From: Streptomyces katrae
Lineage (GTDB): Bacteria > Actinomycetota > Actinomycetes > Streptomycetales > Streptomycetaceae
Assembly (NCBI RefSeq): GCF_002028425.1
Contig: NZ_CP020042.1
Coordinates: 3,720,001-3,784,000, forward strand
Length of the DNA stretch: 64,000 nucleotides
Direction of reading: 5' to 3'
The notes under the pieces were generated by a model. It was not told the DNA's origin. It worked only from the letters and a program-made list of their open reading frames with translations, and did not search any database. A program made the position numbers and the translations under genes. Below, piece by piece: positions 1 through 64,000 of this stretch; position 1 is the stretch's first letter; every line of letters starts with the position of its first letter.

Positions 1-623
<623 letters not shown>

Positions 624-675
624 TTAGGCGGAGCTTACGCTCAGGTTCCCCGCTTACGGGGCGCTGCGCGCCCGT

Positions 676-769
676 CGCCTCAAGCGCCGGCGGGGCTGAA
701 ATCCGCGGGACGGCGTCGCGCACGCGCGACCCGGCGCTGCAGAATCCAGCCCCGCCGGCGTTTGAGGCG
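676..769. repeat. Intergenic inverted repeat (GCCCCGCCGGCG type)
   Basis: Two 23-base arms (676-698 and 747-769) are inverted copies with one mismatch, with core CAGCCCCGCCGGCG. Similar elements recur between genes in many Streptomyces chromosomes. Rest of 531-884: apart from this repeat and the dnaK control region I see no gene. Confidence 0.6.
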
Positions 770-884
770 CGGGGGTTCCGGGGCAGAGCCCCCGGCCGCG
801 GCGCGGCACCCGAACGGGTCCCGGTGCGGGGCCCGGCCGCGCGGCGCGCCCGGCTCGCGGCGGGCGTCCGGCAGCGTGCCTGGC

Positions 885-1526
885 ATGCCTCTGATGCCGC
901 CCCTGCCCGCCCGGGCCGCCCGGCTCGCCCGGTACGCCCGGCCCGCCCGGGCTCCCTGGTCCGGCTGGGCCGCCCGGCCCGCCCGGCCCGCCCGGCTGTG
1001 GTCGCTCCGGAGCCGGATCCGGATGCACTGGCCGGCCAGGCCCCCGGCCAAGCGGGTGTGCGACCTGATCGGCGCGGTCCCCCTGACCCTGCTGTGCGCG
1101 GCCCCGCTCCTCCTGGCGGCAGCCGCCCTGTACGGGGCCACCCGCGCGGGCGTCCTCGTACGGGAGCCCGCGCTCGGTCTGGCCGGCCGCCCCTTCCGCA
1201 CCTGGCGGCTGCGCACCGAGGGGGCCGGCCGCCCCGGGGCCTGGGTACGGCGGTGCGCCCTGGACGGGCTGCCCCAGCTGCTGAACGTGCTGCGTGGCGA
1301 GATGTCGCTGGTCGGGCCGCGCCCCGAGACCCGTACGGACCACCCCGAACGCCTGCTCGTACGCCCCGGAATGACCGGATTGTGGCAGGTCAGCGCACGT
1401 TCCGACCTCCCCTGGGAGGAGATGCCCCTGCTGGACCGGCACTATGTGGAGAGCCACTGGCTGGGGATGGACCTCGCGATCCTCGCGAAGACCCCTCGGG
1501 CCGCCTACGAACAGAGGCGTGCCTGA
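885..1526 (+). CDS. Small bacterial sugar transferase (WcaJ/undecaprenyl-phosphate phosphoglycosyltransferase type)
   Basis: The product (about 213 aa) carries Bac_transf family landmarks: a hydrophobic segment after AKRVCDLIGA, SLVGPRPETRTDHPE, RPGMTGLWQVSARSD and a C-terminal YVESHWLGMDL block. Such enzymes transfer a sugar phosphate to a polyprenyl phosphate at the inner membrane face to start a surface polysaccharide or glycan. Only the short catalytic form is present, without the multi-spanning N-terminal domain. The start is uncertain: ATG 885 and GTG 876 are possible and neither has a clear ribosome site. The gene stands alone here, so its glycan cannot be inferred. Confidence 0.8.
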   Translation: MPLMPPLPARAARLARYARPARAPWSGWAARPARPARLWSLRSRIRMHWPARPPAKRVCDLIGAVPLTLLCAAPLLLAAAALYGATRAGVLVREPALGLAGRPFRTWRLRTEGAGRPGAWVRRCALDGLPQLLNVLRGEMSLVGPRPETRTDHPERLLVRPGMTGLWQVSARSDLPWEEMPLLDRHYVESHWLGMDLAILAKTPRAAYEQRRA

Positions 1527-1573
1527 GCGACACAGATCACCGCTCACTCACCTACAGTGCGGCGCGGGAAATG

Positions 1574-1614
1574 GGTAACCTCAAGCCTTGACTCAATAAG
1601 TTACCGCTTAGTAA
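1574..1614 (+). promoter_or_regulatory. Candidate operator/promoter of the Fe-S oxidoreductase gene
   Basis: The short gap before the gene at 1637 holds an inverted pair GGTAAC (1574-1579) and GTTACC (1600-1605) and an overlapping TTAC-N6-GTAA (1601-1614), with TTGACT at 1588. Such TTAC/GTAA dyads are typical of TetR-like operators, so regulation by a lipid-metabolism repressor is possible. This is inference from symmetry and position only. Confidence 0.4.
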
Positions 1615-1636
1615 GTCCCGCCCGAGGAGCCCTCCC

Positions 1637-4567
1637 ATGCAACTCGCCGCGATCATCGTGTCGCTGGTCCTGACCGTGGTCGGCGTCGCGCTGCTCGCCC
1701 GAGCCGTGGCGCAGATCTACCGGTTCGTGAAGCTCGGCCAACCCGTACCGGCGGGCAGCCGCACCGACGATCCGGCCGCCCGGAGCGTCACCCTGGCCAA
1801 GGAGTTCGTCGGCCACACCCGTATGAACCGCTGGGGCGTCGTCGGCGTCGCGCACTGGTTCGTCGCCTTCGGCTTCCTCACCCTCGGCCTGACGATCGTC
1901 ACCGCCTACGGCCAGCTGTTCAAGGCCGACTGGGTGCTGCCGGTGCTCGGCGGCTTCCTGCCGTACGAGCTCTACACCGAGTTCATCGCGCTGGGGACGA
2001 CGCTCGGCATCGCCGTCCTGATCGTGATCCGGCTGCTGAACCTTCCCTCGAGGGCCGGTCGCAAGTCGCGCTTCGCCGGCTCGAAGGCATGGCAGGCGTA
2101 CTTCGTCGAGTACGTCATCCTCGTCATCGGCATCTGCATCATGTCCCTGCGCGGTCTCGAGGGCGCCATCCACCACGTGGAGGGCTACGAGGCGTCGTAC
2201 TGGGCCTCGTACCCGCTGGTGCTGGCCTTCAAGGGGCTGAGCCTGGGCACGCTCCAGAACCTCGTGTACTTCTTCGCGATGGTCAAGCTCGGCGTGACCA
2301 TGACGTGGGCGATCACCATCGGCCTCAACACCAACATGGGTGTGGCCTGGCACCGCTTCCTCGCGTTCCCGAACATCTGGTTCAAGCGGAACGCCGACGG
2401 CGCGACGGCGCTCGGCGCCCTCCAGCCGATGACGAGCGGCGGCAAGGAGATCGACTTCGAGGACCCGGGCGAGGACGACGTCTTCGGCGTCTCCCAGGTC
2501 GAGCAGTTCTCCTGGAAGGGCATCCTCGACTTCTCCACCTGCACCGAGTGCGGCCGCTGCCAGTCGCAGTGCCCGGCCTGGAACACCGGCAAGCCCCTCT
2601 CCCCCAAGCTGCTGATCATGTCGCTGCGCGACCACGCGCACGCCAAGGCCCCGTACCTGCTCGCGGGCGGCGGCAAGACCATGGAGGGCGAGGAGAAGGC
2701 CACCGCCGAGCAGCTCGCCGGTGTCCCCGCCACCGCCCTCGCGGAGGCCGAGCGGCCGCTGATCGGCACCGCCGACGAGAACGGCGTCATCGACCCCGAC
2801 GTGCTGTGGTCCTGCACCACCTGCGGCGCGTGCGTGGAGCAGTGCCCCGTAGACATCGAGCACATCGACCACATCGTCGACATGCGCCGCTACCAGGTGA
2901 TGATCGAGTCCGCGTTCCCGTCCGAGGCGGGCACGATGCTCAAGAACCTGGAGAAGAAGGGCAACCCCTGGGGCCTGGCCAAGAAGCAGCGGGTGGAATG
3001 GACCAAGGAGGTCGACTTCGAGGTCCCGATCATCGGCAAGGACGCCGAGGACCTCTCGGAGTTCGACTACCTGTACTGGGTCGGCTGCGCCGGCGCCCTC
3101 GAAGACCGCGCGAAGAAGACCACGAAGGCCTTCGCCGAGCTCCTGAACATCGCGGGCGTGAAGTTCGCGATCATGGGCGGCGAGGAGAAGTGCACCGGTG
3201 ACTCCCCGCGCCGCCTGGGCAACGAGCCGCTGTTCCAGCAGCTGGGCCAGGAGAACGTCGCCATGCTCAACATGGCCTTCGGCGAGGACGACGAGGACCC
3301 GGCGACGAAGAAGCCGAAGTCGGCCAAGCGGATCGTCTCGACCTGCCCACACTGCTTCAACACCATCGCCAACGAGTACCCGCAGCTGGGCGGCGAGTAC
3401 GAGGTCATCCACCACACCCAGCTGCTCCAGCACCTCATCGACGAGGGCCGCCTCACCCCGGTCACCCCGGTCGAGGGCCTGATCACCTACCACGACCCCT
3501 GCTACCTGGGCCGCCACAACAAGGTCTACACCCCGCCGCGCGAGATCATGTCCGCGGTCCCGGGCCTGCGCCAGCAGGAGATGCACCGCCACAAGGAACG
3601 CGGCTTCTGCTGCGGCGCGGGCGGCGCGCGGATGTGGATGGAAGAGCGGATCGGCAAGCGCATCAACAACGAGCGCGTCGACGAGGCCCTGTCCCTCAAC
3701 CCGGACATCGTCTCGACCGCCTGCCCGTTCTGCCTGGTCATGCTCACCGACTCCGTCAACGGCAAGAAGAACGACGGCCAGGCGAAGGAATCCGTCCAGG
3801 TCGTCGACGTCGCCCAGCTCCTGCTGGAGTCGGTGAAGACCCCGGAACCGACGGAGGAAGAACTGGCCGCCGCAGCCGCGGAGGCGGAGGCCGCCGCAGA
3901 GGCGGAGGCGAAGGCCGAGGCGGAGGCGGAGGCGAAGGCCAAGGCGGAGGCTGAGGCAAAGGCCGCGGCTGACGCGAAGGCCAAGGCGGAGGCCGAGGCG
4001 ACGGCGGACGCGGAGGCCGAGACCGAGGCTGCGGCCGAGCCGGAGGCAAAGGCCGCGGCCGACGCAGACACCCCGGCGGAGGCCAAGGCCGACCCGGAGG
4101 CTGCGGCCGACGCAGACGCCGACGCCAAGGCGGAGGCCGAGCCGGAGGCTAAGGCTGTGGCCGAGGCTGAGGCTGAGACGACCCCGGACGCCGACGCCGC
4201 GACCGAGGACGCCGAGAACGCTCCCGCAGCGGAGGAGAAGGCGGAAGCCGCCGAGGCGGCGGACACGAAGCCCGAGGCCGAGGCCCCCGCGGCGGCGGAC
4301 GCGAAGGCCGAGGCTCCGGCGGAGCCCACCGAGGTCAAGGACGAGTCGGCGGCCGCACAGCCGGAGGCAGAGCCCGCGACCGATGCCGACGCCAAGGCCG
4401 AGGGTCAGCCCGACGCCGAGGCCGACGCCAAGGCCGAGGGTCAGGCCGAGGCGGACACCGACGCGAAGGTGACGGCCGAGGCCGACACCAAGGCGGACGT
4501 GAAGGCCGAGGACGCCGCGCCGGAATCCGCGCCGGAGTCCGCGGCGAAGGCCGACGGCGCCAAGTAG
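1637..4567 (+). CDS. Membrane-anchored (Fe-S) heterodisulfide reductase-like oxidoreductase, EtfD-like
   Basis: This 976-aa protein begins with about five membrane helices (residues 1-220, NarI/DUF-type cytochrome-like). Two 4Fe-4S clusters follow (CTECGRCQSQCP near 301, CTTCGACVEQCP near 394), then two cysteine-rich CCG domains (EEKCTGD, CPHCF, HDPCYLGRHN, CCGAGGARM, ACPFC). The layout matches mycobacterial Rv0338c/EtfD, which passes electrons from electron-transfer flavoprotein during fatty-acid oxidation to menaquinone; that role is inferred here. The last roughly 235 residues are an Ala/Glu/Lys low-complexity tail. ATG 1637 follows a CGAGGAG ribosome site. Confidence 0.88.
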   Translation: MQLAAIIVSLVLTVVGVALLARAVAQIYRFVKLGQPVPAGSRTDDPAARSVTLAKEFVGHTRMNRWGVVGVAHWFVAFGFLTLGLTIVTAYGQLFKADWVLPVLGGFLPYELYTEFIALGTTLGIAVLIVIRLLNLPSRAGRKSRFAGSKAWQAYFVEYVILVIGICIMSLRGLEGAIHHVEGYEASYWASYPLVLAFKGLSLGTLQNLVYFFAMVKLGVTMTWAITIGLNTNMGVAWHRFLAFPNIWFKRNADGATALGALQPMTSGGKEIDFEDPGEDDVFGVSQVEQFSWKGILDFSTCTECGRCQSQCPAWNTGKPLSPKLLIMSLRDHAHAKAPYLLAGGGKTMEGEEKATAEQLAGVPATALAEAERPLIGTADENGVIDPDVLWSCTTCGACVEQCPVDIEHIDHIVDMRRYQVMIESAFPSEAGTMLKNLEKKGNPWGLAKKQRVEWTKEVDFEVPIIGKDAEDLSEFDYLYWVGCAGALEDRAKKTTKAFAELLNIAGVKFAIMGGEEKCTGDSPRRLGNEPLFQQLGQENVAMLNMAFGEDDEDPATKKPKSAKRIVSTCPHCFNTIANEYPQLGGEYEVIHHTQLLQHLIDEGRLTPVTPVEGLITYHDPCYLGRHNKVYTPPREIMSAVPGLRQQEMHRHKERGFCCGAGGARMWMEERIGKRINNERVDEALSLNPDIVSTACPFCLVMLTDSVNGKKNDGQAKESVQVVDVAQLLLESVKTPEPTEEELAAAAAEAEAAAEAEAKAEAEAEAKAKAEAEAKAAADAKAKAEAEATADAEAETEAAAEPEAKAAADADTPAEAKADPEAAADADADAKAEAEPEAKAVAEAEAETTPDADAATEDAENAPAAEEKAEAAEAADTKPEAEAPAAADAKAEAPAEPTEVKDESAAAQPEAEPATDADAKAEGQPDAEADAKAEGQAEADTDAKVTAEADTKADVKAEDAAPESAPESAAKADGAK

Positions 4568-4592
4568 CACCGACCGCCGGTACGACCGAAGA

Positions 4593-4625
4593 GACGGCCG
4601 GTCCCCTTCTCGGGGGCCGGCCGTC
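4593..4625 (+). terminator. Hairpin terminator after the EtfD-like gene
   Basis: Arms GACGGCCGGTCCCC and GGGGGCCGGCCGTC form a stable stem with a four- to five-base loop. It lies between convergent genes and could serve both strands. There is no T-run, as is usual in Streptomyces. Confidence 0.7.
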
Positions 4626-4651
4626 GCCGTTCACCCAGGAGCGCGGGGCGG

Positions 4652-5629
4652 TCAGCCGCGCGGGCGGTCGCGGAGGACCGCGAAGCCCAGCCCGGCCGCG
4701 CCGATCGCGGCCATCCCCCCACCCGCGGCCAGCAGCACCGGCGTGTCCGCCTCCGGCTTCGCAACCCCCTCGGCCCCCGCCTTCACCCCGCCCTTCGGGA
4801 CGACCCGCCCGCGCTTCTCGGCCTCGTACCGCTCGATCAGCTTCCCGGTGGCGAAGTCGTACACCCAGCTGTCCCCGCCGCCCTTGCCGTCGATGACGAC
4901 GAACTTCACCCGGTCCCCGTCCCGGACGAGCTTGTACGTCCAGCCGTCGTTCACGACGCTCGGGTCCTTCAGGTCGATGCTGCCGAGGACGTTCCCGTTC
5001 GGCATGGAGATCTCGACGCGCTTGTCCATGGGGCCGTGGTCGATCAGCTTCGCGATCCGCCCGTCCGGCATGGTGATCCGTACCGGAGCGCCCTTGCGGA
5101 CCTCGCCCTTGCGCACCTCGTCCGTCGGCTTCGGCTTGGGCTTGGGCTTCGGCTTCGGCTTCGGATCGCCGCCCTCGATCCACGAGGTCACGGTGCCGTT
5201 CGGGTGCAGGACGACGTGCAGGCCGTTGTTCTGCCCGTACGCCGGCTTGCCGCCCTTGCTGACCAGGGTGTCCAGCTTGGTGCCACCCACGAGGACGTCC
5301 GCCTCGAAGTGACCGCCGCCGACCTTGTAGACCTTCGCCACCGACCCGTCGGCCAGCTTCACGGTGGTGACGTACACCCGCTTCCCGGCCGCCGGCCCAG
5401 GCGAAGTGGAGGGCTTCGGCTCCACCGTCGGATCGACCTGCGGCTTCGGATCCACCGAAGGCGTCGGATCCACAGCCGGCCGCTCCACCCCCGGCAGCAC
5501 CTGCGGCTCCGGCCCCTCCGGCGAGTCGGCGAAGGCGGACCCCACGGGCAGCGCCAGCACGGCGGCGGCGCCGGTCAGGACGACGGCGGTACGGAGGGGG
5601 GTGGAGGTGGAAACAGTGGTGCGACGCAT
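4652..5629 (-). CDS. Secreted, C-terminally membrane-anchored hypothetical protein
   Basis: The 325-aa product has an N-terminal signal peptide (MRRTTVSTSTP..., hydrophobic core, cleavage near SAFA-DS), a Pro-rich stretch, a Lys-Pro repeat (KPKPKPK) around residues 165-177, and a C-terminal helix (VLLAAGGGMAAIGAAGLGFAV) followed by RDRPRG. The layout suggests export with the bulk of the protein outside the cell and anchoring by the last helix. I recognise no catalytic motif. No LPXTG-type sorting signal is evident. Confidence 0.75.
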   Translation of the reverse strand: MRRTTVSTSTPLRTAVVLTGAAAVLALPVGSAFADSPEGPEPQVLPGVERPAVDPTPSVDPKPQVDPTVEPKPSTSPGPAAGKRVYVTTVKLADGSVAKVYKVGGGHFEADVLVGGTKLDTLVSKGGKPAYGQNNGLHVVLHPNGTVTSWIEGGDPKPKPKPKPKPKPTDEVRKGEVRKGAPVRITMPDGRIAKLIDHGPMDKRVEISMPNGNVLGSIDLKDPSVVNDGWTYKLVRDGDRVKFVVIDGKGGGDSWVYDFATGKLIERYEAEKRGRVVPKGGVKAGAEGVAKPEADTPVLLAAGGGMAAIGAAGLGFAVLRDRPRG

Positions 5630-5878
5630 GGCGGGGGGCTCTTTCCTTGCTCGGAGACACGGCTCTCAGCGCTCGAGGACACTTCGAACCTACGAGCCCC
5701 ACCCATACGCAATCCGTAGGCAATGTAACGAACGCTACCAAAACACCGCACGGCCCCGTAAACCACCCACCCGCACTCCCCCCTAGGGGCCCCTAGGGGA
5801 TGTCACAGCTCAGCCGCAAAGGCCCCGTTTCCACCGGCCCGGCCCCGGCCGCTCCCGCGAGCAGGTACTTTCGATCAC

Positions 5879-6832
5879 GTGGCTGGATTCAGGATCGGAC
5901 GGGGCCGGGACGACAACCGCCCCCCGCAACAACCCCCGCACGCCCCGCGGCAGCAGCCGTACGGTCAGCAGCAGGCGCCCCAGGCGCAGGCGCAGGCACC
6001 GTACGGCCATCAGCCGTACCCGCCCGCCGGCGGCCCGCCACCCCAGCAGCACTGGCCGCAGCCGGGCGGGAGCACCGGCGGCCACGGGGAGCCGGAGTAC
6101 TTCGACCCGTACGGCGGCGGCGCCCACGGCGGCCACCACGGCCAGCACCCGCAGCACCCGCACCACGCCGCCCCGCACGAGCCCTCGTACGCGGACAACC
6201 CGGGCCACACCCAGGCCTTCTCCGTCGGCGAGGACCCGTACAGCCAGGCGGCGACCTACCACGCGGGCACCGCGACCCCCGCCCCGGCCGGGCCGCGCCT
6301 GCACTGGAAGGACCTGCTGCGCGGCATCGTGCTGCGGCCCGGGCCGACGTTCCTGCAGATGCGCGACTACGCCGTCTGGGGTCCGGCCCTCACCGTGACC
6401 TTCGTCTACGGCATGCTCGCCGTCTTCGGCTTCGACAAGGCCCGCGAGGACGCGATCAAGGCGACCCTCACCCAGCTGATCCCGATCGTCCTGAGCACCG
6501 GCGTGGCCTTCGTCCTCTGCGGCCTCATCCTGGGCGCCGTCACGCACACCCTGGCGCGCCAGCTGGGCGGCGACGGGGCGTGGCAGCCGACCGTGGGCCT
6601 GTCGATGCTGGTCATGTCCATCACGGACGCTCCGCGCCTGCTGGTGGCGGTGTTCCTCAGCGGCGACAACATGGTCGTCCAGGTCCTGGGGTGGGTGACC
6701 TGGCTGGCTGCCGGGGCGCTCTTCACCTCGATGGTCAGCAAGTCGCACGACCTGCCCTGGCAGAAGGCGCTGGGCGCGTCCGCGATCCAGCTGGTCGCCC
6801 TGCTGTCGATGATCAAGCTCGGCACGCTCTGA
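5879..6832 (+). CDS. Yip1-family integral membrane protein
   Basis: The 317-aa product starts with about 130 residues rich in Gln, Pro, His and Gly (disordered, cytosolic). Yip1-like hydrophobic domain follows: RDYAVWGPALTVTFVYGMLAVFG and further helices to residue 315. Function of bacterial Yip1 proteins is not defined; a membrane-organisation role is only a guess. The start is GTG 5879. A strong hairpin follows the gene. Confidence 0.72.
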   Translation: MAGFRIGRGRDDNRPPQQPPHAPRQQPYGQQQAPQAQAQAPYGHQPYPPAGGPPPQQHWPQPGGSTGGHGEPEYFDPYGGGAHGGHHGQHPQHPHHAAPHEPSYADNPGHTQAFSVGEDPYSQAATYHAGTATPAPAGPRLHWKDLLRGIVLRPGPTFLQMRDYAVWGPALTVTFVYGMLAVFGFDKAREDAIKATLTQLIPIVLSTGVAFVLCGLILGAVTHTLARQLGGDGAWQPTVGLSMLVMSITDAPRLLVAVFLSGDNMVVQVLGWVTWLAAGALFTSMVSKSHDLPWQKALGASAIQLVALLSMIKLGTL

Positions 6833-6851
6833 CGGAGCGCCCCGCACACAC

Positions 6852-6889
6852 GGAAGGGCCCGCCGCGCACCAGCGCGGCGGGCCCTTCC
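6852..6889. terminator. Bidirectional hairpin terminator
   Basis: Perfect 17-base arms (6852-6868 and 6873-6889, GGAAGGGCCCGCCGCGC) with a four-base loop lie between the convergent Yip1-like and phosphoribosyltransferase genes. Confidence 0.85.
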
Positions 6890-6904
6890 CCTTGCCCACC
6901 CGGC

Positions 6905-7402
6905 TCAGGCGTCGAGGATCTGCCCCTCGCGCTTGACCACCGGCGGCTCCGTGGACCACGGGAACTCGATCCAGTCGTCGGTCTTCTTCCACACGTACTC
7001 GCACTTCACGAGCGAGTGCGACTTCTCGTAGATCACCGCGGAGCGGACCTCGGCGACATGGCCCAGGCAGAAGTCGTGGACGAGCTTGAGCGTCTTCCCG
7101 GTGTCGGCCACGTCATCTGCGATGAGGACCTTCTTGTCGGTGAAGTCGATGGCCTCGGGCACGGGCGCCAGCATGACCGGCATCTCCAGCGTGGTGCCCA
7201 CGCCGGTGTAGAACTCGACGTTCACGAGGTGGATGTTCTTGCAGTCCAGCGCGTAGGCCAGACCCCCGGCGACGAACACCCCGCCCCGGGCGATGCTGAG
7301 GATGATGTCCGGCTCGTAGCCGTCGGCGGCGACGGCCTGCGCCAGCTCGCGGATGGCGTTGCCGAACGCCTCGTAGGTCAGGGTCTCGCGTACTTCGCTC
7401 AT
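6905..7402 (-). CDS. Phosphoribosyltransferase family protein
   Basis: The 165-aa protein has the type I PRTase fold signature: [14 protein letters not shown] for substrate-phosphate contact and the PRPP loop [14 protein letters not shown] with its acidic pair. Enzymes of this kind in actinobacteria are annotated as hypoxanthine/xanthine phosphoribosyltransferase-like, but the base specificity cannot be read from sequence. ATG 7402 overlaps the dcd stop by four bases (ATGA), so the two genes are translationally coupled and probably act together in nucleotide salvage or homeostasis. Longer starts extend into dcd and were rejected. Confidence 0.88.
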
Positions 7403-7986
7403 GCCTCGTGCCTCACCTGGGTGCGGTGGAAGTTCTGGAAGGAGCGCGAGGCGGTCGGCCCGCGCTGCCCCTGGTACCGGGAGCCGTACCGCTCGCTGCC
7501 GTACGGGAACTCCGCGGGCGAGCTGAGGCGGAACATGCACAGCTGCCCGATCTTCATGCCCGGCCAGAGCTTGATCGGCAGGGTGGCGAGGTTCGACAGC
7601 TCCAGGGTCACGTGGCCCGAGAACCCGGGGTCGATGAACCCGGCCGTCGAATGCGTCACCAGACCCAGGCGGCCCAGGCTGGACTTCCCCTCCAGTCTGG
7701 AGGCGATGTCCTCGGGCAGCGAGATGACCTCGTACGTCGAGGCGAGGACGAACTCACCCGGGTGCAGGATGAAGGCCTCGTCCCCCTCCGGCTCGACCAT
7801 GCGGGTCAGGTCGGGCTGCTCGATGGCGGGGTCGATGTGCGCGTAGCGGTGATTCTCGAAGACCCGGAAGAACCGGTCGAGGCGTACGTCGATGCTGGAG
7901 GGCTGCACCATCGACTCGTCGAACGGGTCAATGCGAACCCGTCCGCTGTCGATCTCGGCCCGGATGTCTTTGTCGGAGAGAAGCAC
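7399..7986 (-). CDS. dcd: dCTP deaminase
   Basis: The 195-aa product matches dCTP deaminase end to end: [12 protein letters not shown] at the N-terminus, the catalytic core [23 protein letters not shown] stretch with [26 protein letters not shown] and the C-terminal [14 protein letters not shown]. The trimeric cytosolic enzyme converts dCTP to dUTP (or dUMP in bifunctional forms) on the route to dTTP. Length is normal for the family. It is the first gene of a two-gene unit with the phosphoribosyltransferase. Confidence 0.97.
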
Positions 7987-8065
7987 GTCCCGAGGATACG
8001 CAGAGCGCGCGGGCCGCCCCCAATCGAGAGCGGGCCCGCGCGCCCGGAAGCCGTGCGTGACGGCC

Positions 8066-8230
8066 CTACCGCTTGACGCCGCCCACGGGCACCGCGTGCC
8101 TCAGCCGCGCGCACCGCGGACACCGCAGCAGCCGCCCCGGTCCGATCCGGCCGGCACCGAGGTGCTGCAGCGGGAAGGAGGCGGTGCTGAAAACGTGCCC
8201 TTCGGCACAACGGACGACTGTGCGCTCCAT
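8066..8230 (-). CDS. Small zinc-ribbon-like protein
   Basis: The 54-aa product ([20 protein letters not shown]...) has Cys8 plus a CPRC pair near residue 37, a plausible treble-clef zinc site. ATG 8230 follows GGGAAAGGG; a longer form from ATG 8275 is possible. Small proteins of this type recur in Streptomyces, but I know no function. Confidence 0.6.
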
Positions 8231-8456
8231 CGAGTCCCTTTCCCCAACGAGCCGTACTGCGATGAATCGCCACATTAGGGGATGAACGAGACCCACTCCA
8301 GCCGCCGCTCCGCACCCCAAAGGTACGCCCCAACTCCCGCCCGCGTGACGCCTGGTGCCCCACACGAAAGACGGCGACCCCGCGGGCGGATTCACCGGGG
8401 GTCGATCATGGGGTACAGTGTGCAACGGTAGGGATCCAGGCAACTGGGCCCTCTGC

Positions 8457-8527
8457 GCGGATGTAGTTTAATGGTAGAACATGAGCTTCCCAAGCTTATA
8501 GCGCGGGTTCGATTCCCGTCATCCGCT
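8457..8527 (+). tRNA. tRNA-Gly (CCC anticodon)
   Basis: The cloverleaf is complete: acceptor GCGGATG pairs with CATCCGC, the D arm contains AATGGTAG, the anticodon loop is TTCCCAA (CCC), and the T arm is GCGGGTTCGATTCCCGT. CCA is not encoded. The 3' half is the attachment site of the adjacent island, since positions 8487-8528 recur exactly at 26188-26229. A terminator hairpin follows immediately. Confidence 0.97.
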
Positions 8528-8528
8528 C
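8487..8528 (+). repeat. attL-like site inside tRNA-Gly (42-bp direct repeat)
   Basis: Forty-two bases from the anticodon loop through the 3' end are identical to 26188-26229. This is the usual target span of actinobacterial tyrosine integrases, which rebuild the tRNA 3' end on insertion. An int/xis pair lies within the bounded island. Confidence 0.88.
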
Positions 8529-8532
8529 TCGC

Positions 8533-8565
8533 AAGAAGGCCCAGGTCAGCGACCTGGGCCTTCTT
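8533..8565 (+). terminator. tRNA-Gly terminator
   Basis: Perfect 15-base arms AAGAAGGCCCAGGTC / GACCTGGGCCTTCTT with loop AGC. Related hairpins sit beside the other tRNA-like scars at 10.57, 18.86 and 26.24 kb. From here to about 8859 I find no convincing gene. Confidence 0.88.
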
Positions 8566-8859
8566 CGTTGTCTAGACCTGTCAGCCCTTGCCGTGCCCTC
8601 CGCGTGCCCCAACCCTCAGGAAACCCCTGCCCAGAGGGTCTTTCCCACGCCACTCGCACCACCCGAGCGCACCGCCGTCTCGCACCGCGAGACGGCTTTT
8701 ATGTGACCTGCGCCACGAGCTGTAGGCATCTGCGCGAATTCACGTTCCCAAAGAGGCGGTTGATCCGATGCGGACGACACAGACGCGAACGCACCTCACA
8801 GGGACGATCGCCATCCCTCGCCCGCTTTATCCATTCAGGGCAGTAGGTGTGTGGCGAGC

Positions 8860-9102
8860 TCATGCTCCTGCTGGATGGGCGAGGCGTCGGGGTGTGGTGG
8901 TGAGGAGGTGCAGGCTGACGTGATCGGCCGCGGCGTCGAGGTGCTCACGGACGCGGCGGGCGATGTCCTCGGCGGTGCCGTGGGCCACGATCGCATCGAC
9001 GAGCCGGTTGCCGAGGGAGTCCAGGTCCTCATACCCCAGGTCGTACAGCAGAGCGCGAGCGGGCGGCGGTGGGGGCGCCCGCTCGCCTATCAGATGGAGG
9101 TA
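8860..9102 (-). pseudogene. C-terminal fragment of an F420-dependent LLM-class oxidoreductase
   Basis: The reverse strand encodes LYDLGYEDLDSLGNRLVDAIVAHGTAEDIARRVREHLDAAADHVSLHLLT in part, which resembles the last quarter of luciferase-like monooxygenases of the F420 family. The N-terminal barrel is missing, and the reading frame runs into the neighbouring SDR gene. It is a remnant, not an active enzyme. Confidence 0.6.
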
Positions 9103-9916
9103 GAGAGTGCTACGTGGCGCCATTGGTCGAGTTCACGCCGTACCAGATCCAGTTTCGCCTCGACGCGCTCGACCGCGTCTGCGCCCAGCTGGAGGCGCAG
9201 CGGAGGCTCGGCAGTCTCGGTGACGTCGACGATGGCTTTGGCAGCCTTCACCGGGTCGCCCGGCTGGCGGCCGTCGTAGTAAGCCAGCGCTTCGCGCACC
9301 GGTCCCGCGCCCTCGGTGTAGTCGGCGATGGCGGCCGGCTCGACTTGAAAGCTGGAGCTGCTCAGGAAGTCCGTGCGGAAGCCGCCCGGCTCGATGACCG
9401 TGACGCGGACTCCGAGGGGGCCAGTTCGCCGTGCAGTGCTTCGGAGATGCCTTCGAGGGCGAATTTGGATGCGCCGTACAGGCCCGTCGCTGGTGCGGTG
9501 GCGAAACCGCCCACGGAGCCGATGTTCAGGACATGCCCGGATCGCTGGGCCCGCAGGGTCGGCAGGGTCGCCCGCAACGTGTTGAGCACGCCGAACACGT
9601 TGACGTCGAACAGTGCCCGAGCGGCCTTGTCGGAGGTCTCCTCGATTGCACCGACGAGGCCGTAACCGGCGTTGTTGGCCACGATGTCGATCCGGCCGAA
9701 CCGGGCCAGCCCGGCCTCCACAGCGGCCGTCAGCTGCTCCGGTTCGGTCGCGTCCCCATTCACCGCCAACAGTTCATCCGGCTTGTGCGGGTACGCCTTG
9801 AGCACTGCCGATACGTCCCTCGCCGCAGCGATCACGCTGTGCCCTCGGTCCAGCGCCTCCCGGGTGATCGCCGCGCCGAGCCCCCGCGATGCCCCGGTGA
9901 TAAGCCAGATACTCAT
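9090..9916 (-). pseudogene. Short-chain dehydrogenase with a one-base frameshift
   Basis: From ATG 9916 the frame encodes a classical SDR N-terminus (MSIWLITGASRGLGAA, NNAGYG, catalytic YGASK). At the C-run around 9416-9421 one C appears to be missing: the expected ELAPLGVRVTVIEPGGF continues only in the next frame, which then runs to a stop at 9090 (ending ELDQWRHVALSTSI). Restoring one base would give about 275 aa, the normal family length. Either a real null allele or a homopolymer sequencing error. It is divergent from a MerR regulator that probably controls it. Confidence 0.8.
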
Positions 9917-9958
9917 GTTCTCCCCTGTTCCGATGGGCCGACGGCTCGACGCTAGAAC

Positions 9959-9974
9959 CTAGAGTCCTGTCTAG
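9959..9974. promoter_or_regulatory. Candidate MerR operator between SDR and merR genes
   Basis: CTAGA-N6-TCTAG is a perfect dyad in the divergent intergenic gap, 28 bases before the MerR start, with another CTAGA half at 9952. Its place fits control of the SDR gene by the adjacent MerR protein; binding is inferred. Confidence 0.5.
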
Positions 9975-10002
9975 ATCAACAGCTGTGTGAGGGCGGGCAC
10001 TC

Positions 10003-10497
10003 ATGGACCTGAGCATCGGTGAGGTGGCGCAGCGCAGTGGACTCAGCGTGCACGCGTTGCGGTTTTACGAGCGGGAGGGCCTGTTCGTCAACCCGGTACG
10101 CCGCCTGTCCAACGGCCGCCGCATCTATCACGAGGAAGATCTGGAGTGGCTGGCGATCTGCACAAAGCTGCGTTCCTCCGGCATGTCCCTGGCGGTGATC
10201 CGGCAGTACATCGAACTGGTCCGCCAGGGCCCGGGCAACGAACACGAGCGGCTTGAGCTGCTGCGCCGACACCAAAACCACGTGGAGGCGCAGATCCGGG
10301 AGCTGCAGGGGACCCTGGACGTGATGCGGAACAAGGTGCGGATCTACGAGGACCATGTCGCCCGCGGCGAAGCCGACCGACTTTGGAACCCATCCCACCC
10401 GGATACCGAGCAACGCTCAGAACCCCCGTGCTCGGCTAGCCAGGAAATCACCCAACCGATTCGGCGGCCTCGAACTCACGCCCATCAAGATCGATAG
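10003..10497 (+). CDS. MerR-family transcriptional regulator
   Basis: The 164-aa protein starts with the MerR helix-turn-helix and wing (LSIGEVAQRSGLSVHALRFYEREG, then NGRRIYHEEDL), followed by a dimerisation coiled coil to about residue 125. The last 35 residues are unlike the family and may be read-through of decayed sequence. No cysteine metal-binding loop is present, so an organic or redox ligand is more likely than a metal. It is divergent from the broken SDR gene. Confidence 0.88.
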   Translation: MDLSIGEVAQRSGLSVHALRFYEREGLFVNPVRRLSNGRRIYHEEDLEWLAICTKLRSSGMSLAVIRQYIELVRQGPGNEHERLELLRRHQNHVEAQIRELQGTLDVMRNKVRIYEDHVARGEADRLWNPSHPDTEQRSEPPCSASQEITQPIRRPRTHAHQDR

Positions 10498-10518
10498 AGC
10501 AACAGCCACCTTGGGGGA

Positions 10519-10556
10519 TTCCGAAGCATGTAGCGCGAGTTCGACGCATGCGCTTC
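10519..10556 (+). repeat. Degenerate tRNA-Gly 3'-half scar
   Basis: The stretch matches the anticodon-to-T-loop part of the tRNA: TTCC.AAGC..., then TAGCGCGAGTTCGA against TAGCGCGGGTTCGA in the tRNA. A hairpin with the CCCAGGTC...GACCTG core follows at 10567. It looks like an old attachment site left by an earlier insertion. Confidence 0.6.
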
Positions 10557-10630
10557 ATGGCAGAGCCCCAGGTCGGCGACCTGAGGCTCTGAGTCGCCCG
10601 GACTATGCCAGAAGCGGGATCCTGGGCCAG

Positions 10631-11285
10631 CTACCAGGTGCCGGTGATGGGGGTGTCGCCGGGGCTGCCGTAGACGAAGCTTGCCGCCGTGGTGCTGTTG
10701 TCGTTGGAGAGGTAGAACTTCTGCGTGGCGGGATCGTAGGCGCCGATGCTGCTGATGCCGTCGGCGTTCCAGTCGCCGATCAGCGGGGTCCAGCCGGCGT
10801 TTCCGTACATCGCCTGGCCGATGGTGTGGCCCGCAAGGTCGCCTTCGTAGAAGGTCTGGTTGTCGGGGTGGTAGACGGCTACCGCGTCCTTGCCGTCGCC
10901 GTCCCAGTCACCGGCCAAAGGAATGTCGCCCGGGCTGCCGTAGACGAAGCTCGTGGCCGTCGACCCGTTGTCGTTGGACAGGTAGAAAGTGGCCGTCGTC
11001 GGGTCGAAGGCGCCGATGGTGTCCTTGCCGTCACCGTTCCAGTCACCGACCACCGGAACCCAGTTCGGGTTGCCGAACTTCATGGAGCCGACGGTGGTGC
11101 TGTTGTCGTCGGACAGGTAGAAGGTCGCGGTGGCCGGGTCATAGGCGCCGATGCTGGCCACCTTGTCGCCGTTCCAGTCACCCGCCAGCGGAACCCAGCC
11201 GGGATTGCCGTACTTCGCCGAGCCCAGGGTGTTGCCCGCGTTGTCGCCCTCGTAGAACGTCTGCGTCGACCCGTGATACACGCCT
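10631..11285 (-). repeat. Copy 1 of a 655-bp near-identical direct repeat
   Basis: Compared by eye, this block and 11933-12587 differ at very few positions (for example GACGAAG against GACAAAG near the start). Identity begins exactly at the stop codon and ends just after the GTGATACACGCC motif. It encodes the whole shared repeat domain. Confidence 0.9.
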
Positions 11286-11686
11286 GCATAGGTCTTACGG
11301 GGGCTGGGCGCCGGATACGGATCGGCGTCGTCCGCACCGAGACCGGCCGCCGGGCCGCAGCTGGGCCAGGCACCCTGACCTTGGCCGGCCAGGACCTTCT
11401 CGCCTATCAGGATCTGCTGCTGCTTGGTGGCCTGGTGCGGGTAGGCGGCGTACTGGCTGCCGCCGTATGCCTTCCACGTGCTCAGGCTGAACTGAAGCCC
11501 GCCGTAGTAACCGTTGCCGGTGTTGACGCTCCAGTTCCCGGTGGACTCGCACTGGGCGACCTTGTCCCAGGTGGCCACCGAGGCCGCCTGGGCAGGCTGG
11601 GCGGCGACAGCCGTGAGGCAGGCCGTGGCAAGGGCCAGAGCGAGCGAACCAGCCGTACGGGCGGCGGTCGACGTGGGGCGGCGCAT
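10631..11686 (-). CDS. Secreted Rpf-like transglycosylase with C-terminal FG-GAP/VCBS-type repeats
   Basis: The 351-aa product has a signal peptide ([22 protein letters not shown], cleavage near AQAA-SV). A resuscitation-promoting-factor/transglycosylase-like domain follows ([27 protein letters not shown], catalytic Glu in CESTGNW). The C-terminal 220 residues hold repeats of a GDWNGDG...[14 protein letters not shown] unit, likely a beta-propeller wall-binding module. It should cleave peptidoglycan outside the cell. ATG 11686 follows AAGGAG at good spacing. The repeat module is nearly identical to that of the next gene. Confidence 0.87.
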
Positions 11687-11874
11687 GGGTGATGGGCTCC
11701 TTCTGTGAAAGGAAAACGGGGGCATGGCATGCGTGGATGGCGGCGAGGCCGCGATCGGGTGAGGGGTCACTGCCTGGTGGGAGCACGCTGCGGAGGTCGA
11801 CAGCCGCAGCGACCGGCCTGGCCGTTGAGCAGACTGCTCAAGGTTGTGGCGGGCTCGGGTGCGTGTACCGGGTG

Positions 11875-11897
11875 GGCGCCGGCTGGGTGCCGGCGCC
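11875..11897 (-). terminator. Hairpin terminator after the NlpC/P60-like gene
   Basis: Perfect arms GGCGCCGGC / GCCGGCGCC with a five-base loop lie 36 bases past the stop codon at 11933. Confidence 0.7.
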
Positions 11898-11932
11898 TAC
11901 CGACTGAGATATCGCACCTTGGGTCGCCCGAC

Positions 11933-12587
11933 CTACCAGGTGCCGGTGATGGGGGTGTCGCCGGGGCTGCCGTAGACAAAGCTTGCCGCCGTGGTGCTGT
12001 TGTCGTTGGAGAGGTAGAACTTCTGCGTGGCGGGATCGTAGGCGCCGATGCTGCTGATGCCGTCGGCGTTCCAGTCGCCGATCAGCGGGGTCCAGCCGGC
12101 GTTTCCGTACATCGCCTGGCCGATGGTGTGGCCCGCAAGGTCGCCTTCGTAGAAGGTCTGGTTGTCGGGGTGGTAGACGGCTACCGCGTCCTTGCCGTCG
12201 CCGTCCCAGTCACCGGCCAAAGGAATGTCGCCCGGGCTGCCGTAGACGAAGCTCGTGGCCGTCGACCCGTTGTCGTTGGACAGGTAGAAAGTGGCCGTCG
12301 TCGGGTCGAAGGCGCCGATGGTGTCCTTGCCGTCACCGTTCCAGTCACCGACCACCGGAACCCAGTTCGGGTTGCCGAACTTCATGGAGCCGACGGTGGT
12401 GCTGTTGTCGTCGGACAGGTAGAAGGTCGCGGTGGCCGGGTCATAGGCGCCGATGCTGGCCACCTTGTCGCCGTTCCAGTCACCCGCCAGCGGAACCCAG
12501 CCGGGATTGCCGTACTTCGCCGAGCCCAGGGTGTTGCCCGCGTTGTCGCCCTCGTAGAACGTCTGCGTCGACCCGTGATACACGCCG
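11933..12587 (-). repeat. Copy 2 of the 655-bp near-identical direct repeat
   Basis: Second copy, 1302 bases from the first, in the same orientation. It forms the C-terminal half of a different enzyme, which points to a recent domain duplication or gene conversion. Confidence 0.9.
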
Positions 12588-13216
12588 ACCTGGGTCGGGC
12601 GCACGGTGATGTTGTTGACAATGTTGTCGTAGCGCAGTGCCGAGTAGCTGCTCGTGGGGTGGCTGGCCAGGGTCGAGGCGTACAGGTTGCCGTCGGTGTT
12701 GTAGTTCGTCGGCCGGCTGCGGCTGCTCTCCTGGTAGTAGTTGAAGGTGCCCGCGCTCTTGTCCCGCCAGCCAGCGAAGAGAACGACGTGGTCGTTGCTG
12801 TTGAGGACATCGCCGGGCTGCAGATCCCACTTGTTGATCTGTGTGGAGACGTCGGGCAGGGAGTAGGTGGTGCGGCTGGAGTCGAGCTGCCAGGCCATCG
12901 AGACCAAGCCGGAGCAGTCCTGCCGGTAGCGGCCGCCGGTACGGGCGTCGGACCACCAGCTGTAGGGGGCCGTGAGGCCGTTGGCGCTGTACGGGACCTG
13001 CTCGTCCACCCATACCTGGGCCCGGGCTATGGCCTGGCTGCGGGAGACCTTGCCGCCGGGGGCGGCGTTGTTGCCCAGCGATCCGGTCGAGGTGACGGAA
13101 GAGTAGGTGGCCTGGATGCTGTCGGCGTGGGCGGGCATGACGGACAGGACGAGCGAGGCGGCGCAGGCGGCGGTGACGATGCTCGCGGCGCGGAAGGCCG
13201 AGGTCTTGACGGACAA
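11933..13216 (-). CDS. Secreted NlpC/P60-type peptidase with C-terminal FG-GAP/VCBS-type repeats
   Basis: The 427-aa product has a signal peptide (SVKTSAFRAASIVTAACAASLVLSVMPAHA). An amidase domain follows with catalytic Cys in RQDCSGLVSMAWQ and His in NDHVVLFAGW. The C-terminal repeat module is shared with the Rpf-like neighbour. The enzyme probably cuts peptidoglycan stem peptides outside the cell. I choose TTG 13216 because AGGAG sits six bases upstream and it opens directly on the signal peptide; no ATG/GTG is better placed. Confidence 0.83.
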   Translation of the reverse strand: MSVKTSAFRAASIVTAACAASLVLSVMPAHADSIQATYSSVTSTGSLGNNAAPGGKVSRSQAIARAQVWVDEQVPYSANGLTAPYSWWSDARTGGRYRQDCSGLVSMAWQLDSSRTTYSLPDVSTQINKWDLQPGDVLNSNDHVVLFAGWRDKSAGTFNYYQESSRSRPTNYNTDGNLYASTLASHPTSSYSALRYDNIVNNITVRPTQVGVYHGSTQTFYEGDNAGNTLGSAKYGNPGWVPLAGDWNGDKVASIGAYDPATATFYLSDDNSTTVGSMKFGNPNWVPVVGDWNGDGKDTIGAFDPTTATFYLSNDNGSTATSFVYGSPGDIPLAGDWDGDGKDAVAVYHPDNQTFYEGDLAGHTIGQAMYGNAGWTPLIGDWNADGISSIGAYDPATQKFYLSNDNSTTAASFVYGSPGDTPITGTW

Positions 13217-13284
13217 CGTGACTCCTGATGAAGAGAGGGAAACGGCTGGGATCCTGCGGGGTCGTACGAGGTCTGTTGGCGCAC

Positions 13285-14127
13285 TCAGTTCTGGGCGCCG
13301 AGGTCGGCCAGCGCGCCGAGTACGGCGGCGTCGGTGCCGGTGTCGTGCGGCGGTGCGGGGCGCTCGGCCAGCTCGTCGAACTGGAAGAGCGTGAGGTGGT
13401 CGCCCTGGTGGACGGCGTAGAGGTGGTTTGTCTGCACGTCGCGGGCGGTGCCCGTCCAATGGCGCGACCAGGCGGTGCCGTCCTTGCTGGTGGCGGTCGT
13501 GGACACGACGGCGTCCTGCGGTACTCCCTCGCGGGCCTGGAGTCCGCGGGACGTGGCCTGGCAGTTGTTCATGTCGGCGACGAGCTGGTCGTAGGCTCCC
13601 TTGGCGGACGCGGCGTCGGGGAAAGAGAAAAGCTGCTGACCGGCGGCGTTCCTGGCCGAACTCAGGTATCCCTGCTGCTGCCAGAGGGTGGCGCCGGCGA
13701 CGGTCGCGCACTCGTTCAGCGTGATCTTCTGCCCGCGCAGTTCCTGGCTGCTCAGCGGCCCGTCCGGCTTCCAGCCGAGGCTCTTCTCGACGGGCAGCTT
13801 CGCCAGGCCCTCCGGCTTGACGGCCACCGTGCGCGCTGCGCCGCCCGGATCCCCCTTCCCCTGCGTGGCCTTTCCGGCCCGTGACCGGGGTGCCGACGGA
13901 GTCGAGGACTGAGGCCCCGTCGTCGGATCGGCGGACTTCTTGTCCGGCGGAGGAGCGCTCGTCAGGGAATCGGGCGCCTGCACTGTGGCCGGGGATTCGT
14001 GAGCGGCTGCGGCCGGCGCGGAGCCGGTGTCGGCCCGGCCGCAGCCGGCCGTCGCCACAGCCGCCGCGCAGACGGCCAGGGCCACCGAGACGGCGCTGAA
14101 CGTCAATCGGGGCTTTGGCATGGACAT
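13285..14127 (-). CDS. Lipoprotein with PknH-like sensor domain
   Basis: The 280-aa product has a lipobox (AVATAGC, Cys near residue 28), a Pro/Ser-rich linker, and a domain with NECATVAGATLWQQQGYLSSARN and a second Cys in DMNNCQATSRG, like the extracellular sensor domain of actinobacterial PknH-type proteins. It would be tethered outside the membrane. ATG 14127 lies five bases after AGGAG. It precedes the NlpC/P60 gene by 68 bases, so the two may be co-transcribed. Confidence 0.75.
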   Translation of the reverse strand: MSMPKPRLTFSAVSVALAVCAAAVATAGCGRADTGSAPAAAAHESPATVQAPDSLTSAPPPDKKSADPTTGPQSSTPSAPRSRAGKATQGKGDPGGAARTVAVKPEGLAKLPVEKSLGWKPDGPLSSQELRGQKITLNECATVAGATLWQQQGYLSSARNAAGQQLFSFPDAASAKGAYDQLVADMNNCQATSRGLQAREGVPQDAVVSTTATSKDGTAWSRHWTGTARDVQTNHLYAVHQGDHLTLFQFDELAERPAPPHDTGTDAAVLGALADLGAQN

Positions 14128-14286
14128 GACGACTCCTGGGGTGGTGAAGGGCATGACGGAAGGTGGTTCCGAAGCAGGGGGGATGGACACACCCCGCGTC
14201 GGCAGGTCACATCGCCGGCGACGCGCAGAGGAGTTGCGCTCATGCGGAGAAGAGGCGGCGGGACTCCGCTGTGGGCCGGTCCTCGC

Positions 14287-14565
14287 TCAGTGGTGGAGCG
14301 TGACGGAGTATCCGCGGGCGCAGGTGGCACCCGAGGCGAGCGCCCCGGTCATCAACCGCCCAGCCTTGGCGTGCGCGATGTCGGTGCTCGCGGCCCGGAT
14401 GAAGAGGATGATCCCGATGCCGGCCGGGGTGGTGCGTGCCCGGATGTGTTCCATGCCGCATTCGGGTGTGGCGTGGGCCCAGAGAATGTCCACAAGGGCG
14501 TGGGCCTGGCTCTCGTCGGGTGTTCCGCCCCCGGTCTGCGTCAGGGTGAGATGGACGGGCACCAT
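14287..14565 (-). CDS. Conserved small protein downstream of the GIGWD peptide gene
   Basis: A 92-aa, non-secreted protein (MVPVHLTLTQTGGGTPDESQAHALVDILWA...) with a central hydrophobic beta-like stretch (AGIGIILFIRAAS). It starts five bases after the peptide stop, so translation is likely coupled. I recognise no family; by position it could process, carry or confer immunity to the peptide. Confidence 0.6.
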   Translation of the reverse strand: MVPVHLTLTQTGGGTPDESQAHALVDILWAHATPECGMEHIRARTTPAGIGIILFIRAASTDIAHAKAGRLMTGALASGATCARGYSVTLHH

Positions 14566-14570
14566 CGTGG

Positions 14571-14756
14571 TCAGTCCCAGCCGATGCCGTTGGTCGGCGA
14601 ACCGCTCGCGGACATCGTCCCGTTCACCGGGGCCACGTCCCAGCCGATACCGGTCGGGCCCGCCGCGGCGTAGGAGGTCGAGGCGAGGGGCGCCGCCACG
14701 CCGGTCAGGACGGAGGTGAGGAAGGCGGTGGTCAGCAGGCGGGCGGTTCTGGACAT
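14571..14756 (-). CDS. Small secreted peptide precursor with two GIGWD motifs
   Basis: The 61-aa product has a clear signal peptide (MSRTARLLTTAFLTSVLTGV, cleavage near TSYA-AAG). The predicted mature peptide of about 30 residues has GIGWD near its start and again as its last five residues. The ATG follows AGGGG. It lies downstream of a membrane protein, an HExxH protease-like protein and an XRE regulator in the same orientation, which is the setting of a peptide signal or toxin. Function is unknown. Confidence 0.6.
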   Translation of the reverse strand: MSRTARLLTTAFLTSVLTGVAAPLASTSYAAAGPTGIGWDVAPVNGTMSASGSPTNGIGWD

Positions 14757-14931
14757 GGCGGTACCCCTAACTGGTGGCGTGGGTGCGGATGACAGGGACC
14801 CCGTGATCAGGTGGTTGGTCCCCCGGGCCGGCTGGGACTCGGTGTCCTCCGCCGTTCCGGTGATCACCATCCTGCCGACACCGGCCATCCCCGGGAAGGC
14901 AATGAGCCCGTCAGCATGCGGCCTGGCCGCA

Positions 14932-16131
14932 TCAGGACGCGAGCTCCGCCGACCTGCCTTGACAGCCCCTTGCGGCAGCACCCTGCGCGCCTGACAACTG
15001 CCGGTAGGCGGCGGCCACCTTGAGCAGCCACGCGATCTCCTCGCTGGGAGTTCTCGCATGCGACGGGAGGGGCGGGTGGCCGGAATCGGGGTCCCCGTGG
15101 AGCGCGGCGAACAGCCACGCGGCCTCCGTGCGGGCGTCGGTCTCACCGCCTCCCAGCGGCGAGTCGGAATCGGCCCCCGGTCCTTCGGGGCGAGTTGCCA
15201 CGGACCGATCGCGCAGTACGAGACAGGCGTCGCGGATCTCGAAGGCACGGTGGGCCACATCCAGGGTCCGGTCGCCGAGGACGAACAGGTCGCGCGTGCG
15301 GCCCACACGTGGGCCGAACACCACGGTCGGTGCGGCATGGAGCAGCTCGGACCACAGCGGATGCAACCGCCACAGCGCGTACTGGTCGTGGAGGTATCGG
15401 CCCAGCGTTCTCAGGGGCGGCAGGGCCAGGCCGACCACGAGAAGGAGGAGGGTGACGGCCGGCAGGAACTCGGAGAGGGGTTCCCCGGTCGAGGGCCCGG
15501 GGGCAGGCGTCCGGCTCTGTGCGCGGGCGAGGAAGACCACCCGGTAGGCGGTATAGACGAAGCCCAGCGCGCAGCCGGCGGTCAGGCACACGACCCCCGC
15601 TCGCAGGAGGCCTCGGGGCACGCTGCGCCGGTTCGACCAGAAGAGCCTCGCCGACAGCAGGGTCGAGGTGCCGAGGTAGGCGTAGACGATGCCTTCGTAC
15701 AGGCGCACCGCCGGGTCGCCGAGGTGGGAGTCGGTCACCTGGGTCGCCGGAAGGGTGGGGTCGTGCTCGAAGGAGAAGACGAACAGAACGGTGAGGGCGA
15801 TCGCGGCCGTCAGTACCGAGGCGATCCGCAGACGTACGGTGGCGGCTCGTCGTGGTCTGCGGCCGTGGACCGTGATCACGTATTCCAGGATGAAGTAATT
15901 CGACGCCAGGCCGGCCAGGTGCTTGATGAGGACGGACAGGTCGGGTGAGCCCGTGGCGACCCGGATGAGGTTCTCCACGGCAGGCGGTCTGGTGGTCATC
16001 GCCATGGTGATCGCGGTGAGGCAGCCCCACAGGTACCTCGACGGACGTGAGCCGTTGAAGGCGGAGGGAGCCCGCCAGATCACCACCGTCCACAGCACAG
16101 CGGGAATGGTGAACGCGTAGATCGGGTTCAT
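14932..16131 (-). CDS. MAB_1171c-family multi-spanning membrane protein
   Basis: The 399-aa product has about seven membrane helices in residues 1-260 followed by a cytosolic C-terminal region of about 140 residues. The family is often labelled a putative transporter (DUF6545 region) and is commonly next to XRE and ImmA/IrrE-type genes in Streptomyces. The start ATG overlaps the upstream stop (TGATG; GTG 16134 also possible), so it is coupled to the protease-like gene. Sensor or exporter roles are both possible. Confidence 0.78.
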   Translation of the reverse strand: MNPIYAFTIPAVLWTVVIWRAPSAFNGSRPSRYLWGCLTAITMAMTTRPPAVENLIRVATGSPDLSVLIKHLAGLASNYFILEYVITVHGRRPRRAATVRLRIASVLTAAIALTVLFVFSFEHDPTLPATQVTDSHLGDPAVRLYEGIVYAYLGTSTLLSARLFWSNRRSVPRGLLRAGVVCLTAGCALGFVYTAYRVVFLARAQSRTPAPGPSTGEPLSEFLPAVTLLLLVVGLALPPLRTLGRYLHDQYALWRLHPLWSELLHAAPTVVFGPRVGRTRDLFVLGDRTLDVAHRAFEIRDACLVLRDRSVATRPEGPGADSDSPLGGGETDARTEAAWLFAALHGDPDSGHPPLPSHARTPSEEIAWLLKVAAAYRQLSGAQGAAARGCQGRSAELAS

Positions 16132-16655
16132 CACTCACCTCGCCAGGACCGCAGGCGGCGTATGGGATGTGCGAGGCTGCTTGCCAGTCGGCGCGAGGAC
16201 GGGGTGCCGACCCGGTCGGCGCCGGCCAGGTCAGCCAGGAGCACGGCGATCATCTCGGCTTCCTGCTCCTCGACCGCCTCGAAATCGCTGCGGGCCTTGC
16301 CGAGTGTGTGGGTGAGCAGTTCCGGGGTCAGCTCGGTGAGGGCCCGGGCGAGCTGGGCCAGTTCGACCGTGGGGGTGTGGCCGCACAGTACGTGACCGAG
16401 CTCGTGGAGCTTAATCAGGTCTTGGTGGGCCGGACTGGTTCGCTGCTCGTAGAGGATGACGTCCACGCTGGGCAGCGTGATCCACGCCCCGCACGGGGAG
16501 GCGAGGCCGGTCTCGGGAAGCGGCTCCATCACGATGGGGCGCCCCCGGTGCCGGGCCAGGGCGTCGCGGAAGGAGTCGACCGTGAATGGATCGGGCAGCT
16601 CGAACTCAGCCAAGATGCTCTCGCAACGCCTGCGCAGGCCCCGCGGTACGGGCAT
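16131..16655 (-). CDS. ImmA/IrrE-like zinc metallopeptidase domain protein
   Basis: The 174-aa protein carries HELGH at residues 84-88, the HExxH zinc motif of the ImmA/IrrE group, whose members cut XRE-type repressors. It is encoded directly after an XRE gene and may act on that regulator. ATG 16655 is preceded by GAAGGA at seven to eight bases; a GTG at 16697 is also open but poorly placed. Confidence 0.8.
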   Translation of the reverse strand: MPVPRGLRRRCESILAEFELPDPFTVDSFRDALARHRGRPIVMEPLPETGLASPCGAWITLPSVDVILYEQRTSPAHQDLIKLHELGHVLCGHTPTVELAQLARALTELTPELLTHTLGKARSDFEAVEEQEAEMIAVLLADLAGADRVGTPSSRRLASSLAHPIRRLRSWRGE

Positions 16656-16709
16656 GTGGAGAGGGATCCTTCGGTCAGCAGTCAGTGCGCTGCCCACCCT
16701 ACGTGGCGG

Positions 16710-17234
16710 CTACCACGCGCCGCTGCCTGCCTCTCCCGCAGCCTCTGCCTCAAGCGCGCTCAGGCGGTCGGCGAGCGCGACCAGCATGTGGAGACTGTTG
16801 TCGGACAGCCCTGAGGCGCGCTGCGCCAGGCCGATGACCCCGGCGTTCCCCACAGCCGCCTGAATGCCCGCCAACTTCTCCAGGGCAAGCAGTTGCTCGT
16901 CCACGGCGGCGGCCTTGGCGTCGTCGAGGAAGTACGTCGCACCGGAGCGGATGCCGAACGCCAGGCCGAGCCAGTCCAGTGTCTCGACTGTCGGGTTGGG
17001 GGCTTGCCCCTTCTGCGTGGTCGCCTGGTGCAGATTGCGGATCGTGTCCTTGGAGATGACGTTGCGTCCGGCGATCCGATTGGCCCGATCGGCCAGCTCC
17101 CGGTACGTGGGCGCCCTCCCTCCGGTTCGGGCAGCCTCCTGGGCGATCAGCCTGGCGAGTTTTTCGGAGATCTTGTGGGCACGGTCGGGCGGCGAAGGCG
17201 GATGGTGGCGGTCACCAACTGCTTCTGCGTCCAT
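16710..17234 (-). CDS. XRE-like helix-turn-helix regulator
   Basis: The 174-aa protein has an N-terminal helix-turn-helix (PTYRELADRANRIAGRNVISKDTIRNL) and a C-terminal alpha-helical half (residues 100-170) suited to dimerisation or cleavage. It heads the leftward operon with the ImmA-like protease. A palindrome at 17284-17299 lies about 50 bases upstream of its start. Confidence 0.82.
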   Translation of the reverse strand: MDAEAVGDRHHPPSPPDRAHKISEKLARLIAQEAARTGGRAPTYRELADRANRIAGRNVISKDTIRNLHQATTQKGQAPNPTVETLDWLGLAFGIRSGATYFLDDAKAAAVDEQLLALEKLAGIQAAVGNAGVIGLAQRASGLSDNSLHMLVALADRLSALEAEAAGEAGSGAW

Positions 17235-17283
17235 TCCGGTCAGCTCCGATCAGTCGACGATCAACATACCCCCCACACGAGGT

Positions 17284-17299
17284 GACGATTTTAGTCGCC
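17284..17299. promoter_or_regulatory. Operator-like palindrome upstream of the XRE operon
   Basis: GACGATTTTAGTCGCC; with the inverted site at 17417 it gives the consensus GRCGATTTTARTCGYC. It lies in the gap between two divergent regulators. Confidence 0.55.
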
Positions 17300-17416
17300 G
17301 CAGCACACGCCGCTCAAGCCGACGGGGACTCAGGCAACCCCCCTTCCAGGGCGGGCACTGGACGGCAGTTGGTCCACGACCCAGTTGATCAATCACAGGT
17401 CGAACCATAGACTCGC

Positions 17417-17432
17417 GGCGATTTTAATCGTC
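17417..17432. promoter_or_regulatory. Matching palindrome upstream of the LuxR-like gene
   Basis: GGCGATTTTAATCGTC lies 23 bases before ATG 17455 and matches the site at 17284-17299 at 13 of 16 positions. The pair suggests one protein controls both directions. Confidence 0.55.
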
Positions 17433-17454
17433 TTGTAGGCCGGGGGGCTGGCGG

Positions 17455-18453
17455 ATGTTGGACATGCTGGGGCTGGATGGCGCATCAGAAGCGGTGTACC
17501 GGGCCATGCTCTCCGATCCCGAGGGCAGCGTGCAGGACCTCTGCGAGCAACTGGGCGTACCCGAGAGCACCGTGCGCGACGCCCTCGACAGGCTCGCCGA
17601 CCTCCGGCTCCTGCGTGCCTCCCGGGAGGCACTCGGTGTCATGCGGCCGGTCAGCCCGGAGCTCGGCCTGGAGATGCTCCTGCGACGACAGGAGGAGGAA
17701 CTCCTGCGCCGACGGCAGGAGCTCGAACTGAGCAGGGCCGCCGCGGCGCTGGCCATCGCCGAATACGCCGACCTGCGCCCCGCTACGCCGGCCTCCCCGG
17801 CCGCTCACACCCAGCGCCTGGTCGGTCTCGACGCCATCCAGACGACCCTGGAAGTCCTCGCGCGGGAAGTGTCCGGCGAGTGCCTGTCCGTCATGCCGGG
17901 CGGGGCACAGTCACAGGCCAGCCTCGACGCGTCCAGACCGTTGGACGACGCGGCCATGAGTAGGGGAATCACCCTTATGACGCTCTACCAGGACAGCGTG
18001 CGCCACGACCCGGCGACCCTCGCCTACGCGCGGTGGATGACGGAACGGGGCGGCGGGGTGCGCACCTGTCCGACGCTTCCTCCGCGCATGCTCGTCTTCG
18101 ACCGCAAGGTCGCCATGGTCCCCATCGATCCGGCCGACACGAAGCGGGGCGCGCTGTGCACCCGCGAGGCGGGGATCGTTGCCTCACTGGTCGCACTGTT
18201 CGAGCAGACGTGGAACTCCGCCGTCCCGCTGGGCGCCGACCGTTCCAAGGACGCCCAGAGCGGTCTCACCGCCTCCGAGCAGGAGCTGCTCAGGCTCCTG
18301 GCGTCCGGCCTCACCGACGAGGTCGCGGGGCGACGCCTCGGCATCTCCGCCCGTAGCGTGCGCCGGCAGATGGCCGGCCTCATGGAACGCCTCGATGCGT
18401 CGAGCCGCTTCGAGGCCGGATTGAAGGCAGCCCAACACGGCTGGCTGCGCTAG
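17455..18453 (+). CDS. TrmB-/LuxR-type transcriptional regulator
   Basis: The 332-aa protein has an N-terminal winged-helix like TrmB (EAVYRAMLSDPEGSVQDLCEQLGVPESTVRDALDRL), a coiled coil (residues 75-105), a central domain, and a C-terminal LuxR helix-turn-helix (LTASEQELLRLLASGLTDEVAGRRLGISARSVRRQMAGLMERL). It is divergent from the XRE/ImmA/MAB_1171c/peptide operon and shares its operator motif. A broken relative lies at 62.1-62.5 kb. Confidence 0.85.
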   Translation: MLDMLGLDGASEAVYRAMLSDPEGSVQDLCEQLGVPESTVRDALDRLADLRLLRASREALGVMRPVSPELGLEMLLRRQEEELLRRRQELELSRAAAALAIAEYADLRPATPASPAAHTQRLVGLDAIQTTLEVLAREVSGECLSVMPGGAQSQASLDASRPLDDAAMSRGITLMTLYQDSVRHDPATLAYARWMTERGGGVRTCPTLPPRMLVFDRKVAMVPIDPADTKRGALCTREAGIVASLVALFEQTWNSAVPLGADRSKDAQSGLTASEQELLRLLASGLTDEVAGRRLGISARSVRRQMAGLMERLDASSRFEAGLKAAQHGWLR

Positions 18454-18522
18454 TACTCCAGCAGGATTTCGCTGTTTGATCTGTGGGTTTCGCTGGGCGG
18501 CCGGGGTGTAGCGGTCTGTGGA

Positions 18523-18810
18523 GTGGTCAGGGGCGGTCTCACAGAGGCCGCCCCGGCGGCGAACGGCGATGCCATCGCGTACCGGCAGTACTGGGCGCTG
18601 TGCACGCTGCTCACACTGCGCGACGGCCTACGCAGTGGGCATGTGGACGTGCCGGGCTCGCGCCGCTACGACAACCCAGCGGGCTATCTGTTCCAGCCCG
18701 CCCAGTAGGACGCGCACCGGGCGGAATTCTGCCGTCCGGTCGGCACGAGCCCCGACTTCTCCGAGACGCTGCCACAGGTGACGGACGAACTCGATGCGGC
18801 CTCGGCGACA
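18523..18810 (+). pseudogene. Tn3-family transposase fragment
   Basis: In-frame residues ALCTLLTLRDGLRSGHVDV, GSRRYDNPAGYLFQPAQ, then an in-frame TAG (18706-18708), then DAHRAEFC, resemble the middle of Tn3-type TnpA. Both ends are missing. It marks an old transposon insertion near the integrase end of this segment. Confidence 0.55.
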
Positions 18811-18845
18811 CGAGCCGGCCCGACAGCTGCGCGGTCGCGACCCTT

Positions 18846-18892
18846 GCATCCGTGCCACGAAGGAAGCCCAGGTCGGTGACCTGGGCCTCCTT
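18846..18892 (+). repeat. Degenerate tRNA-end scar plus CCCAGGTC hairpin next to int
   Basis: CATCCGTGCCACGA (18847-18860) resembles CATCCGCTCCACGA at the right att copy, and the following hairpin (CCCAGGTC / GACCTGGG) matches the tRNA terminator core. It lies 20 bases past the int stop, where an attachment site is expected. Confidence 0.45.
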
Positions 18893-18912
18893 CACTTTGG
18901 CACCACCAGCCT

Positions 18913-20064
18913 TCATGCTTGACGCGCAAGCCGCGGCTCGGCCGCCGCCTTCTGACGGGCTGCGCGGACCCTGGCATCGATGCCTCCGGCGACCTCCTGC
19001 TGACGTTCGTCGTCGGAGTGCTGGTAGATCATCGCGGCCTTCTCCGAGGACTGGCCGGCGCGGACCATCGTGTCCTTGAGTGTCGCGCCGGACTGCGTGG
19101 AGAGGGTGTGCCCGGTGTGGCGCAGGTCGTAGAAGCGGAAGTCCTTCGGCAGGCCGACCTTCGCTCGGGCCTTGGCCCACTTCCGGCCGAAGGACGTGCG
19201 CCGAAACGGCGCTCCCTTCTCCCCCACGAACAGCAGCCCGTCGGGCTGCTTCTCCGCGAACCAGTCGAGGTGCCGCTTAACCTCCATGTAGAGGAAGGCC
19301 GGCAGGTAGACGGTGCGGACGCTCGCCGCCGACTTGGTTTCGCCCTCGACGCGGCGGCCGGTGTTCAGCTCCGGTGCAGCCTCCGTGATCCGTACGGCGA
19401 GGGGGTCCAGGGTGACCGAGGTCCGGCGCAGGGCCGCCTGCTCCTCCGGGCGCATCGGGCCGTAGGCGCAGAAGTAGACCATCAGCCGCCAGCGCGGGCC
19501 CATCGCTTCGGCGAGGGCGTCGACCTGGGCGACGGTCGCGGTCGGACGCTCCTTGGCCTGCTCGCTACCCGCGCCCCTGATGCGGCACGGGTTGCGGCGG
19601 ATCAGCTCGTCGTCGGTCGCCGTCTCCATGGCGGCCTTCAGCAGCCGGTAGCACTTGGCGACCGTCGTTGCGCCGGTGGCGGTCAGGCGCTCGGCCCGCC
19701 AGGTGCGTACGGCCTGCGGGGTGATCTCGTCCAGGTCGAGGTCGCCGAAGCCGGGGAGGACGTGAAGACGCAGGAGCCGGCGGTACAGCTCGTCCGTGGT
19801 GGCGGCGAGGCCCCGCTCGTCGACCCACTTGAGGGCGTACTCCTCGAAGTTGACCTTGCCGACGTCGGGGTCGGTCCAGTGGTTGCGCTGGATGTCCGCC
19901 TTGGTGAGGGTGAGCCAGTCCTGCGCGTCGGTCTTCGTCGCGAAGGTCTCCGGGGCCGTACGGCGACTGCCGTCGGGCGCCCAGTAGCGTGCCTGCCAAC
20001 GACCGGACGGAAGCTGGCGGGTGGTGCCGAATTCACGCCGCCGCTGCGGCTTGCGGGCCGCCAT
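18913..20064 (-). CDS. int: Site-specific tyrosine recombinase (integrase)
   Basis: The 383-aa protein has an N-terminal arm-binding region, a core-binding SAM-like domain (residues 70-160) and a C-terminal catalytic domain. Arg205 (PMRPEEQAAL), Arg315 (YDLRHTGHT) and Tyr347 (AMIYQHSDDE) are the apparent catalytic residues; the usual His of HxLRH is Tyr. It probably catalyses integration at the tRNA-Gly 3' end. The start overlaps the excisionase stop (TGATG), the typical xis-int order of actinomycete integrative elements. Confidence 0.93.
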   Translation of the reverse strand: MAARKPQRRREFGTTRQLPSGRWQARYWAPDGSRRTAPETFATKTDAQDWLTLTKADIQRNHWTDPDVGKVNFEEYALKWVDERGLAATTDELYRRLLRLHVLPGFGDLDLDEITPQAVRTWRAERLTATGATTVAKCYRLLKAAMETATDDELIRRNPCRIRGAGSEQAKERPTATVAQVDALAEAMGPRWRLMVYFCAYGPMRPEEQAALRRTSVTLDPLAVRITEAAPELNTGRRVEGETKSAASVRTVYLPAFLYMEVKRHLDWFAEKQPDGLLFVGEKGAPFRRTSFGRKWAKARAKVGLPKDFRFYDLRHTGHTLSTQSGATLKDTMVRAGQSSEKAAMIYQHSDDERQQEVAGGIDARVRAARQKAAAEPRLARQA

Positions 20065-20282
20065 CAGGCCGCCTTCCCGAAGCGGGAGCGCGCTTCGCGG
20101 AGGGTGGGGACGGTACTCGCGTCGATGTACGCGGCCAGCACGCTCTCGGCGATGCGGACGTGCTTGCCGAGCTTGACGTAACGGATCCGGCGTTCTTGGA
20201 TCAGCCGCCGGATGAAGCGGACGCCCGTGCCGAGGCGTTCTGCTACTTCGTCGACCGTGAGCAGGCGATCGCCGGAATTCAT
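20064..20282 (-). CDS. xis: Excisionase / MerR-like helix-turn-helix protein
   Basis: A 72-aa protein of the HTH_17 type: LLTVDEVAERLGTGVRFIRRLIQERRIRYVKLGKHVRIAESVLAAYID. It overlaps int and likely directs excision. The start ATG 20282 is directly preceded by AAGGAG, which is too close to be ideal, so the exact start is uncertain. Confidence 0.82.
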   Translation of the reverse strand: MNSGDRLLTVDEVAERLGTGVRFIRRLIQERRIRYVKLGKHVRIAESVLAAYIDASTVPTLREARSRFGKAA

Positions 20283-20499
20283 CTCCTTCGCGGTGCGAGG
20301 CTTCCCTGCGATTTCCTTTCCGCCCTTCTCTCCTACTCGACCGGCGGGCAGGGTTTTCCGGGCAGGGGTTATCGGCGATCGGTGCAAGAGTTTCCTCTCA
20401 GGAAATGGACAGGAGTGTGGCAAGGAATGGTCCGGGCAGGTGCACCGGGAACACCAATGGTCTGGAGAATCCCCGGTTTGGGAAACCGGGGATCGTCGG

Positions 20500-20772
20500 C
20501 TATATTTCGCCCGCTCCAGCCGCCGACGGGTTCCCGAGGAGGGTCTGGGGCGGCGTTCCGAGGGCGGCGGCGATGGCGACGAGGTCGTCGACATCGCAGC
20601 GGCGGACGGTGCGCTCCAGACGCGAGAGCGCGGTGGAGGTCATGGGCCGGCCCAGGGCGCGGACGCGAGCGGCGAGCTGTCGCTGGGAGTAGCCGCGGGC
20701 GACACGAGTGCGCTCTATGGCCTGGGCGGCGGCGCGGCCTGCGGGTCCGATTTCAAGAGATCGCGGTGGCAT
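20500..20772 (-). CDS. XRE-family regulator of the integrative segment
   Basis: A 90-aa protein with a helix-turn-helix (RVARGYSQRQLAARVRALGRPMTSTALSRLERTVRRCDVDDLVAIAAALG). It lies upstream of xis-int in the same orientation, with 217 bases between, and is a plausible element repressor. The start is uncertain; ATG 20772 has a distant GGAG. Confidence 0.75.
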   Translation of the reverse strand: MPPRSLEIGPAGRAAAQAIERTRVARGYSQRQLAARVRALGRPMTSTALSRLERTVRRCDVDDLVAIAAALGTPPQTLLGNPSAAGAGEI

Positions 20773-21044
20773 TGGTGTGTTGTAGCTCCGCTGCGGACCT
20801 TTGGGAACCCTTTCCCTGTCTGCCGTGAGCGATGCACCGACCGTATGCGGTGATTTCGTCGACCGAGATTCCGGGTCTACGGTCATGGGGTCGAAAAAGT
20901 CTTCAGGAGTGTTAGAGCTATCTCTGGACTTCTAGGCCTGGGGTGTGGCTGTCTTGTCCACGCACTCCGGTCCCGCCGGATTTCCCGCCCCATTTCCGAG
21001 AGGTGGCCGCCAACCCGGCCGCCGGCAAAGGAGCCGCCCCCTTG

Positions 21045-21641
21045 ATGCCCAACACCCCCGACCCCGCCGCCGCGCCCACGAAGGCGCTCTGGCCGCCGGT
21101 GGCAGTCCCCGGCCAGCCTGATCCCGACCGCACCGCCCCGGAGGACGCAGTAGCCGAGCCGAAGACCACCCCCTCGCAGCGCCGCTCGGCCCCAATCGGC
21201 CCCCTCACGCAAGGGGACCAGGCGCTGGTCGACCTGGCCGCGCAGATCGAGCGGTACGTGGTGCTGCCCAGCCCCGAGGCGCTCACGGCGGTGACCTTGT
21301 GGGTAGCAGCCACGCACCTGCAGAGGGTGTGGCAGCACGCACCGCGCCTGGCGGTGGTGGGGCCTGCGAAGCGGTGCGGCAAGTCCCGTCTCCTGGACGT
21401 GATCACCGAGACCGTCCACGACCCGCTGATCACGGTGAACGCCTCGGCTGCGGCGATCTTCCGGTCGATCGGCGAGTCGGATCCGCCGACCCTGCTGGTG
21501 GACGAGGTCGACACGATCTTCGGCTCGGCGAAAGTCGCGGAGTGCGCCCCCGGCCCGGACATGGCTCCGCTGCCACGCCCGAACCGCAGCCCGCTGCAGA
21601 GGTGGCTCAGCCACAACCCGAGCAAGTGGCTGAGCCTGTGA
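21045..21641 (+). pseudogene. Truncated DUF3631-type ATPase/helicase of a mobile element
   Basis: The frame encodes a Walker A (VVGPAKRCGKSRLLD) and a Walker B (TLLVDEVDTIFG), then leaves the family after FGSAKVAE and continues in unrelated sequence to 21641. Phage- and plasmid-like elements of actinomycetes carry such proteins for replication. The C-terminal half has been lost by deletion. Confidence 0.65.
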
Positions 21642-22262
21642 AGCGGGCCATCGAACGCTCCGAGCAGCAGCCCGGCGCCACCTACGAGCAGGTGGTCGAG
21701 ATCGGGCGCACGGCCCCGCTGGTGGAGGCAGGGTCTCCCGCCGCCGCATGGAGGAAGCCGTTCGCGCCCATGGCCTGGGCGCCGGCAAGGGCCTCCTCGA
21801 AAGAGCCGAGAAAGACCTCCAGGCCGAACGCGATGCCGCCCAAGCGGACGCCGCCTAACTCCCACCACCGCTGCTCGCCCCACGGAACACACCAAGGGGC
21901 GGGCCGCTCGTCCTCCCCGCGGTCGTCGCCCTACCGCACCGCCCGCTTCCGAAGGCCCGCACGATGCACGAGCAGCACACCCTCGTCGCCAACGACCGGC
22001 AGCAGCCGGAACCGCTCACCCCGCTCCAGCTGGAGCAAGTTATCGGCTAAGACCCGCCCCAGGGGTGGCGAGAGCGGACCGGAGCCAGGGGGCACCGGTC
22101 CGCCAGACAGCGACCGAGGGCGGATCGCAGCCGAGGAGAAGTCCGCACCCCGACGCAAGCGCTCGCCGAATCGGACGGCAGCTCGATGGCCGCCGCCATC
22201 AGCGCGGCGGCCATGTCCCTCCCGGAGCAAGCAGGTGTGCCCCGGAAGCACACCCGGGTCGT
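21642..22262 (+). other. Degenerate stretch of the mobile segment
   Basis: Short open pieces remain, such as MEEAVRAHGLGAGKGLLERA (from 21748, ending 21858) and a C-terminal-looking piece ending ...PRKHTRVVQ at 22269. None is long or well started enough to call a gene. It looks like plasmid- or phage-derived sequence in decay. Confidence 0.4.
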
Positions 22263-22697
22263 TCAGTGACTGAGCAGGGCGAGAGTCCCGACGCTGATGG
22301 CGCCCCGCAGGACGTGGGCCATTTCCTCGGGCTTGAGGTCGATGCCGTCGAGGCCTTCGACGGTCAGCGGGATCTCCTCCAGTGCGTACTCGCCCCGGCC
22401 TTCGGCGCTGAACTCGGGGCCGGTACGGTCCTCGAAGGACCAGGTCGCGATGCGGGCGAGGTAGAAGAGCTGGCGCTCGTCGTCGGTCTCCATCGTGTGG
22501 AGGAGTCGGACGATGTCGGCCTTCCCCGCGATCTCCTCGTGGATCTCCCGGTGGAGAGCGGCCTCCCGGGACTCGTCGCCGGGCTCGACTCCGCCGCCCG
22601 GGAGCACCCAGTACGGGGGGATGTCGGGCTTGGTTCGGCGGATGACCAGCATCGTGTCGTCGGCGGTGACGAGGACGGCGCGGACTCGTTCCTTCAT
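22263..22697 (-). CDS. Nudix hydrolase
   Basis: A 144-aa protein with the Nudix box starting GGGVEPGDESREAALHREI and its EE pair. It would hydrolyse a nucleoside-diphosphate-linked substrate in the cytosol using Mg2+; specificity is unknown. It is the only apparently intact enzyme between two decayed stretches. Confidence 0.9.
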   Translation of the reverse strand: MKERVRAVLVTADDTMLVIRRTKPDIPPYWVLPGGGVEPGDESREAALHREIHEEIAGKADIVRLLHTMETDDERQLFYLARIATWSFEDRTGPEFSAEGRGEYALEEIPLTVEGLDGIDLKPEEMAHVLRGAISVGTLALLSH

Positions 22698-22727
22698 TTC
22701 GTTCTGTCTCCTTGCCTGTTGACGGTC

Positions 22728-22802
22728 TCAGTGCAGCAGCCAGCCGCCGTCGACGTGGACGGATTGCCCAGTGATGAACGAGGCGGAGGGGCCCACCAGG
22801 AA
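22728..22802 (-). pseudogene. C-terminal scrap of an SDR dehydrogenase
   Basis: The last 24 residues read FLVGPSASFITGQSVHVDGG then WLLH and stop, a very typical SDR C-terminus. Upstream sequence is not SDR-like, so only this tail remains. Confidence 0.55.
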
Positions 22803-22929
22803 GGTGCTGAGCGGCATGGTCGCTGTGGAGAGGACAAGGCCGGCGGCGCGACCCGGCATGCCCGGGTCGATCGCCCGCGAGCTCCGTTGGTCGATCCGCG
22901 CTAGCTCGCCCTCCGCCAACGAACGAGTG

Positions 22930-23206
22930 TCACAGCAGGTGCGGTGGCGGCACGACCAAGACCACTGCGAGGAGGCGTGGCCTCATCCGGGGGAGCGCCT
23001 GGGCCTCGAACCATCCACCGGAGGGGAGCATGTGACGGCGAGCCGTACCGGGGGTGGGGTCGCCGAGTTCGAACGGGTCAATGCCGAGGCTGGCCAGTTC
23101 GACGATCTGGTCGGCGACGGCCTTCACCTCGTCACGCACAACTTTCGGGTAGCCGGCCTCGTCCTCGGCGTGGAAGGCGTACTCCCACCCAACGGTCGTC
23201 GGTCAC
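22930..23206 (-). pseudogene. RelE-like toxin-type protein, frameshifted near its start
   Basis: GTG 23206 overlaps the upstream stop (GTGA) and starts VTDDRW; a one-base shift in GGGTGGG then leads to WEYAFHAEDEAGYPKVVRDEVKAVADQI in another frame, ending VVPPPHLL. The size and the R-x-L-V-VPPPHLL ending recall RelE/HigB-like toxins of actinomycetes. It is the last gene of a three-gene unit that appears disrupted. Confidence 0.5.
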
Positions 23207-23569
23207 CGGGCGGCCTCGTCGGCGGTTCGGAGCCCGGCCTCGGCGGCGGCGGCGGTGCGGATGCGGCTGATCTCGCCGACGATGTCTCGGGCCTCGCCGA
23301 GGTCGGTGACCTCTCCGGCGCGGGCCTCAAGCGCGTGGAGTCGGGCGGCGGTCTCCGGGTGTCGGGCAATGGCCACCTCAACGGCCCACGCCTCCGTGAA
23401 GGTGCGGAGGGAAATGGCGGAAACCTCGGCGCGCGCGGGCGGTGCTGGCCGCGCGGTCGCGGTCGAAGTCGGCAAGCAGCTGCGGGGCCACCTGGGCGAG
23501 GGCGGCGCGGACCGCCTCGGGCTGGACGGGCGGCTGCGGGACAGCGGACGGCTGGGGCGCGGTGCTCAT
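23203..23569 (-). pseudogene. DUF6247-like protein, frameshifted
   Basis: The N-terminal frame (MSTAPQPSAVPQPPVQPEAV..., LADFDRDRAA) and the C-terminal frame (EVSAISLRTFTEAWAVEVAI...) join across a CGCGCGCG run near 23430. DUF6247 proteins often pair with a RelE-like partner. The start overlaps the upstream stop (ATGA). Confidence 0.5.
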
Positions 23570-23856
23570 GCGGCTTCGGTCCCCTCCTCGTGGCCAAGTT
23601 CGCCCGCACGGTAGGCGTTGACAAGGGTGGTGACGTGCTGGCGGGACCAGCCGACGCGGCGGCCTGCCGCAGCTTTCTGCCCATAGCGGTCGGCGGAGCC
23701 GATCCGGCCCACCGTGCGATTGAGGTGCGCCTGCGCCCGCGCAAGGGCCTGCTCGGCCCGGCGGACGGCCTGGAGGGCGTCGTCCAGGTCGGCCTTCTCG
23801 ACGTCGGTCAGGGGTTCACTGGCGGCTCGCACAACCCGAGCATAAACCGTCACCAT
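23566..23856 (-). CDS. Small helix-turn-helix-like protein
   Basis: A 96-aa protein with a helical N-terminal half (LTDVEKADLDDALQAVRRAEQALARA) and AAGRRVGWSRQHVTTLVNAY, which may be a helix-turn-helix. It heads the unit that includes the two frameshifted genes, and could be the regulator or antitoxin. The gap 23857-24042 holds nothing I can identify. Confidence 0.55.
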   Translation of the reverse strand: MVTVYARVVRAASEPLTDVEKADLDDALQAVRRAEQALARAQAHLNRTVGRIGSADRYGQKAAAGRRVGWSRQHVTTLVNAYRAGELGHEEGTEAA

Positions 23857-24042
23857 GACTTGACTCTATGAGACTCTCCCGCTGGAGGACCAAGCCGAGA
23901 GAAGCGACGCACCATGAACATGGGTGGAAGCCGAACCCTGAAGCGCGCGGGCGCCGGGCGGCGCCCAGGGGTCAGGTGCGGCCCTGCCTACCCTTACCGA
24001 GCCGGTGTCAGGCTTCGTCGTTGCCCCCACCGCATCAGGCTG

Positions 24043-24969
24043 TCACAGAGCTGCCGCGTGCTCCGCGGCCATTTCGGCGAGAACCTCGCCGACCGGGCAG
24101 GGGGTGACGCCCAGAGCCTGCGTCGTGTACGAGGCGTCCAGGATGCTGGGCCGGTCGTACAGGTAGAGCATCTCCGGGAACTCCGCCATGACCGAATCGG
24201 TCCGCCCGATCTGCTCCAGCTCCTCGCGCGTCATGCGGATCAGCCTCGGCTCGGGCGCGCCGGCCGCCGTGGCCAGGCGCGCGGCCAGTTCGCGTACCGG
24301 CACCTCGGAAGTGGAGGGGACGTGCCAGGCCCGGCCCCAGGACTGCTCGCTGCCTGCCGCGGCGACGAGGGCGCGTGCCGCGTCGCCGGTGTAGGTCCAG
24401 CTGTGCGGGGCGTCCAGGTCACCCGGGTAGGCGGCGGGCGAGCCGGCCAGGACCTGCGCCCCGACCATGAGCGTGAACGGCGAGAGAGCGCCTGCGCCAA
24501 GGTAGTCGCTGGCGCGGACCTCCGTCACCCGGACCCGGCCGGCGTCGTGGGCGGCGAGAGCCTCCTCCCACATCCGGGCCCGGATCACGCCCTTGATACT
24601 GGTCGGAGCCATGGGAAGGCCTTCGGTGACAGGCCCGTCGACGGGCCCGTAGCCGTACGTGTTGCCGAGCATGACGTAGTCCGCACCGACGCCTTCGGCC
24701 GCAGCCAGCACAGCGGCGCCCAACAGCGGGAATTCAGCGGGCCAACGGTCGTACGGCGGCATCGCGCAGTTGAACACCACCGCCGCGCCACGGGTCAGCT
24801 CGACGAGCCGCGCCGTGTCGGAGGCGTCGGCGGCAACTCGTTCGATCCGCTCATGCTCCGGGCCGCTGCCGCGGCGGGTGACGAGCCGGACCCGCTCACC
24901 TGCGGCGGCCAGCAGGCGAGCGGCGGCCGATCCGGTGGCTCCGGCTCCGACAATGACATGCAAGGACAC
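24043..24969 (-). CDS. Atypical SDR / NAD(P)-binding epimerase-like protein
   Basis: The 308-aa protein has a Rossmann N-terminus (VIVGAGATGSAAARLLAAAG), a central GNTYGYGP segment and a C-terminal substrate domain, as in NAD-dependent epimerase/dehydratase relatives. The canonical YxxxK is not obvious, so it may be an atypical reductase. It is divergent from an AraC-type regulator 127 bases away. Confidence 0.78.
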   Translation of the reverse strand: MSLHVIVGAGATGSAAARLLAAAGERVRLVTRRGSGPEHERIERVAADASDTARLVELTRGAAVVFNCAMPPYDRWPAEFPLLGAAVLAAAEGVGADYVMLGNTYGYGPVDGPVTEGLPMAPTSIKGVIRARMWEEALAAHDAGRVRVTEVRASDYLGAGALSPFTLMVGAQVLAGSPAAYPGDLDAPHSWTYTGDAARALVAAAGSEQSWGRAWHVPSTSEVPVRELAARLATAAGAPEPRLIRMTREELEQIGRTDSVMAEFPEMLYLYDRPSILDASYTTQALGVTPCPVGEVLAEMAAEHAAAL

Positions 24970-25095
24970 GGGTGGCTCCTCGGTGGTGGTGGAAACAGCC
25001 GTCGGCCGGAGGCCGCGGCGACGTGCTCCCTACCTTCGGCCCCGCGTGATCCGTAAGGTAGTGGCCCGAATGCCAACCCTCCGGAGGTTCGGGCC

Positions 25096-26079
25096 ATGCA
25101 CCGCGTCGCAGTCGTCGTCGTCCCGCCGGCGACCACCTTCGACCTGTCCATTCCGGAGCTGGTGCTCGGTGAGACTGCGGTCGACGGCGCCCCCGGCTAC
25201 CAGGTGCGCATCTGCACCGCCCGGCCAGGAGCCGTCGCCACCAGCGGCAGCCTGGGCATCACGGTCTCCCACGGGCTGGAAGCCGTCGACGACGCCGACA
25301 CCGTCATCGTCACCGGTACCGCTGCCCGCGACGACGTCGACCCACGCGTCCTCGCCGCGCTGCGCCGCGCGGCGGCCGGTGGCAAGCGCATCGCATCCAT
25401 CTGCACCGGAGCCTTCGTGCTCGCCCGAGCCGGGCTGCTCGACGGGCGCCGCGCCACCACCTACTGGGCCAAGTCGGAGGAGTTCTCTCGCCGCTTCCCC
25501 GCCGTCGAGCTCCACCCCGACGTGCTGTACGTCCAGGACGGCGACATCTTCAGCTCCGCGGGCCTCTCCGCCGGCATCGACCTGTGCCTGCACCTGGTAC
25601 GCGCCGACTACGGGGCCGCGACGGCCAATGCCGTCGCCCGCCTGGTCGTGGCGGCGCCGGTGCGGCCCGGCGGTCAGGCTCAGTTCATCGAGGCGCCACT
25701 GCCGCCGGAGACCGGAACGTCACTGGCCGGGACCCGCAGTTGGGCACTGGAGCGGCTGCACGAGCCGCTGGCCCGGGCCGACCTCGCGGCCCATGCCCGC
25801 ATCAGTGTCAGAACCCTGACCCGCAGGTTCCACGCGGAAACCGGTCTCAGCCCGCTGCAGTGGCTGCTCCACCAGCGCGTGATCCGGGCCCAAGAACTTC
25901 TGGAGACAACCGATCTGCCGATGGACCGGGTCGCCCACCTCAGTGGTCTCGCCACCACCGATTCCCTGCGCCACCACCTGTCCCGGCACACCGGGCTGAC
26001 GCCCAGCGCGTATCGCGTCACGTTCACCCGGCGCCCGGCGCCCGGAGGCGACGGCGACCGTGCCACAACGGGCCAGTAG
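25096..26079 (+). CDS. GlxA-family transcriptional regulator (DJ-1/PfpI-like + AraC HTH)
   Basis: The 327-aa protein has a class I amidotransferase-like N-terminal domain (residues 1-190; ICTGAFVLARAGLLDGRRATTYW) and a C-terminal AraC double helix-turn-helix (ARISVRTLTRRFHAETGLSP..., MDRVAHLSGLATTDSLRHHL). It probably controls the divergent SDR-like gene. Confidence 0.9.
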   Translation: MHRVAVVVVPPATTFDLSIPELVLGETAVDGAPGYQVRICTARPGAVATSGSLGITVSHGLEAVDDADTVIVTGTAARDDVDPRVLAALRRAAAGGKRIASICTGAFVLARAGLLDGRRATTYWAKSEEFSRRFPAVELHPDVLYVQDGDIFSSAGLSAGIDLCLHLVRADYGAATANAVARLVVAAPVRPGGQAQFIEAPLPPETGTSLAGTRSWALERLHEPLARADLAAHARISVRTLTRRFHAETGLSPLQWLLHQRVIRAQELLETTDLPMDRVAHLSGLATTDSLRHHLSRHTGLTPSAYRVTFTRRPAPGGDGDRATTGQ

Positions 26080-26187
26080 GGGCGGTAAACAGCGGTCGAC
26101 AAGGGGTCCGGCGAAGCAGTCAGGACGACGTCATCGGCGCACGTTCCCGCAGGTCAGACGCTATGCGTGTGCCCAAGTGCCGGGCGA

Positions 26188-26229
26188 TTCCCAAGCTTAT
26201 AGCGCGGGTTCGATTCCCGTCATCCGCTC
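26188..26229 (+). repeat. attR-like 42-bp copy of the tRNA-Gly 3' half
   Basis: Identical to 8487-8528 over 42 bases but lacking the 5' half of a tRNA. The following bases also resemble the region downstream of the true tRNA (a weaker CCCAGGTCAGCG hairpin, then CTAGACCT), suggesting this was the original chromosomal 3' flank. It marks the right end of the island. Confidence 0.88.
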
Positions 26230-26342
26230 CACGACAAAGCCCCAGGTCAGCGGCGTGGGCTTTTGTGTTGCCTAGACCTCTGCACCCCTCACGTGCCAGT
26301 CAGCGGCCACGTCGGGCGCCAACACGGGCCACGTTACTTCGG

Positions 26343-26786
26343 TCATGAAGGGCCACCGGGAATCACGCCGAGCTGCCGCATCTGCGAGAAGACGTCGACG
26401 ACCCCCCAGATCTCGGCGATCCGGCCTTCCGTGTAGCGGAAGATGAAGATCTCGCTGTAGGTGACGGCCTTTCCGGTTGGCGGGAGGCCCCTGTACTCGC
26501 CCTGGTGGGTCCCGGTGACCGTGTTCCTGAACACGACCTTGTCCCCTTCGGCGATCACGTCCTCGACCGCGACATGAAGGTCGGGGAACGCGCGAAGGAG
26601 CACTGTCCACACTTGCTTGAGTGCCTGCACCCCCGTCACACCCACCGGCACCGGCGCGTGGAACAGCACGTCCGGTTCGACGACCTCGTCGATCGTCTTC
26701 GAGATGAGCTCCACATCGCCGGTGTTCAAGGTGTCGTGGAAGCGGCTGAACGCCGCTCTGTTGGTTGTTGCCTGGGATGTCGGCAT
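26343..26786 (-). CDS. SnoaL-like polyketide cyclase-family protein
   Basis: A 147-aa NTF2-fold protein (FSRFHDTLNTGDVELISKTIDE, DVLFHAPVPVG, FPDLHVAVEDVIAEGDKV, RYTEGRIAEIWGVVD), like SnoaL-type ester cyclases and related small-molecule-binding proteins. AGGAG lies seven bases before the ATG. It is in the same direction as the flavoprotein gene upstream, 56 bases away. Confidence 0.85.
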   Translation of the reverse strand: MPTSQATTNRAAFSRFHDTLNTGDVELISKTIDEVVEPDVLFHAPVPVGVTGVQALKQVWTVLLRAFPDLHVAVEDVIAEGDKVVFRNTVTGTHQGEYRGLPPTGKAVTYSEIFIFRYTEGRIAEIWGVVDVFSQMRQLGVIPGGPS

Positions 26787-26842
26787 GCGACTTCTCCTGG
26801 GTTTGAGAGGGGATGATGTCCGGGCCCGCCCGGGCCCTGTGT

Positions 26843-27901
26843 TCAGGCGCCGGTGCCCGTGCGGGCGCCGTACTTCCCGCCGCGGGACGCCAGCTCCTTG
26901 ATCACGACCGCGGTGCGCCCGGTGACGTAGGCCCGCCGGAGGGTGTCGTCGGGGCGGGTGAACTGGCCCACCGCGTTCTTTCGTCCGAGCGTGACCGCCC
27001 GAGCGACGTAACGAAGGGCGTACGGCTCGGGCTTGCGGCCCTCGCTCAGGCGGGCCAGGGTGTTGGCCGCGTGAGCGGCCTGCGGCGTGGCGAGCGCGCA
27101 GGCGAATCGGGCTCCGGGTACTGCCGCGCAGTCGCCCACGACGAAGATCCGTTCGTCGTCGACGCTGCGCAGGTACTCGTCCACGAGCGCACGGCCTTCC
27201 GAGTCGACCTTGAGACCACTGCGTGCCGCAAGGTCGGGGACGCCCGACACGATCGCCCACAGGGTGAGGTCGGAGGCGAACGCCGCTCCCGACCGAAGGT
27301 GCACGATGCCGCCGACGACCTCGGTGACGCCGTCGTCCACGACATCGACCTTCAGCCGTACCAGTCCGGACCGGACCCGCTGGTACGCCCGGTGTGAGAA
27401 GCCCCCGGCGACCGCCGAACCGACGATCCGCACCCGCAAGTCGGGCCGCGCCTCGGCCACCTCGGCCGCTGTCTCGATACCCGTCGCGCCGCCCCCGATC
27501 ACCGTGACCGTGTTGCCCGCGGGAAGTGCGGCGAGCGCCGCGCGCGCCTGTTCTGCCCCCTCCCAGGTGCCCACCGGGACCGATCCCGGCATCGGCTGCA
27601 CCGTGCTGCCCACGGCGAGGAACGCGTAGTCGAAGTCGAGGCTCGTGCCGTCGTCGAGCGCGACGCTGCCGTCGCCGATCTTGTCGACGGCAGCCACCCG
27701 CGAGGTGATCCCGTCGCGCAGCATCGAAGTGAGGGGAGCCGCGGCGACGGCGGTCCCCGCAACCTGCTGGTGCAGCCGTACCCGCTCCACGAAGTGGGGG
27801 CGCGGGTTGATCACCGCGATCTCGGCGGCCTTCACCTTCTTGGCGAGCCGGTTCGCCGCGAGCAGGCCCGCGTATCCGGCGCCCACCACTACAACCTTCA
27901 T
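26843..27901 (-). CDS. NAD(P)/FAD-dependent oxidoreductase (NDH-2-like)
   Basis: A 352-aa flavoprotein with FAD motif VVVGAGYAGLLAANRL, NAD motif VTVIGGGATGIETAAEV and the late FAD motif IFVVGDCAAVPG. Such enzymes oxidise NAD(P)H at the membrane face or reduce small carriers. ATG 27901 follows AGGAGG. It is divergent from a broken ECF sigma gene; intact pairs of this type are common in Streptomyces. Confidence 0.9.
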   Translation of the reverse strand: MKVVVVGAGYAGLLAANRLAKKVKAAEIAVINPRPHFVERVRLHQQVAGTAVAAAPLTSMLRDGITSRVAAVDKIGDGSVALDDGTSLDFDYAFLAVGSTVQPMPGSVPVGTWEGAEQARAALAALPAGNTVTVIGGGATGIETAAEVAEARPDLRVRIVGSAVAGGFSHRAYQRVRSGLVRLKVDVVDDGVTEVVGGIVHLRSGAAFASDLTLWAIVSGVPDLAARSGLKVDSEGRALVDEYLRSVDDERIFVVGDCAAVPGARFACALATPQAAHAANTLARLSEGRKPEPYALRYVARAVTLGRKNAVGQFTRPDDTLRRAYVTGRTAVVIKELASRGGKYGARTGTGA

Positions 27902-27984
27902 GTCGGCCTCCTGTCGGTGTGACTGGTCGGACATGAGATGCCGGCGGGCCGAATCCTGTGACACCCCTTCGACGTGGCGCGCGT

Positions 27985-28420
27985 CACAGGGCGTCTCCCG
28001 TCCCGACCCCGCCCCCGAGGCGTTCGTCACCCACCGCAACCCGCTCTTCACCATCGCCTACGAGATACTCGGCTCGGCGGCCGACGCGGAGGATGTGCTC
28101 CGGGAAACCTGGCTGCGCTGGGCGGGCGTCGATCTCGACACGGTGCGGGAGCAACGCGCCGCTGCTCACCGTGCCGGACGTAGCCGTGGACGTAGAACTG
28201 GCCGACAGCATGTCGATGGCGATGACGCTGGTCATGGAGACGCTCGCGCCGACCGAGCGGGCGGTGTTCGTACTGCGCGAGGTGTTCGGCCTCGGGTACG
28301 ACGAGATCGCGGAGGCCGTCGACAAGACCCCGGCCGCGGTCCGCCAGATCGCCCACCGGGCACGGTCACACGTCGCCGCGCGCCGACCCCGCGGTGTCGT
28401 CTCCGCGGTCGGGACACGGA
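27985..28420 (+). pseudogene. SigJ-like ECF sigma factor with internal deletion and frameshift
   Basis: Region 2 remains in one frame (FVTHRNPLFTIAYEILGSAADAEDV..., up to DLDTVREQR) and region 4 in another (METLAPTERAVFVLREVFGLGYDEIAEAVDKT). The linker that normally joins them is missing near 28150, and the C-terminal SnoaL-like domain is lost. It cannot make a normal sigma factor. Confidence 0.75.
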
Positions 28421-28584
28421 CCGGGCGGGGTCGCGCCCGTGCGGTGGGCTGTGTCGGGGTCGCGGCCGGCCGTCCGCACTCGTGCCCCGACTCCGGCCGG
28501 TCCGGCGTCAGTCGCCGGCCTGCCTGATGACGGGCCTCCGCCTAAGGTGAGGCCGTCAGGGACGGGGACGAAGGGGGATGTGCC

Positions 28585-29550
28585 GTGGGTGGCGGTGGGG
28601 CTGTGGCGGAGCGGCTCGAAGAGTTCCGGGGGGAGCTGAACGGCTACTGCTATCGCATGCTCGGCTCGTTCTCCGAGGCGGAGGACGCGGTGCAGGAGAC
28701 CCTGCTCCGCGCATGGCGGAACGTCGAGCGGTTCGAGGGACGGTCGTCCCTGCGGTCGTGGGTGTACCGCATTGCCACCAACGTGTGCCTGGACGCGCTC
28801 GCCACAGGCAAACGGCGGGCTCTGCCGATGGACCTCTCAAGCCCGGCCGACGGCGCCACACCGCCGGGGGCTCCGGCGGAGGGGGCCCTGTGGATCGAGC
28901 CCTGTCCGGGCGGTGACCCGGGGGACGCGGTGGCGGCCGGCGAGTCGGTGCACCTGGCCTTCGTCGCCGCGCTCCAGCACCTGCCGCCCAAGCAGCGGGC
29001 AACGCTCATCCTCCGCGACGTTCTGGGCTTCTCCGCCCGCGAGGTCGCCGACCTGCACGGATCGACCGTCGTCTCCGTCAACAGCGCCCTGCAGCGGGCC
29101 CGCGCCACGCTGGCCGCCCGGCGTGGGGAGGCCGGCGGGGTGTCCGACGGCGTCCGCCAGGTACTGGCCGCGCGGTATGCCACGGCGTTCTCCCGCTACG
29201 ACATGGACGAGCTGAACATGCTGCTCCACGTCGACGCCACCCTGTGCCTGCCGCCGTACGCGAAGTGGATGCGCGGGATCTCCGACATCCAGGCGTGGCT
29301 CACCGGTCCGGCCGTCGGCTGCCGTGGGTCCCGTCTGCTGCCCGTCGTGGCGAACGGCTCCCCCGCCTTCGGCCAGTACCGCCTCCGTCCGGACGGAACC
29401 GGCTACGAGCCCTGGGCGCTGCAGGTCGTCGAGTTCTCCGGCGACCGCATCGTCAGCATCACCGCCTTCCGCGACACCGCGTACCTCTTCCCTCTCTTCA
29501 ACCTGCCGGACCGCCTGGGCGAGGACGCCGGCCTCGGTGTTCCGGCCTGA
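28585..29550 (+). CDS. ECF RNA polymerase sigma factor with C-terminal SnoaL-like domain (SigG-like)
   Basis: A 321-aa protein: sigma region 2 (YCYRMLGSFSEAEDAVQETLLRAWRN), region 4 (LQHLPPKQRATLILRDVLGFSAREVADL), then an NTF2/SnoaL-like domain from about residue 195 (FSRYDMDELNMLLHVDATLCLPP). ECF sigmas of this build are usually controlled by their own C-terminal domain instead of a separate anti-sigma. The start is GTG 28585. It is convergent with the DUF998 gene; the stop codons abut. Confidence 0.9.
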   Translation: MGGGGAVAERLEEFRGELNGYCYRMLGSFSEAEDAVQETLLRAWRNVERFEGRSSLRSWVYRIATNVCLDALATGKRRALPMDLSSPADGATPPGAPAEGALWIEPCPGGDPGDAVAAGESVHLAFVAALQHLPPKQRATLILRDVLGFSAREVADLHGSTVVSVNSALQRARATLAARRGEAGGVSDGVRQVLAARYATAFSRYDMDELNMLLHVDATLCLPPYAKWMRGISDIQAWLTGPAVGCRGSRLLPVVANGSPAFGQYRLRPDGTGYEPWALQVVEFSGDRIVSITAFRDTAYLFPLFNLPDRLGEDAGLGVPA

Positions 29551-30267
29551 TCACTTGCCGCTGTCCTCGGCGAGGGTGTGAGCGACGAGGTCGTTGGCGC
29601 GCCGTTCGGCCGGGGTGGCGGCCAGACGGGCCGTGACCGCCGCCAGCCACAGAAGGCCGAGACCGGCGCCGGCGGTGAAAGCCAGCACGGAGGCGGCCGA
29701 GGCCATGAACCCCGCGAGGACGACCACCGGCATGACGCGGGAAGCCACGGCCCAGCCCCGCAGGCCCCGGACGGCGAGCGGACGGGCCAGGACGACGAAC
29801 GCGGCGCACAGGGTGAGGTAACCGACCATGCCGCCGAACATGTGGACGGCGCCGTGCCCGCTCATCACGGTCGTCTCGGGCGCGCCGGCGGGGAAGCCCG
29901 CGCCGGCGTCGGCGGGGAAGACCGCGGCGGCCCAGAAGGAGACGGCGAAGACGCCGACCAGGGCCGGGCCCCAGGTCCCACCCGGTGTGCCGCGCAGCAT
30001 GCGCCGCAGTCCCGTCGCACCGGCCATCAACAGCGCTCCCGTGAGCACGAAGTTCACCGTCTGGATCCAGCCCGATTCCCCGACTGCGAGCTGGCTGATG
30101 GCGTTCCGGGTGAAGTCGAAGCCTTCCCGCGCGAAGCCCTGAGCGAGTCCGGCACCCAGGAACAGCGGGCCCGCCACCATGCCGCCGACCACCGCCCACC
30201 GCGCGGCCGGTCGCGGCGTGGGCTCGGCGGAGACAGCGTCGCGGGGTGCGGTGAGCGAGTGGGTCAT
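29551..30267 (-). CDS. DUF998 family membrane protein
   Basis: A 238-aa protein with six to seven membrane helices and the family feature GFDFTRNAISQLAVGESGWIQTVNF near residue 55. DUF998 proteins have no settled function. ATG 30267 follows AAGGAAGG. Confidence 0.85.
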   Translation of the reverse strand: MTHSLTAPRDAVSAEPTPRPAARWAVVGGMVAGPLFLGAGLAQGFAREGFDFTRNAISQLAVGESGWIQTVNFVLTGALLMAGATGLRRMLRGTPGGTWGPALVGVFAVSFWAAAVFPADAGAGFPAGAPETTVMSGHGAVHMFGGMVGYLTLCAAFVVLARPLAVRGLRGWAVASRVMPVVVLAGFMASAASVLAFTAGAGLGLLWLAAVTARLAATPAERRANDLVAHTLAEDSGK

Positions 30268-30442
30268 GTCGAGGCCTTCCTTGTCTTGGTGTCGCTCGTA
30301 TGACCGACGGCAAGGGGCGAGGTCATCGCTCCTGGCGATGTGCACTGGATCACGCAGGGGTCGGGAGGCTCCGTTGTCCTGGCCCCCCGCCACCGGCCAC
30401 TCCCGGCCCTGCCCCGCGGCAGGCGCCGAGCAGCCAACACGC

Positions 30443-30474
30443 TTGACACCCCAGTTAGTTAGGCTCCATATTAT
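30443..30474 (+). promoter_or_regulatory. marR promoter and operator
   Basis: TTGACA (30443-30448) and a TATTAT-like -10 (30469-30474) flank TTAGG-CT-CCATA (30459-30470), which resembles the perfect TTAGGTGCCTAA at 31096-31107. The -10 is so close to ATG 30479 that the mRNA may be leaderless, although the 20-base spacing is long. Confidence 0.5.
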
Positions 30475-30478
30475 CTAC

Positions 30479-31000
30479 ATGGACACACAGAAGGCCCCGG
30501 CCGAGGAGGCCCCGACGCTGGATCAGGCCAGGCGCCAGATCCGGCGCTACGGCCTCGACTCCGACCCGCAGGCCGTACTGGTCGCGGTGCGCCTGATGGC
30601 CGCGGGGGCCCGGCTCGGCCAGGCGAGCGAGGTTCATTTCTCCCGGTTCGGGCTGTCCACCGGCCGCTACCGCCTTCTCGCGGACCTGGAGGACAGCGAG
30701 GGCGAGAAGTCGCCCTCGCTCCTGGCCGCCAGCCTCGGCGTCTCCCGCGCGACGGTCAGCGGGCTCATCGACTCCCTGGAGAAGGACGGACTGGTTCTTC
30801 GGCGTCCGTCCGCGCAGGACGGGCGCGCCTCGGTGGTCGTCCTCACCGCTCGCGGCGCACGGAAGCTGCGCGACCTGGCCCCCGACCACTTCCGCCGCCT
30901 TCAGGCCATGGTGGCCGACCTGAGCGTCGAGGAGCGGACCGTCTTCCTCGACCTGCTCTCCCGGGTCACGCGGGGCATCGGCGCACTGACCGACCAGTAG
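30479..31000 (+). CDS. MarR-family transcriptional regulator
   Basis: A 173-aa protein with a winged helix (SLLAASLGVSRATVSGLIDSLEKDGLVLRRPSAQDGRASVVVLTARG). No ribosome site is visible before the ATG, in keeping with a leaderless start. Matching sites before its own gene and before the next gene suggest autoregulation and control of the downstream genes. Confidence 0.88.
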   Translation: MDTQKAPAEEAPTLDQARRQIRRYGLDSDPQAVLVAVRLMAAGARLGQASEVHFSRFGLSTGRYRLLADLEDSEGEKSPSLLAASLGVSRATVSGLIDSLEKDGLVLRRPSAQDGRASVVVLTARGARKLRDLAPDHFRRLQAMVADLSVEERTVFLDLLSRVTRGIGALTDQ

Positions 31001-31095
31001 CCCGCGTCGCCCGCGCCGCCCAAAGCCCCACAGGTTCAAGGAACTCAAGGGGTTCAAGGAGTTCAAAGGATGCGCAGCATCGCATGGTCATGTAG

Positions 31096-31107
31096 TTAGG
31101 TGCCTAA
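31096..31107 (+). promoter_or_regulatory. MarR-type operator before the membrane protein gene
   Basis: TTAGGTGCCTAA is a perfect palindrome 40 bases before GTG 31147 and shares the GTTAGG half-site with the marR promoter. Confidence 0.55.
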
Positions 31108-31146
31108 TTATTAGTGATCCAAGCAACAGCCAAGCGAGAGGCCATC

Positions 31147-31623
31147 GTGGGTAGACGAAGAAGCATCCCGACCGCCGAGGAACGCACCCCGCCGCGCTTC
31201 ACCCTGTGGCGCGAAGTACTGGTGGCCTACGCCGCTCCCGCTCTGACCGCCGGCGCCGGGGGACTCGTCTCGGGGCAGCAGGACCTGGCCGTCGCCGCGC
31301 TCACCACCATCGCGGGCACCTCGGCGCTCGTCGCCGCCCTCACCGGCGCCCGGCTCCAGCATTCCGGCATCCGTCCCCGCTGGGCCGCCTCCCTGCCGAA
31401 GGCCGTACTGGCGGCAGGGGCAGGGCTGGTGGCGGCGGCCGTCGCGGCAGGGGCCGCGCACCTCGCCCTCAAGGGCCTGGCCGTATGGCCGGCGCCGTTC
31501 CTGTCCGGCACGCCGTGGCCCGGACGCCTCCCCCTGGACCTGCCGCTGTCCGCGGCACTCGCCGCCGCCATCACCACCTGGCGCTGGCGCGGGGCCACCC
31601 CCGTCCCCCGCGTCACCCACTGA
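31147..31623 (+). CDS. Small membrane protein of unknown function
   Basis: A 158-aa protein with four hydrophobic stretches after a basic N-terminus (GRRRSIPTAEERTPPRFTLW). I choose GTG 31147 because GAGAGG precedes it; a longer reading from GTG 31114 would overlap the operator. It may form a unit with the NmrA-like gene 74 bases downstream. Confidence 0.65.
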   Translation: MGRRRSIPTAEERTPPRFTLWREVLVAYAAPALTAGAGGLVSGQQDLAVAALTTIAGTSALVAALTGARLQHSGIRPRWAASLPKAVLAAGAGLVAAAVAAGAAHLALKGLAVWPAPFLSGTPWPGRLPLDLPLSAALAAAITTWRWRGATPVPRVTH

Positions 31624-31697
31624 ACTCCTTCACCGCATCCGCCACATCGGTGGGGCCGTGCCTGATGCGCACGCGGGCCCCAAAGGAAGGACACGGA

Positions 31698-32627
31698 ATG
31701 ATCGTCGTCATGGGCGCCACCGGAGCGACCGGAAGCGCCCTCCTGCACCGCCTGACCGAACTCGGGATACCCACGCGGGCACTGAGCCGCAACCCCGGCC
31801 GGCTGCGCACCCGACTCGACAGCACCACCCTCTCGCAGACCGAAGTCCTGGCCGCCGACGCCGCCGCCCCCGCGTCCCTGCGGGCCGCGTTCACCGGCGC
31901 GACCCAGCTCTTCCTCACCATGGCCAACAGCCCCGCCCAGGTCGCCCTGGAGACCGATGTGATCGCAGCAGCCGCCGGGAGCGGCATCGGGCACATCGTC
32001 AAACTCTCCGCCCCCGGCGCCGGTCCCGACTCTCCCGTAGCCATCGCCCGCGGACACCACACCATCGAGGTGGCCCTCCGGAGCTCGGGGCCCACCTGCA
32101 CCGTCCTGCGCCCTTACGCGTTCATGCAGAAACTGCTCCTCCTCGCACCCGGGGTCGCTGCGGGCGGCGTCATCCACGGCGCCATGGCGGACGCGGCCTG
32201 CAACTACATCGACTGCCGCGACATCGCCGACGTGGCGGCAGCCGCGCTGACCCGCCCCGAAATCGCCGGGCACACGTACACCCTCACCGGCGACCGGACC
32301 TACAGCCACCCCCAGCTCGCCGACCTGCTCGGCAGCCTGCTGGAACGCGACGTCCAGTACGTCGACCTGCCGGGCACGGACCTGCACCGCCACCTCACCG
32401 GCACAGCCCGCATGCCCGGCTGGCTGGCCTCCCACATCGTCGAGATCCAGCACATGGCCACCACCCACCCCGAAGAGCCCAACGACACCGTCACCCGCAT
32501 ACTCGGCCGGCCGCCCCGGGCCCTCGAAACCTTCCTCCACGAGCACCTCGACCTCTTCCGAGGGGGACCCTGGACGGAGCCCGAGTTGCCTTTCGGGCTG
32601 CCGGAGGTCCATAACCGATCGTTCTAG
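31698..32627 (+). CDS. NmrA-like NAD(P)H-binding protein
   Basis: A 309-aa atypical SDR with N-terminal VVMGATGATGSALLHRL, lacking the catalytic Tyr-Lys pair of classical SDRs, and an NmrA-type C-terminal region. It may be a quinone reductase or redox sensor. ATG 31698 follows AAGGAAGG. Confidence 0.85.
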   Translation: MIVVMGATGATGSALLHRLTELGIPTRALSRNPGRLRTRLDSTTLSQTEVLAADAAAPASLRAAFTGATQLFLTMANSPAQVALETDVIAAAAGSGIGHIVKLSAPGAGPDSPVAIARGHHTIEVALRSSGPTCTVLRPYAFMQKLLLLAPGVAAGGVIHGAMADAACNYIDCRDIADVAAAALTRPEIAGHTYTLTGDRTYSHPQLADLLGSLLERDVQYVDLPGTDLHRHLTGTARMPGWLASHIVEIQHMATTHPEEPNDTVTRILGRPPRALETFLHEHLDLFRGGPWTEPELPFGLPEVHNRSF

Positions 32628-32683
32628 TTGCGAGATGTACAAAGTCTTGGACTTATGGCGGGGCTGCCGAAAGCCTTGAGGTC

Positions 32684-33244
32684 ATGGGGAACATGACACA
32701 CCGGAGACCAGCGGCGGACATCCAAGCCGCGATCGCAGCCGAACGCCGGGAGCCGGCGGCCATCCGACTCGTCCAGGGGCTCGCCCTGCTCGCCACCGGC
32801 CTCCTCGCCGGCGCGTTCGGCTACGGCGCGGCCAACCTCGTCCCCACCTTCAACGCCGTACCGCTCGACATGCGGCTGTCGTTCCACGCCGAGTTGATGA
32901 AGATGAACGGCATCACCATGCAGGCGACCATGGCCGCGTCGACGCTGAGCTCCCTCGCTCTCGCGGCCCTGACACGCGGCCGCGCCCGGCTGATCGCGGG
33001 TTCTGCAGGTCTTCTGACGCTCGGGTCCTTCCTGATAACCCGGCTCGGCAACGTGCCGATCAACGGCCGGATCAAGGAATGGGCGGTCACCTCGGCCCCG
33101 GCCGATCACGCGGAGATCCTGCGGCGCTGGGAACTCTTCAACAACCTGCGCACGCTCACCGCCCTCATCGCGTTCGCCCTGCTGATCGTCCTCGCCCTGA
33201 GGCCGATTGCGGAAGCGGTTCCGGGCGTCCGCTCTTCAACGTAG
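32684..33244 (+). CDS. DUF1772 (anthrone oxygenase-like) membrane protein
   Basis: A 186-aa protein with four helices and the family's conserved NGRIKEWAV...WELFNNLRT block near the third and fourth helices. Relatives include anthrone oxygenases, but most are uncharacterised. It is 56 bases after the NmrA-like gene and may share its mRNA. Confidence 0.8.
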   Translation: MGNMTHRRPAADIQAAIAAERREPAAIRLVQGLALLATGLLAGAFGYGAANLVPTFNAVPLDMRLSFHAELMKMNGITMQATMAASTLSSLALAALTRGRARLIAGSAGLLTLGSFLITRLGNVPINGRIKEWAVTSAPADHAEILRRWELFNNLRTLTALIAFALLIVLALRPIAEAVPGVRSST

Positions 33245-33381
33245 TCCCGGGTCAGGACGGCGACGGGCGCGGCTCGGGAGCCCGGTCGGGTTACCGGAGG
33301 TGCGCCCCGGCCGTTGCCGGGGTGGACTTCCGTCCTCGACACGATCCGGACCGCCGCGAAATCGGTCTAGGAAACCCCGAC

Positions 33382-33424
33382 GGCAGGGGTGAGCGCCCGG
33401 GCGGACCGGGTGCTCACCCCTGCC
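33382..33424. terminator. Hairpin terminator
   Basis: Perfect 13-base arms GGCAGGGGTGAGC / GCTCACCCCTGCC around a 17-base GC-rich loop, between convergent genes. Confidence 0.8.
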
Positions 33425-33449
33425 GGCAGGTTCTGGTCGTAGGGGTGGA

Positions 33450-33809
33450 TCAGTGGTCGGAGTAGCTGAAGTCGCCCACGGTCCAGGCGGTGACGTCCTC
33501 GATCGCTACGCGGTACATGCCACCCGTCTCCGGGATGCCCATGGTTCCCTGCAGGATCCGTGCCACATGGAAGTGCAGGTGCGTGGGCGGCCCCTCCTTG
33601 CGCGTGGCGGCGGTGAAGACGCCGGAGAACTCCCCCAGCCGGTCCGAATCCGCCAGCACCTCCGACACCCGCTGCCGCCACACGGCTTCGGGAGCCAGCC
33701 GGCCGGTGATCACAGCACCGCCGGTGACCACGGTCAGGGACATCTGGTTGCTCTGCCCGGACTCCACCAGGGCAGCGACGTTCACGAGCAGCTCGTCAGG
33801 CTTCGACAT
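33450..33809 (-). CDS. Conserved small protein, possibly GvpU-like
   Basis: A 119-aa protein (MSKPDELLVNVAALVESGQSN...) with LTVVTGGAVITGRLAPEAVW and a C-terminal ILQGTMGIPETGG block. The pattern recalls proteins labelled gas vesicle accessory protein GvpU, but no other gas vesicle gene is in the window, so I hold this lightly. A related C-terminal remnant lies at 38797-38893. From 33810 to 34257 I see no gene. Confidence 0.55.
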   Translation of the reverse strand: MSKPDELLVNVAALVESGQSNQMSLTVVTGGAVITGRLAPEAVWRQRVSEVLADSDRLGEFSGVFTAATRKEGPPTHLHFHVARILQGTMGIPETGGMYRVAIEDVTAWTVGDFSYSDH

Positions 33810-34257
33810 GGGAGCCGATTCTATGGCCCGCCGAGGCCCACACACCGATCAGGCCGCGTTCGAATCCGATTACCTCCTCATCGAACACACGAAAATCTAT
33901 GGCGGCCGAAGTAGACATTCGGTGATGGGGTGGCTATGGTTTCTCTCGTAGCCGAGAGATCGAGCAAGGCCCGGAGGGACGAACTACCGGGCATCAGTAC
34001 ACGCAGTAGCAGTAGTAGGCAGTACGCAGTCCCCCGCTTGGTACGACATCGGTTCAGAGGGAAGAACGGAGGAGTTGACCGCCATCAGGATCGCCCGGGG
34101 CGAAAGACCGAACCCGGGTACCGCAGGACATCGATAGTGAGGTGGTCTCCGGTCAAGCAACCGCGATCCCCGCGCCCCCGGCCGAGTACAGGCCAGGTCC
34201 GCGGCAACAGAAGGCCGACGCGGTACTAGGGTCGGCAGATGGTGAAGCAGTTCCTTC

Positions 34258-34289
34258 GGGGCCCTGGTGCCGTACGGCACCAGGGCCCC
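34258..34289 (+). promoter_or_regulatory. Perfect 15-bp hairpin in the leader of the first MerR-like paralogue
   Basis: GGGGCCCTGGTGCCG and its exact complement flank two bases, 26 bases before the ATG at 34316. TACTAG near 34224 could be a -10. In this position it could act as an attenuator or simply end an upstream RNA. Confidence 0.5.
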
Positions 34290-34315
34290 TCCACGCGTTC
34301 CAGAGAGAGGTGCAG

Positions 34316-34666
34316 ATGACAGCACGCGAATCGTTCGGCGATCGTCTCGACGACGACGACTACCCCGCCTACACGATGGGCCGGGCCGCCGCCATGCTCG
34401 GCACCACGCAGGGCTTCCTCCGTGCCATCGGCGAAGCCCGCCTCATCACCCCGCTGCGCTCCGAGGGCGGACACCGGCGCTACTCCCGCTACCAGCTGCG
34501 CATCGCGGCCCGCGCCCGGGAGCTCGTCGACCAGGGCACCCCCATCGAAGCCGCCTGCCGCATCATCATCCTCGAGGACCAGCTCGCGGAAGCCCAGCGC
34601 ATCAACGCCGAATACCGCCGCACCAGCCAGGCAACCCAGGCAGCCGAACCCCCCGCCGCGGGGTGA
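34316..34666 (+). CDS. MerR-like helix-turn-helix protein, paralogue 1
   Basis: A 116-aa protein: acidic N-terminus (DRLDDDDYPAYTMGRAAAMLG), MerR-type DNA-binding domain (FLRAIGEARLITPLRSEGGHRRYSRYQL), short coiled coil. It is almost identical over its core to the product at 48399-48737. Such short MerR proteins lack an effector domain. GAGAGG precedes ATG 34316. Confidence 0.85.
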   Translation: MTARESFGDRLDDDDYPAYTMGRAAAMLGTTQGFLRAIGEARLITPLRSEGGHRRYSRYQLRIAARARELVDQGTPIEAACRIIILEDQLAEAQRINAEYRRTSQATQAAEPPAAG

Positions 34667-34750
34667 CGGCTGCGGCTGCCGGGTGCGTGAGGCGGCCTCG
34701 GTGGTGCCGTCGGGGCCGGCCCGCGCGGTGTCGCGGTGGGCCCCCGCCGG

Positions 34751-35227
34751 TCAGGCGTGCTCGTCCGAAGGCTGCCGGGCAGGCTGGACCGACCAGCTCG
34801 GCGGCTCGTCGTTGCCCGCCTCCTCGTCGCGCTCCGCGTCGGCGGCCGTGGCCTGGACCTTGCCCGACGCGTGGTGGACCGGCGCGTAGACGGCGTAGAG
34901 CCGGAGGGGCTCGTCACCGATATTGGTGACGTTGTGCCACGTGCCTGCGGGTACGAAGACCGCCCAGCCGTCCTCGACCTCCCGGTCGTAGTCGAGCCGG
35001 TCCTTCGTGCTGCCCATCTGGACGCGGCCCCGGCCTGCGTCGAGCCGGAGGAACTGGTCGGTCTCCGGGTGCGCCTCCAAGCCGATGTCCTCACCCACCG
35101 GGATCGACATCAGGGTCAGCTGAAGGTACTTCCCGGACCAGGCGACCACGCGGTAGTCCGTGTTCTCGAGCGTCGCCTCCTCAAGGTCGAAGCTGTGCGG
35201 TTCCGGCCCGATGTCCTTGATGGTCAT
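34751..35227 (-). CDS. Cupin-domain protein
   Basis: A 158-aa single-domain cupin with metal-type motif 1 (PVGEDIGLEAHPETDQFLRL) and motif 2 (FVPAGTWHNVTNIGDEPLRLY). The His/Glu set could bind a metal. The C-terminal 30 residues are polar. The role, whether sugar or small-acid binding or a dioxygenase, is unknown. From 35228 to 35670 I see no gene. Confidence 0.85.
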   Translation of the reverse strand: MTIKDIGPEPHSFDLEEATLENTDYRVVAWSGKYLQLTLMSIPVGEDIGLEAHPETDQFLRLDAGRGRVQMGSTKDRLDYDREVEDGWAVFVPAGTWHNVTNIGDEPLRLYAVYAPVHHASGKVQATAADAERDEEAGNDEPPSWSVQPARQPSDEHA

Positions 35228-35670
35228 ACTTCTCTCCCAGTCGACGAAGGCGACACGCGGTACACGCTCTCGGTCTTGTGCCCGCCCACGTCAACATTCT
35301 CAGAGCCATGGGCTCTTGCGGCCGCAAGCACGCGAGCCGCTACCGCACGGCCGGCAGGGAGCCGGCGAACAGAACGATGGCGCACAGCCCCCGGATCGCA
35401 GCGCGGGCAACCCATGGGCTTCTCTGGCGGGGCGTCACTCGCATAGTCCCTTTTTTCCGGTTTATTAGCTATTGCTGTGAAATATGCGTGAGTCATGTGG
35501 GGTGACGGTGCATCATCACCTCCGGCGGGGAGTCGCCTCCTCCTCGCCCAGGGCGAGCCCGGCGGCGCCGGAGCAGGCAGGAACGTGCAGCCCTGAGCAG
35601 TCATCGTCGCGGGCTCTCGGGATCCTCCTTCCGGAGGACCAGGCATCGAAGCAACAAGAAAGGTCCTGCT

Positions 35671-37518
35671 ATGGCGTTGGATGTCATCCGGTCGGATCCA
35701 CCCGACACAAGCCCTTATCGCAGTCTGCTCAGACAGGGAGCCTTTGCCCTGCTCCCCGCAGCGCTCCTGGCATCGGCCGTCCTGGTCCCGAACGTCGCCC
35801 ACGCCGCGGAATCCACCGTGGGACTGGGGACCGCCACCAGTTACGCGGTCCTGGCCGGTTCGACGATCACCAACACGAACCCCACCGTCATCAATGGCGA
35901 CCTGGGGCTTTACCCGGGCACATCGGTGACCGGCTTCCCCCCCGGCATCATCAACGGGGTCAAGCGCGTATTCCCCAACGCCGCCGCCGGTCAGGCGAAG
36001 TCCGACCTCGTCGTCGCCTACGACGACGCGGCGGGCCGGGGGCCCGGAACCGTGCTCGCTTCGGCCGAAATCGGCGGACTGACGCTGGCACCCGGCGTCT
36101 ATACGGCCCCGTCGTTCATTCAGCTCACCGGGACGGTCACGCTCGACGGCCAGAACGACCCCAACTCCGTCTTCATCTTCCGGATCCCCTCGACCCTGAC
36201 CACGGCTCCGGCAAGTGTCGTCAGCTTGATCAACGGAGCAAGTCCCTGCAACGTGTTCTGGCAGGTGGGCAGTTCCGCCACCATCGACACGACCACCCAG
36301 TTCAAGGGCAACATCCTGGCCCTGGAATCCATCACGCTGAACAACAGCGCCGTGATCGAAGGCCGCGCCCTGGCGCGTAATGGCGCGGTCACGATGGACA
36401 ACAACACCATTACGAGGCCGGACTGCGCCGTTGGCCCACCCGGACCTCCCGGCCCCACCGGCAGCCCCGGCCCGACCGGCCCGACCGGCGCCACCGGCCC
36501 GACCGGCGCCACCGGCCCGACCGGCGCTCCCGGACCCACGGGCTCCCCCGGACCCACCGGCTCCCCCGGCCCCACCGGCTCCCCCGGACCCACCGGCTCC
36601 CCCGGCGCTCCCGGACCCACGGGCTCCCCCGGACCCACCGGCAGCCCCGGACCCACCGGCTCCCCCGGACCCACCGGCTCCCCCGGCGCTCCCGGACCCA
36701 CGGGCTCCCCCGGACCCACCGGCAGCCCCGGACCCACCGGCTCCCCCGGACCCACCGGCAGCCCCGGTGCTCCCGGACCCACGGGCTCCCCCGGACCCAC
36801 CGGCAGCCCCGGACCCACCGGCTCCCCCGGACCCACCGGCAGCCCCGGTGCTCCCGGACCCACGGGCTCCCCCGGACCCACCGGCAGCCCCGGACCCACG
36901 GGCAGCCCCGGACCCACGGGCAGCCCCGGCGCCACCGGCTCCCCCGGACCCACGGGCAGCCCCGGACCCACGGGCAGCCCCGGACCCACGGGCAGCCCCG
37001 GACCCACGGGCAGCCCCGGACCCACGGGCAGCCCCGGTGCCCCCGGACCCACCGGTCCTGCAGGGCCTGCAGGACCTGTCGGACCGACCGGACCCACCGG
37101 GCCCGCAGGACCCAAGGGGCCTCGCGGTGACAAGGGCGAGAAGGGCCACCACGACCACGGCCACGACCACGACCACGACGGCGGCCACGACGGCGGCCAC
37201 GACCAGGACCACGACCACGACCAGGACGGCAACCACGACCACGACAAGGGCGAGGACGGTCAGGACGGCCGCGACGAGGGCAAACCACCGTGGGCCGACG
37301 TCATGCCGAACCACCCCGACGGTGGTCCCGGCCAGGCGGCCAAAAAGGTCAACTTCGCCCCCGTGAGCGCCGCCACCGGCCAGCAGCCTACGGCGGCCGG
37401 CTCAACCGACGGGACCGGCATCATGGCCGCCTCTGCGGCAGTGCTGGCATTCGTCGGAGGCACGCTCCGCTTCGCCAGGAAGAGAATCCGGCGAGGTACG
37501 ACACCTCGACAGGGCTAG
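35671..37518 (+). CDS. Secreted ice-binding-like (DUF3494) protein with collagen-like and His/Asp-rich regions
   Basis: A 615-aa protein: signal peptide (cleavage near VAHA-AE, residue 45); DUF3494 ice-binding/adhesin-like domain (about 50-245; [43 protein letters not shown]); about 79 Gly-X-Y triplets, mostly GPTGSP (255-492); a His/Asp-rich stretch (493-545); and a C-terminal helix ([19 protein letters not shown]) with a basic tail. It is likely a surface stalk protein; the head may bind ice or a surface, and the His/Asp part may bind metal. AAGAAAGG precedes ATG 35671. Confidence 0.85.
36433..37144 (+). repeat. Tandem Gly-X-Y coding repeat
   Basis: Nine-base units coding GPT and GSP alternate in larger blocks that differ mainly by synonymous changes (GGCAGC against GGCTCC). 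The array is GC-rich and would be prone to slippage, so allele length may vary or be mis-assembled. Confidence 0.85.
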
Positions 37519-37680
37519 CCCCGTCGCGGACGTGGCGTCCTCACGCCCCTGACCCTTCGGTCCCGGCCACTCGGGGGACCGGCGCGTGTTCCACCCTCCC
37601 GTCACCGACGGCCGGGTACGCATCGGCGGCAGGGGCCGAAGCCCAATCCAGCACGTAGGACGTCCCGTTCGCCGTTCGGC

Positions 37681-37717
37681 CGCCGGGCTCCTGGACACCT
37701 CGTCCAGGAGCCCGGCG
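37681..37717. terminator. Perfect 16-bp hairpin
   Basis: CGCCGGGCTCCTGGAC and its exact complement flank ACCTC. It lies between the convergent collagen-like and DUF5753 genes, so it is probably a terminator. The rest of 37519-37831 shows only unconvincing reverse-strand fragments. Confidence 0.65.
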
Positions 37718-37831
37718 CGCTCGCGAGTGATCAGCTCCGCCCACGGCACTCGCGTCATCGACGTCACCGTCGTCGTCATCGCGTGCTCACGCGACGAGCG
37801 TCCGGGTTCACCGGCGCACTGGCCGACGGCG

Positions 37832-38722
37832 TCATGGTTCCGGTCGGCGAAGAGCGGGAGGTTCCGGGCCGGCGTACGCCTTGACGGCTTCGTCGATGAG
37901 ACGCCGGGTACCGTCCGGACTCAGTGCCTGGGCCTGCAAGTGCGCATACATCTCCCTGTAGAGCAGCACGTCGGAAGGTTTCTCCAGATACAGGTCGCTG
38001 GTGAACCGTTCCAGATACACCACACTCACATCGGTGGCGTCGGAGAACTCGAGCAGCGAGAACTGCCCCAAGACACCCGGGTGCGCGCCTACAGCGTGGG
38101 GGAGGACCTGCACGGTGATGTGCGGCCGGCCACCGAGGCGGTTCAGATGGTCCAGCTGCTCGCGCATGACCTCACGGCTGCCTACGACGCGCCGTAGTGC
38201 GGATTCGTCCAGTACGGCCCATAAGCGCAGTGGGTCGCAGGGGGCGCCAAGCCGGTCCTGGCGCCGCAGTCGCACCTGGAGGCGTGCGGCGGCCTGTTCG
38301 GCCGTGGCATGAGGGATCGTTCCTGCGATGACCGCCCGGGCATAGGCGGGGGTCTGCAGCAGGCCGGGGATCACCAGCGGCTCGTAGAGCCGGATGGCGG
38401 CCGCCTCGGCCTCCAGGCCGATGTAGGGGCCGTAGGGGATGTCGCCGTAGGCGTTCCACCAACCCTGCTGACCCGATTCCCGGGCCAGCCGCAGCAGTCG
38501 GTCCACACTCCGCTGGTCCTGGACTCCGTACAGGCGGCAGAGATCGCGCACATCGCGCGGCTTGACGAGGCGGCGGCCGTTCTCCAGCAGGCTGATCTTG
38601 GGCTGGGAGATCAGCAGTTGCTCCGCCACCTGCTGTGTCGTCATGCCGCTGCTCTCCCGGAGCCTGCGGAGCTCCGCCCCCAGCCGGCGCCTGCTGACGG
38701 TGGGATTGACCGTGACGCCCAC
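37832..38722 (-). CDS. XRE regulator with DUF5753 (Scr1-type antitoxin-like)
   Basis: A 296-aa protein with N-terminal helix-turn-helix (LGAELRRLRESSGMTTQQVAEQLLISQPKISLLENG) and a DUF5753 domain (residues 100-285; PLVIPGLLQTPAYARAVI, VLPHAVGAHPGVLGQFSLLEF). Such genes usually sit beside a small DUF397 gene; none is evident here. GTG 38722 is the likely start. Confidence 0.88.
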   Translation of the reverse strand: MGVTVNPTVSRRRLGAELRRLRESSGMTTQQVAEQLLISQPKISLLENGRRLVKPRDVRDLCRLYGVQDQRSVDRLLRLARESGQQGWWNAYGDIPYGPYIGLEAEAAAIRLYEPLVIPGLLQTPAYARAVIAGTIPHATAEQAAARLQVRLRRQDRLGAPCDPLRLWAVLDESALRRVVGSREVMREQLDHLNRLGGRPHITVQVLPHAVGAHPGVLGQFSLLEFSDATDVSVVYLERFTSDLYLEKPSDVLLYREMYAHLQAQALSPDGTRRLIDEAVKAYAGPEPPALRRPEP

Positions 38723-38796
38723 GGGACGCTTACCTCCGCTCGAAAACCATGCACAGTCGAGCAGATTGACACGGTCGGATCGAGAGAATCCGCTTT

Positions 38797-38893
38797 GACG
38801 GCGTGTCGTGCACGGTGAGGGCGAGGGCCACGCCGCCCGTCTCCGGGATGACCACGGTTCCCTGCAGGATCACCGCCCCGGAGCCGCCGTGTG
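38797..38893 (-). pseudogene. Remnant of a GvpU-like C-terminus
   Basis: The reverse strand reads VILQGTVVIPETGGVALAL, close to ARILQGTMGIPETGGMYRVA of the protein at 33450-33809. No start or N-terminal part is present. Confidence 0.4.
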
Positions 38894-39013
38894 ATGCCGG
38901 CGTCGACGTCGACCGGGCCTCGCTTCGCCGTCGACGTGATGCAGACCGTCGCTGTGCGTGTCAGCGTGATCAGAGAGGGATATCCGTACCCCGCAGAGAG
39001 AGGAGACGCCGTC

Positions 39014-39214
39014 ATGGACGGTAGGCAGGACAAGCGTCAGGAGCCGGGCAAGGGCAGCGAGGCGCAGGAACACCGTCGCCCCGGGGACCCCGCGCAGCCC
39101 CAGCCGGGCAGGCAGTCCCGTGAGAGGGGACAGAAGCCCGGCCGGAAGGAGACCCCGCGCCGCAGCGAGAACGACCTGCTGCGCGAAGAGGACCTGCACG
39201 ACGAAGGGCTCTGA
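39014..39214 (+). CDS. Small hydrophilic disordered protein
   Basis: A 66-aa protein (MDGRQDKRQEPGKGSEAQEHR...) rich in Arg, Gln, Glu and Pro, ending NDLLREEDLHDEGL. AGAGGAG lies eight bases before the ATG, which supports translation. No family is recognised; composition recalls stress-related disordered proteins. Confidence 0.5.
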   Translation: MDGRQDKRQEPGKGSEAQEHRRPGDPAQPQPGRQSRERGQKPGRKETPRRSENDLLREEDLHDEGL

Positions 39215-39306
39215 CCAGAGCACCGCTCGCCCGCAGGCCCAGAGCCCGGCCGCTCCGCCGCCCACGGGAAATCACCTGGTCACGCCGGTCAGAGTCCGTC
39301 GAACAG

Positions 39307-39421
39307 GAGTACAGTTAAAGCACCGGGAGTACTTCGCACACCGGCTTTCACGCGGGTGTCGTTTCCGGCGATCGCCTAAAGACCGGGCTGCCGACGGGCA
39401 GCCCGGGGGCAGGTCCGCATC
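39307..39421 (+). promoter_or_regulatory. Conserved 115-nt leader of a DUF5994 gene (copy 1)
   Basis: From GGAGTAC to the ATG the sequence aligns nearly without gaps with 44830-44944 before another DUF5994 gene. Shared blocks include CCGGGAG near 39323, CACGCGG, GTCGTT.CCGG.GATCG and GGTCCGC. A stem CGGGCTGCC / GGCAGCCCG (39384-39404) lies before the start codon. Conservation outside coding sequence suggests a promoter plus RNA-level control. Confidence 0.55.
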
Positions 39422-39997
39422 ATGACCACCATCCTCGACCGGACCGCGTCCCGCGACCTCGCCGCAGAGTTCCCGGTCCGCTTGTCCCTCACCCCGAAGA
39501 CCACGCTCGCCGGCCAGCTGGACGGGGCCTGGTGGCCCCGCTCCCGCGACCTCGAGGCCGAGCTCCCACCGCTCGTCACCGCCCTGGAGGAACCCTGGGG
39601 ACGCGTCACCCGCGTCACCGTCAACCCCACCCGCTGGCCCGTCATCCCGCACAAGGTCGCATGGGACGGGCGCACGCTGCACGTGGGCTGGTTCACCGAA
39701 CAGGACCCCGACAAGCTGATCCTGCTCTCTTACACCGTCGGCCGCTGGGACCTCCTGGTCATCCCGCCCGAAAGCGAGCCCGCGGCCGCGGCCCGGCTGA
39801 TGTCCGCCGCCGCGATCCCGGGCAGCGTCCTCACCGCGGGTGTCCTCATGGCCAACGAGACCGTCATCGGGCGCGGCGTCCGTGACGCCCGCCGCCGCGA
39901 GGCCCTCTGGGAGAGCGAAGGCGGGGCCTGCATGTCCCCCTTCGGGAACCGCATGGACAGATCCGCCCTGCCGCTGCCCGGAAACGGCTGGAGGTGA
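39422..39997 (+). CDS. DUF5994 family protein (paralogue 1)
   Basis: A 191-aa protein with family hallmarks RLSLTPKTTLAGQLDGAWWPRSRDLEAELPPLV, VGWFTEQDPDKLILLSY and LLVIPPESEPAAAARLM. Paralogues occur at 41192-41686 and 44945-45421. The family is common and multi-copy in Streptomyces with unknown function. The C-terminal extension after residue 150 is unique to this copy. Confidence 0.88.
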   Translation: MTTILDRTASRDLAAEFPVRLSLTPKTTLAGQLDGAWWPRSRDLEAELPPLVTALEEPWGRVTRVTVNPTRWPVIPHKVAWDGRTLHVGWFTEQDPDKLILLSYTVGRWDLLVIPPESEPAAAARLMSAAAIPGSVLTAGVLMANETVIGRGVRDARRREALWESEGGACMSPFGNRMDRSALPLPGNGWR

Positions 39998-40002
39998 GCT
40001 TC

Positions 40003-40281
40003 GTGGAGACCCTCGTCCTCGTCGGGGTGATCATCCTCGCGATTGCCGTCGGAGCGCGCTGGATCCACCTGCTGAACGCCCAGCACGACGCCCGGATCGC
40101 GGTCTACCACTTCAGCGACCCCCTGCCGAGGCCTCCTGGCCTGCCGGACGACACCGGACGTCGAGCCCACCGCACGGATGCCCGCCGGCGAGGAACACAC
40201 CTTCCTCCGGCCGGGGGCAGCGGTCGGGTCGCCTCGGCGCCCCGACCCGTCGACCGCGGTGCCCACTCCGACGAGACCTGA
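40003..40281 (+). CDS. Small single-pass membrane protein
   Basis: A 92-aa protein with one N-terminal helix (ETLVLVGVIILAIAVGARWIHLL) followed by a polar tail. GTG 40003 has GGAGG eight bases upstream; GTG 39994 overlaps the previous stop and is an alternative. It is probably co-transcribed with the DUF5994 gene. Confidence 0.55.
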   Translation: METLVLVGVIILAIAVGARWIHLLNAQHDARIAVYHFSDPLPRPPGLPDDTGRRAHRTDARRRGTHLPPAGGSGRVASAPRPVDRGAHSDET

Positions 40282-40333
40282 GAAGCCGGACCGGTTGCGG
40301 AGCCCGGAGCCCCGCACACGAAAGGACGCGGTC

Positions 40334-40618
40334 ATGGCCACGTTGCGCGAACGCAAGACCTACCGCGATCAGGTGCTCCAGGTCCTGTACGGAGCCGTCG
40401 AAGGCAACCGCCTCCTCGGCATCACCGGAGCACAGCTGCGGCGCGACCTGAACGTGCCGGAACAGGACCTGGCCGCCGCCTGCACCTACCTGGTGGGCGA
40501 AGGGCTGGTCACCGTCGACTGGGATCCCGGCAACACCCCCGCGATGGTCACCCTCACCCACGAGGGGATCCGGCGCATGGAGGCCGAGGAGGAAGGGACG
40601 GACCCGGGCCCGGCCTGA
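40334..40618 (+). CDS. Small winged-helix-like conserved protein
   Basis: A 94-aa protein (ATLRERKTYRDQVLQVLYGAVEGNR...) whose second half (LRRDLNVPEQDLAAACTYLVGEGLVTVDWDPGNTPAMVTLTHEG) has winged-helix character. It may bind DNA or protein. AAAGGA precedes ATG 40334. Confidence 0.65.
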   Translation: MATLRERKTYRDQVLQVLYGAVEGNRLLGITGAQLRRDLNVPEQDLAAACTYLVGEGLVTVDWDPGNTPAMVTLTHEGIRRMEAEEEGTDPGPA

Positions 40619-40637
40619 CCGGTGCGTTGCGGACGTT

Positions 40638-40808
40638 TCACCTGAGCGGGCGGTGGCGGGCGGAGTGGCGGGTGCGCAGGGCCATGTAGAGGACGGCTGC
40701 CACGAGTACCGCGATGCCGATGAACAGCAGGAAGAGCAGTCCGTGCACGGTGGCACCGATGATGCCCAGCACGAACGCGACGATGATCAGAGCCAGGAAG
40801 AGCGTCAT
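40638..40808 (-). CDS. 56-aa hydrophobic membrane peptide
   Basis: MTLFLALIIVAFVLGIIG... gives two closely spaced membrane helices and a basic C-terminus (RTRHSARHRPLR). Similar very short hydrophobic proteins recur in Streptomyces stress loci. A GGGAG motif precedes the ATG at 40808. Confidence 0.65.
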   Translation of the reverse strand: MTLFLALIIVAFVLGIIGATVHGLLFLLFIGIAVLVAAVLYMALRTRHSARHRPLR

Positions 40809-40838
40809 GGGGGATGCTCCCTCGGTCGGTCGGGGGGC

Positions 40839-41195
40839 TCAGCGGCGGGCCAGCTGCCGTTCGCCCTTCGCCCCGGGCTCGTAGGGGAGGCCGTAGTGCT
40901 GGAAGACCGCTTCCTCGTCCTCGGCGGGCAGTACGTCGTCGGTACCGATCGACGGGCACTGCTTCACCAGCGCCTTGTCGTGAACGACCTGCACATAGCC
41001 CGGCCCCACCATCGCCCCTTCCAACGGGACGAACACCAGACGCTGCCGGGTCGGCAGGCCTACCCGGACCGTGGCCATGGCCGGCTCGTCGGTGCCGGTG
41101 TCGACGTAGATCGCCTCCAGCGCTCCGATCCTGTGGCCCCGGTGGTCCAGCACGTCGTGGGTCCGCCACTCACGGATGTCCGCCATCCGGATCAT
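40839..41195 (-). CDS. PRC-barrel domain protein
   Basis: A 118-aa protein with a PRC-barrel (IREWRTHDVLDHRGHRIGALEAIYVD, RLVFVPLEGAMVGPGYVQVVHDK) and an acidic C-terminal half. PRC-barrels serve as small adaptor or RNA/protein-binding domains. ATG 41195 overlaps the DUF5994 stop (ATGA) and has GAGGAG upstream, so the two proteins are coupled. Confidence 0.85.
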   Translation of the reverse strand: MIRMADIREWRTHDVLDHRGHRIGALEAIYVDTGTDEPAMATVRVGLPTRQRLVFVPLEGAMVGPGYVQVVHDKALVKQCPSIGTDDVLPAEDEEAVFQHYGLPYEPGAKGERQLARR

Positions 41196-41686
41196 GTCGA
41201 CTCCTCGCGGCCGGTCGCGGGTTCGGGAAGCGAGGCGACGAGGATCTCCGCGGCCTGGGTGACGTTGTCGGCTCGGACCGCGCGGGCCATGGCGTCACGC
41301 GCCGCCTCGGGCGTCGTGTCCGGCGGCACCACCATCAGGGCGAAGTGGTCGTTGTCGCCTCGGGTGATCAGAACGGTGTCGTCGCCCACGGGGAAGGAGT
41401 CGAGGTGCACGAGACGGTCGTCGACGACCACCCGGGTCGGGACCTCCTCCCAGGCGTCCCTGTCCAGGCCGACCCGGGTGATGGGGCCGAGGTGGGCGGT
41501 GAGCGCCTGGATCAGGTCGGGCAGCTCGGCCGCCACGTTCCGGGAGCGCGGCCACCAAGCGCCGTCGAGGACGCCTTCGCGGGAGTGCGTCGTCTGCAGC
41601 CTGAGCAGGGCCGTGCCGGGTTTCACCGCTCGGTGGATCTCGTCCGGAAGGAGCCTCGGAGGGGTGGGGGCGTCTGATTCGGCCAT
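41192..41686 (-). CDS. DUF5994 family protein (paralogue 2)
   Basis: A 164-aa protein with LLRLQTTHSREGVLDGAWWPRSRNVAAELPDLI and a later ALMVVPPDTTPEAARDAM block. More divergent than the other two copies. The upstream GCAT-N14-GGGTAC is compatible with a Streptomyces SigB-type promoter (GNNT-N14-16-GGGTAY), which is inference only. Confidence 0.82.
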   Translation of the reverse strand: MAESDAPTPPRLLPDEIHRAVKPGTALLRLQTTHSREGVLDGAWWPRSRNVAAELPDLIQALTAHLGPITRVGLDRDAWEEVPTRVVVDDRLVHLDSFPVGDDTVLITRGDNDHFALMVVPPDTTPEAARDAMARAVRADNVTQAAEILVASLPEPATGREEST

Positions 41687-41937
41687 GGTGGGTTCGCCTG
41701 ACTGCGCGGCGCCGCCGACACCTCATGGCCGACGAGATACCGCCGTGTTTCCCAGGGTACCCGCGTGCCTGCGGTCATGCTCGGGGCCGACGGCCGGTGC
41801 AGCCGACGGGAAGGGACCCGCGCGGCGCCACGCCGGGCTCGGGTCGTATGACCGTTTCGGCCGTGTCGGCGTGCGGCCGGACCGGAGCCGGAGCAGGATG
41901 AACGCGCCCCCTCACCTTCCGACAGGAGAACGCCGTC

Positions 41938-42213
41938 GTGCTCGAACGCAAGCAGAGCGAGGACCGCACCGAGATCACCTTCGTGCTCCCCGCGGACACC
42001 CCGCCCGGGCCGGTCAGCGTCGTGGGCGACTTCAACGGCTGGGACCCCTACGCCCATCCCCTCCAGGACAGGCAGGGGATGACGCGGGCGGTGACGGTCG
42101 CCCTGCCGCGGGAGACGAACCACTCCTTCCGGTACCTGGCCGCCGGCGACTACTGGTTCAACGACGAGTCGGCTGACGGCCAGGACGGCCCCAACAGCCG
42201 CGTCCGTACCTGA
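41938..42213 (+). CDS. Isoamylase N-terminal / CBM48-like glycogen-binding protein
   Basis: A 91-aa stand-alone CBM48/early-set domain (ITFVLPADTPPGPVSVVGDFNGWDPYAHPL, FRYLAAGDYWFNDESAD). It would bind alpha-glucan with no catalytic domain attached. GTG 41938 follows CAGGAG. Confidence 0.85.
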   Translation: MLERKQSEDRTEITFVLPADTPPGPVSVVGDFNGWDPYAHPLQDRQGMTRAVTVALPRETNHSFRYLAAGDYWFNDESADGQDGPNSRVRT

Positions 42214-42257
42214 GCCGCCCCCCCCCGGCCGGGCCGCCCCTGCCGTCGTCCTCCCCG

Positions 42258-42449
42258 TCAGGCGGCCTGGGGCCGCATCAGGTCGCGGAGGACGTCCAGG
42301 CAGGACAGGCAGTGCCGTTCCGTGATCGTTTCCTCCGCAACAGCGGGAACCGGCGCTCCGCACAGGGTGGTGTCGGTGCCGTTCTTGGACAGGACGTGCC
42401 ACACCGGGCCGGGGTCCGCTGCCGTAGGGCCTGCGCACATCTGGTACAT
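42258..42449 (-). CDS. Small Cys-containing conserved protein
   Basis: A 63-aa protein with Cys5, Cys30 and a CLSC pair near residue 47 (ERHCLSCLDVLRDLM), which could form a zinc site. Function unknown. Confidence 0.55.
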   Translation of the reverse strand: MYQMCAGPTAADPGPVWHVLSKNGTDTTLCGAPVPAVAEETITERHCLSCLDVLRDLMRPQAA

Positions 42450-42563
42450 GCCGCCTCCCTGGATCGAGGGGATCGTTCCTCCGACCAGGTAACCCCGTCA
42501 GCCCACCGGATGCCCCGGTGCGTGCGGCCATTCGGATGAACGGCCGCAGACGGGGCGCCGGTG

Positions 42564-43124
42564 TCAGGTGTGAGCGGCCGCGGAGTGGCGGGTGTCGGCG
42601 AACTCCCTCACGAGGGCGGCGCAGAACGCGTCCAGGTCCGCGGGTTTGCGGCTGGTGACCAGTACCGCGGGCGCCGCGTGGCAGACCTGCACCTCCTCGT
42701 CCACCCAGGTACCGCCCGCGTTGCGGATGTCGGTGGCCAGGCTCGGCCACGAGGTCAGCGTCCGGCCCCGTACGACGTCGGCTTCCACGAGGGTCCAGGG
42801 CGCGTGGCAGATCGCCGCGACCGGTTTGCCGGCTTCGAAGAAGGCCCGCACGAATCCGACCGCCCGCTCGTCCATGCGCAGGGCGTCGGGGTTGGCGACC
42901 CCGCCGGGCAGGACGAGCGCGTCGAAGGCGTCCGCGGTGTCACCGGCGAGTACGTGATCGACGGGGTAGGTACCCGCCTTGTCGAGGTGCCTGAACGCCT
43001 GGACCCGTCCGGGGGCGGTGCAGACCAGCTGGGGGATCCAGTGCTGGGCTTCCACCGCCTTCCAGGGTGCGGTCAGTTCGGTCTCCTCCACGCCCTCGGG
43101 CGCTGTCAGGAACGCGATGCGCAC
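42564..43124 (-). CDS. DJ-1/PfpI-family protein (type 1 glutamine amidotransferase-like)
   Basis: A 186-aa protein with the nucleophile elbow AICHAPWTLVEADVVRGRTLTSW and the acidic residue at EGVEETEL, as in PfpI/YhbO/DJ-1. Relatives act as deglycases, chaperones or proteases in stress. It is followed 15 bases downstream by the next gene's stop on the same strand. Confidence 0.92.
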   Translation of the reverse strand: MRIAFLTAPEGVEETELTAPWKAVEAQHWIPQLVCTAPGRVQAFRHLDKAGTYPVDHVLAGDTADAFDALVLPGGVANPDALRMDERAVGFVRAFFEAGKPVAAICHAPWTLVEADVVRGRTLTSWPSLATDIRNAGGTWVDEEVQVCHAAPAVLVTSRKPADLDAFCAALVREFADTRHSAAAHT

Positions 43125-43138
43125 GACGTCCGCCTCCT

Positions 43139-43462
43139 TCAGTGGCCGAGGGCCCGCTTGAGTTCCGCCTTGTCCATCTGGGAACGGCCCTTGATGTTGC
43201 GCTGCCTGGCCTCGTTGTAGAGCTGCTCCTTCGTCGGGCCCTGGGCACCGCTGTGGGAGCGCTGCCCGCCCCGCTTGGAGGAGGACATGTCGTCGAGGGA
43301 GGAGCGGCTGGCCGTCTTCGATTCGCCCGCGCGGGCGCGTTCCTTGTTGACGGTCCGGGCGGCGATCTCCTTGGCCCGCTCGGTGCTTTCACCGCGCTGT
43401 TCGGCACTCTCCTTGATGTGTTCGTACTGGCGTTCACGCTTGGGGCTGGAACCGCGGGGCAT
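43139..43462 (-). CDS. Basic plasmid-stabilisation-like protein with C-terminal Rho-N/SAP-like motif
   Basis: A 107-aa protein: PKRERQYEHIKESAEQRGESTERAKEIAARTVNKERARAGES at the N-terminus and TKEQLYNEARQRNIKGRSQMDKAELKRALG at the C-terminus, a small nucleic-acid-binding helix pair. AAGGAG precedes ATG 43462. It overlaps the upstream P450 by 29 bases. Often labelled plasmid stabilisation protein; a stress-related role is likely. Confidence 0.8.
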   Translation of the reverse strand: MPRGSSPKRERQYEHIKESAEQRGESTERAKEIAARTVNKERARAGESKTASRSSLDDMSSSKRGGQRSHSGAQGPTKEQLYNEARQRNIKGRSQMDKAELKRALGH

Positions 43463-44705
43463 GGTGACTCCTTGTCTGCGATGCGATCTCGATGACGAAT
43501 CCGCTGCGGGGCCGGGTGGGGATCCGCTTCAGCGGAATGGACAGGTCTTGTTGCGGTACGGCGGGGTCGGTGCGGGCGAGGGCCGACGCGAGGGCGGAGA
43601 GCAGGGCGAGGGTGATGTCCTCACCGGGGCACCGGTGGCCGGTCCGCGCGTCGCCGCCGCCCTGGGGGATCAGCTCGCCGGGGCCGGGTTCGCGGTGCAG
43701 GAAGCGCTCCGGGGCGAAGTGGTAGGGCCGCTCCCACAGGGCGGGGTCGTGCTGGTGCCCGTACACGTCGAGCAGGAGGAGCGTCCCGGCCGGGATCTGG
43801 TCACCGGCGAAGGTGACGTCCCGGGCGGCCAGCCCTGCGACGAAGGGCACGAAGGGGTAGAAGCGGCGGACCTCGTGGGCGAAGGCGCGGGCGTGGGCGG
43901 GACCGCCGGTGCGCAGGTGGTCACGCTGGTCCGGGTGGCGGTGGAGGGCGTGCGCGGCGAAGGTGACGTACCAGGCGACGGCGATGGTCGGCCGGATGAT
44001 GTTGAGGAGTTCGACGGCTGCCGTGTGCGGATCGAGCAGGGCGGAGTCCGGGCCGCGGTGCAGGGCGACCGTCTCCAGCACGGTGCCGGGGACCAGGTGC
44101 GGGTCCTGTGCGCGGACGCGGTTCACGGCGGCCATGAGGTCGTGCTCCTGGCGGTGCCTGGCGCGGCGGGCCCGTACGTGGCGGGGCCCGGCGGTGGCGA
44201 ACCCGTCGACCATGGCCACGCAGTCCTCGGCGATCCCACGGGCCGCGTCGCCCGGGGCCGGCAGACCCACCCAGTCGCAGACCGCCCCCGCGAGCAGGGT
44301 CGCCACCTCGTCGAACAGCACCACCGCGCGGCCCTCCCAGCCGGTCACGGCCTCGCGCCAGCCGCTCTCCACCCGCGCGGCCAGTCCGCCGACGGCCTCG
44401 GGTGACATCAGCAGGGACGCCAGCAGTTCCTTGCGCTCCCGGTGGCGGGCTCCGTCCAGGGTGTGCACCGCTCCCCTGCCGAAGAGGGTGTCGAGCACGG
44501 GTGACGGCAGCGCGCCGTGCCGCTCGACGCGGCTCTCGTCGTAGAAGAGGGACACGGCCTCGGGACCGTGCAGCAGGGCCGCCGGCCGCCCCATCAGGCG
44601 GGTGTGCACGAGGGGCGCGCCGTCGTGGGCGCGGCGCAGGTCCGGCGCCCATGCGTAGCCGTGGGCCAGCAGGGACAGGGTGCTGTCTATGTGGTGACCG
44701 GACAT
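43434..44705 (-). CDS. Cytochrome P450 of the CYP152 (fatty-acid peroxygenase) type
   Basis: A 423-aa P450 with the haem loop GGGDARTGHRCPGEDIT and an I-helix IRPTIAVAWY with Arg-Pro in place of the usual acid-alcohol pair. These two features define CYP152 peroxygenases, which use hydrogen peroxide to hydroxylate or decarboxylate fatty acids without a redox partner. Substrate is inferred. Confidence 0.88.
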   Translation of the reverse strand: MSGHHIDSTLSLLAHGYAWAPDLRRAHDGAPLVHTRLMGRPAALLHGPEAVSLFYDESRVERHGALPSPVLDTLFGRGAVHTLDGARHRERKELLASLLMSPEAVGGLAARVESGWREAVTGWEGRAVVLFDEVATLLAGAVCDWVGLPAPGDAARGIAEDCVAMVDGFATAGPRHVRARRARHRQEHDLMAAVNRVRAQDPHLVPGTVLETVALHRGPDSALLDPHTAAVELLNIIRPTIAVAWYVTFAAHALHRHPDQRDHLRTGGPAHARAFAHEVRRFYPFVPFVAGLAARDVTFAGDQIPAGTLLLLDVYGHQHDPALWERPYHFAPERFLHREPGPGELIPQGGGDARTGHRCPGEDITLALLSALASALARTDPAVPQQDLSIPLKRIPTRPRSGFVIEIASQTRSHHAPRFQPQA

Positions 44706-44829
44706 GCCGGGCGCCTACCCGGGGCGGGGGCGCGCATTCGCGAGGGGGCGGCCGGCGCGGGAACCCTTCGCCTCCCGGTGCGGCCCGGTGCGGCCCGTTC
44801 AGCCCGGCGCCCGCGTCCGCTCCCGGCGC

Positions 44830-44944
44830 GGAGTACGTTGGAAGTACCGGGAGCACCCCGTACACCCGCCTCCACGCGGACGTCGTTCCCGGAGATCGTT
44901 ACGCCGGGCCGCTCACGGGCGTACCGGGGACGGGTCCGCGCCCC
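44830..44944 (+). promoter_or_regulatory. Conserved 115-nt leader of a DUF5994 gene (copy 2)
   Basis: Equivalent to the leader at 39307-39421 and of the same length from GGAGTAC to the ATG. It also lies in the divergent gap with the P450 gene. Confidence 0.55.
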
Positions 44945-45421
44945 ATGACCAGCACGACCGATCCCGCCCGCCAGGTGCGCCTGGCGCTGACCCCGAAGAC
45001 CTCCCTCGCCGGCCTGCTGGACGGGGCCTGGTGGCCGTACTCGCGCGATCTCGCCGCCGAACTCCCGGCTCTGGTGGATGCGTTGGAGGAACACTGGGGG
45101 CGCATCACACGTATCACGGCGAACCCCGACCCGTGGCCCGCCCTCCCTTACACGGTCGCCGTCCACGGCCGCAGCCTGAACGTCGGCTGGTTCTCCGAGC
45201 AGGACCGCGACACGATGATCCTGTTCTCGTACAGCCTCCGCCGCTGCGACCTGCTCGTGGTCCCGCCCGAGGCCGAACCCGCCTCCGCCGCGCGGCTGAT
45301 GGCCGCCGCGTCCACCCCCGGCAACGTCCACGACACCGGAGTGGTCATGTCCGCGGAGAGCACGGAGGCGGAGGTGACGGACGGCATGCGCAGGCGGAGC
45401 CCATATCTACCCCCGCGGTAG
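44945..45421 (+). CDS. DUF5994 family protein (paralogue 3)
   Basis: A 158-aa protein (RLALTPKTSLAGLLDGAWWPYSRDLAAELPALVDALEEHWG, VGWFSEQDRDTMILFSYSL). It is closest to paralogue 1 and shares its leader. Family function unknown. Confidence 0.88.
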   Translation: MTSTTDPARQVRLALTPKTSLAGLLDGAWWPYSRDLAAELPALVDALEEHWGRITRITANPDPWPALPYTVAVHGRSLNVGWFSEQDRDTMILFSYSLRRCDLLVVPPEAEPASAARLMAAASTPGNVHDTGVVMSAESTEAEVTDGMRRRSPYLPPR

Positions 45422-45562
45422 GAGAATTCGACAGACGGCGCGACAAGGATTACTGCCGCGCAAAAGGAGCGGAGATTTTCGACCGGCTTTCGGGACGGTG
45501 TCGTGCTAGTCTCGATTTCAGTTGCAGTTGTGGTTCTGTTCCCGAAACTTCAGGTGTCCTCA

Positions 45563-45594
45563 GCCGCCCCCAAAGGCGGCGGGAGTGCTTTTTT
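45563..45594 (+). promoter_or_regulatory. Terminator-like hairpin in the cold-shock gene leader
   Basis: GCCGCC-CCCAAA-GGCGGC, then GGGAGTGC and six T residues, has the form of an intrinsic terminator but lies 89 bases before the csp start. A -10-like TAGTCT near 45508 would place it inside the mRNA leader, so attenuation or temperature-dependent refolding is possible. Confidence 0.55.
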
Positions 45595-45682
45595 CATCTC
45601 CGGATTATCCGGCGGGGCAATCATCACGGCGACATGGTTTCCGCACAGTGCGGACGCCGATGATCCTCGAAGGAGATACAAC

Positions 45683-45886
45683 ATGAGCACTGGTACCGTG
45701 AAGTGGTTCAACGCGGAAAAGGGCTTCGGCTTCATCGAGCAGGACGGCGGCGGTCCCGACGTCTTCGCCCACTACTCGAACATCGCCTCCCAGGGCTTCC
45801 GTGAGCTGCAGGAAGGCCAGAAGGTCAGCTTCGACATCGCGCAGGGCCAGAAGGGCCCGACGGCCGAGAACATCGTCTCCGTCTGA
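45683..45886 (+). CDS. Cold-shock protein (CspA family)
   Basis: A 67-aa single cold-shock domain with RNP1 KGFGFIEQ and RNP2 VFAHYSNI. It binds single-stranded RNA/DNA and melts RNA structure. AAGGAGA precedes the ATG. It lies upstream of a DEAD-box helicase, a usual cold-adaptation pairing. Confidence 0.97.
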
Positions 45887-45901
45887 GCCTGACACGCACG
45901 C

Positions 45902-45945
45902 CGCAGCTGGGGCCCGCATCCTTCGGGGTGCGGGCCCCAGCTGCG
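45902..45945. terminator. Strong terminator after csp
   Basis: Perfect 17-base arms starting CGCAGCTGGGGCCCGCA with a ten-base loop, 16 bases after the csp stop. Confidence 0.88.
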
Positions 45946-46172
45946 TACGCCCCACCGAAATCCTGCCGAACGGATCCGCTCCCGGACCCGTCGTGGCCGG
46001 CGGCCGGACATCACCTCCGAGTCGCGCCACCACCCTCCGCCGAGCGGGCTTTTCGGGCCCCTTTTCCGGCGGTTCAGCTTTCATGCCCCATTCGAAGCCG
46101 TCGGGAAATACTGCGTTCCGCTCCTTCGCCGCGGACATTCCTTGACGCGTCTCGCACCGAGGAAGGTCCCGC

Positions 46173-47465
46173 ATGAACAGCACGCACCCGCCCGGTCGTC
46201 GTTCCGTCCGGGACGACGGGGACCCCGTCCTCGGGCGGCATGAGATCACCCTCCCCTCGCCGTCCGCTCCCCCGTTGCCGGCGGTCGGGGCGTTCGCCGA
46301 CCTGGACCTGCCGGACGGTCTGCTCGCCGTGCTCGCCGCCGAAGGCGTCACCGTGCCCTTCCCCATCCAGGGCGCGACCCTGCCGAACGCCCTCGCGGGC
46401 CGGGACGTCCTGGGACGCGGCCGCACCGGCTCCGGCAAGACGCTGGCCTTCGGCCTCGCCCTGGTGGCCCGTACGGCCGGAACGCGGGCCGCGCCCAGAC
46501 GGCCCCTCGCCCTCGTCCTCGTCCCCACCCGCGAGCTGGCGCAGCAGGTGACCGACGCGCTCACGCCGTACGCCCGCGCCGTCGGATCGCGGCTGGCCAC
46601 GGTCGTCGGCGGAACGCCCCTCGGCAGGCAGACCTACGCCCTCCGGAAGGGCGCCGAGATCGTCGTCGCCACCCCGGGCCGGCTCACGGACCTCATCGCC
46701 CGGGGCGACTGCCTGCTGGACCGGGTCTGCGTCACCGTCCTGGACGAGGCGGACCAGATGACCGACCTGGGCTTCGCGCCCCAGATCGCCGAACTCCTCG
46801 ACCAGGTGCCCGCCGAAGGCCAGCGGCTGCTCTTCTCCGCCACCCTCGACCACAGCGTCGACCGGCTCGTCGGCCGCTACCTGTCGGACCCCGTCGTGCA
46901 CTCCGTCGACCCCGCGGCCGGGGCCGTGACCACGATGGAGCACCACGTCCTGCACGTCCACGCCGACGACAAACAGGCCGCGACCGCCGAGATCGCCGCC
47001 CGCACGGGGCGCGTGATCATGTTCCTCGGCACCAAGGAAGCCGTCGACCTGCTGACCCGGGACCTGCTGGCCCGCGGGGTGCTCGCCGCCGCGCTGCACG
47101 GCGGCAAGTCCCAGCCGCAGCGCACCCGCGCACTCGCCCGGTTCAGGAGCGGACAGGTGCCGGTGCTCGTCGCCACGAGCGTCGCCGCCCGCGGCATCCA
47201 CGTCGACGGCCTCGACCTCGTCGTCAACGTCGATCCGCCGGCCGACCCCAAGGACTACCTGCACCGCAGCGGCCGCACCGCCAGGGCCGGGAACCACGGC
47301 AGCGTCGTCACCCTGGTCACGCCGAACCAGCGCCGTGCCACCGCCCGCCTCATGTCCGGAGCGGGCGTCCAGCCCCGGATCACCCGGGTCCGCCCCGGCG
47401 AGGCGGAACTGCACCGCATCACCGGCGCGCGCACCCCCTCGGGCGTCCCCGTCCCCGGTACGTAG
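46173..47465 (+). CDS. DEAD-box RNA helicase
   Basis: A 430-aa helicase core: RTGSGKT (motif I), PTRELAQQ (Ia), DEAD (II, in VLDEADQMTD), SAT (III), and HRSGRTARAG (VI). It unwinds RNA with ATP, probably in cold or stress growth given csp upstream. GAGGAAGG precedes the ATG. The C-terminus ends soon after the core, so there is no long RNA-binding tail. Confidence 0.95.
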   Translation: MNSTHPPGRRSVRDDGDPVLGRHEITLPSPSAPPLPAVGAFADLDLPDGLLAVLAAEGVTVPFPIQGATLPNALAGRDVLGRGRTGSGKTLAFGLALVARTAGTRAAPRRPLALVLVPTRELAQQVTDALTPYARAVGSRLATVVGGTPLGRQTYALRKGAEIVVATPGRLTDLIARGDCLLDRVCVTVLDEADQMTDLGFAPQIAELLDQVPAEGQRLLFSATLDHSVDRLVGRYLSDPVVHSVDPAAGAVTTMEHHVLHVHADDKQAATAEIAARTGRVIMFLGTKEAVDLLTRDLLARGVLAAALHGGKSQPQRTRALARFRSGQVPVLVATSVAARGIHVDGLDLVVNVDPPADPKDYLHRSGRTARAGNHGSVVTLVTPNQRRATARLMSGAGVQPRITRVRPGEAELHRITGARTPSGVPVPGT

Positions 47466-47554
47466 CCCTCAGGCGGACGCCACCCGCCCGGGCCGGCACC
47501 GTGCCATCCCCGTCCCCGCCCCTTCCCCGTCCCCTTCCCCACCAGGAGCCGCTT

Positions 47555-47818
47555 GTGACACCGGTACAGACACGATCCGACCACCCGTCCACCCCGCCCA
47601 CGGCCGACCCGCACGTCTGGGCGGACATGACCGTCGAGGTCGCCCTGGCGGTCATGCACGGGGCCCGTACCGCGCGCCTGATCATCCTCGACGCCGACGG
47701 CCGGCGCACCGGCCTCGTCACCCGGACCCAGCTCACCGGCTTCCGCGCCAGTCCCGCGTACACCGACCGGGCCCGCCTGAGCGAACTCTCCCCCGCACAG
47801 GCCGCGCCCCGCCCCTGA
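47555..47818 (+). CDS. Partial CBS-domain protein
   Basis: An 87-aa protein with one CBS-like half (MTVEVALAVMHGARTARLIILDADGRRTGLVTRTQL). A single CBS motif would need to dimerise to bind nucleotide. GTG 47555 has AGGAG six bases upstream. It is 89 bases after the helicase and likely in its operon. Confidence 0.7.
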   Translation: MTPVQTRSDHPSTPPTADPHVWADMTVEVALAVMHGARTARLIILDADGRRTGLVTRTQLTGFRASPAYTDRARLSELSPAQAAPRP

Positions 47819-47894
47819 CCACCGCGCCGGGAACGACCGCCCGCCGCACCCCTTCCCTTCCTTCCCTTCCCTTCCTCTCCCCCTGTGAGGCCCC

Positions 47895-48203
47895 ATGCGC
47901 TGCGTGATCGCCCGTTTCCCGTTCGAGCTGACGAAGAGCGGTGTCCAGGCCTCGATGAAGGGCATCAAGCCCGAACCCGTGGCCGGCGCGTTCGTGACCA
48001 TCGGACGCCGTGACTACCCCGCCAAGCAGGTCGGCGCGGTCGTCACGCGCCAGGACCGCCGCGACTTCGGCGTCAACGAGGTCCTGCGGGCCATGACCCG
48101 GCTCGGCTTCACGTGCGGCATCCGCCCGGTCGCCTCCCCCTCGGCCGCCGCCGACCCGGTCCGGAAGGCGTCCGCCCTCCTGGGCGCACCCCCCGCGGCC
48201 TGA
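47895..48203 (+). CDS. SCO5918-like conserved protein
   Basis: A 102-aa protein (MRCVIARFPFELTKSGVQASMKGIKPEPVAGAFVTIGRRDYPAKQVGAVVTRQDRRDF in part). It resembles the small protein encoded with csp and a DEAD-box helicase in S. coelicolor (SCO5918 family, from memory). A role with the helicase is inferred from context. Confidence 0.72.
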   Translation: MRCVIARFPFELTKSGVQASMKGIKPEPVAGAFVTIGRRDYPAKQVGAVVTRQDRRDFGVNEVLRAMTRLGFTCGIRPVASPSAAADPVRKASALLGAPPAA

Positions 48204-48398
48204 CGGCACAGGAGCCGGCGGCGGGGCGGCTGCCCCGCCCGTCCGCTCGTCCGTCCGTCCCCCGCACGGGGGCGATTCCCCTCGTCCACCCCTCCAGCCG
48301 TCAAGAGCGCCGATACCGGCGTCGCGGACGGCAGCGTTACCCTCGGTGAGTGCCGGACCGCCGGCCCGCGCACCGGAAGGTTCGACGGAGAGGTGAGA

Positions 48399-48737
48399 AT
48401 GACAGCAGACGATCCGCTCGGCCGTCTTGACGACGACGACTACCCCGCCTACACGATGGGCCGGGCCGCCGAGATGATCGGTACGACGCCCGGCTTCCTC
48501 CGCGCCCTGGGAGAAGCCCGGCTGATCGCCCCGCTCCGCTCCGAGGGCGGCCACCGCCGCTACTCCCGCTACCAGCTGCGCATCGCCGCCCGCGCCCGCG
48601 AACTCGTCGACCAGGGCACCCCCATCGAGGCCGCCTGCCGCATCATCGCGCTCGAGGACCAGCTCGTGGAAGCCCAGCGCATCAACGCCGAGTACCGCCG
48701 CGCAGCGGGCGAACCCCGCCCTCCGGCAACCGGCTGA
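48399..48737 (+). CDS. MerR-like helix-turn-helix protein, paralogue 2
   Basis: A 112-aa protein that shares nearly all of DRLDDDDYPAYTMGRAA..., LRSEGGHRRYSRYQLRIAARARELVDQGTPIEAACRII with the product at 34316. GGAGAGG precedes ATG 48399. Two such copies 14 kb apart flank the stress-type region. Confidence 0.85.
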   Translation: MTADDPLGRLDDDDYPAYTMGRAAEMIGTTPGFLRALGEARLIAPLRSEGGHRRYSRYQLRIAARARELVDQGTPIEAACRIIALEDQLVEAQRINAEYRRAAGEPRPPATG

Positions 48738-48806
48738 ACCGGGCCCCGCCGCGCCCCCGCCACCCGGGGGGGCGACACGGCCGTGTCCCGCCGCCCCGGG
48801 TGACGA

Positions 48807-48837
48807 CGCGGCCCCAGGTCACCGGCCTGGGGCCGCG
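48807..48837. terminator. Terminator between MerR-like gene and hisS
   Basis: CGCGGCCCCAGG / CCTGGGGCCGCG stem with a seven-base loop between convergent genes. Confidence 0.82.
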
Positions 48838-48844
48838 GCCTCGT

Positions 48845-50170
48845 CTAACGCGGGGACGGGAACCAGGCCATGGGGTCGGCCGGGGTCTGCTCGCCCGTCG
48901 CCAGGTTCTTGACCTCGTGGTTCCCGCCCTCCTCGGACGGCGGGAACCAGACGAACGGGATGCCCTTGCGGGAGGCGTAGCGGAGCTGCTTGGCCACCTT
49001 GTCGGCCTGGTGGTAGAGCTCGACGTTCATCCCCCGCGCGCGCAGGCCCGCCGCCGTGGCCCCGGCCGCGCCGCGGAGCTCGTCGCGCGGGACGGCCACG
49101 AGGACCTGGCTGGGGCACTTGGGGCCGGAGTCGAGAAGGCCCTCCGCCAGGAGCTTGGCGAAGATGCGGGTCAGTCCGATCGACATGCCGACGCCGGGCA
49201 GGCTCCGCCGGATGAAGGAGCCGGTCAGGTTCTCGTAGCGGCCGCCCGAGCAGATGCTCCCGTAGTCCGGCCAGTCGGTGAACTTCCCCTCGTAGACGGT
49301 CCCCGTGTAGTAGTCGAGGCCTCGGGCGACCGAGAGGTCCGCGACGACGCTGCCCGCCGGCAGGTCGCCGAGGGAGTCCAGGACCTGGGCCAGTTCGCCG
49401 AGCCCTTCGTCGAGCAGGTCCGACGCGACGCCGAGGCCCTTGACCGCGTCCACGACGGCCGCGCCCTCGCCGCGCAGCCGGGCGAGGGCCAGGCAGGAGT
49501 CGACGGTCCGCGCGGGCAGGCCGAGTCCGTCGGACAGGATCCGGGCGACGCCCTCCGCCCCGACCTTGTCCAGTTTGTCGACGGCCCGGATCACCGCCGT
49601 CGGATCGGCGATGCCCAGCCCTTCGTAGAACCCCTCCAGGACCTTCCGGTTGTTGACGCTGAGCGTCCAGGCGGGCAGGTCCAGCCCGGTCATGACCTCG
49701 TGGATCATGCGCGGCAGCTCGGCGTCGAAGTGGAGCGGGAGCCGGTCGACGTTGATGACGTCGATGTCGCACTGGGTGAATTCCCGGAAACGGCCCTCCT
49801 GGGCCCGTTCACCGCGCCAGACGCGCTGTATCTGATAGCGCTTGAACGGGAAGACCAGCTCGTTGAAGTGCTGGGCCGTGTACCGCGCGAACGGCACGGT
49901 CAGGTCGAAGTGCAGGCCGATGCGGGAATCGCTCGGGTCGTCGGCGTCCTCCTGGAGCCGGCGCAGCGCGTACACCTCGTTCGAGGTCTCCCCCTTGGCG
50001 GTGAGCACGGAGAGGGGCTCGACCGACGGCGTCTCGACCGAACAGAATCCGTACCTCTCGAATCCGGAACGGACGATATCGAGCCACTTCTGCTCGACCA
50101 TGCGAATTTCCGGCAGCCATTCGGGAAATCCGCTCACCGGTAGAGGGCGGACCAGTTGTGAGTCGTTCAT
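48845..50170 (-). CDS. hisS: Histidyl-tRNA synthetase, divergent type
   Basis: A 441-aa class II synthetase: motif 2 RVWRGERAQEGRFREFTQCDID, histidine-binding ARGLDYYTGTVYEG and motif 3 GVGMSIGLTRIF, plus a C-terminal anticodon-binding domain. The N-terminus is unlike the usual Streptomyces HisRS (which begins close to APKGTYDLLPP), so this is likely a second copy. It is divergent from a cycloserine-type cluster, 195 bases apart. A self-resistance role is possible but unproven; an ordinary spare or housekeeping copy is the alternative. Confidence 0.93.
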   Translation of the reverse strand: MNDSQLVRPLPVSGFPEWLPEIRMVEQKWLDIVRSGFERYGFCSVETPSVEPLSVLTAKGETSNEVYALRRLQEDADDPSDSRIGLHFDLTVPFARYTAQHFNELVFPFKRYQIQRVWRGERAQEGRFREFTQCDIDVINVDRLPLHFDAELPRMIHEVMTGLDLPAWTLSVNNRKVLEGFYEGLGIADPTAVIRAVDKLDKVGAEGVARILSDGLGLPARTVDSCLALARLRGEGAAVVDAVKGLGVASDLLDEGLGELAQVLDSLGDLPAGSVVADLSVARGLDYYTGTVYEGKFTDWPDYGSICSGGRYENLTGSFIRRSLPGVGMSIGLTRIFAKLLAEGLLDSGPKCPSQVLVAVPRDELRGAAGATAAGLRARGMNVELYHQADKVAKQLRYASRKGIPFVWFPPSEEGGNHEVKNLATGEQTPADPMAWFPSPR

Positions 50171-50238
50171 CGCACGACCCTAACCCCACCCCGTCAGGGG
50201 GGCCATCCATTTACCGGTGCGGGGCTCCGGGCAGCCCT

Positions 50239-50256
50239 CTACAACTTTCGTTGTAG
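50239..50256. promoter_or_regulatory. Operator-like palindrome between hisS and the dcs-like operon
   Basis: CTACAACTTTCGTTGTAG has perfect seven-base arms around TTTC. Related half-sites (CTTCGTT, TCCGTTG) follow at 50279-50297. The site is central in the divergent gap and could control both directions. Confidence 0.5.
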
Positions 50257-50365
50257 CGGGGTCGGCGGCTTCCTCAACCCTTCGTTTCAATCCGTTGCGG
50301 CCCTCCGCTTCCGCAGGTCACGATGGCCATCGCCACAGCCCGTAACCGCAGAAACGGATGGCTAG

Positions 50366-51142
50366 GTGCACACGTCGCAGCACACCACAGCAATTGTCCC
50401 CCAGGCGCAGACAAACGAATTCGAAAAGAGCTGGCAGCGCACAGCGGTCGAGGAGATCACCGGGCGCCTGACCGACTCGGAATTCCCTTGTGTGTTCTCG
50501 CGGAACGCCTTCCGCAAGCAGCTCCTCCGGTTCGTCTTCGTGCCCGACGGCGGGAGCGACGGCATCCGGCACCTGGCGGCGGCCCTGACGGAGTACGTCG
50601 AGGAGGCGAGGGACTGGGATGGGCAGCTGGACACCGCGTATCCGCTGGTCGTGGTGTTCTCGCCGGACGCCGTGGCCGGGGACTCGGTCGAGGAGCACCA
50701 CGCCTTCGGCTGGCACGTGCTGCAGGAGCTGCACCGCGTCGACCCCGCGCCCTGGCCGGCCGGCGTCGCCCGGGACCCCGGCTCCGAGGCGTGGTCCATG
50801 TGCTTCAACGGAATGCCGCTCTTCTGCAATATGAGCAATCCCGGGCACCGGGTCCGCCGGAGCCGCAACCTCGGCGGGTCGTTCGTTCTCGTCATCAATC
50901 CCCGGGAACGCTTCGACGTATTCGCCGGAGACACCCCGAGCGGCCGGAAGGTGCGCGCCAACATTCGCGGCCGGATACACCGCTACGACGGCGTCCCACA
51001 CTCCCCGCAATTGGGTTCCTACGGCATAGGCGCCCTCGAATGGCACCAGTACGGGCTGATCGAGGAGAACGCCGGGCGGACCGACGTCTGCCCCTTCTCA
51101 CCCCGTACCGACGACGGCAACGACACGCAGAGGACGTCCTGA
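50366..51142 (+). CDS. Haem-dependent L-arginine N-hydroxylase, DcsA/GntA-like (YqcI/YcgG family)
   Basis: A 258-aa YqcI/YcgG-family protein: FPCVFSRNAFRKQLLRFVFV, VEEHHAFGWHVLQELH, WSMCFNGMPLFCNMSNPGHRVRRSRNLGGSF. DcsA of the D-cycloserine pathway and GntA of guanitoxin belong here; they N-hydroxylate the guanidine group of arginine or a derivative using haem and oxygen. It would supply N-omega-hydroxy-L-arginine for the next enzyme. GTG 50366 is the only good start. First gene of the operon. Confidence 0.88.
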   Translation: MHTSQHTTAIVPQAQTNEFEKSWQRTAVEEITGRLTDSEFPCVFSRNAFRKQLLRFVFVPDGGSDGIRHLAAALTEYVEEARDWDGQLDTAYPLVVVFSPDAVAGDSVEEHHAFGWHVLQELHRVDPAPWPAGVARDPGSEAWSMCFNGMPLFCNMSNPGHRVRRSRNLGGSFVLVINPRERFDVFAGDTPSGRKVRANIRGRIHRYDGVPHSPQLGSYGIGALEWHQYGLIEENAGRTDVCPFSPRTDDGNDTQRTS

Positions 51143-51144
51143 CC

Positions 51145-51999
51145 ATGATCGAGCTCATCGTCTCCCAGGGCCGGGTGGCCGACCGAAAGCCCCGGATGAT
51201 CGAGGGCGCCGCCCGGATCGCCCGCGCCCTCGAACAGCGCTACGGGCTGGCCGGCCGCTGGATCGGGGAGCCCTCGCCGGCCGCCGACGACGACTGGACC
51301 GACAGCCTCCCGCAGGCCGAAGGGCAGCTGACCGCGCTCGGCCGCGCCGTCGGGGACGCCATCCGGGCCGGCCGCCGGACCGTCCTGGTCTCCAACACCT
51401 GCCCCGCGAGCATCGGCACGCTGCCGGTGGTGGCCCGCGAGCTGCCGGACGCCGTGGTGCTCTACATCGACGGTCACGGCGACTTCAACACCCCGGCCAC
51501 CAGCAGCGGCTACCTGGGCGGAATGGTCCTCTCCGCCGCGTGCGGCCTGTGGGAGAGCGGCCACGGAGGCGGGCTGCCCACCGCGCAGGCCGTGCTGGTC
51601 GGCACCCGGGACATCGACGAGGGCGAGGCCGAGCTGATCGCGCAGGCGGGAGTCCGGGTGATCCCGCCCGCCGAGACGACGCCGGAGAACATCCTGGACG
51701 CCATCGGCGACCGCCCCGTCTGGGTGCACATCGACTGGGACGTCCTCGAACCGGGCCACGTGCCCGCCGACTACACCGTCCCGGACGGTCTGCTGCCCGA
51801 GCAGATCCGGATGGTCTTCGAGACGATCCCCGCCGGCCGGCTGCTCGGCGTCGAGCTCGCCGAGTTCGACGCCACCACCGACGAGGCGGTCAACGAACGG
51901 GCCGTCGCCGTGGTCCTCGACATGGTCGCCCCCGTCTTCGAGGACGCCGCCGCCGGGAGTACCCGCCCGGCCGGCGAACGCGCCCTCGCCGCCCGGTAG
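51145..51999 (+). CDS. N-omega-hydroxy-L-arginine amidinohydrolase, DcsB-like (arginase superfamily)
   Basis: A 284-aa ureohydrolase with metal motifs YIDGHGDFNT and VHIDWDVLEPG. At the first metal-ligand site the usual His is replaced by Cys86 (SNTCPASIG), the same replacement and, as I recall, the same residue number as DcsB of S. lavendulae. DcsB releases hydroxyurea from hydroxyarginine. It starts two bases after the dcsA-like stop. The dcsC racemase that follows dcsB in S. lavendulae is absent; only 61 bases separate it from the next gene. Confidence 0.9.
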   Translation: MIELIVSQGRVADRKPRMIEGAARIARALEQRYGLAGRWIGEPSPAADDDWTDSLPQAEGQLTALGRAVGDAIRAGRRTVLVSNTCPASIGTLPVVARELPDAVVLYIDGHGDFNTPATSSGYLGGMVLSAACGLWESGHGGGLPTAQAVLVGTRDIDEGEAELIAQAGVRVIPPAETTPENILDAIGDRPVWVHIDWDVLEPGHVPADYTVPDGLLPEQIRMVFETIPAGRLLGVELAEFDATTDEAVNERAVAVVLDMVAPVFEDAAAGSTRPAGERALAAR

Positions 52000-52060
52000 T
52001 CCGGCCGCCTCCCGCCCTCCGCCGTCCCCCCTCCCCCTCGCCAGCCCTGGAGAGATCCCC

Positions 52061-53029
52061 ATGCCCTTGTACGACAGCATCCTCGACACCGTCGGCCGTA
52101 CGCCCATCGTCCGGCTGAACCGGCTCGCCCCCGCGCACACCACGGTGTACGTGAAGGTGGAGGCGTTCAACCCCGGCGGCTCCGTGAAGGACCGGCTCGC
52201 GCTCTCCGTGGTCCTCGACGCCGAGGCCAAGGGGCTCCTCAAGCCCGGTGACACGATCGTGGAGTGCACCTCCGGCAACGTCGGCATCGCCCTGGCGATG
52301 GTGGCGGCGGCGCGCGGCTACCACTTCGTCGCCGTCATGGGCGACACCTATTCGCTGGAGCGGCGCCAGCTGATCCGGGCGTACGGCGGCAAGGTGATCC
52401 TCTTCCCCGGTGCGCTCGGCAGCAGCGGAGGCAACCGGATCGCGGACGAACTGGCCGAGAAGCACGGCTGGTTCCGGGCCCGGCAGTTCGACAACCCGGC
52501 CAACCCGGCCTACCACCGGGAGACCACGGCCTCGGAGATCCTCGCCGACTTCGCGGGCAAGCGGCTGGACTACTTCGTCACCGGCTTCGGCACCAGCGGC
52601 ACCCTCACCGGCGTCGGGCAGATGCTGAAGACGGCCCGCCCCGGTGTCCGGGTGGTCGCCACCGAGCCGGAGAACGCCGCCATCCTGGGCAAGCAGGAGT
52701 GGAACGTCCACCGGATCCAGGGCTGGTCCCCGAACTTCGTGCCCAGCGTGCTGGACGACTCGGTCATCGACGAACTGGTGACCGTCGACGAGACGGTGGG
52801 ACGGGACACCTCCCGCCGGCTCGCCGCGGAGGAGGGCATCTTCGCCGGCATCTCCGCCGGCGCCACCCTGGCCACCGCGCTGCGCGTCGCGGAGACCGCC
52901 CCCGAGGGGTCGGTGCTGCTCGCCATGCTGCCGGACACCGGGGAGCGGTACCTGTCCACCTTCCTCATGGAGGGCGTCAACGAGGGCTCGGACGACGAGT
53001 GGCTCGCCTCGCTGGACGCCGGGAACTGA
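52061..53029 (+). CDS. O-ureidoserine synthase, DcsD-like (cysteine synthase family)
   Basis: A 322-aa PLP enzyme of the beta-substituted alanine synthase group: NPGGSVKDRLALS with the PLP lysine, the substrate loop CTSGNVGIALAM and the phosphate-binding GFGTSGTLTGV. In the cycloserine pathway DcsD joins O-acetyl-L-serine and hydroxyurea. A housekeeping cysteine synthase is the alternative, but the neighbours favour DcsD. GAGAGATC-type ribosome site before ATG 52061. Confidence 0.9.
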   Translation: MPLYDSILDTVGRTPIVRLNRLAPAHTTVYVKVEAFNPGGSVKDRLALSVVLDAEAKGLLKPGDTIVECTSGNVGIALAMVAAARGYHFVAVMGDTYSLERRQLIRAYGGKVILFPGALGSSGGNRIADELAEKHGWFRARQFDNPANPAYHRETTASEILADFAGKRLDYFVTGFGTSGTLTGVGQMLKTARPGVRVVATEPENAAILGKQEWNVHRIQGWSPNFVPSVLDDSVIDELVTVDETVGRDTSRRLAAEEGIFAGISAGATLATALRVAETAPEGSVLLAMLPDTGERYLSTFLMEGVNEGSDDEWLASLDAGN

Positions 53030-53030
53030 C

Positions 53031-54308
53031 GTGAGTCAGGAATTCGTCCCCCCGGGCGCCCGGTTCACCGCTCTGCCCGACGGCTTCCCCCTGCTGCGCG
53101 GCGGCACCCTGAACGGTGCCCGGGTGGCGTACGAGACGCTCGGCCGGCTCACCCCCGAACGCGACAACGCGGTCCTGGTCCTCCCCGGCCTCTCCCCCGA
53201 CAGCCACGTCGCCTCCCACCCCGGTGACCCTTCGCCGGGCTGGTGGGAGGCCATGGTCGGGCCGGGCAAGCCGGTCGACACCGACCGCTGGTACGTGATC
53301 TGCGTCAACGCGCTGGGCAGCTGCAAGGGCTCGACCGGGCCCGCCTCCGTCGATCCCGCCACGGGCGAGCCCTACGGGCCCGGCTTCCCGGAACTGTCGA
53401 TGGAGGACATCGCCGACGCCGCCGCGCACACCGTGCGCGCCCTGGGCGTCGAGCGGCTGGCCTGCGTCATCGGCACCTCCATGGGCGGGATGAGCGCGCT
53501 GTCCCTGCTGGCCCGGCATCCGGGTCTGGCCCGTGCCCACCTGAACGTCTGCGGGGCGGCGGGCTCACTGCCGTTCGCGACGGCGGTCCGCTCGCTGCAG
53601 CGCGAGGCGATCCGCTTCGACCCGCAGTGGAACGGGGGCCGGTACGACGCGGAGAACTACCCGCACCGCGGCATGCTCACGGCGCGCAAGCTGGGCATGA
53701 CGACCTACCGTTCGGCGCGGGAATGGGACCGCCGGTTCGGCCGCGGCCGCATCGCCGGGGAGCGCCTCGCGCCGGACGTGCCCTTCGGCCCCGAGTTCGA
53801 GGTCGAGGCGTACCTCGAAAGCCATGCCCGGAAGTTCTCCGGCCGGTTCGACCCCAACAGCTACCTGCACCTCAGCCGCTGCATGGACCGCTTCGAGCTG
53901 GGCGAGTCCTGTGGCTGCGCGACCGACGAGGCGCTGGCCGGGATCCGCCTGGAGCGGGCGCTGGTCATCGGCGTGGAGACCGACATCCTCTTCCCGCCGG
54001 GACAGCAGCGGCAGATCGCCGACGGCCTGCGCGCCGGCGGTACCGACGCCGAGTTCCTGGTCCTGGACTGCGACGAGGGCCACGACGCCTTCCTCATCGA
54101 CATCGACCGCTTCGGCCCGCCCGTCGCGACGTTCCTCAGCACGCTCTGGCACTCCGGAGGCAACACATGTCCCCCCACCCCTACCGACTGGCGCTGGTCA
54201 CCGGCGCGAACCGCGGCATCGGCTTCGAGACGGCGCGCCAGCTCGCCGCCGCCGGCGTCCGCGTGCTGCTCTCCGGGCGCGACGGTGAGGCTGTCGCCGC
54301 TGCGGTGA
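53031..54308 (+). CDS. L-serine O-acetyltransferase, DcsE-like (homoserine O-acetyltransferase family), with C-terminal overrun
   Basis: An alpha/beta-hydrolase-fold acetyltransferase: nucleophile elbow GTSMGGMSAL, PGLSPDSHV near the oxyanion hole, and the C-terminal His region DEGHDAFLID. DcsE makes O-acetyl-L-serine for DcsD. GTG 53031 is one base after the dcsD-like stop. The expected family end is near residue 379, just at the SDR start, but the frame stays open to 54308, adding about 46 residues that overlap the SDR gene by 142 bases. Confidence 0.86.
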   Translation: MSQEFVPPGARFTALPDGFPLLRGGTLNGARVAYETLGRLTPERDNAVLVLPGLSPDSHVASHPGDPSPGWWEAMVGPGKPVDTDRWYVICVNALGSCKGSTGPASVDPATGEPYGPGFPELSMEDIADAAAHTVRALGVERLACVIGTSMGGMSALSLLARHPGLARAHLNVCGAAGSLPFATAVRSLQREAIRFDPQWNGGRYDAENYPHRGMLTARKLGMTTYRSAREWDRRFGRGRIAGERLAPDVPFGPEFEVEAYLESHARKFSGRFDPNSYLHLSRCMDRFELGESCGCATDEALAGIRLERALVIGVETDILFPPGQQRQIADGLRAGGTDAEFLVLDCDEGHDAFLIDIDRFGPPVATFLSTLWHSGGNTCPPTPTDWRWSPARTAASASRRRASSPPPASACCSPGATVRLSPLR

Positions 54309-54913
54309 AGGAACTGCGCGCCGACGGCCTCCCGGTGGAGCCCCTGGTCCTCGACGTGACCGACGGCGACAGCGTCCGGGCCGCGGCCGCCGAGGTGGAG
54401 CGCGCGTACGGCCGGCTCGACATCCTCGTCAACAACGCGGCCATCCGCGTCGAGGAGTACGGCAGGAAGCCCTCGGAGCAGCCGCTCGCCCAGTGGCGCC
54501 GGACCTTCGACACCAACGTGTTCGCCGTCGTCGAGGTGACCCGGGCCTTCCTGCCGCTGCTGCTGCGCTCCCCGGCCGGCCGCATCGTCAACCTGTCCAG
54601 CCTGCTGGGGTCCGTCGGCACGCACGGCGATCCCTCCTCCTACGCCTACAGCGACATGTTCAAGTCGCTGCCCGCCTACAGCGCCTCCAAGAGCGCACTC
54701 AACTCCTGGACGGTGCACCTCGCCTACGAACTGCGCGACACCCCGGTCAAGGTGAACGCCGTGCACCCCGGCTACACCCGGACCGGCCTCAACGACGGCG
54801 AGGGCGACCTCGCCGCCCCGGACGGCGCGCGGACGGGCGTGGCGATGGCGCTGCTCGGCGACGACGGCCCCACCGGCACGTACACGCACCGCGGCGAAAC
54901 CGTCCCCTGGTAA
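54167..54913 (+). CDS. Short-chain dehydrogenase/reductase (carbonyl reductase-like) in the dcs-like operon
   Basis: A 248-aa classical SDR: VTGANRGIGFETARQL, NNAAI, Ser-Tyr-Lys with YSASKSAL. Resembles NADPH carbonyl reductases. CGGAGG precedes ATG 54167. I know of no SDR step in D-cycloserine synthesis, so it hints at a modified product, or at a side reaction or a host gene. Confidence 0.88.
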   Translation: MSPHPYRLALVTGANRGIGFETARQLAAAGVRVLLSGRDGEAVAAAVKELRADGLPVEPLVLDVTDGDSVRAAAAEVERAYGRLDILVNNAAIRVEEYGRKPSEQPLAQWRRTFDTNVFAVVEVTRAFLPLLLRSPAGRIVNLSSLLGSVGTHGDPSSYAYSDMFKSLPAYSASKSALNSWTVHLAYELRDTPVKVNAVHPGYTRTGLNDGEGDLAAPDGARTGVAMALLGDDGPTGTYTHRGETVPW

Positions 54914-54940
54914 CCCCCGGTACATCAATGGAGCACATCT

Positions 54941-55867
54941 ATGGGCAACCACGTGGCCCTGGCCACCGACATGACCAGCCTTCCGATCGACTACGACATG
55001 CCGCTGCTGCTGGAGGCCTGCCGGAAGGCCGGAGTACGGGCGGAGATATGCAGCTGGGAGGACCCGGACATCGACTGGGGGGCCTTCGACGCCGTGCTGC
55101 TGCGGTCCCCCTGGAGTTACGTCGAGCAGCTGCCGCGCTTCCTGCAGTGGTGCGAGCGCGTCACCGCCGTGACGCACCTGCTCAACCCGCTCCCGGTGGT
55201 CCGCTGGAACCTCGACAAGAGCTACCTGGGCGATCTGGACGCGGCCGGGGTGCCCGTCGTGCCGAGCAGTTTCGTGGCACCGGAGGCCGAGCCGGCCGCC
55301 GCCCTGCGGGCCTTCCTCGAACGGTATCCCGATGCGGCCGAGTTCGTGGTGAAGCCGACCGTCGGCGCCTACTCGCGCGACGTGCAGCGGTTCTCCCGCG
55401 CGCAGGAGCCGGAGGCGACCCGGCACGTCGCCAAGCTGCTGGAGCAGGGCTGCGACGCGCTGATCCAGCCCTACATGGACGCCATCGACCGGGACGGCGA
55501 GACCGACCTGATCTATTTCGACGGCGAGTACAGTCACGCCATCCGCAAGCGGGCGCTGCTCCTGCCCGACGGCACGGTCGACGTGCCCACGCAGGACGCC
55601 CGCACCGCGCGGGACGCCGCCCCGGACGAACGGGCGGTGGCCTCGGCCGCGCTCAAGGCGGTGGTGGCCCGGCTCGACCTGGAACGGCCGCTGCTCTACG
55701 GCCGCGTCGACCTCATCCGCGACGGCGAGGGCAGGCCGGTCCTGCTCGAACTCGAAGTGTGTGAGCCGTCGCTGAGCATGCCCTTCGCGGAGGGCTCCGC
55801 CGACCGGTTCGCGCGGGCCATCGCCGCACGGCTGGAAGACATCACCCGAGAACGCAAGAACGGATGA
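54941..55867 (+). CDS. ATP-grasp ligase/cyclase, DcsG-like
   Basis: A 308-aa ATP-grasp enzyme (DMTSLPIDYDMPLLLEACRKAG, LRSPWSYVEQLPRFLQWCERV, LNPLPVVRWNLDKSYLGDL; metal residues in YGRVDLIRDGEGRPVLLELEVCEPSL). DcsG closes O-ureido-D-serine to D-cycloserine with ATP, releasing CO2 and ammonia. Here the substrate may be the L form or another ureido amino acid. Its stop overlaps the transporter start (ATGA). Confidence 0.88.
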   Translation: MGNHVALATDMTSLPIDYDMPLLLEACRKAGVRAEICSWEDPDIDWGAFDAVLLRSPWSYVEQLPRFLQWCERVTAVTHLLNPLPVVRWNLDKSYLGDLDAAGVPVVPSSFVAPEAEPAAALRAFLERYPDAAEFVVKPTVGAYSRDVQRFSRAQEPEATRHVAKLLEQGCDALIQPYMDAIDRDGETDLIYFDGEYSHAIRKRALLLPDGTVDVPTQDARTARDAAPDERAVASAALKAVVARLDLERPLLYGRVDLIRDGEGRPVLLELEVCEPSLSMPFAEGSADRFARAIAARLEDITRERKNG

Positions 55868-56847
55868 CCACCATGGCAACGACAGAACAGCCCTCGGCGG
55901 CCGAGGCAGCCGGGGCACAGACCCCGGCCCGGGCACAGGCGCAGGCCAAGGCCCCGGCCGGAGCCGCAGCCGCCGCAGCCGCCCCGGTCGGGGCGCGCGG
56001 CACCCTCTACGCCGCCCTCGGCGTGCTGAGCTTCTCGTTCAGCTTCCCCGGCACCGTATGGGCCCTCGACGGGTTCGGTCCGTGGAGCGCCATCGGGGTG
56101 CGCGGCGTGCTCGCCGCCCTGATCGCGGGCACGGCGCTGCTGGTGACGCGGGCACCGCTGCCCGCCCGGGGCGACTGGGCCGCGCTCGCCGTGGTGGCGG
56201 GCGGCTGCGCCGTCGGCTTCCCGCTGCTCACCACGCTGGCCCTGCAGACTTCCTCGACGGCGAACTCGGCGATCGTCATCGGCGCGCTGCCGATGGCCAC
56301 GGCGGCGTTCTCCGCGGTCCTCACGCGGCGCCGGCCCTCGAAGGTGTTCTGGGCCGCGGCGCTGACCGGCGGGGCGACCGTGATCGCCTTCACCCTCACG
56401 CAGAGCCACGGCAAGCCGACGGTCGCCGAGCTCTACCTCTTCGGCGCCCTCGTCGTCTGCGCGGCCGGGTACGCCTTCGGCGGGCGGCTCTCGGCCCGCA
56501 TGCCCGGCTGGCGGGTCATCGCCTGGGGCGTGGTGCTGGCGGCGCCGGTCAACATCGCCGTGTCCGCCTGGGCGCTGCCGCACGAGCCGGTACACCTGAC
56601 GGCGAAGGCCCTGGTCGGCATGGCGTACATCGCGGCCGTCTCCCAGTTCGGCGGGTTCGTCGTCTGGTACAAGGGCATGGGGCTCATCGGCGTGGCCCGG
56701 GCGAGCCAACTCCAGCTGGCGCAGCCGCTGCTGACCCTGCTGTGGGCCGTGCTGCTGATGGGCGAGCAGATCGGCGCGGCCGTGCCGCTGACCGCGTGCA
56801 TCGTCCTGGCCTGCATCGTCGTCACCCAGCGGGCCAGGACGTCCTGA
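55864..56847 (+). CDS. EamA/DMT-family exporter, DcsJ-like
   Basis: A 327-aa protein with ten membrane helices in the two-EamA layout after a 40-residue Ala/Gln/Pro-rich N-terminal extension. DMT carriers of this kind export amino acids and related antibiotics; in the cycloserine cluster a membrane protein aids self-resistance. Coupled to the ATP-grasp gene by an ATGA overlap. Confidence 0.87.
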   Translation: MTTMATTEQPSAAEAAGAQTPARAQAQAKAPAGAAAAAAAPVGARGTLYAALGVLSFSFSFPGTVWALDGFGPWSAIGVRGVLAALIAGTALLVTRAPLPARGDWAALAVVAGGCAVGFPLLTTLALQTSSTANSAIVIGALPMATAAFSAVLTRRRPSKVFWAAALTGGATVIAFTLTQSHGKPTVAELYLFGALVVCAAGYAFGGRLSARMPGWRVIAWGVVLAAPVNIAVSAWALPHEPVHLTAKALVGMAYIAAVSQFGGFVVWYKGMGLIGVARASQLQLAQPLLTLLWAVLLMGEQIGAAVPLTACIVLACIVVTQRARTS

Positions 56848-56889
56848 GCGGACCGGGCCACCGTCCAGGCCAGTCCGTAACGACGAAAT

Positions 56890-56950
56890 GCATCGGTCCG
56901 GCACTCCTCGAACCACGAAATCCGTGGCGGTGGGGGCGCCGGACCGATGC
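56890..56950 (+). terminator. Terminator of the dcs-like operon
   Basis: GCATCGGTCCGGC / GCCGGACCGATGC are perfect 13-base arms around a 35-base loop, followed by TTTCTCATTCTT. Confidence 0.82.
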
Positions 56951-57068
56951 TTTCTCATTCTTCGGACGGTCGTTCCCCTCGGATCCCCAGGGTGTTAGTT
57001 TCACCGGGTTCACGCGGCGGGCCGAACCGGAAGGCCCTGCCGCAGTTCCGGGGGAAGGTGGGCGAGAG

Positions 57069-57773
57069 TTGAGTCGTCAGGCAGCCGCGCAGCAGCTCCG
57101 GACCGCCGCGCCCGCGGTCATCGAGGCGTACCGGGCGGAGCTCCAGCGGCTCGGCAGCCCGCTGGCGACCCGCGACGACGCCTGGCAGCAGTGCCGTTAC
57201 CAGGCGCAGAACATCGTGGCCGAGTGCGCGCAGTCGCTGGAGACCGGCCGGCCGGCGGAGGTGAGCGGGGTCGGGGAGTACTCCCGGCTGCTCGGGGCGC
57301 ACCGCGTCACGCAGCGGATCCCGGTGTCCGAGTCGGTCCGGGCGGCGGAAGTGCTCTGGGAGGCCATGCGGGAGGCGGTCGCCCGGGCGGCGGAACAGCT
57401 GCCGGCCGAGCAACGGCACTCGGTGCAGCAGGAGATCAGCACCACGTTCCGCACGGTCACCGGGGCCCGGCTCTACCAGGGGATCCGGGGCTACGAGGAG
57501 GCCGCACGGCCGGAGGGCCCCGCCGGACGCCCGCCGGGGCCGTCCGGGCTGAAGGAGCAGGCCGATCTCGAACCGCAGGCCCTGGAAGTGCTCACCCTGC
57601 GCGAGCGGGAGATCCTGGAGGCGGTCCGGGAGGGACTGACGAACCGGCAGATCAGCCGGCGTTTCGAGATCACCGAGGCGACCGTCAAGCGGCACCTGCA
57701 CAACGCGTACCGCAAGCTGGGCATCAGCTCCCGGGTGCAGGCGCTGAACAAGATGTTCCCGGAGGGGCGCTGA
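57069..57773 (+). CDS. LuxR-type helix-turn-helix regulator
   Basis: A 234-aa protein with an alpha-helical N-terminal region (residues 1-140; RsbR/RsbT-co-antagonist-like helical pattern, inferred) and a C-terminal LuxR domain (LTLREREILEAVREGLTNRQISRRFEITEATVKRHLHNAYRKLGI). TTG 57069 is the only start near the GGAAGG site. By position it may regulate the cluster. Confidence 0.8.
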   Translation: MSRQAAAQQLRTAAPAVIEAYRAELQRLGSPLATRDDAWQQCRYQAQNIVAECAQSLETGRPAEVSGVGEYSRLLGAHRVTQRIPVSESVRAAEVLWEAMREAVARAAEQLPAEQRHSVQQEISTTFRTVTGARLYQGIRGYEEAARPEGPAGRPPGPSGLKEQADLEPQALEVLTLREREILEAVREGLTNRQISRRFEITEATVKRHLHNAYRKLGISSRVQALNKMFPEGR

Positions 57774-57852
57774 GAAAACGGGCGACCGCGCCGCTGGTGC
57801 GGCGCGGTCGATGATCGTCGGGCGGGCGGGTTCACCCCAGGGACCCGCGGGT

Positions 57853-58848
57853 TCACCCCAGGGACCCCGCCAGGGTCAGACCGGCCAGCGCGGTCAGGTT
57901 CGCGGCGTACTGGGTGACCATGAACGCCCGGTAGGCACCGCGCCGTTCCGCGCGGCCCACGCCCTCCCGGCGGGCCCCGCGCAACACCCGGACGACCACC
58001 CAGAGCGACCCCAGGGCCAGCGGCACCGCCACCGTGAGGGCGGGCCGGGCCCACAGCAGGGCCAGCGCCGGGGCGGCCGCGCCGACGGCGAGGGCGCCGG
58101 CCACGGCCAGGGCCCGGGCGGCGGCCGGACCTCGGACGACCGCGACCGTGCGGCGGCCGCCTGCGGCATCACCGCTGACGTCGCCCAGGTCCTTGGTCAC
58201 GGCGCCGACCAGCGCCATCCACGCCGACATCACCCCGGCGACCAGCACGCCCGTCACGGTCCACGCCCCGCCGGACGCCGCGACCCCGGCCCCGTAGGCG
58301 GTCGCGCCCAGCCCGAACACCACCGCCGCGCAGCGCCCGCTGGAGCACTTCGCCTTCACCGGGTCGGCCGAGTAGGCCCAGCCCAGCACCAGGAAGGCGG
58401 CCGTCCAGGCGACCACCGCGGGCCCCGCGAGCCCGCCGAGGAGGAGGGCGGCGCAGGCCAGCAGGACGGTGCCCCGGGCGGCGGTCCGCTCGGGGAGGTC
58501 CCCGCGGGCGATCGGGCGCCGCGAGCCGTTGACCCGGTCCTCGTGGACGTCGGTGACACCGTTCAGCAGGTAGGCGCAGACCACCGCGCACCACAGGGAG
58601 GCCGTGCCGAGCACGGGCCGCCCCAGCGACTGCGGCAGCTGCCCCGCGGACACCACGCCGACCGCGAACCGCAGCAGGAACGCGACCTGGACAACGGGAC
58701 GGGCTTCCTCCCAGCAGAGGCGGACGGTGTCCGCGAGGGAGTGCCAACGGACGTCCAGGACCCGCACCGGCCTGGCGACGATCACTTGCCCACTGAGATT
58801 GATCACGGGCGCCACCCTAGGAAGTGGATCACCGCCTCGGCCATACAA
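57853..58848 (-). CDS. UbiA-family prenyltransferase
   Basis: A 331-aa membrane protein with the two metal motifs NGVTDVHEDRVNG and DLGDVSGDAAGG between about eight helices. UbiA enzymes move a prenyl chain to an aromatic or other acceptor. The start is uncertain (ATG 58848 or later). It is convergent with the LuxR gene and need not belong to the cycloserine-type cluster. Confidence 0.85.
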   Translation of the reverse strand: MYGRGGDPLPRVAPVINLSGQVIVARPVRVLDVRWHSLADTVRLCWEEARPVVQVAFLLRFAVGVVSAGQLPQSLGRPVLGTASLWCAVVCAYLLNGVTDVHEDRVNGSRRPIARGDLPERTAARGTVLLACAALLLGGLAGPAVVAWTAAFLVLGWAYSADPVKAKCSSGRCAAVVFGLGATAYGAGVAASGGAWTVTGVLVAGVMSAWMALVGAVTKDLGDVSGDAAGGRRTVAVVRGPAAARALAVAGALAVGAAAPALALLWARPALTVAVPLALGSLWVVVRVLRGARREGVGRAERRGAYRAFMVTQYAANLTALAGLTLAGSLG

Positions 58849-58941
58849 CCATGGGCGTACACAGGTGCACTCCCGGAGTGCACCAATCCGCTTGAAAACA
58901 GCGGAGGTTGAGGTTCCGCGCGGCGCTCCGGGCAGGCCGCG

Positions 58942-59874
58942 TCAGGCGGCCGAGTGCTGCAGGGTGTCCACGTCGTCCATGAACGACAGCATCCGCGCGT
59001 TGATGACGTCCGGGTGGTCGATCTGGGGGCCGTGGCCCGTGGCCGCGACGATCTCGGCGCGGGCGCCGGGAATGACCCGCGGGACGCGTTCCAGCTGCCG
59101 CTTCGGGTGGACCAGGAGGCTGCGCTTGCCCATGATCAGGTAGAACGGCGTACGGATGGAGCCCAGTTCCGCGTCCGACAGCGGCAGCGGCGCGGGACGG
59201 CGGATCCGGAAGGCCCGCACCCCGGCCCGGATCCACGTGCGCAGCTCCGGGACCACCAGGACCGGCTGCTCCAGCCATCTGGCGAGGGCCGGGCGCAGGG
59301 CCTTCGGGGCGAAGGTGGCGAAGAGGCTGGCGAAGATCCAGACGAAGAAGCGCAGGCCCACCTTCTCCAGGCCCCCCGGGTCGAGCGCGGTGACCGAGGC
59401 GAGCCGCCCCGGCCGCAGGTGCGCCTGGTTGATGACGAGCCAGCCCCCGTAGGAGCTGCCGACCAGGTGCACCCGGTCCAGGCCGAGCGCGTCAAGGGCC
59501 TCGTCCATCCACTGGGCCGCGCGCTCGGGCTGCCACATGGGCTCGCGCTGGACGCTGCGCCCCGGATCGCCGGGGGTGTCGAGGGCGTAGACGGGGCGTT
59601 CGGCACTGAGGGCGCGGGTGTTGGGGTACCACTGGGCGGAGCTGCCTCCGGAGCCGTGGATCAGGACGACCGGCGTGCGGGACTCGGCCGCCGGATCGGC
59701 GGGTCCGTACCGGTACACGTGCGTGGTGCCGAAGCTGGTCTCGACGTCCGTCTCGGAGCGGATGGGGGCGCCCATCGCGTAGAGCGCGTCGGCCGCGGCG
59801 AAGTAGCGGTCGCGGAGCTCGTCGTTGACGTAGCGGCCGACGTCACGGCGTACGCGGGTCCTGTTCTCGGGCAC
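58942..59874 (-). CDS. Alpha/beta-hydrolase
   Basis: A 310-aa hydrolase with oxyanion HGSGGSSAQW, nucleophile GSSYGG and C-terminal His in ATGHGPQIDHPD. GTG 59874 has GGAGG seven bases upstream. Divergent from a TetR gene with shared operators. Confidence 0.88.
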   Translation of the reverse strand: MPENRTRVRRDVGRYVNDELRDRYFAAADALYAMGAPIRSETDVETSFGTTHVYRYGPADPAAESRTPVVLIHGSGGSSAQWYPNTRALSAERPVYALDTPGDPGRSVQREPMWQPERAAQWMDEALDALGLDRVHLVGSSYGGWLVINQAHLRPGRLASVTALDPGGLEKVGLRFFVWIFASLFATFAPKALRPALARWLEQPVLVVPELRTWIRAGVRAFRIRRPAPLPLSDAELGSIRTPFYLIMGKRSLLVHPKRQLERVPRVIPGARAEIVAATGHGPQIDHPDVINARMLSFMDDVDTLQHSAA

Positions 59875-59915
59875 GGCGGCACCTCCGTTGCAGTTCCGTT
59901 CTTCGTGATACGACC

Positions 59916-59943
59916 GTACCATATTGTTGGTACAGCGGTACCA
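59916..59943. promoter_or_regulatory. TetR-type operator between hydrolase and tetR
   Basis: GTACCATATTGTTGGTAC is a palindrome with six-base arms and six-base spacer; a further GGTACCA follows at 59937-59943, giving three half-sites in tandem. Confidence 0.65.
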
Positions 59944-59979
59944 TGAAGAGGACGGCGACGACGGTGGAGGTACCAGGAC

Positions 59980-60609
59980 ATGCCCAAGCGCGTGGACCAC
60001 GAGGAACGGCGCGGGCAGATCGCCGAAGCGCTCGTCCGGGTCGCCGGGCGGCACGGGCTGCACGCCGTCGGCATGCGGGACGTGGCCGCCGAGGCCGGGG
60101 TCTCACTGCGGCTGGTGCAGTACTACTTCGAGACCAAGGAGAAGCTGCTCCTCTACGGGCTCCGGCACCTCACCGAGCGGTTCACCGCCCGCGTCGGCGC
60201 CCGCCTCGCCGCCGCCGGCCCGGCCCCGGGCCCGCGGGCGACCGCCGAGGCCCTGATCCTGGCCTCGCTGCCCACCGACGAGGAGAGCCGCACCTTCCAC
60301 CTCCTCTACTCCTCGTACGCGATCCTCTCCGTGACCGACGAGGCACTGGCCGCCCAGCCGTTCATCGCCGACCCGGACGCCGCCGAGGACGCCCTGGCCG
60401 GGCTGATCGCGGGCGCGCAGGAGGCGGGCCTGGCCGACCCCGGAGCGGACGCGCGGACGGAGGCGGTCAGCCTGCTGGCCATGGCGGCGACCCTGGGCAC
60501 GAGCATCCTGGTGGGCCAGCGCGGTCCCGAGTCGGCCGTCGCCGTGCTCCGCCACCACCTGGACCGGATCTTCACCGTCCCGGAGGGCACCGCCCCGCAG
60601 CAGCCCTAG
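59980..60609 (+). CDS. TetR-family transcriptional regulator
   Basis: A 209-aa protein with the TetR N-terminal HTH (QIAEALVRVAGRHGLHAVGMRDVAAEAGVSLRLVQYYFETKEKLL) and a helical ligand domain. It probably represses the divergent hydrolase and itself through the GTACCA sites. AGGTACCAGGAC precedes the ATG. Confidence 0.92.
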   Translation: MPKRVDHEERRGQIAEALVRVAGRHGLHAVGMRDVAAEAGVSLRLVQYYFETKEKLLLYGLRHLTERFTARVGARLAAAGPAPGPRATAEALILASLPTDEESRTFHLLYSSYAILSVTDEALAAQPFIADPDAAEDALAGLIAGAQEAGLADPGADARTEAVSLLAMAATLGTSILVGQRGPESAVAVLRHHLDRIFTVPEGTAPQQP

Positions 60610-60626
60610 CGGGAGGCCTTCGGGGC

Positions 60627-61246
60627 CGCGTTCCGGGGCGTCGGCACGGAAGGCCTCCGGGCCCGGCTGCTGCTGCGCGCGCAGGGCGGCGAGGCCCGCG
60701 GCCACCGAGGAGGAGCGCTGGTTGGCGCCCCATGCGCGCTGGAGCTGATGAACGCCCACGGCTGCACGGTCGTCATGGGCGCCCCGACCATGTACCTCGC
60801 CCTGCTGGACGCGGCCGGGCGCGATCCGCGCCCCCCGCTGGAACGGGCCTACTCCGGCGGCTCCTCGCTGCCCCCGGCAGTGCTGCGGCGGGTCGAGGAG
60901 GTGCTGGGCGCGCCCGTATACGAGGGGTGCGGGCTCACCGAGACCTCGCCCAGCGTCAGTTACCACCAGCCGGGCCACGAGCGCCGCGCGGGGACGGTCG
61001 GTCTGCCGATCCCCGGCGTCGAGGGTCGGCATCGCGGCGGCGGACGAGCCGCGGCGGATCCGGCTGCTGCCGGCCGGGGAGCGCGGGGCGGCCGGCTCCG
61101 CGGCTGGCGGAGGAGATCGCCCGCTGGAGCGGGGAACGGCTGGCGCGGTACGAGTACCCGCGCCGGATCGTCTTTTCACCGAGGCCTTTCCCGTGGGCCC
61201 CACAGGGAAGATCCTGAAGGCCGAACTGGCCGGATTCTTCCGGTAG
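60627..61246 (+). pseudogene. Acyl-CoA synthetase / AMP-binding enzyme remnant
   Basis: A middle part (NAHGCTVVMGAPTMYLALLDAAGRDPRPPLERAYSGG, VYEGCGLTETSPSVSY) and a C-terminal part (ARYEYPRRIVF, then after a one-base shift TEAFPVGPTGKILKAELAGFFR) survive. Most of the N-terminal and hinge regions are missing. Confidence 0.78.
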
Positions 61247-61329
61247 ACCGCCTCGACCGGTCTGGGTGGGAGGGCCGGTGCACCCGCTACGAGAAGATGT
61301 AAGACCCACCCACTCAGGAGGCAACACCC

Positions 61330-61932
61330 GTGGAAAAGACCGCCGTCCGCCCCGTCATCCGGACCCGACGGGACCAGCTCAAGAACGGTGGCCGGGCATC
61401 GCTCATCGGCACCGCCTTCGGCGTGATGTGGTTCGCCCTGGGACAGCCCGCGGTCCACGGGGCCGCCCGCCCGTTCGTCCTCGCGGCCGGGGCCCTCCTG
61501 TTCGCCGCGAGCGCCGCCACGGTCGTGCGCCTCTTGCTCCTGGCCCGGCGCACCCCCGCGAGCGTGAAGGGCGCGCCCCCGGCCCCGGGCGGCGGCGGCC
61601 CGAAGTTCCTCACCGTGCTGCTGATCGAGGTCGCCGTCCTGGGTGCGGGCAACAACTACATACGCACCACCCTGGACCGCCCCGAGATGATGCTCAGCTG
61701 GTCGGCCCTGGTCGTCGGCGCGCACTTCTTCCCGCTCGCCCGGACCCTGCGCGCCCCGATGCTGCGCTGGGTGGGCGCCGCGATGCTGGCCACCGTCGGC
61801 CTCGCCGCCCTCGCCGTCCTGGTGCTGGGTGCGGACAAGGAGGCCTGGCGCTACGTGCCGGGCCTGGGCTGCGCGGCCGTGCTGTGGGCGGGTACCGCGT
61901 TCTCCGGGATCCGGGCGGGCCGCAAGGCCTGA
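61330..61932 (+). CDS. Membrane protein of unknown function
   Basis: A 200-aa protein with five to six helices. GTG 61330 follows CAGGAGG. No known motif. It ends before a strong terminator. Confidence 0.7.
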   Translation: MEKTAVRPVIRTRRDQLKNGGRASLIGTAFGVMWFALGQPAVHGAARPFVLAAGALLFAASAATVVRLLLLARRTPASVKGAPPAPGGGGPKFLTVLLIEVAVLGAGNNYIRTTLDRPEMMLSWSALVVGAHFFPLARTLRAPMLRWVGAAMLATVGLAALAVLVLGADKEAWRYVPGLGCAAVLWAGTAFSGIRAGRKA

Positions 61933-61976
61933 CCCCCCGCCCGGCCGCCCCGACGGGGTGGCCGGAAACCTGCGAC

Positions 61977-62015
61977 GGCGAAGGCGCGCCCGGGGCTCCC
62001 GGGCGCGCCTTCGCC
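61977..62015 (+). terminator. Strong hairpin terminator
   Basis: Perfect 18-base arms beginning GGCGAAGGCGCGCCCGGG around GCT. Confidence 0.88.
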
Positions 62016-62084
62016 GTCCGCCGCCCGGGACGGGGCCGGCGGTGCCTCAGATCCAGCCCCGGCCGCCAGGTAGAGCTCGGCCGC

Positions 62085-62551
62085 GAACGAGCGAGCCTCT
62101 AGGCGAGCGAACCCCTCGACCGCGACTCCCTGGACCGTGGTGTCCGGATGCGCACGGTCCACCTGGACAGCGTCCGCAACGACGCGGTCACCACCGAGTA
62201 CGCGGAATGGCTCACCGACCTGGGCGGCGAGGTCCGCACCGTGCCGACGCTGCCGCTGCCGCTGCGCATGCTCGTTTTCGACCGGAAGACGGTCATCGTC
62301 CCGGCCGACCCGGAGAACACCCGCAAGGGCGCCGTCCAGTTGACCGAATCTGGCGTGGTCGTCGGCCTGGCCGGGCTGTTCGACCAGATCTGGGACTGCT
62401 GGGCAGCGGGCTCACCGACGAGGCCGCCGGCCGCCGGCTGGGGCTGTCCCTGCGCACGGTGCGGCGGATGACGGCGGAGCTGATGAAACGTCTCGGCGCG
62501 GGCAGCCGCTTCGAGGCGGGCCTGCGCGCGGCCCAGCGCGAGTGGATCTGA
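62085..62551 (+). pseudogene. Remnant of a TrmB/LuxR-type regulator
   Basis: One frame gives SEPLDRDSLDRGVR...MLVFDRKTVIVPADPENTRKGAV...FDQIWD and the next frame LLGSGLTDEAAGRRLGLSLRTVRRMTAELMKRLGAGSRFEAGLRAAQREWI. Both align with the second half of the regulator at 17455-18453. The N-terminus and the linker before the HTH are missing. Confidence 0.75.
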
Positions 62552-62653
62552 CCTGACGAACTCGGCCGTACCGGTGGGACGTGCGCGCACCGCTGGTTAG
62601 CGTTCCCCGGGGGATCGGAAGATCGCCGGAGCAGACGATCAGCACCGGGGGAC

Positions 62654-63550
62654 GTGACGGTGAACGAGAAGGACGATCTGGCGCGGCGGTTCGACGCACA
62701 CCGGCCCCACCTGCGGGCGGTCGCCTACCGGATGCTGGGCTCGCTCGGCGACGCCGACGACGCCGTGCAGGAGGCGTGGTTCAAGCTGAGCCGCTCCGAC
62801 GTGAGCGCGGTGGAGAACCTGGGCGGCTGGCTGACGACCGTCGTGGGCCGGGTGTGCCTGGACATGCTCCGCTCGCGCGCCACCCGGCGCGAGGACTCCC
62901 TCGACGGGCCGGACGGGCCGCTGCGGCTGCCCGACCCGGTGGTCGGCGATCCCGGCCGGATCGACCCCGAGCAGGAGGTCCTGCTGGCCGACTCGGTCGG
63001 CATCGCGCTGATGGTCGTCCTGGAGACCCTGGCCCCGGCCGAACGGCTGGCCTTCGTCCTGCACGACATGTTCGCCGTGCCGTTCGAGGACATCGCCCCG
63101 CTGGTGGAGAAGTCCTCGGCCGCGACCCGCCAGCTCGCCAGCCGCGCCCGGCGCCGCGTCCAGGGCGCGGCGCCCGCCCCGGACCGCGACCCGGTCCGGG
63201 TGCGGCAGGTCGTCGACGCCTTCCTGTCTGCCGCCCGGGGCGGGGACCTGGAGGCCCTGGTCAGCGTGCTCCACCCGGAGATCACCGCACGCTCCGACGG
63301 CGGCACGCTCCTGCCTGGCACCCTGCTGCGGGGGGCCCGGAAGGTGGCCTCCCAGGCGATCGCCTACGCCCGGTTCGCGCAGGACGGCCGCCCGGTGCTG
63401 GTCAACGGCACCCCGGGGGTGCTCGCCCTCGACGCGGAGGGGCGGCCGGTGTCCCTCATGGCCTTCACCGTCCGGGACGGCCTCATCACCGCCCTGGACA
63501 TCCTCACCGACCGCGACCGCCTCGTCCGCCTCGGCCTGGGGGCACCCTGA
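62654..63550 (+). CDS. ECF RNA polymerase sigma factor (SigJ-like) with SnoaL-like domain
   Basis: A 298-aa protein: region 2 (VAYRMLGSLGDADDAVQEAWFKLSR), region 4 (LETLAPAERLAFVLHDMFAVPFEDIAPLVEKSSAATRQLASRARRR), and a C-terminal NTF2-like domain from about 190. The same type as the broken copy at 28 kb. GTG 62654 is the likely start. Confidence 0.9.
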   Translation: MTVNEKDDLARRFDAHRPHLRAVAYRMLGSLGDADDAVQEAWFKLSRSDVSAVENLGGWLTTVVGRVCLDMLRSRATRREDSLDGPDGPLRLPDPVVGDPGRIDPEQEVLLADSVGIALMVVLETLAPAERLAFVLHDMFAVPFEDIAPLVEKSSAATRQLASRARRRVQGAAPAPDRDPVRVRQVVDAFLSAARGGDLEALVSVLHPEITARSDGGTLLPGTLLRGARKVASQAIAYARFAQDGRPVLVNGTPGVLALDAEGRPVSLMAFTVRDGLITALDILTDRDRLVRLGLGAP

Positions 63551-63557
63551 CGGCGCC

Positions 63558-64000
<443 letters not shown>

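Follow-up and report, generated by a model that had tools for sequence, protein, structure and literature searches.

Does a D-cycloserine-type gene cluster that has no O-ureidoserine racemase still make D-cycloserine, or is its product a different one? The question is raised by a locus of Streptomyces katrae, located in a window of 64,000 nucleotides (the whole stretch of DNA that was analysed), where genes in the order dcsA-dcsB-dcsD-dcsE-SDR-dcsG-exporter occupy positions 50366-56847, all on the + strand. An earlier note had recognised homologues of DcsA, DcsB (with Cys86), DcsD, DcsE and DcsG and an exporter in operon order, and this was confirmed by structure and profile matches. The features are the following.

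50366-51142, +, dcsA homologue, YqcI/YcgG-family haem enzyme (Pfam PF08892, 202 bits; PDB AglA 9ubb, E 2e-27)
51145-51999, +, dcsB homologue (Cys86 present), amidinohydrolase of N-omega-hydroxy-L-arginine that should release hydroxyurea (6lug, E 3e-120)
52000-52060, dcsB-dcsD gap, 61 bases here, the position that dcsC occupies in dcsC-bearing actinobacterial clusters
52061-53029, +, dcsD homologue, O-ureido-L-serine synthase (3x43, E 2e-180)
53031-54308, +, dcsE homologue, MetX-family serine O-acetyltransferase (3vvl, E 1e-169)
54167-54913, +, SDR, short-chain dehydrogenase/reductase (PF00106, 172 bits)
54941-55867, +, dcsG homologue, ATP-grasp cycloserine synthetase (6jil, E 5e-115; NF058666, 534.7 bits)
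55864-56847, +, EamA/DMT-type exporter, dcsJ-like (PF00892, 82 bits)
57000-57773, +, LuxR-type regulator, start uncertain (PF00196)
57853-58848, -, UbiA-family prenyltransferase (PF01040, 90 bits)

The structures 6lug, 3x43, 3vvl and 6jil are the solved DcsB, DcsD, DcsE and DcsG of S. lavendulae, and Cys86 of the DcsB homologue aligns with Cys of 6lug. DcsA was assigned from its family and gene order; we take it to make N-omega-hydroxy-L-arginine, as in the known S. lavendulae pathway. The part of dcsE that resembles known DcsE stops near 54150, and the frame continues across the SDR start. DcsG passes the NF058666 profile, named "D-cycloserine synthetase", well above its cut-off of 360 bits, and its predicted model (pLDDT 91.8) has 6jil as closest structure (TM 0.94). 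Judged by these matches, the locus is predicted to encode both the hydroxyurea supply of a dcs cluster (DcsA-type haem enzyme and DcsB amidinohydrolase) and its O-ureido-L-serine branch (DcsE O-acetyltransferase and DcsD synthase). An exporter-like gene adjoins many of the actinobacterial dcs clusters compared.

DcsC and DcsI in the S. katrae genome

The earlier note had also reported that DcsC is missing between the dcsB- and dcsD-like genes and that no DcsI is seen, and had called for a genome-wide search for both. With matches allowed up to E 0.5, nothing like dcsC was seen in the 61-base space. The S. katrae genome, 8.06 Mb long and 99.99% complete, encodes as a whole one two-domain DapF-family protein (PF01678), whose gene adjoins miaA (IPP transferase), and one true Ddl (PF07478, E 2e-67), 1.7 Mb from the cluster; the other six PF07478 matches are at E 1e-8 or weaker among the matches listed. 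Both absences therefore extend to the genome: it has neither the DapF-type O-ureidoserine racemase DcsC nor DcsI, the D-Ala-D-Ala ligase of self-resistance. The racemase search covered the DapF family.

As a marker of the product, DcsI proved weak. A second Ddl adjoins the cluster in the dcsC-bearing Streptomyces G199 and G247, and each of the nine dcsC-less Streptomyces or Kitasatospora genomes examined has one Ddl. However, S. avicenniae carries dcsC and yet has one Ddl, and a neighbouring Ddl is missing at 11 of 13 dcsC-bearing loci, the exceptions being the two lavendulae-like Streptomyces clusters. The absence of DcsI thus fits a changed product weakly.

Recurrent loss of dcsC

Among the 39 clusters compared, dcsC was missing in 22 and present in 17. 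On a tree built without DcsG, the 22 dcsC-less clusters formed seven separate clades. In the first set of genomes, mostly of unstated completeness like the others compared, a single DapF-like protein was found in 20 of the 21 dcsC-less genomes, and two such proteins in all 13 dcsC-bearing ones. The 21st dcsC-less genome, A1136, has a second DapF-like protein, closer to DapF (52% identity) than to DcsC (32%). Five genomes were found later: three with Leu218 in DcsG carry dcsC and two DapF-like proteins, and the two with Phe218 lack dcsC and have a single DapF. L083 (dcsG broken on the contig) and L047 (cluster cut at the contig end) were left out of the cluster counts. Also uncounted were L009 and L010, just above the DcsG cut-off (377 and 370 bits), which are 41-44% identical to DcsG and, of the remaining dcs core genes, show at most a weak SDR in 3.9 kb. 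Of seven matches in a plasmid collection, none combined length with close similarity.

The absence of dcsC is a loss, since at the ancestral site Actinorugispora L043 still carries a dcsC remnant, with a match of 54% over 41 aa at E 3e-8, where the best of 20 shuffled sets reached 2.5e-4. A candidate remnant in L044 (E 0.07) was no better than shuffles and was left uncounted. The remaining dcs genes of the Streptomyces dcsC-less clade are under purifying selection, with dN/dS values of 0.09-0.42 in 28 gene pairs. No replacement racemase was found beside dcsC-less loci, either in the conserved ORF groups or in the gene lists of nine such loci read by eye.

Residue 218 of DcsG

In the window, residue 218 of DcsG is Gln (codon 55592-55594) and lies in a loop formed by residues 204-220. 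Gln218 was found in 18 of the 22 dcsC-less DcsG proteins, the other four having Phe, and in none of the 17 dcsC-bearing ones. By an overlap measure, column 218 was the best separator of the two classes among 1882 columns, a separation matched by 9 of 300 shuffled labelings, or by 10 of 300 when the shuffling was repeated. Six of the ten best-separating columns belong to DcsG, a number reached by 7 of 300 shuffles (shuffle mean, 2.4). When mapped on the tree built without DcsG, Gln218 arose five times, each time within a dcsC-less clade. Single-residue enrichment was discarded as a statistic: the value of column 218 was reached by 274 of 300 shuffles, and the column is unremarkable by this measure because the dcsC-less class divides into Gln and Phe.

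Two simple rules failed. The idea that dcsC-less clusters have Gln218 is broken by the Phe218 dcsC-less genomes L140 and L141, and the rule that Gln or Phe at this position means no dcsC is broken by Phe218 enzymes accompanied by dcsC in L088, P0043 and P0058, the last two being tied to dcsC via a DcsC protein on an equal-sized contig. Such contig matches were counted for 67 DcsG proteins among the matches listed, on contigs of at least 15 kb, a sample that overlaps the loci counted above. An equal-sized contig with a listed DcsC protein was found for 0 of 36 Gln218 proteins and for 12 of 31 others, in a one-sided comparison of the best 120 DcsG and best 120 DcsC entries, where an unmatched protein does not mean that dcsC is missing: P0057 is unmatched, though its genome, G576, which has a contig of equal size, carries dcsC. 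The Gln218 protein P0102 is on a contig of size 6458, equal to that of a DcsC protein, which is either chance or a counterexample.

The alignments indicate that DcsG diverged at loop position 218 in step with the loss of dcsC. The case for this residue is made weaker by the labelings that separate equally well and by the presence of Phe218 in both classes.

The product of racemase-less clusters

The earlier note had proposed that DcsG meets O-ureido-L-serine and that an "extra" SDR may further reduce the product. The first part is strengthened by the single DapF-type protein of the genome, the recurrent loss of dcsC, the remnant and the divergence at position 218. The second had to be given up, as the SDR is present in 31 of the 33 clusters having dcsA, dcsD and dcsG, dcsC-bearing ones among them (it is missing from Xenorhabdus L042 and L082); being part of the standard cluster, it is no special step of the racemase-less variant. 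In the scheme that we propose, DcsA and DcsB would supply hydroxyurea from arginine, and DcsE and DcsD would yield O-ureido-L-serine. DcsG, adapted following the loss of dcsC, would then activate the carboxylate of O-ureido-L-serine and close the ring to give L-cycloserine, to be exported by the EamA protein. The substrate of DcsG would thus have the L configuration, as would the product, and residue 218 may influence the stereochemistry. That the window DcsG, as part of a racemase-less dcs branch, cyclises O-ureido-L-serine to L-cycloserine is, in our estimation, the best of the readings considered, at about even odds.

Neighbouring genes differ among the dcsC-less clusters. UbiA adjoins the cluster in the window, in L033-L040 and in L083, on differing sides of the Streptomyces dcsC-less clusters, and at none of 13 dcsC-bearing loci; 12 UbiA contig sizes coincide with those of Gln218-type DcsG proteins. 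It was not found in the stretches fetched for the other dcsC-less clusters, a search that did not include L140 and L141. The LuxR-type regulator is conserved in Streptomyces dcsC-less clusters, and its ORF group occurs at 10 of the 22 loci that are dcsC-less or unlabelled, against none of 11 dcsC-bearing loci. An NRPS adjoins the dcs cluster of S. somaliensis L044, and a GntR-aminotransferase (MocR-type) regulator lies beside several dcsC-less clusters outside Streptomyces. The UbiA prenyltransferase of Streptomyces may act on the product or have a different role.

In the main alternative, the product would still be D-cycloserine, a host racemase of another family, such as a broad alanine or amino-acid racemase, making O-ureido-D-serine in trans and dcsC being dispensable. 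Repeated absence of dcsC with the other genes kept is what a common substituting host enzyme would lead one to expect, and both the position of DcsG well inside NF058666 and the occurrence of Phe218 enzymes with and without dcsC agree with it. Nevertheless, the Gln218 change, nearly limited to dcsC-less clusters, is not predicted by such a substitution, and no candidate enzyme was recognised in the conserved ORF groups or the nine gene lists. Moreover, D-cycloserine inhibits alanine racemase (PMC8142540; PMC6804068), which makes this enzyme a poor partner for its synthesis. We regard a racemase acting in trans as rather unlikely.

O-ureido-L-serine or L-cycloserine might alternatively be converted to a different end product, for instance a prenylated or capped one, through UbiA in Streptomyces or the NRPS in S. 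somaliensis. The linkage of UbiA to Streptomyces dcsC-less clusters despite its varying side, and the adjoining NRPS, speak for such tailoring; the absence of UbiA from the other dcsC-less clusters in the stretches fetched, and two Xenorhabdus clusters reduced to dcsA, dcsB, dcsD and dcsG, mean that no tailoring gene is common to all dcsC-less clusters, and we consider this alternative improbable. Finally, a decaying cluster that makes nothing useful would account for the missing pathway gene and for the remnant in L043, but is hardly credible given the open frames in the window, the low dN/dS values and a gene set common to seven clades.

Returning to L-cycloserine as the product, a wider reading can be put forward, more tentatively: bacteria in two phyla may have repeatedly switched the handedness of an antibiotic through racemase loss and retuning of the next enzyme, with natural L-cycloserine as the result, Gln218 taking part in the switch and UbiA added in Streptomyces. 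If true, the choice of enantiomer was altered repeatedly through loss of a single gene, with a few enzyme positions as candidates, and the D configuration in the name of NF058666 may not hold for dcsC-less enzymes. Neither racemase-less dcs clusters nor natural L-cycloserine was the subject of any paper among the matches listed in the literature searched, which did not include the core dcs papers.

The D-cycloserine (dcs) cluster of Streptomyces lavendulae ATCC 11924, reportedly described by Kumagai in 2010, is the source of the solved enzymes closest to the window DcsB, DcsD, DcsE and DcsG, and its gene order agrees with that of the window for the DcsA-like gene and the exporter. In contrast to it, the window genome lacks both a DcsC-type racemase and a second Ddl, the window DcsG has Gln218 in place of Leu, and a UbiA prenyltransferase and a LuxR regulator are linked to the cluster. 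The lavendulae-like, dcsC-bearing clusters L119 (G199) and L120 (G247) have the gene order of the window, SDR between dcsE and dcsG included, but differ in that dcsC separates dcsB from dcsD and a Ddl gene adjoins dcsG or the exporter. Other dcsC-less clusters were found in Xenorhabdus, Roseateles and relatives (L042, L045, L082; L050, L052, L055, L056), Marinitenerispora (L041), Actinorugispora (L043), Actinokineospora (L048) and two Micromonosporaceae (L140, L141), with Xenorhabdus L042 and L082 also without dcsE. These clusters outside Streptomyces resemble the window in their racemase-less gene set and in having Gln218 or Phe218 in DcsG.

Cluster genes and the missing racemase and ligase

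The window spans positions 3720001-3784000 of contig C1, and the cluster genes within it are as follows.

50366-51142, + strand, dcsA
51145-51999, + strand, dcsB (nearest solved protein, S. lavendulae DcsB 6lug)
52061-53029, + strand, dcsD (nearest solved protein, S. lavendulae DcsD 3x43)
53031-54308, + strand, dcsE (nearest solved protein, S. lavendulae DcsE 3vvl)
54167-54913, + strand, SDR gene
54941-55867, + strand, dcsG (nearest solved protein, S. lavendulae DcsG 6jil)
55864-56847, + strand, EamA exporter gene

DcsG passed widely the NCBI equivalog for D-cycloserine synthetase (534.7 bits, cut-off 360), and Cys86 of DcsB, claimed in the earlier note, is present. The SDR gene, which that note called extra, is not so, being found in 31 of the 33 clusters that have dcsA, dcsD and dcsG. 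The dcsE frame continues for about 53 codons beyond the end of its homologues (54150-54308), overlapping the SDR start; this extension is also seen in S. katrae L033 and is absent in the Streptomyces loci L034 and L035. Divergent from dcsA lies a second histidyl-tRNA synthetase gene (48845-50170, − strand), a neighbour found among loci L033 to L112 only in L033; a better hisS match is located elsewhere in the genome (C1:1573863).

The absence of the racemase gene dcsC between dcsB and dcsD, and of the ligase DcsI, had been noticed from the window alone, and both absences held at the scale of the genome (8.06 Mb, completeness 99.99%). Only 61 bases separate dcsB from dcsD. The search for the DAP-epimerase family returned a single two-domain protein, considered to be the housekeeping DapF because miaA adjoins it, and no second DapF-type protein; the search for a second D-Ala-D-Ala ligase returned one true Ddl, 1.7 Mb from the cluster. 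We concluded that DcsC and DcsI are absent, within the DAP-epimerase and Ddl families searched.

Distribution and history of the racemase-less clusters

When a DcsG alignment was run against a collection of genomes at species level, 80 loci were found. These, with the window and the Streptomyces loci L119 and L120, provided the clusters having dcsA, dcsD and dcsG, 13 with dcsC and 20 without; L083, with a broken dcsG, and L047, cut by its contig, were left out of the counts. Later additions were L132 to L134, with dcsC (family of G407), L140 and L141, without (family of G837), and S. lavendulae itself as dcsC-bearing (racemase P0243 in the protein list), so that the final set has 17 clusters with dcsC and 22 without (39 including S. 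lavendulae).

Two DapF-family proteins were counted in each of 13 dcsC-bearing genomes and in the 3 later ones, and one in 20 of 21 dcsC-less genomes and in the 2 later ones. The exception is strain A1136 (L121), whose second protein (G397:C348:45892-46686) is DapF-like, with 52% identity to the DapF of the window genome and 32% to DcsC. G406, the genome of the contig-cut cluster, unlabelled as to dcsC, has two DapF-like proteins.

In a tree built from DcsA, B, D, E and SDR, clusters without dcsC fall into 7 maximal clades. The joints of Xenorhabdus with dcsC-bearing L101 and of Actinokineospora L048 with L054 and L134 are well supported (both 1.0), as is L140 with L049 (0.98); placement of the Streptomyces clade (0.65) and the joint of L046 with L041 and L043 (0.21) are weak. 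The poorly resolved DcsD-only tree gave 12 dcsC-less maximal clades and likewise 7 parsimony changes. In the dcsB-dcsD space of Actinorugispora L043, 41 residues match the end of a DcsC protein at 54% identity (E 3e-8; shuffling all 22 spaces 20 times gave a lowest E of 2.5e-4), which is direct evidence for loss of dcsC at its ancestral place. These comparisons indicate that dcsC was lost several times.

Some loci differed in other ways. Xenorhabdus L042 and L082 keep a minimal racemase-less set, only dcsA, dcsB, dcsD and dcsG. L060 to L081, mostly Lysobacter and relatives, encode DcsG relatives at 48-58% identity with a different loop sequence, and their fetched stretches gave no dcsA, dcsB, dcsD or dcsE match. 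In Sphingobium (L057:1567-7042) dcsD is in two pieces about 4.5 kb apart, and in Streptomyces sp. ISL-94 (L083:10001-10824) the dcsG match is partly on the opposite strand, by rearrangement or misassembly.

A DcsG residue that follows the loss of dcsC

Among 1882 columns of six proteins, DcsG position 218 best separated the 22 dcsC-less from the 17 dcsC-bearing clusters. Of the former, 18 have Gln there and 4 have Phe; the latter have Leu (10), Met or Pro (2 each), or Thr, Asn or Phe (1 each). Gln218 has five origins on the tree, each within a dcsC-less clade. Random clade labelings produced an equal column in 9 of 300 cases (when repeated, in 10 of 300, one of these columns being in DcsG). 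For single-residue enrichment, position 218 was not outstanding, its value being matched in 274 of 300 labelings. DcsG holds 6 of the 10 best columns (shuffle mean 2.4; six reached in 7 of 300).

A second data set, partly overlapping the first, points in the same direction. When 120 listed DcsG proteins were paired with listed DcsC proteins by same-size contig, 19 had a partner, and one of these 19 carries Gln218 (P0102, 6458 bases), which could be a coincidence or a true counterexample. On contigs of at least 15 kb, pairing was found for 0 of 36 Gln218 proteins versus 12 of 31 others.

In the AlphaFold model of the window DcsG (mean pLDDT 91.8, about 79 around residue 218), whose nearest fold is 6jil (TM 0.94), then ArgX, Ddl and RimK, residue 218 is predicted to lie in loop 204-220 between two strands, close to Pro216 and Arg221, both invariant in 39 aligned sequences. 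By analogy with other ATP-grasp enzymes, this loop would be the one that folds down on the substrate. As judged from the alignments, DcsG changed along with dcsC loss.

Neighbouring genes and the predicted product

In the Streptomyces branch, the window, L033 to L040 and L083 each carry a UbiA-family prenyltransferase gene adjoining the cluster; its position is downstream in L033, L034 and the window and upstream in the rest, and beside dcsC-bearing clusters it was found in 0 of 13 loci. Among the matches listed, as compared by eye, 12 UbiA relatives lie on contigs equal in length to that of a Gln218-type DcsG protein. A LuxR-type regulator has the same distribution. Clusters of other genera, with or without dcsC, often have nearby a GntR-aminotransferase (MocR-type) regulator (L041, L043, L046, L049, L050, L052, L054, L055, L056, L087, L088, L140 and L141; assigned on a Pfam basis for L050 and L041 only), and such PLP proteins could be cycloserine sensors. 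The dcsC-less cluster of S. somaliensis has NRPS genes next to it (L044, 7843-16570), of which one includes a methyltransferase domain.

The route to O-ureido-L-serine would be as in S. lavendulae and, DcsC missing, DcsG would encounter the L form of O-ureidoserine. We judge most likely, at about even odds, that the window DcsG cyclises it into L-cycloserine, one of the products suggested in the earlier note. That a host racemase, of a family other than those searched, supplies the D form is a less probable alternative, and a tailored end product is possible, with a lower probability still. Decay of the cluster is the least probable reading and an unlikely one: with dN/dS between 0.09 and 0.42 in 28 comparisons (window versus L033, L034, L035 and L040), the other cluster genes are under purifying selection in the Streptomyces clade.

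Among the literature matches listed, with the primary dcs papers outside coverage, none dealt with racemase-less dcs clusters or natural L-cycloserine. The kinetics and role of the O-ureidoserine racemase are described (PMC8142540), six enzymes, DcsABCDEG, make D-cycloserine in a pathway rebuilt in E. coli (PMC10214352), and self-resistance is proposed to involve Ddl and a membrane protein (PMC6804068). Serine palmitoyltransferase is inhibited by both cycloserines (PMC6148460), and 100-fold better by the L than by the D form (PMC11676690).
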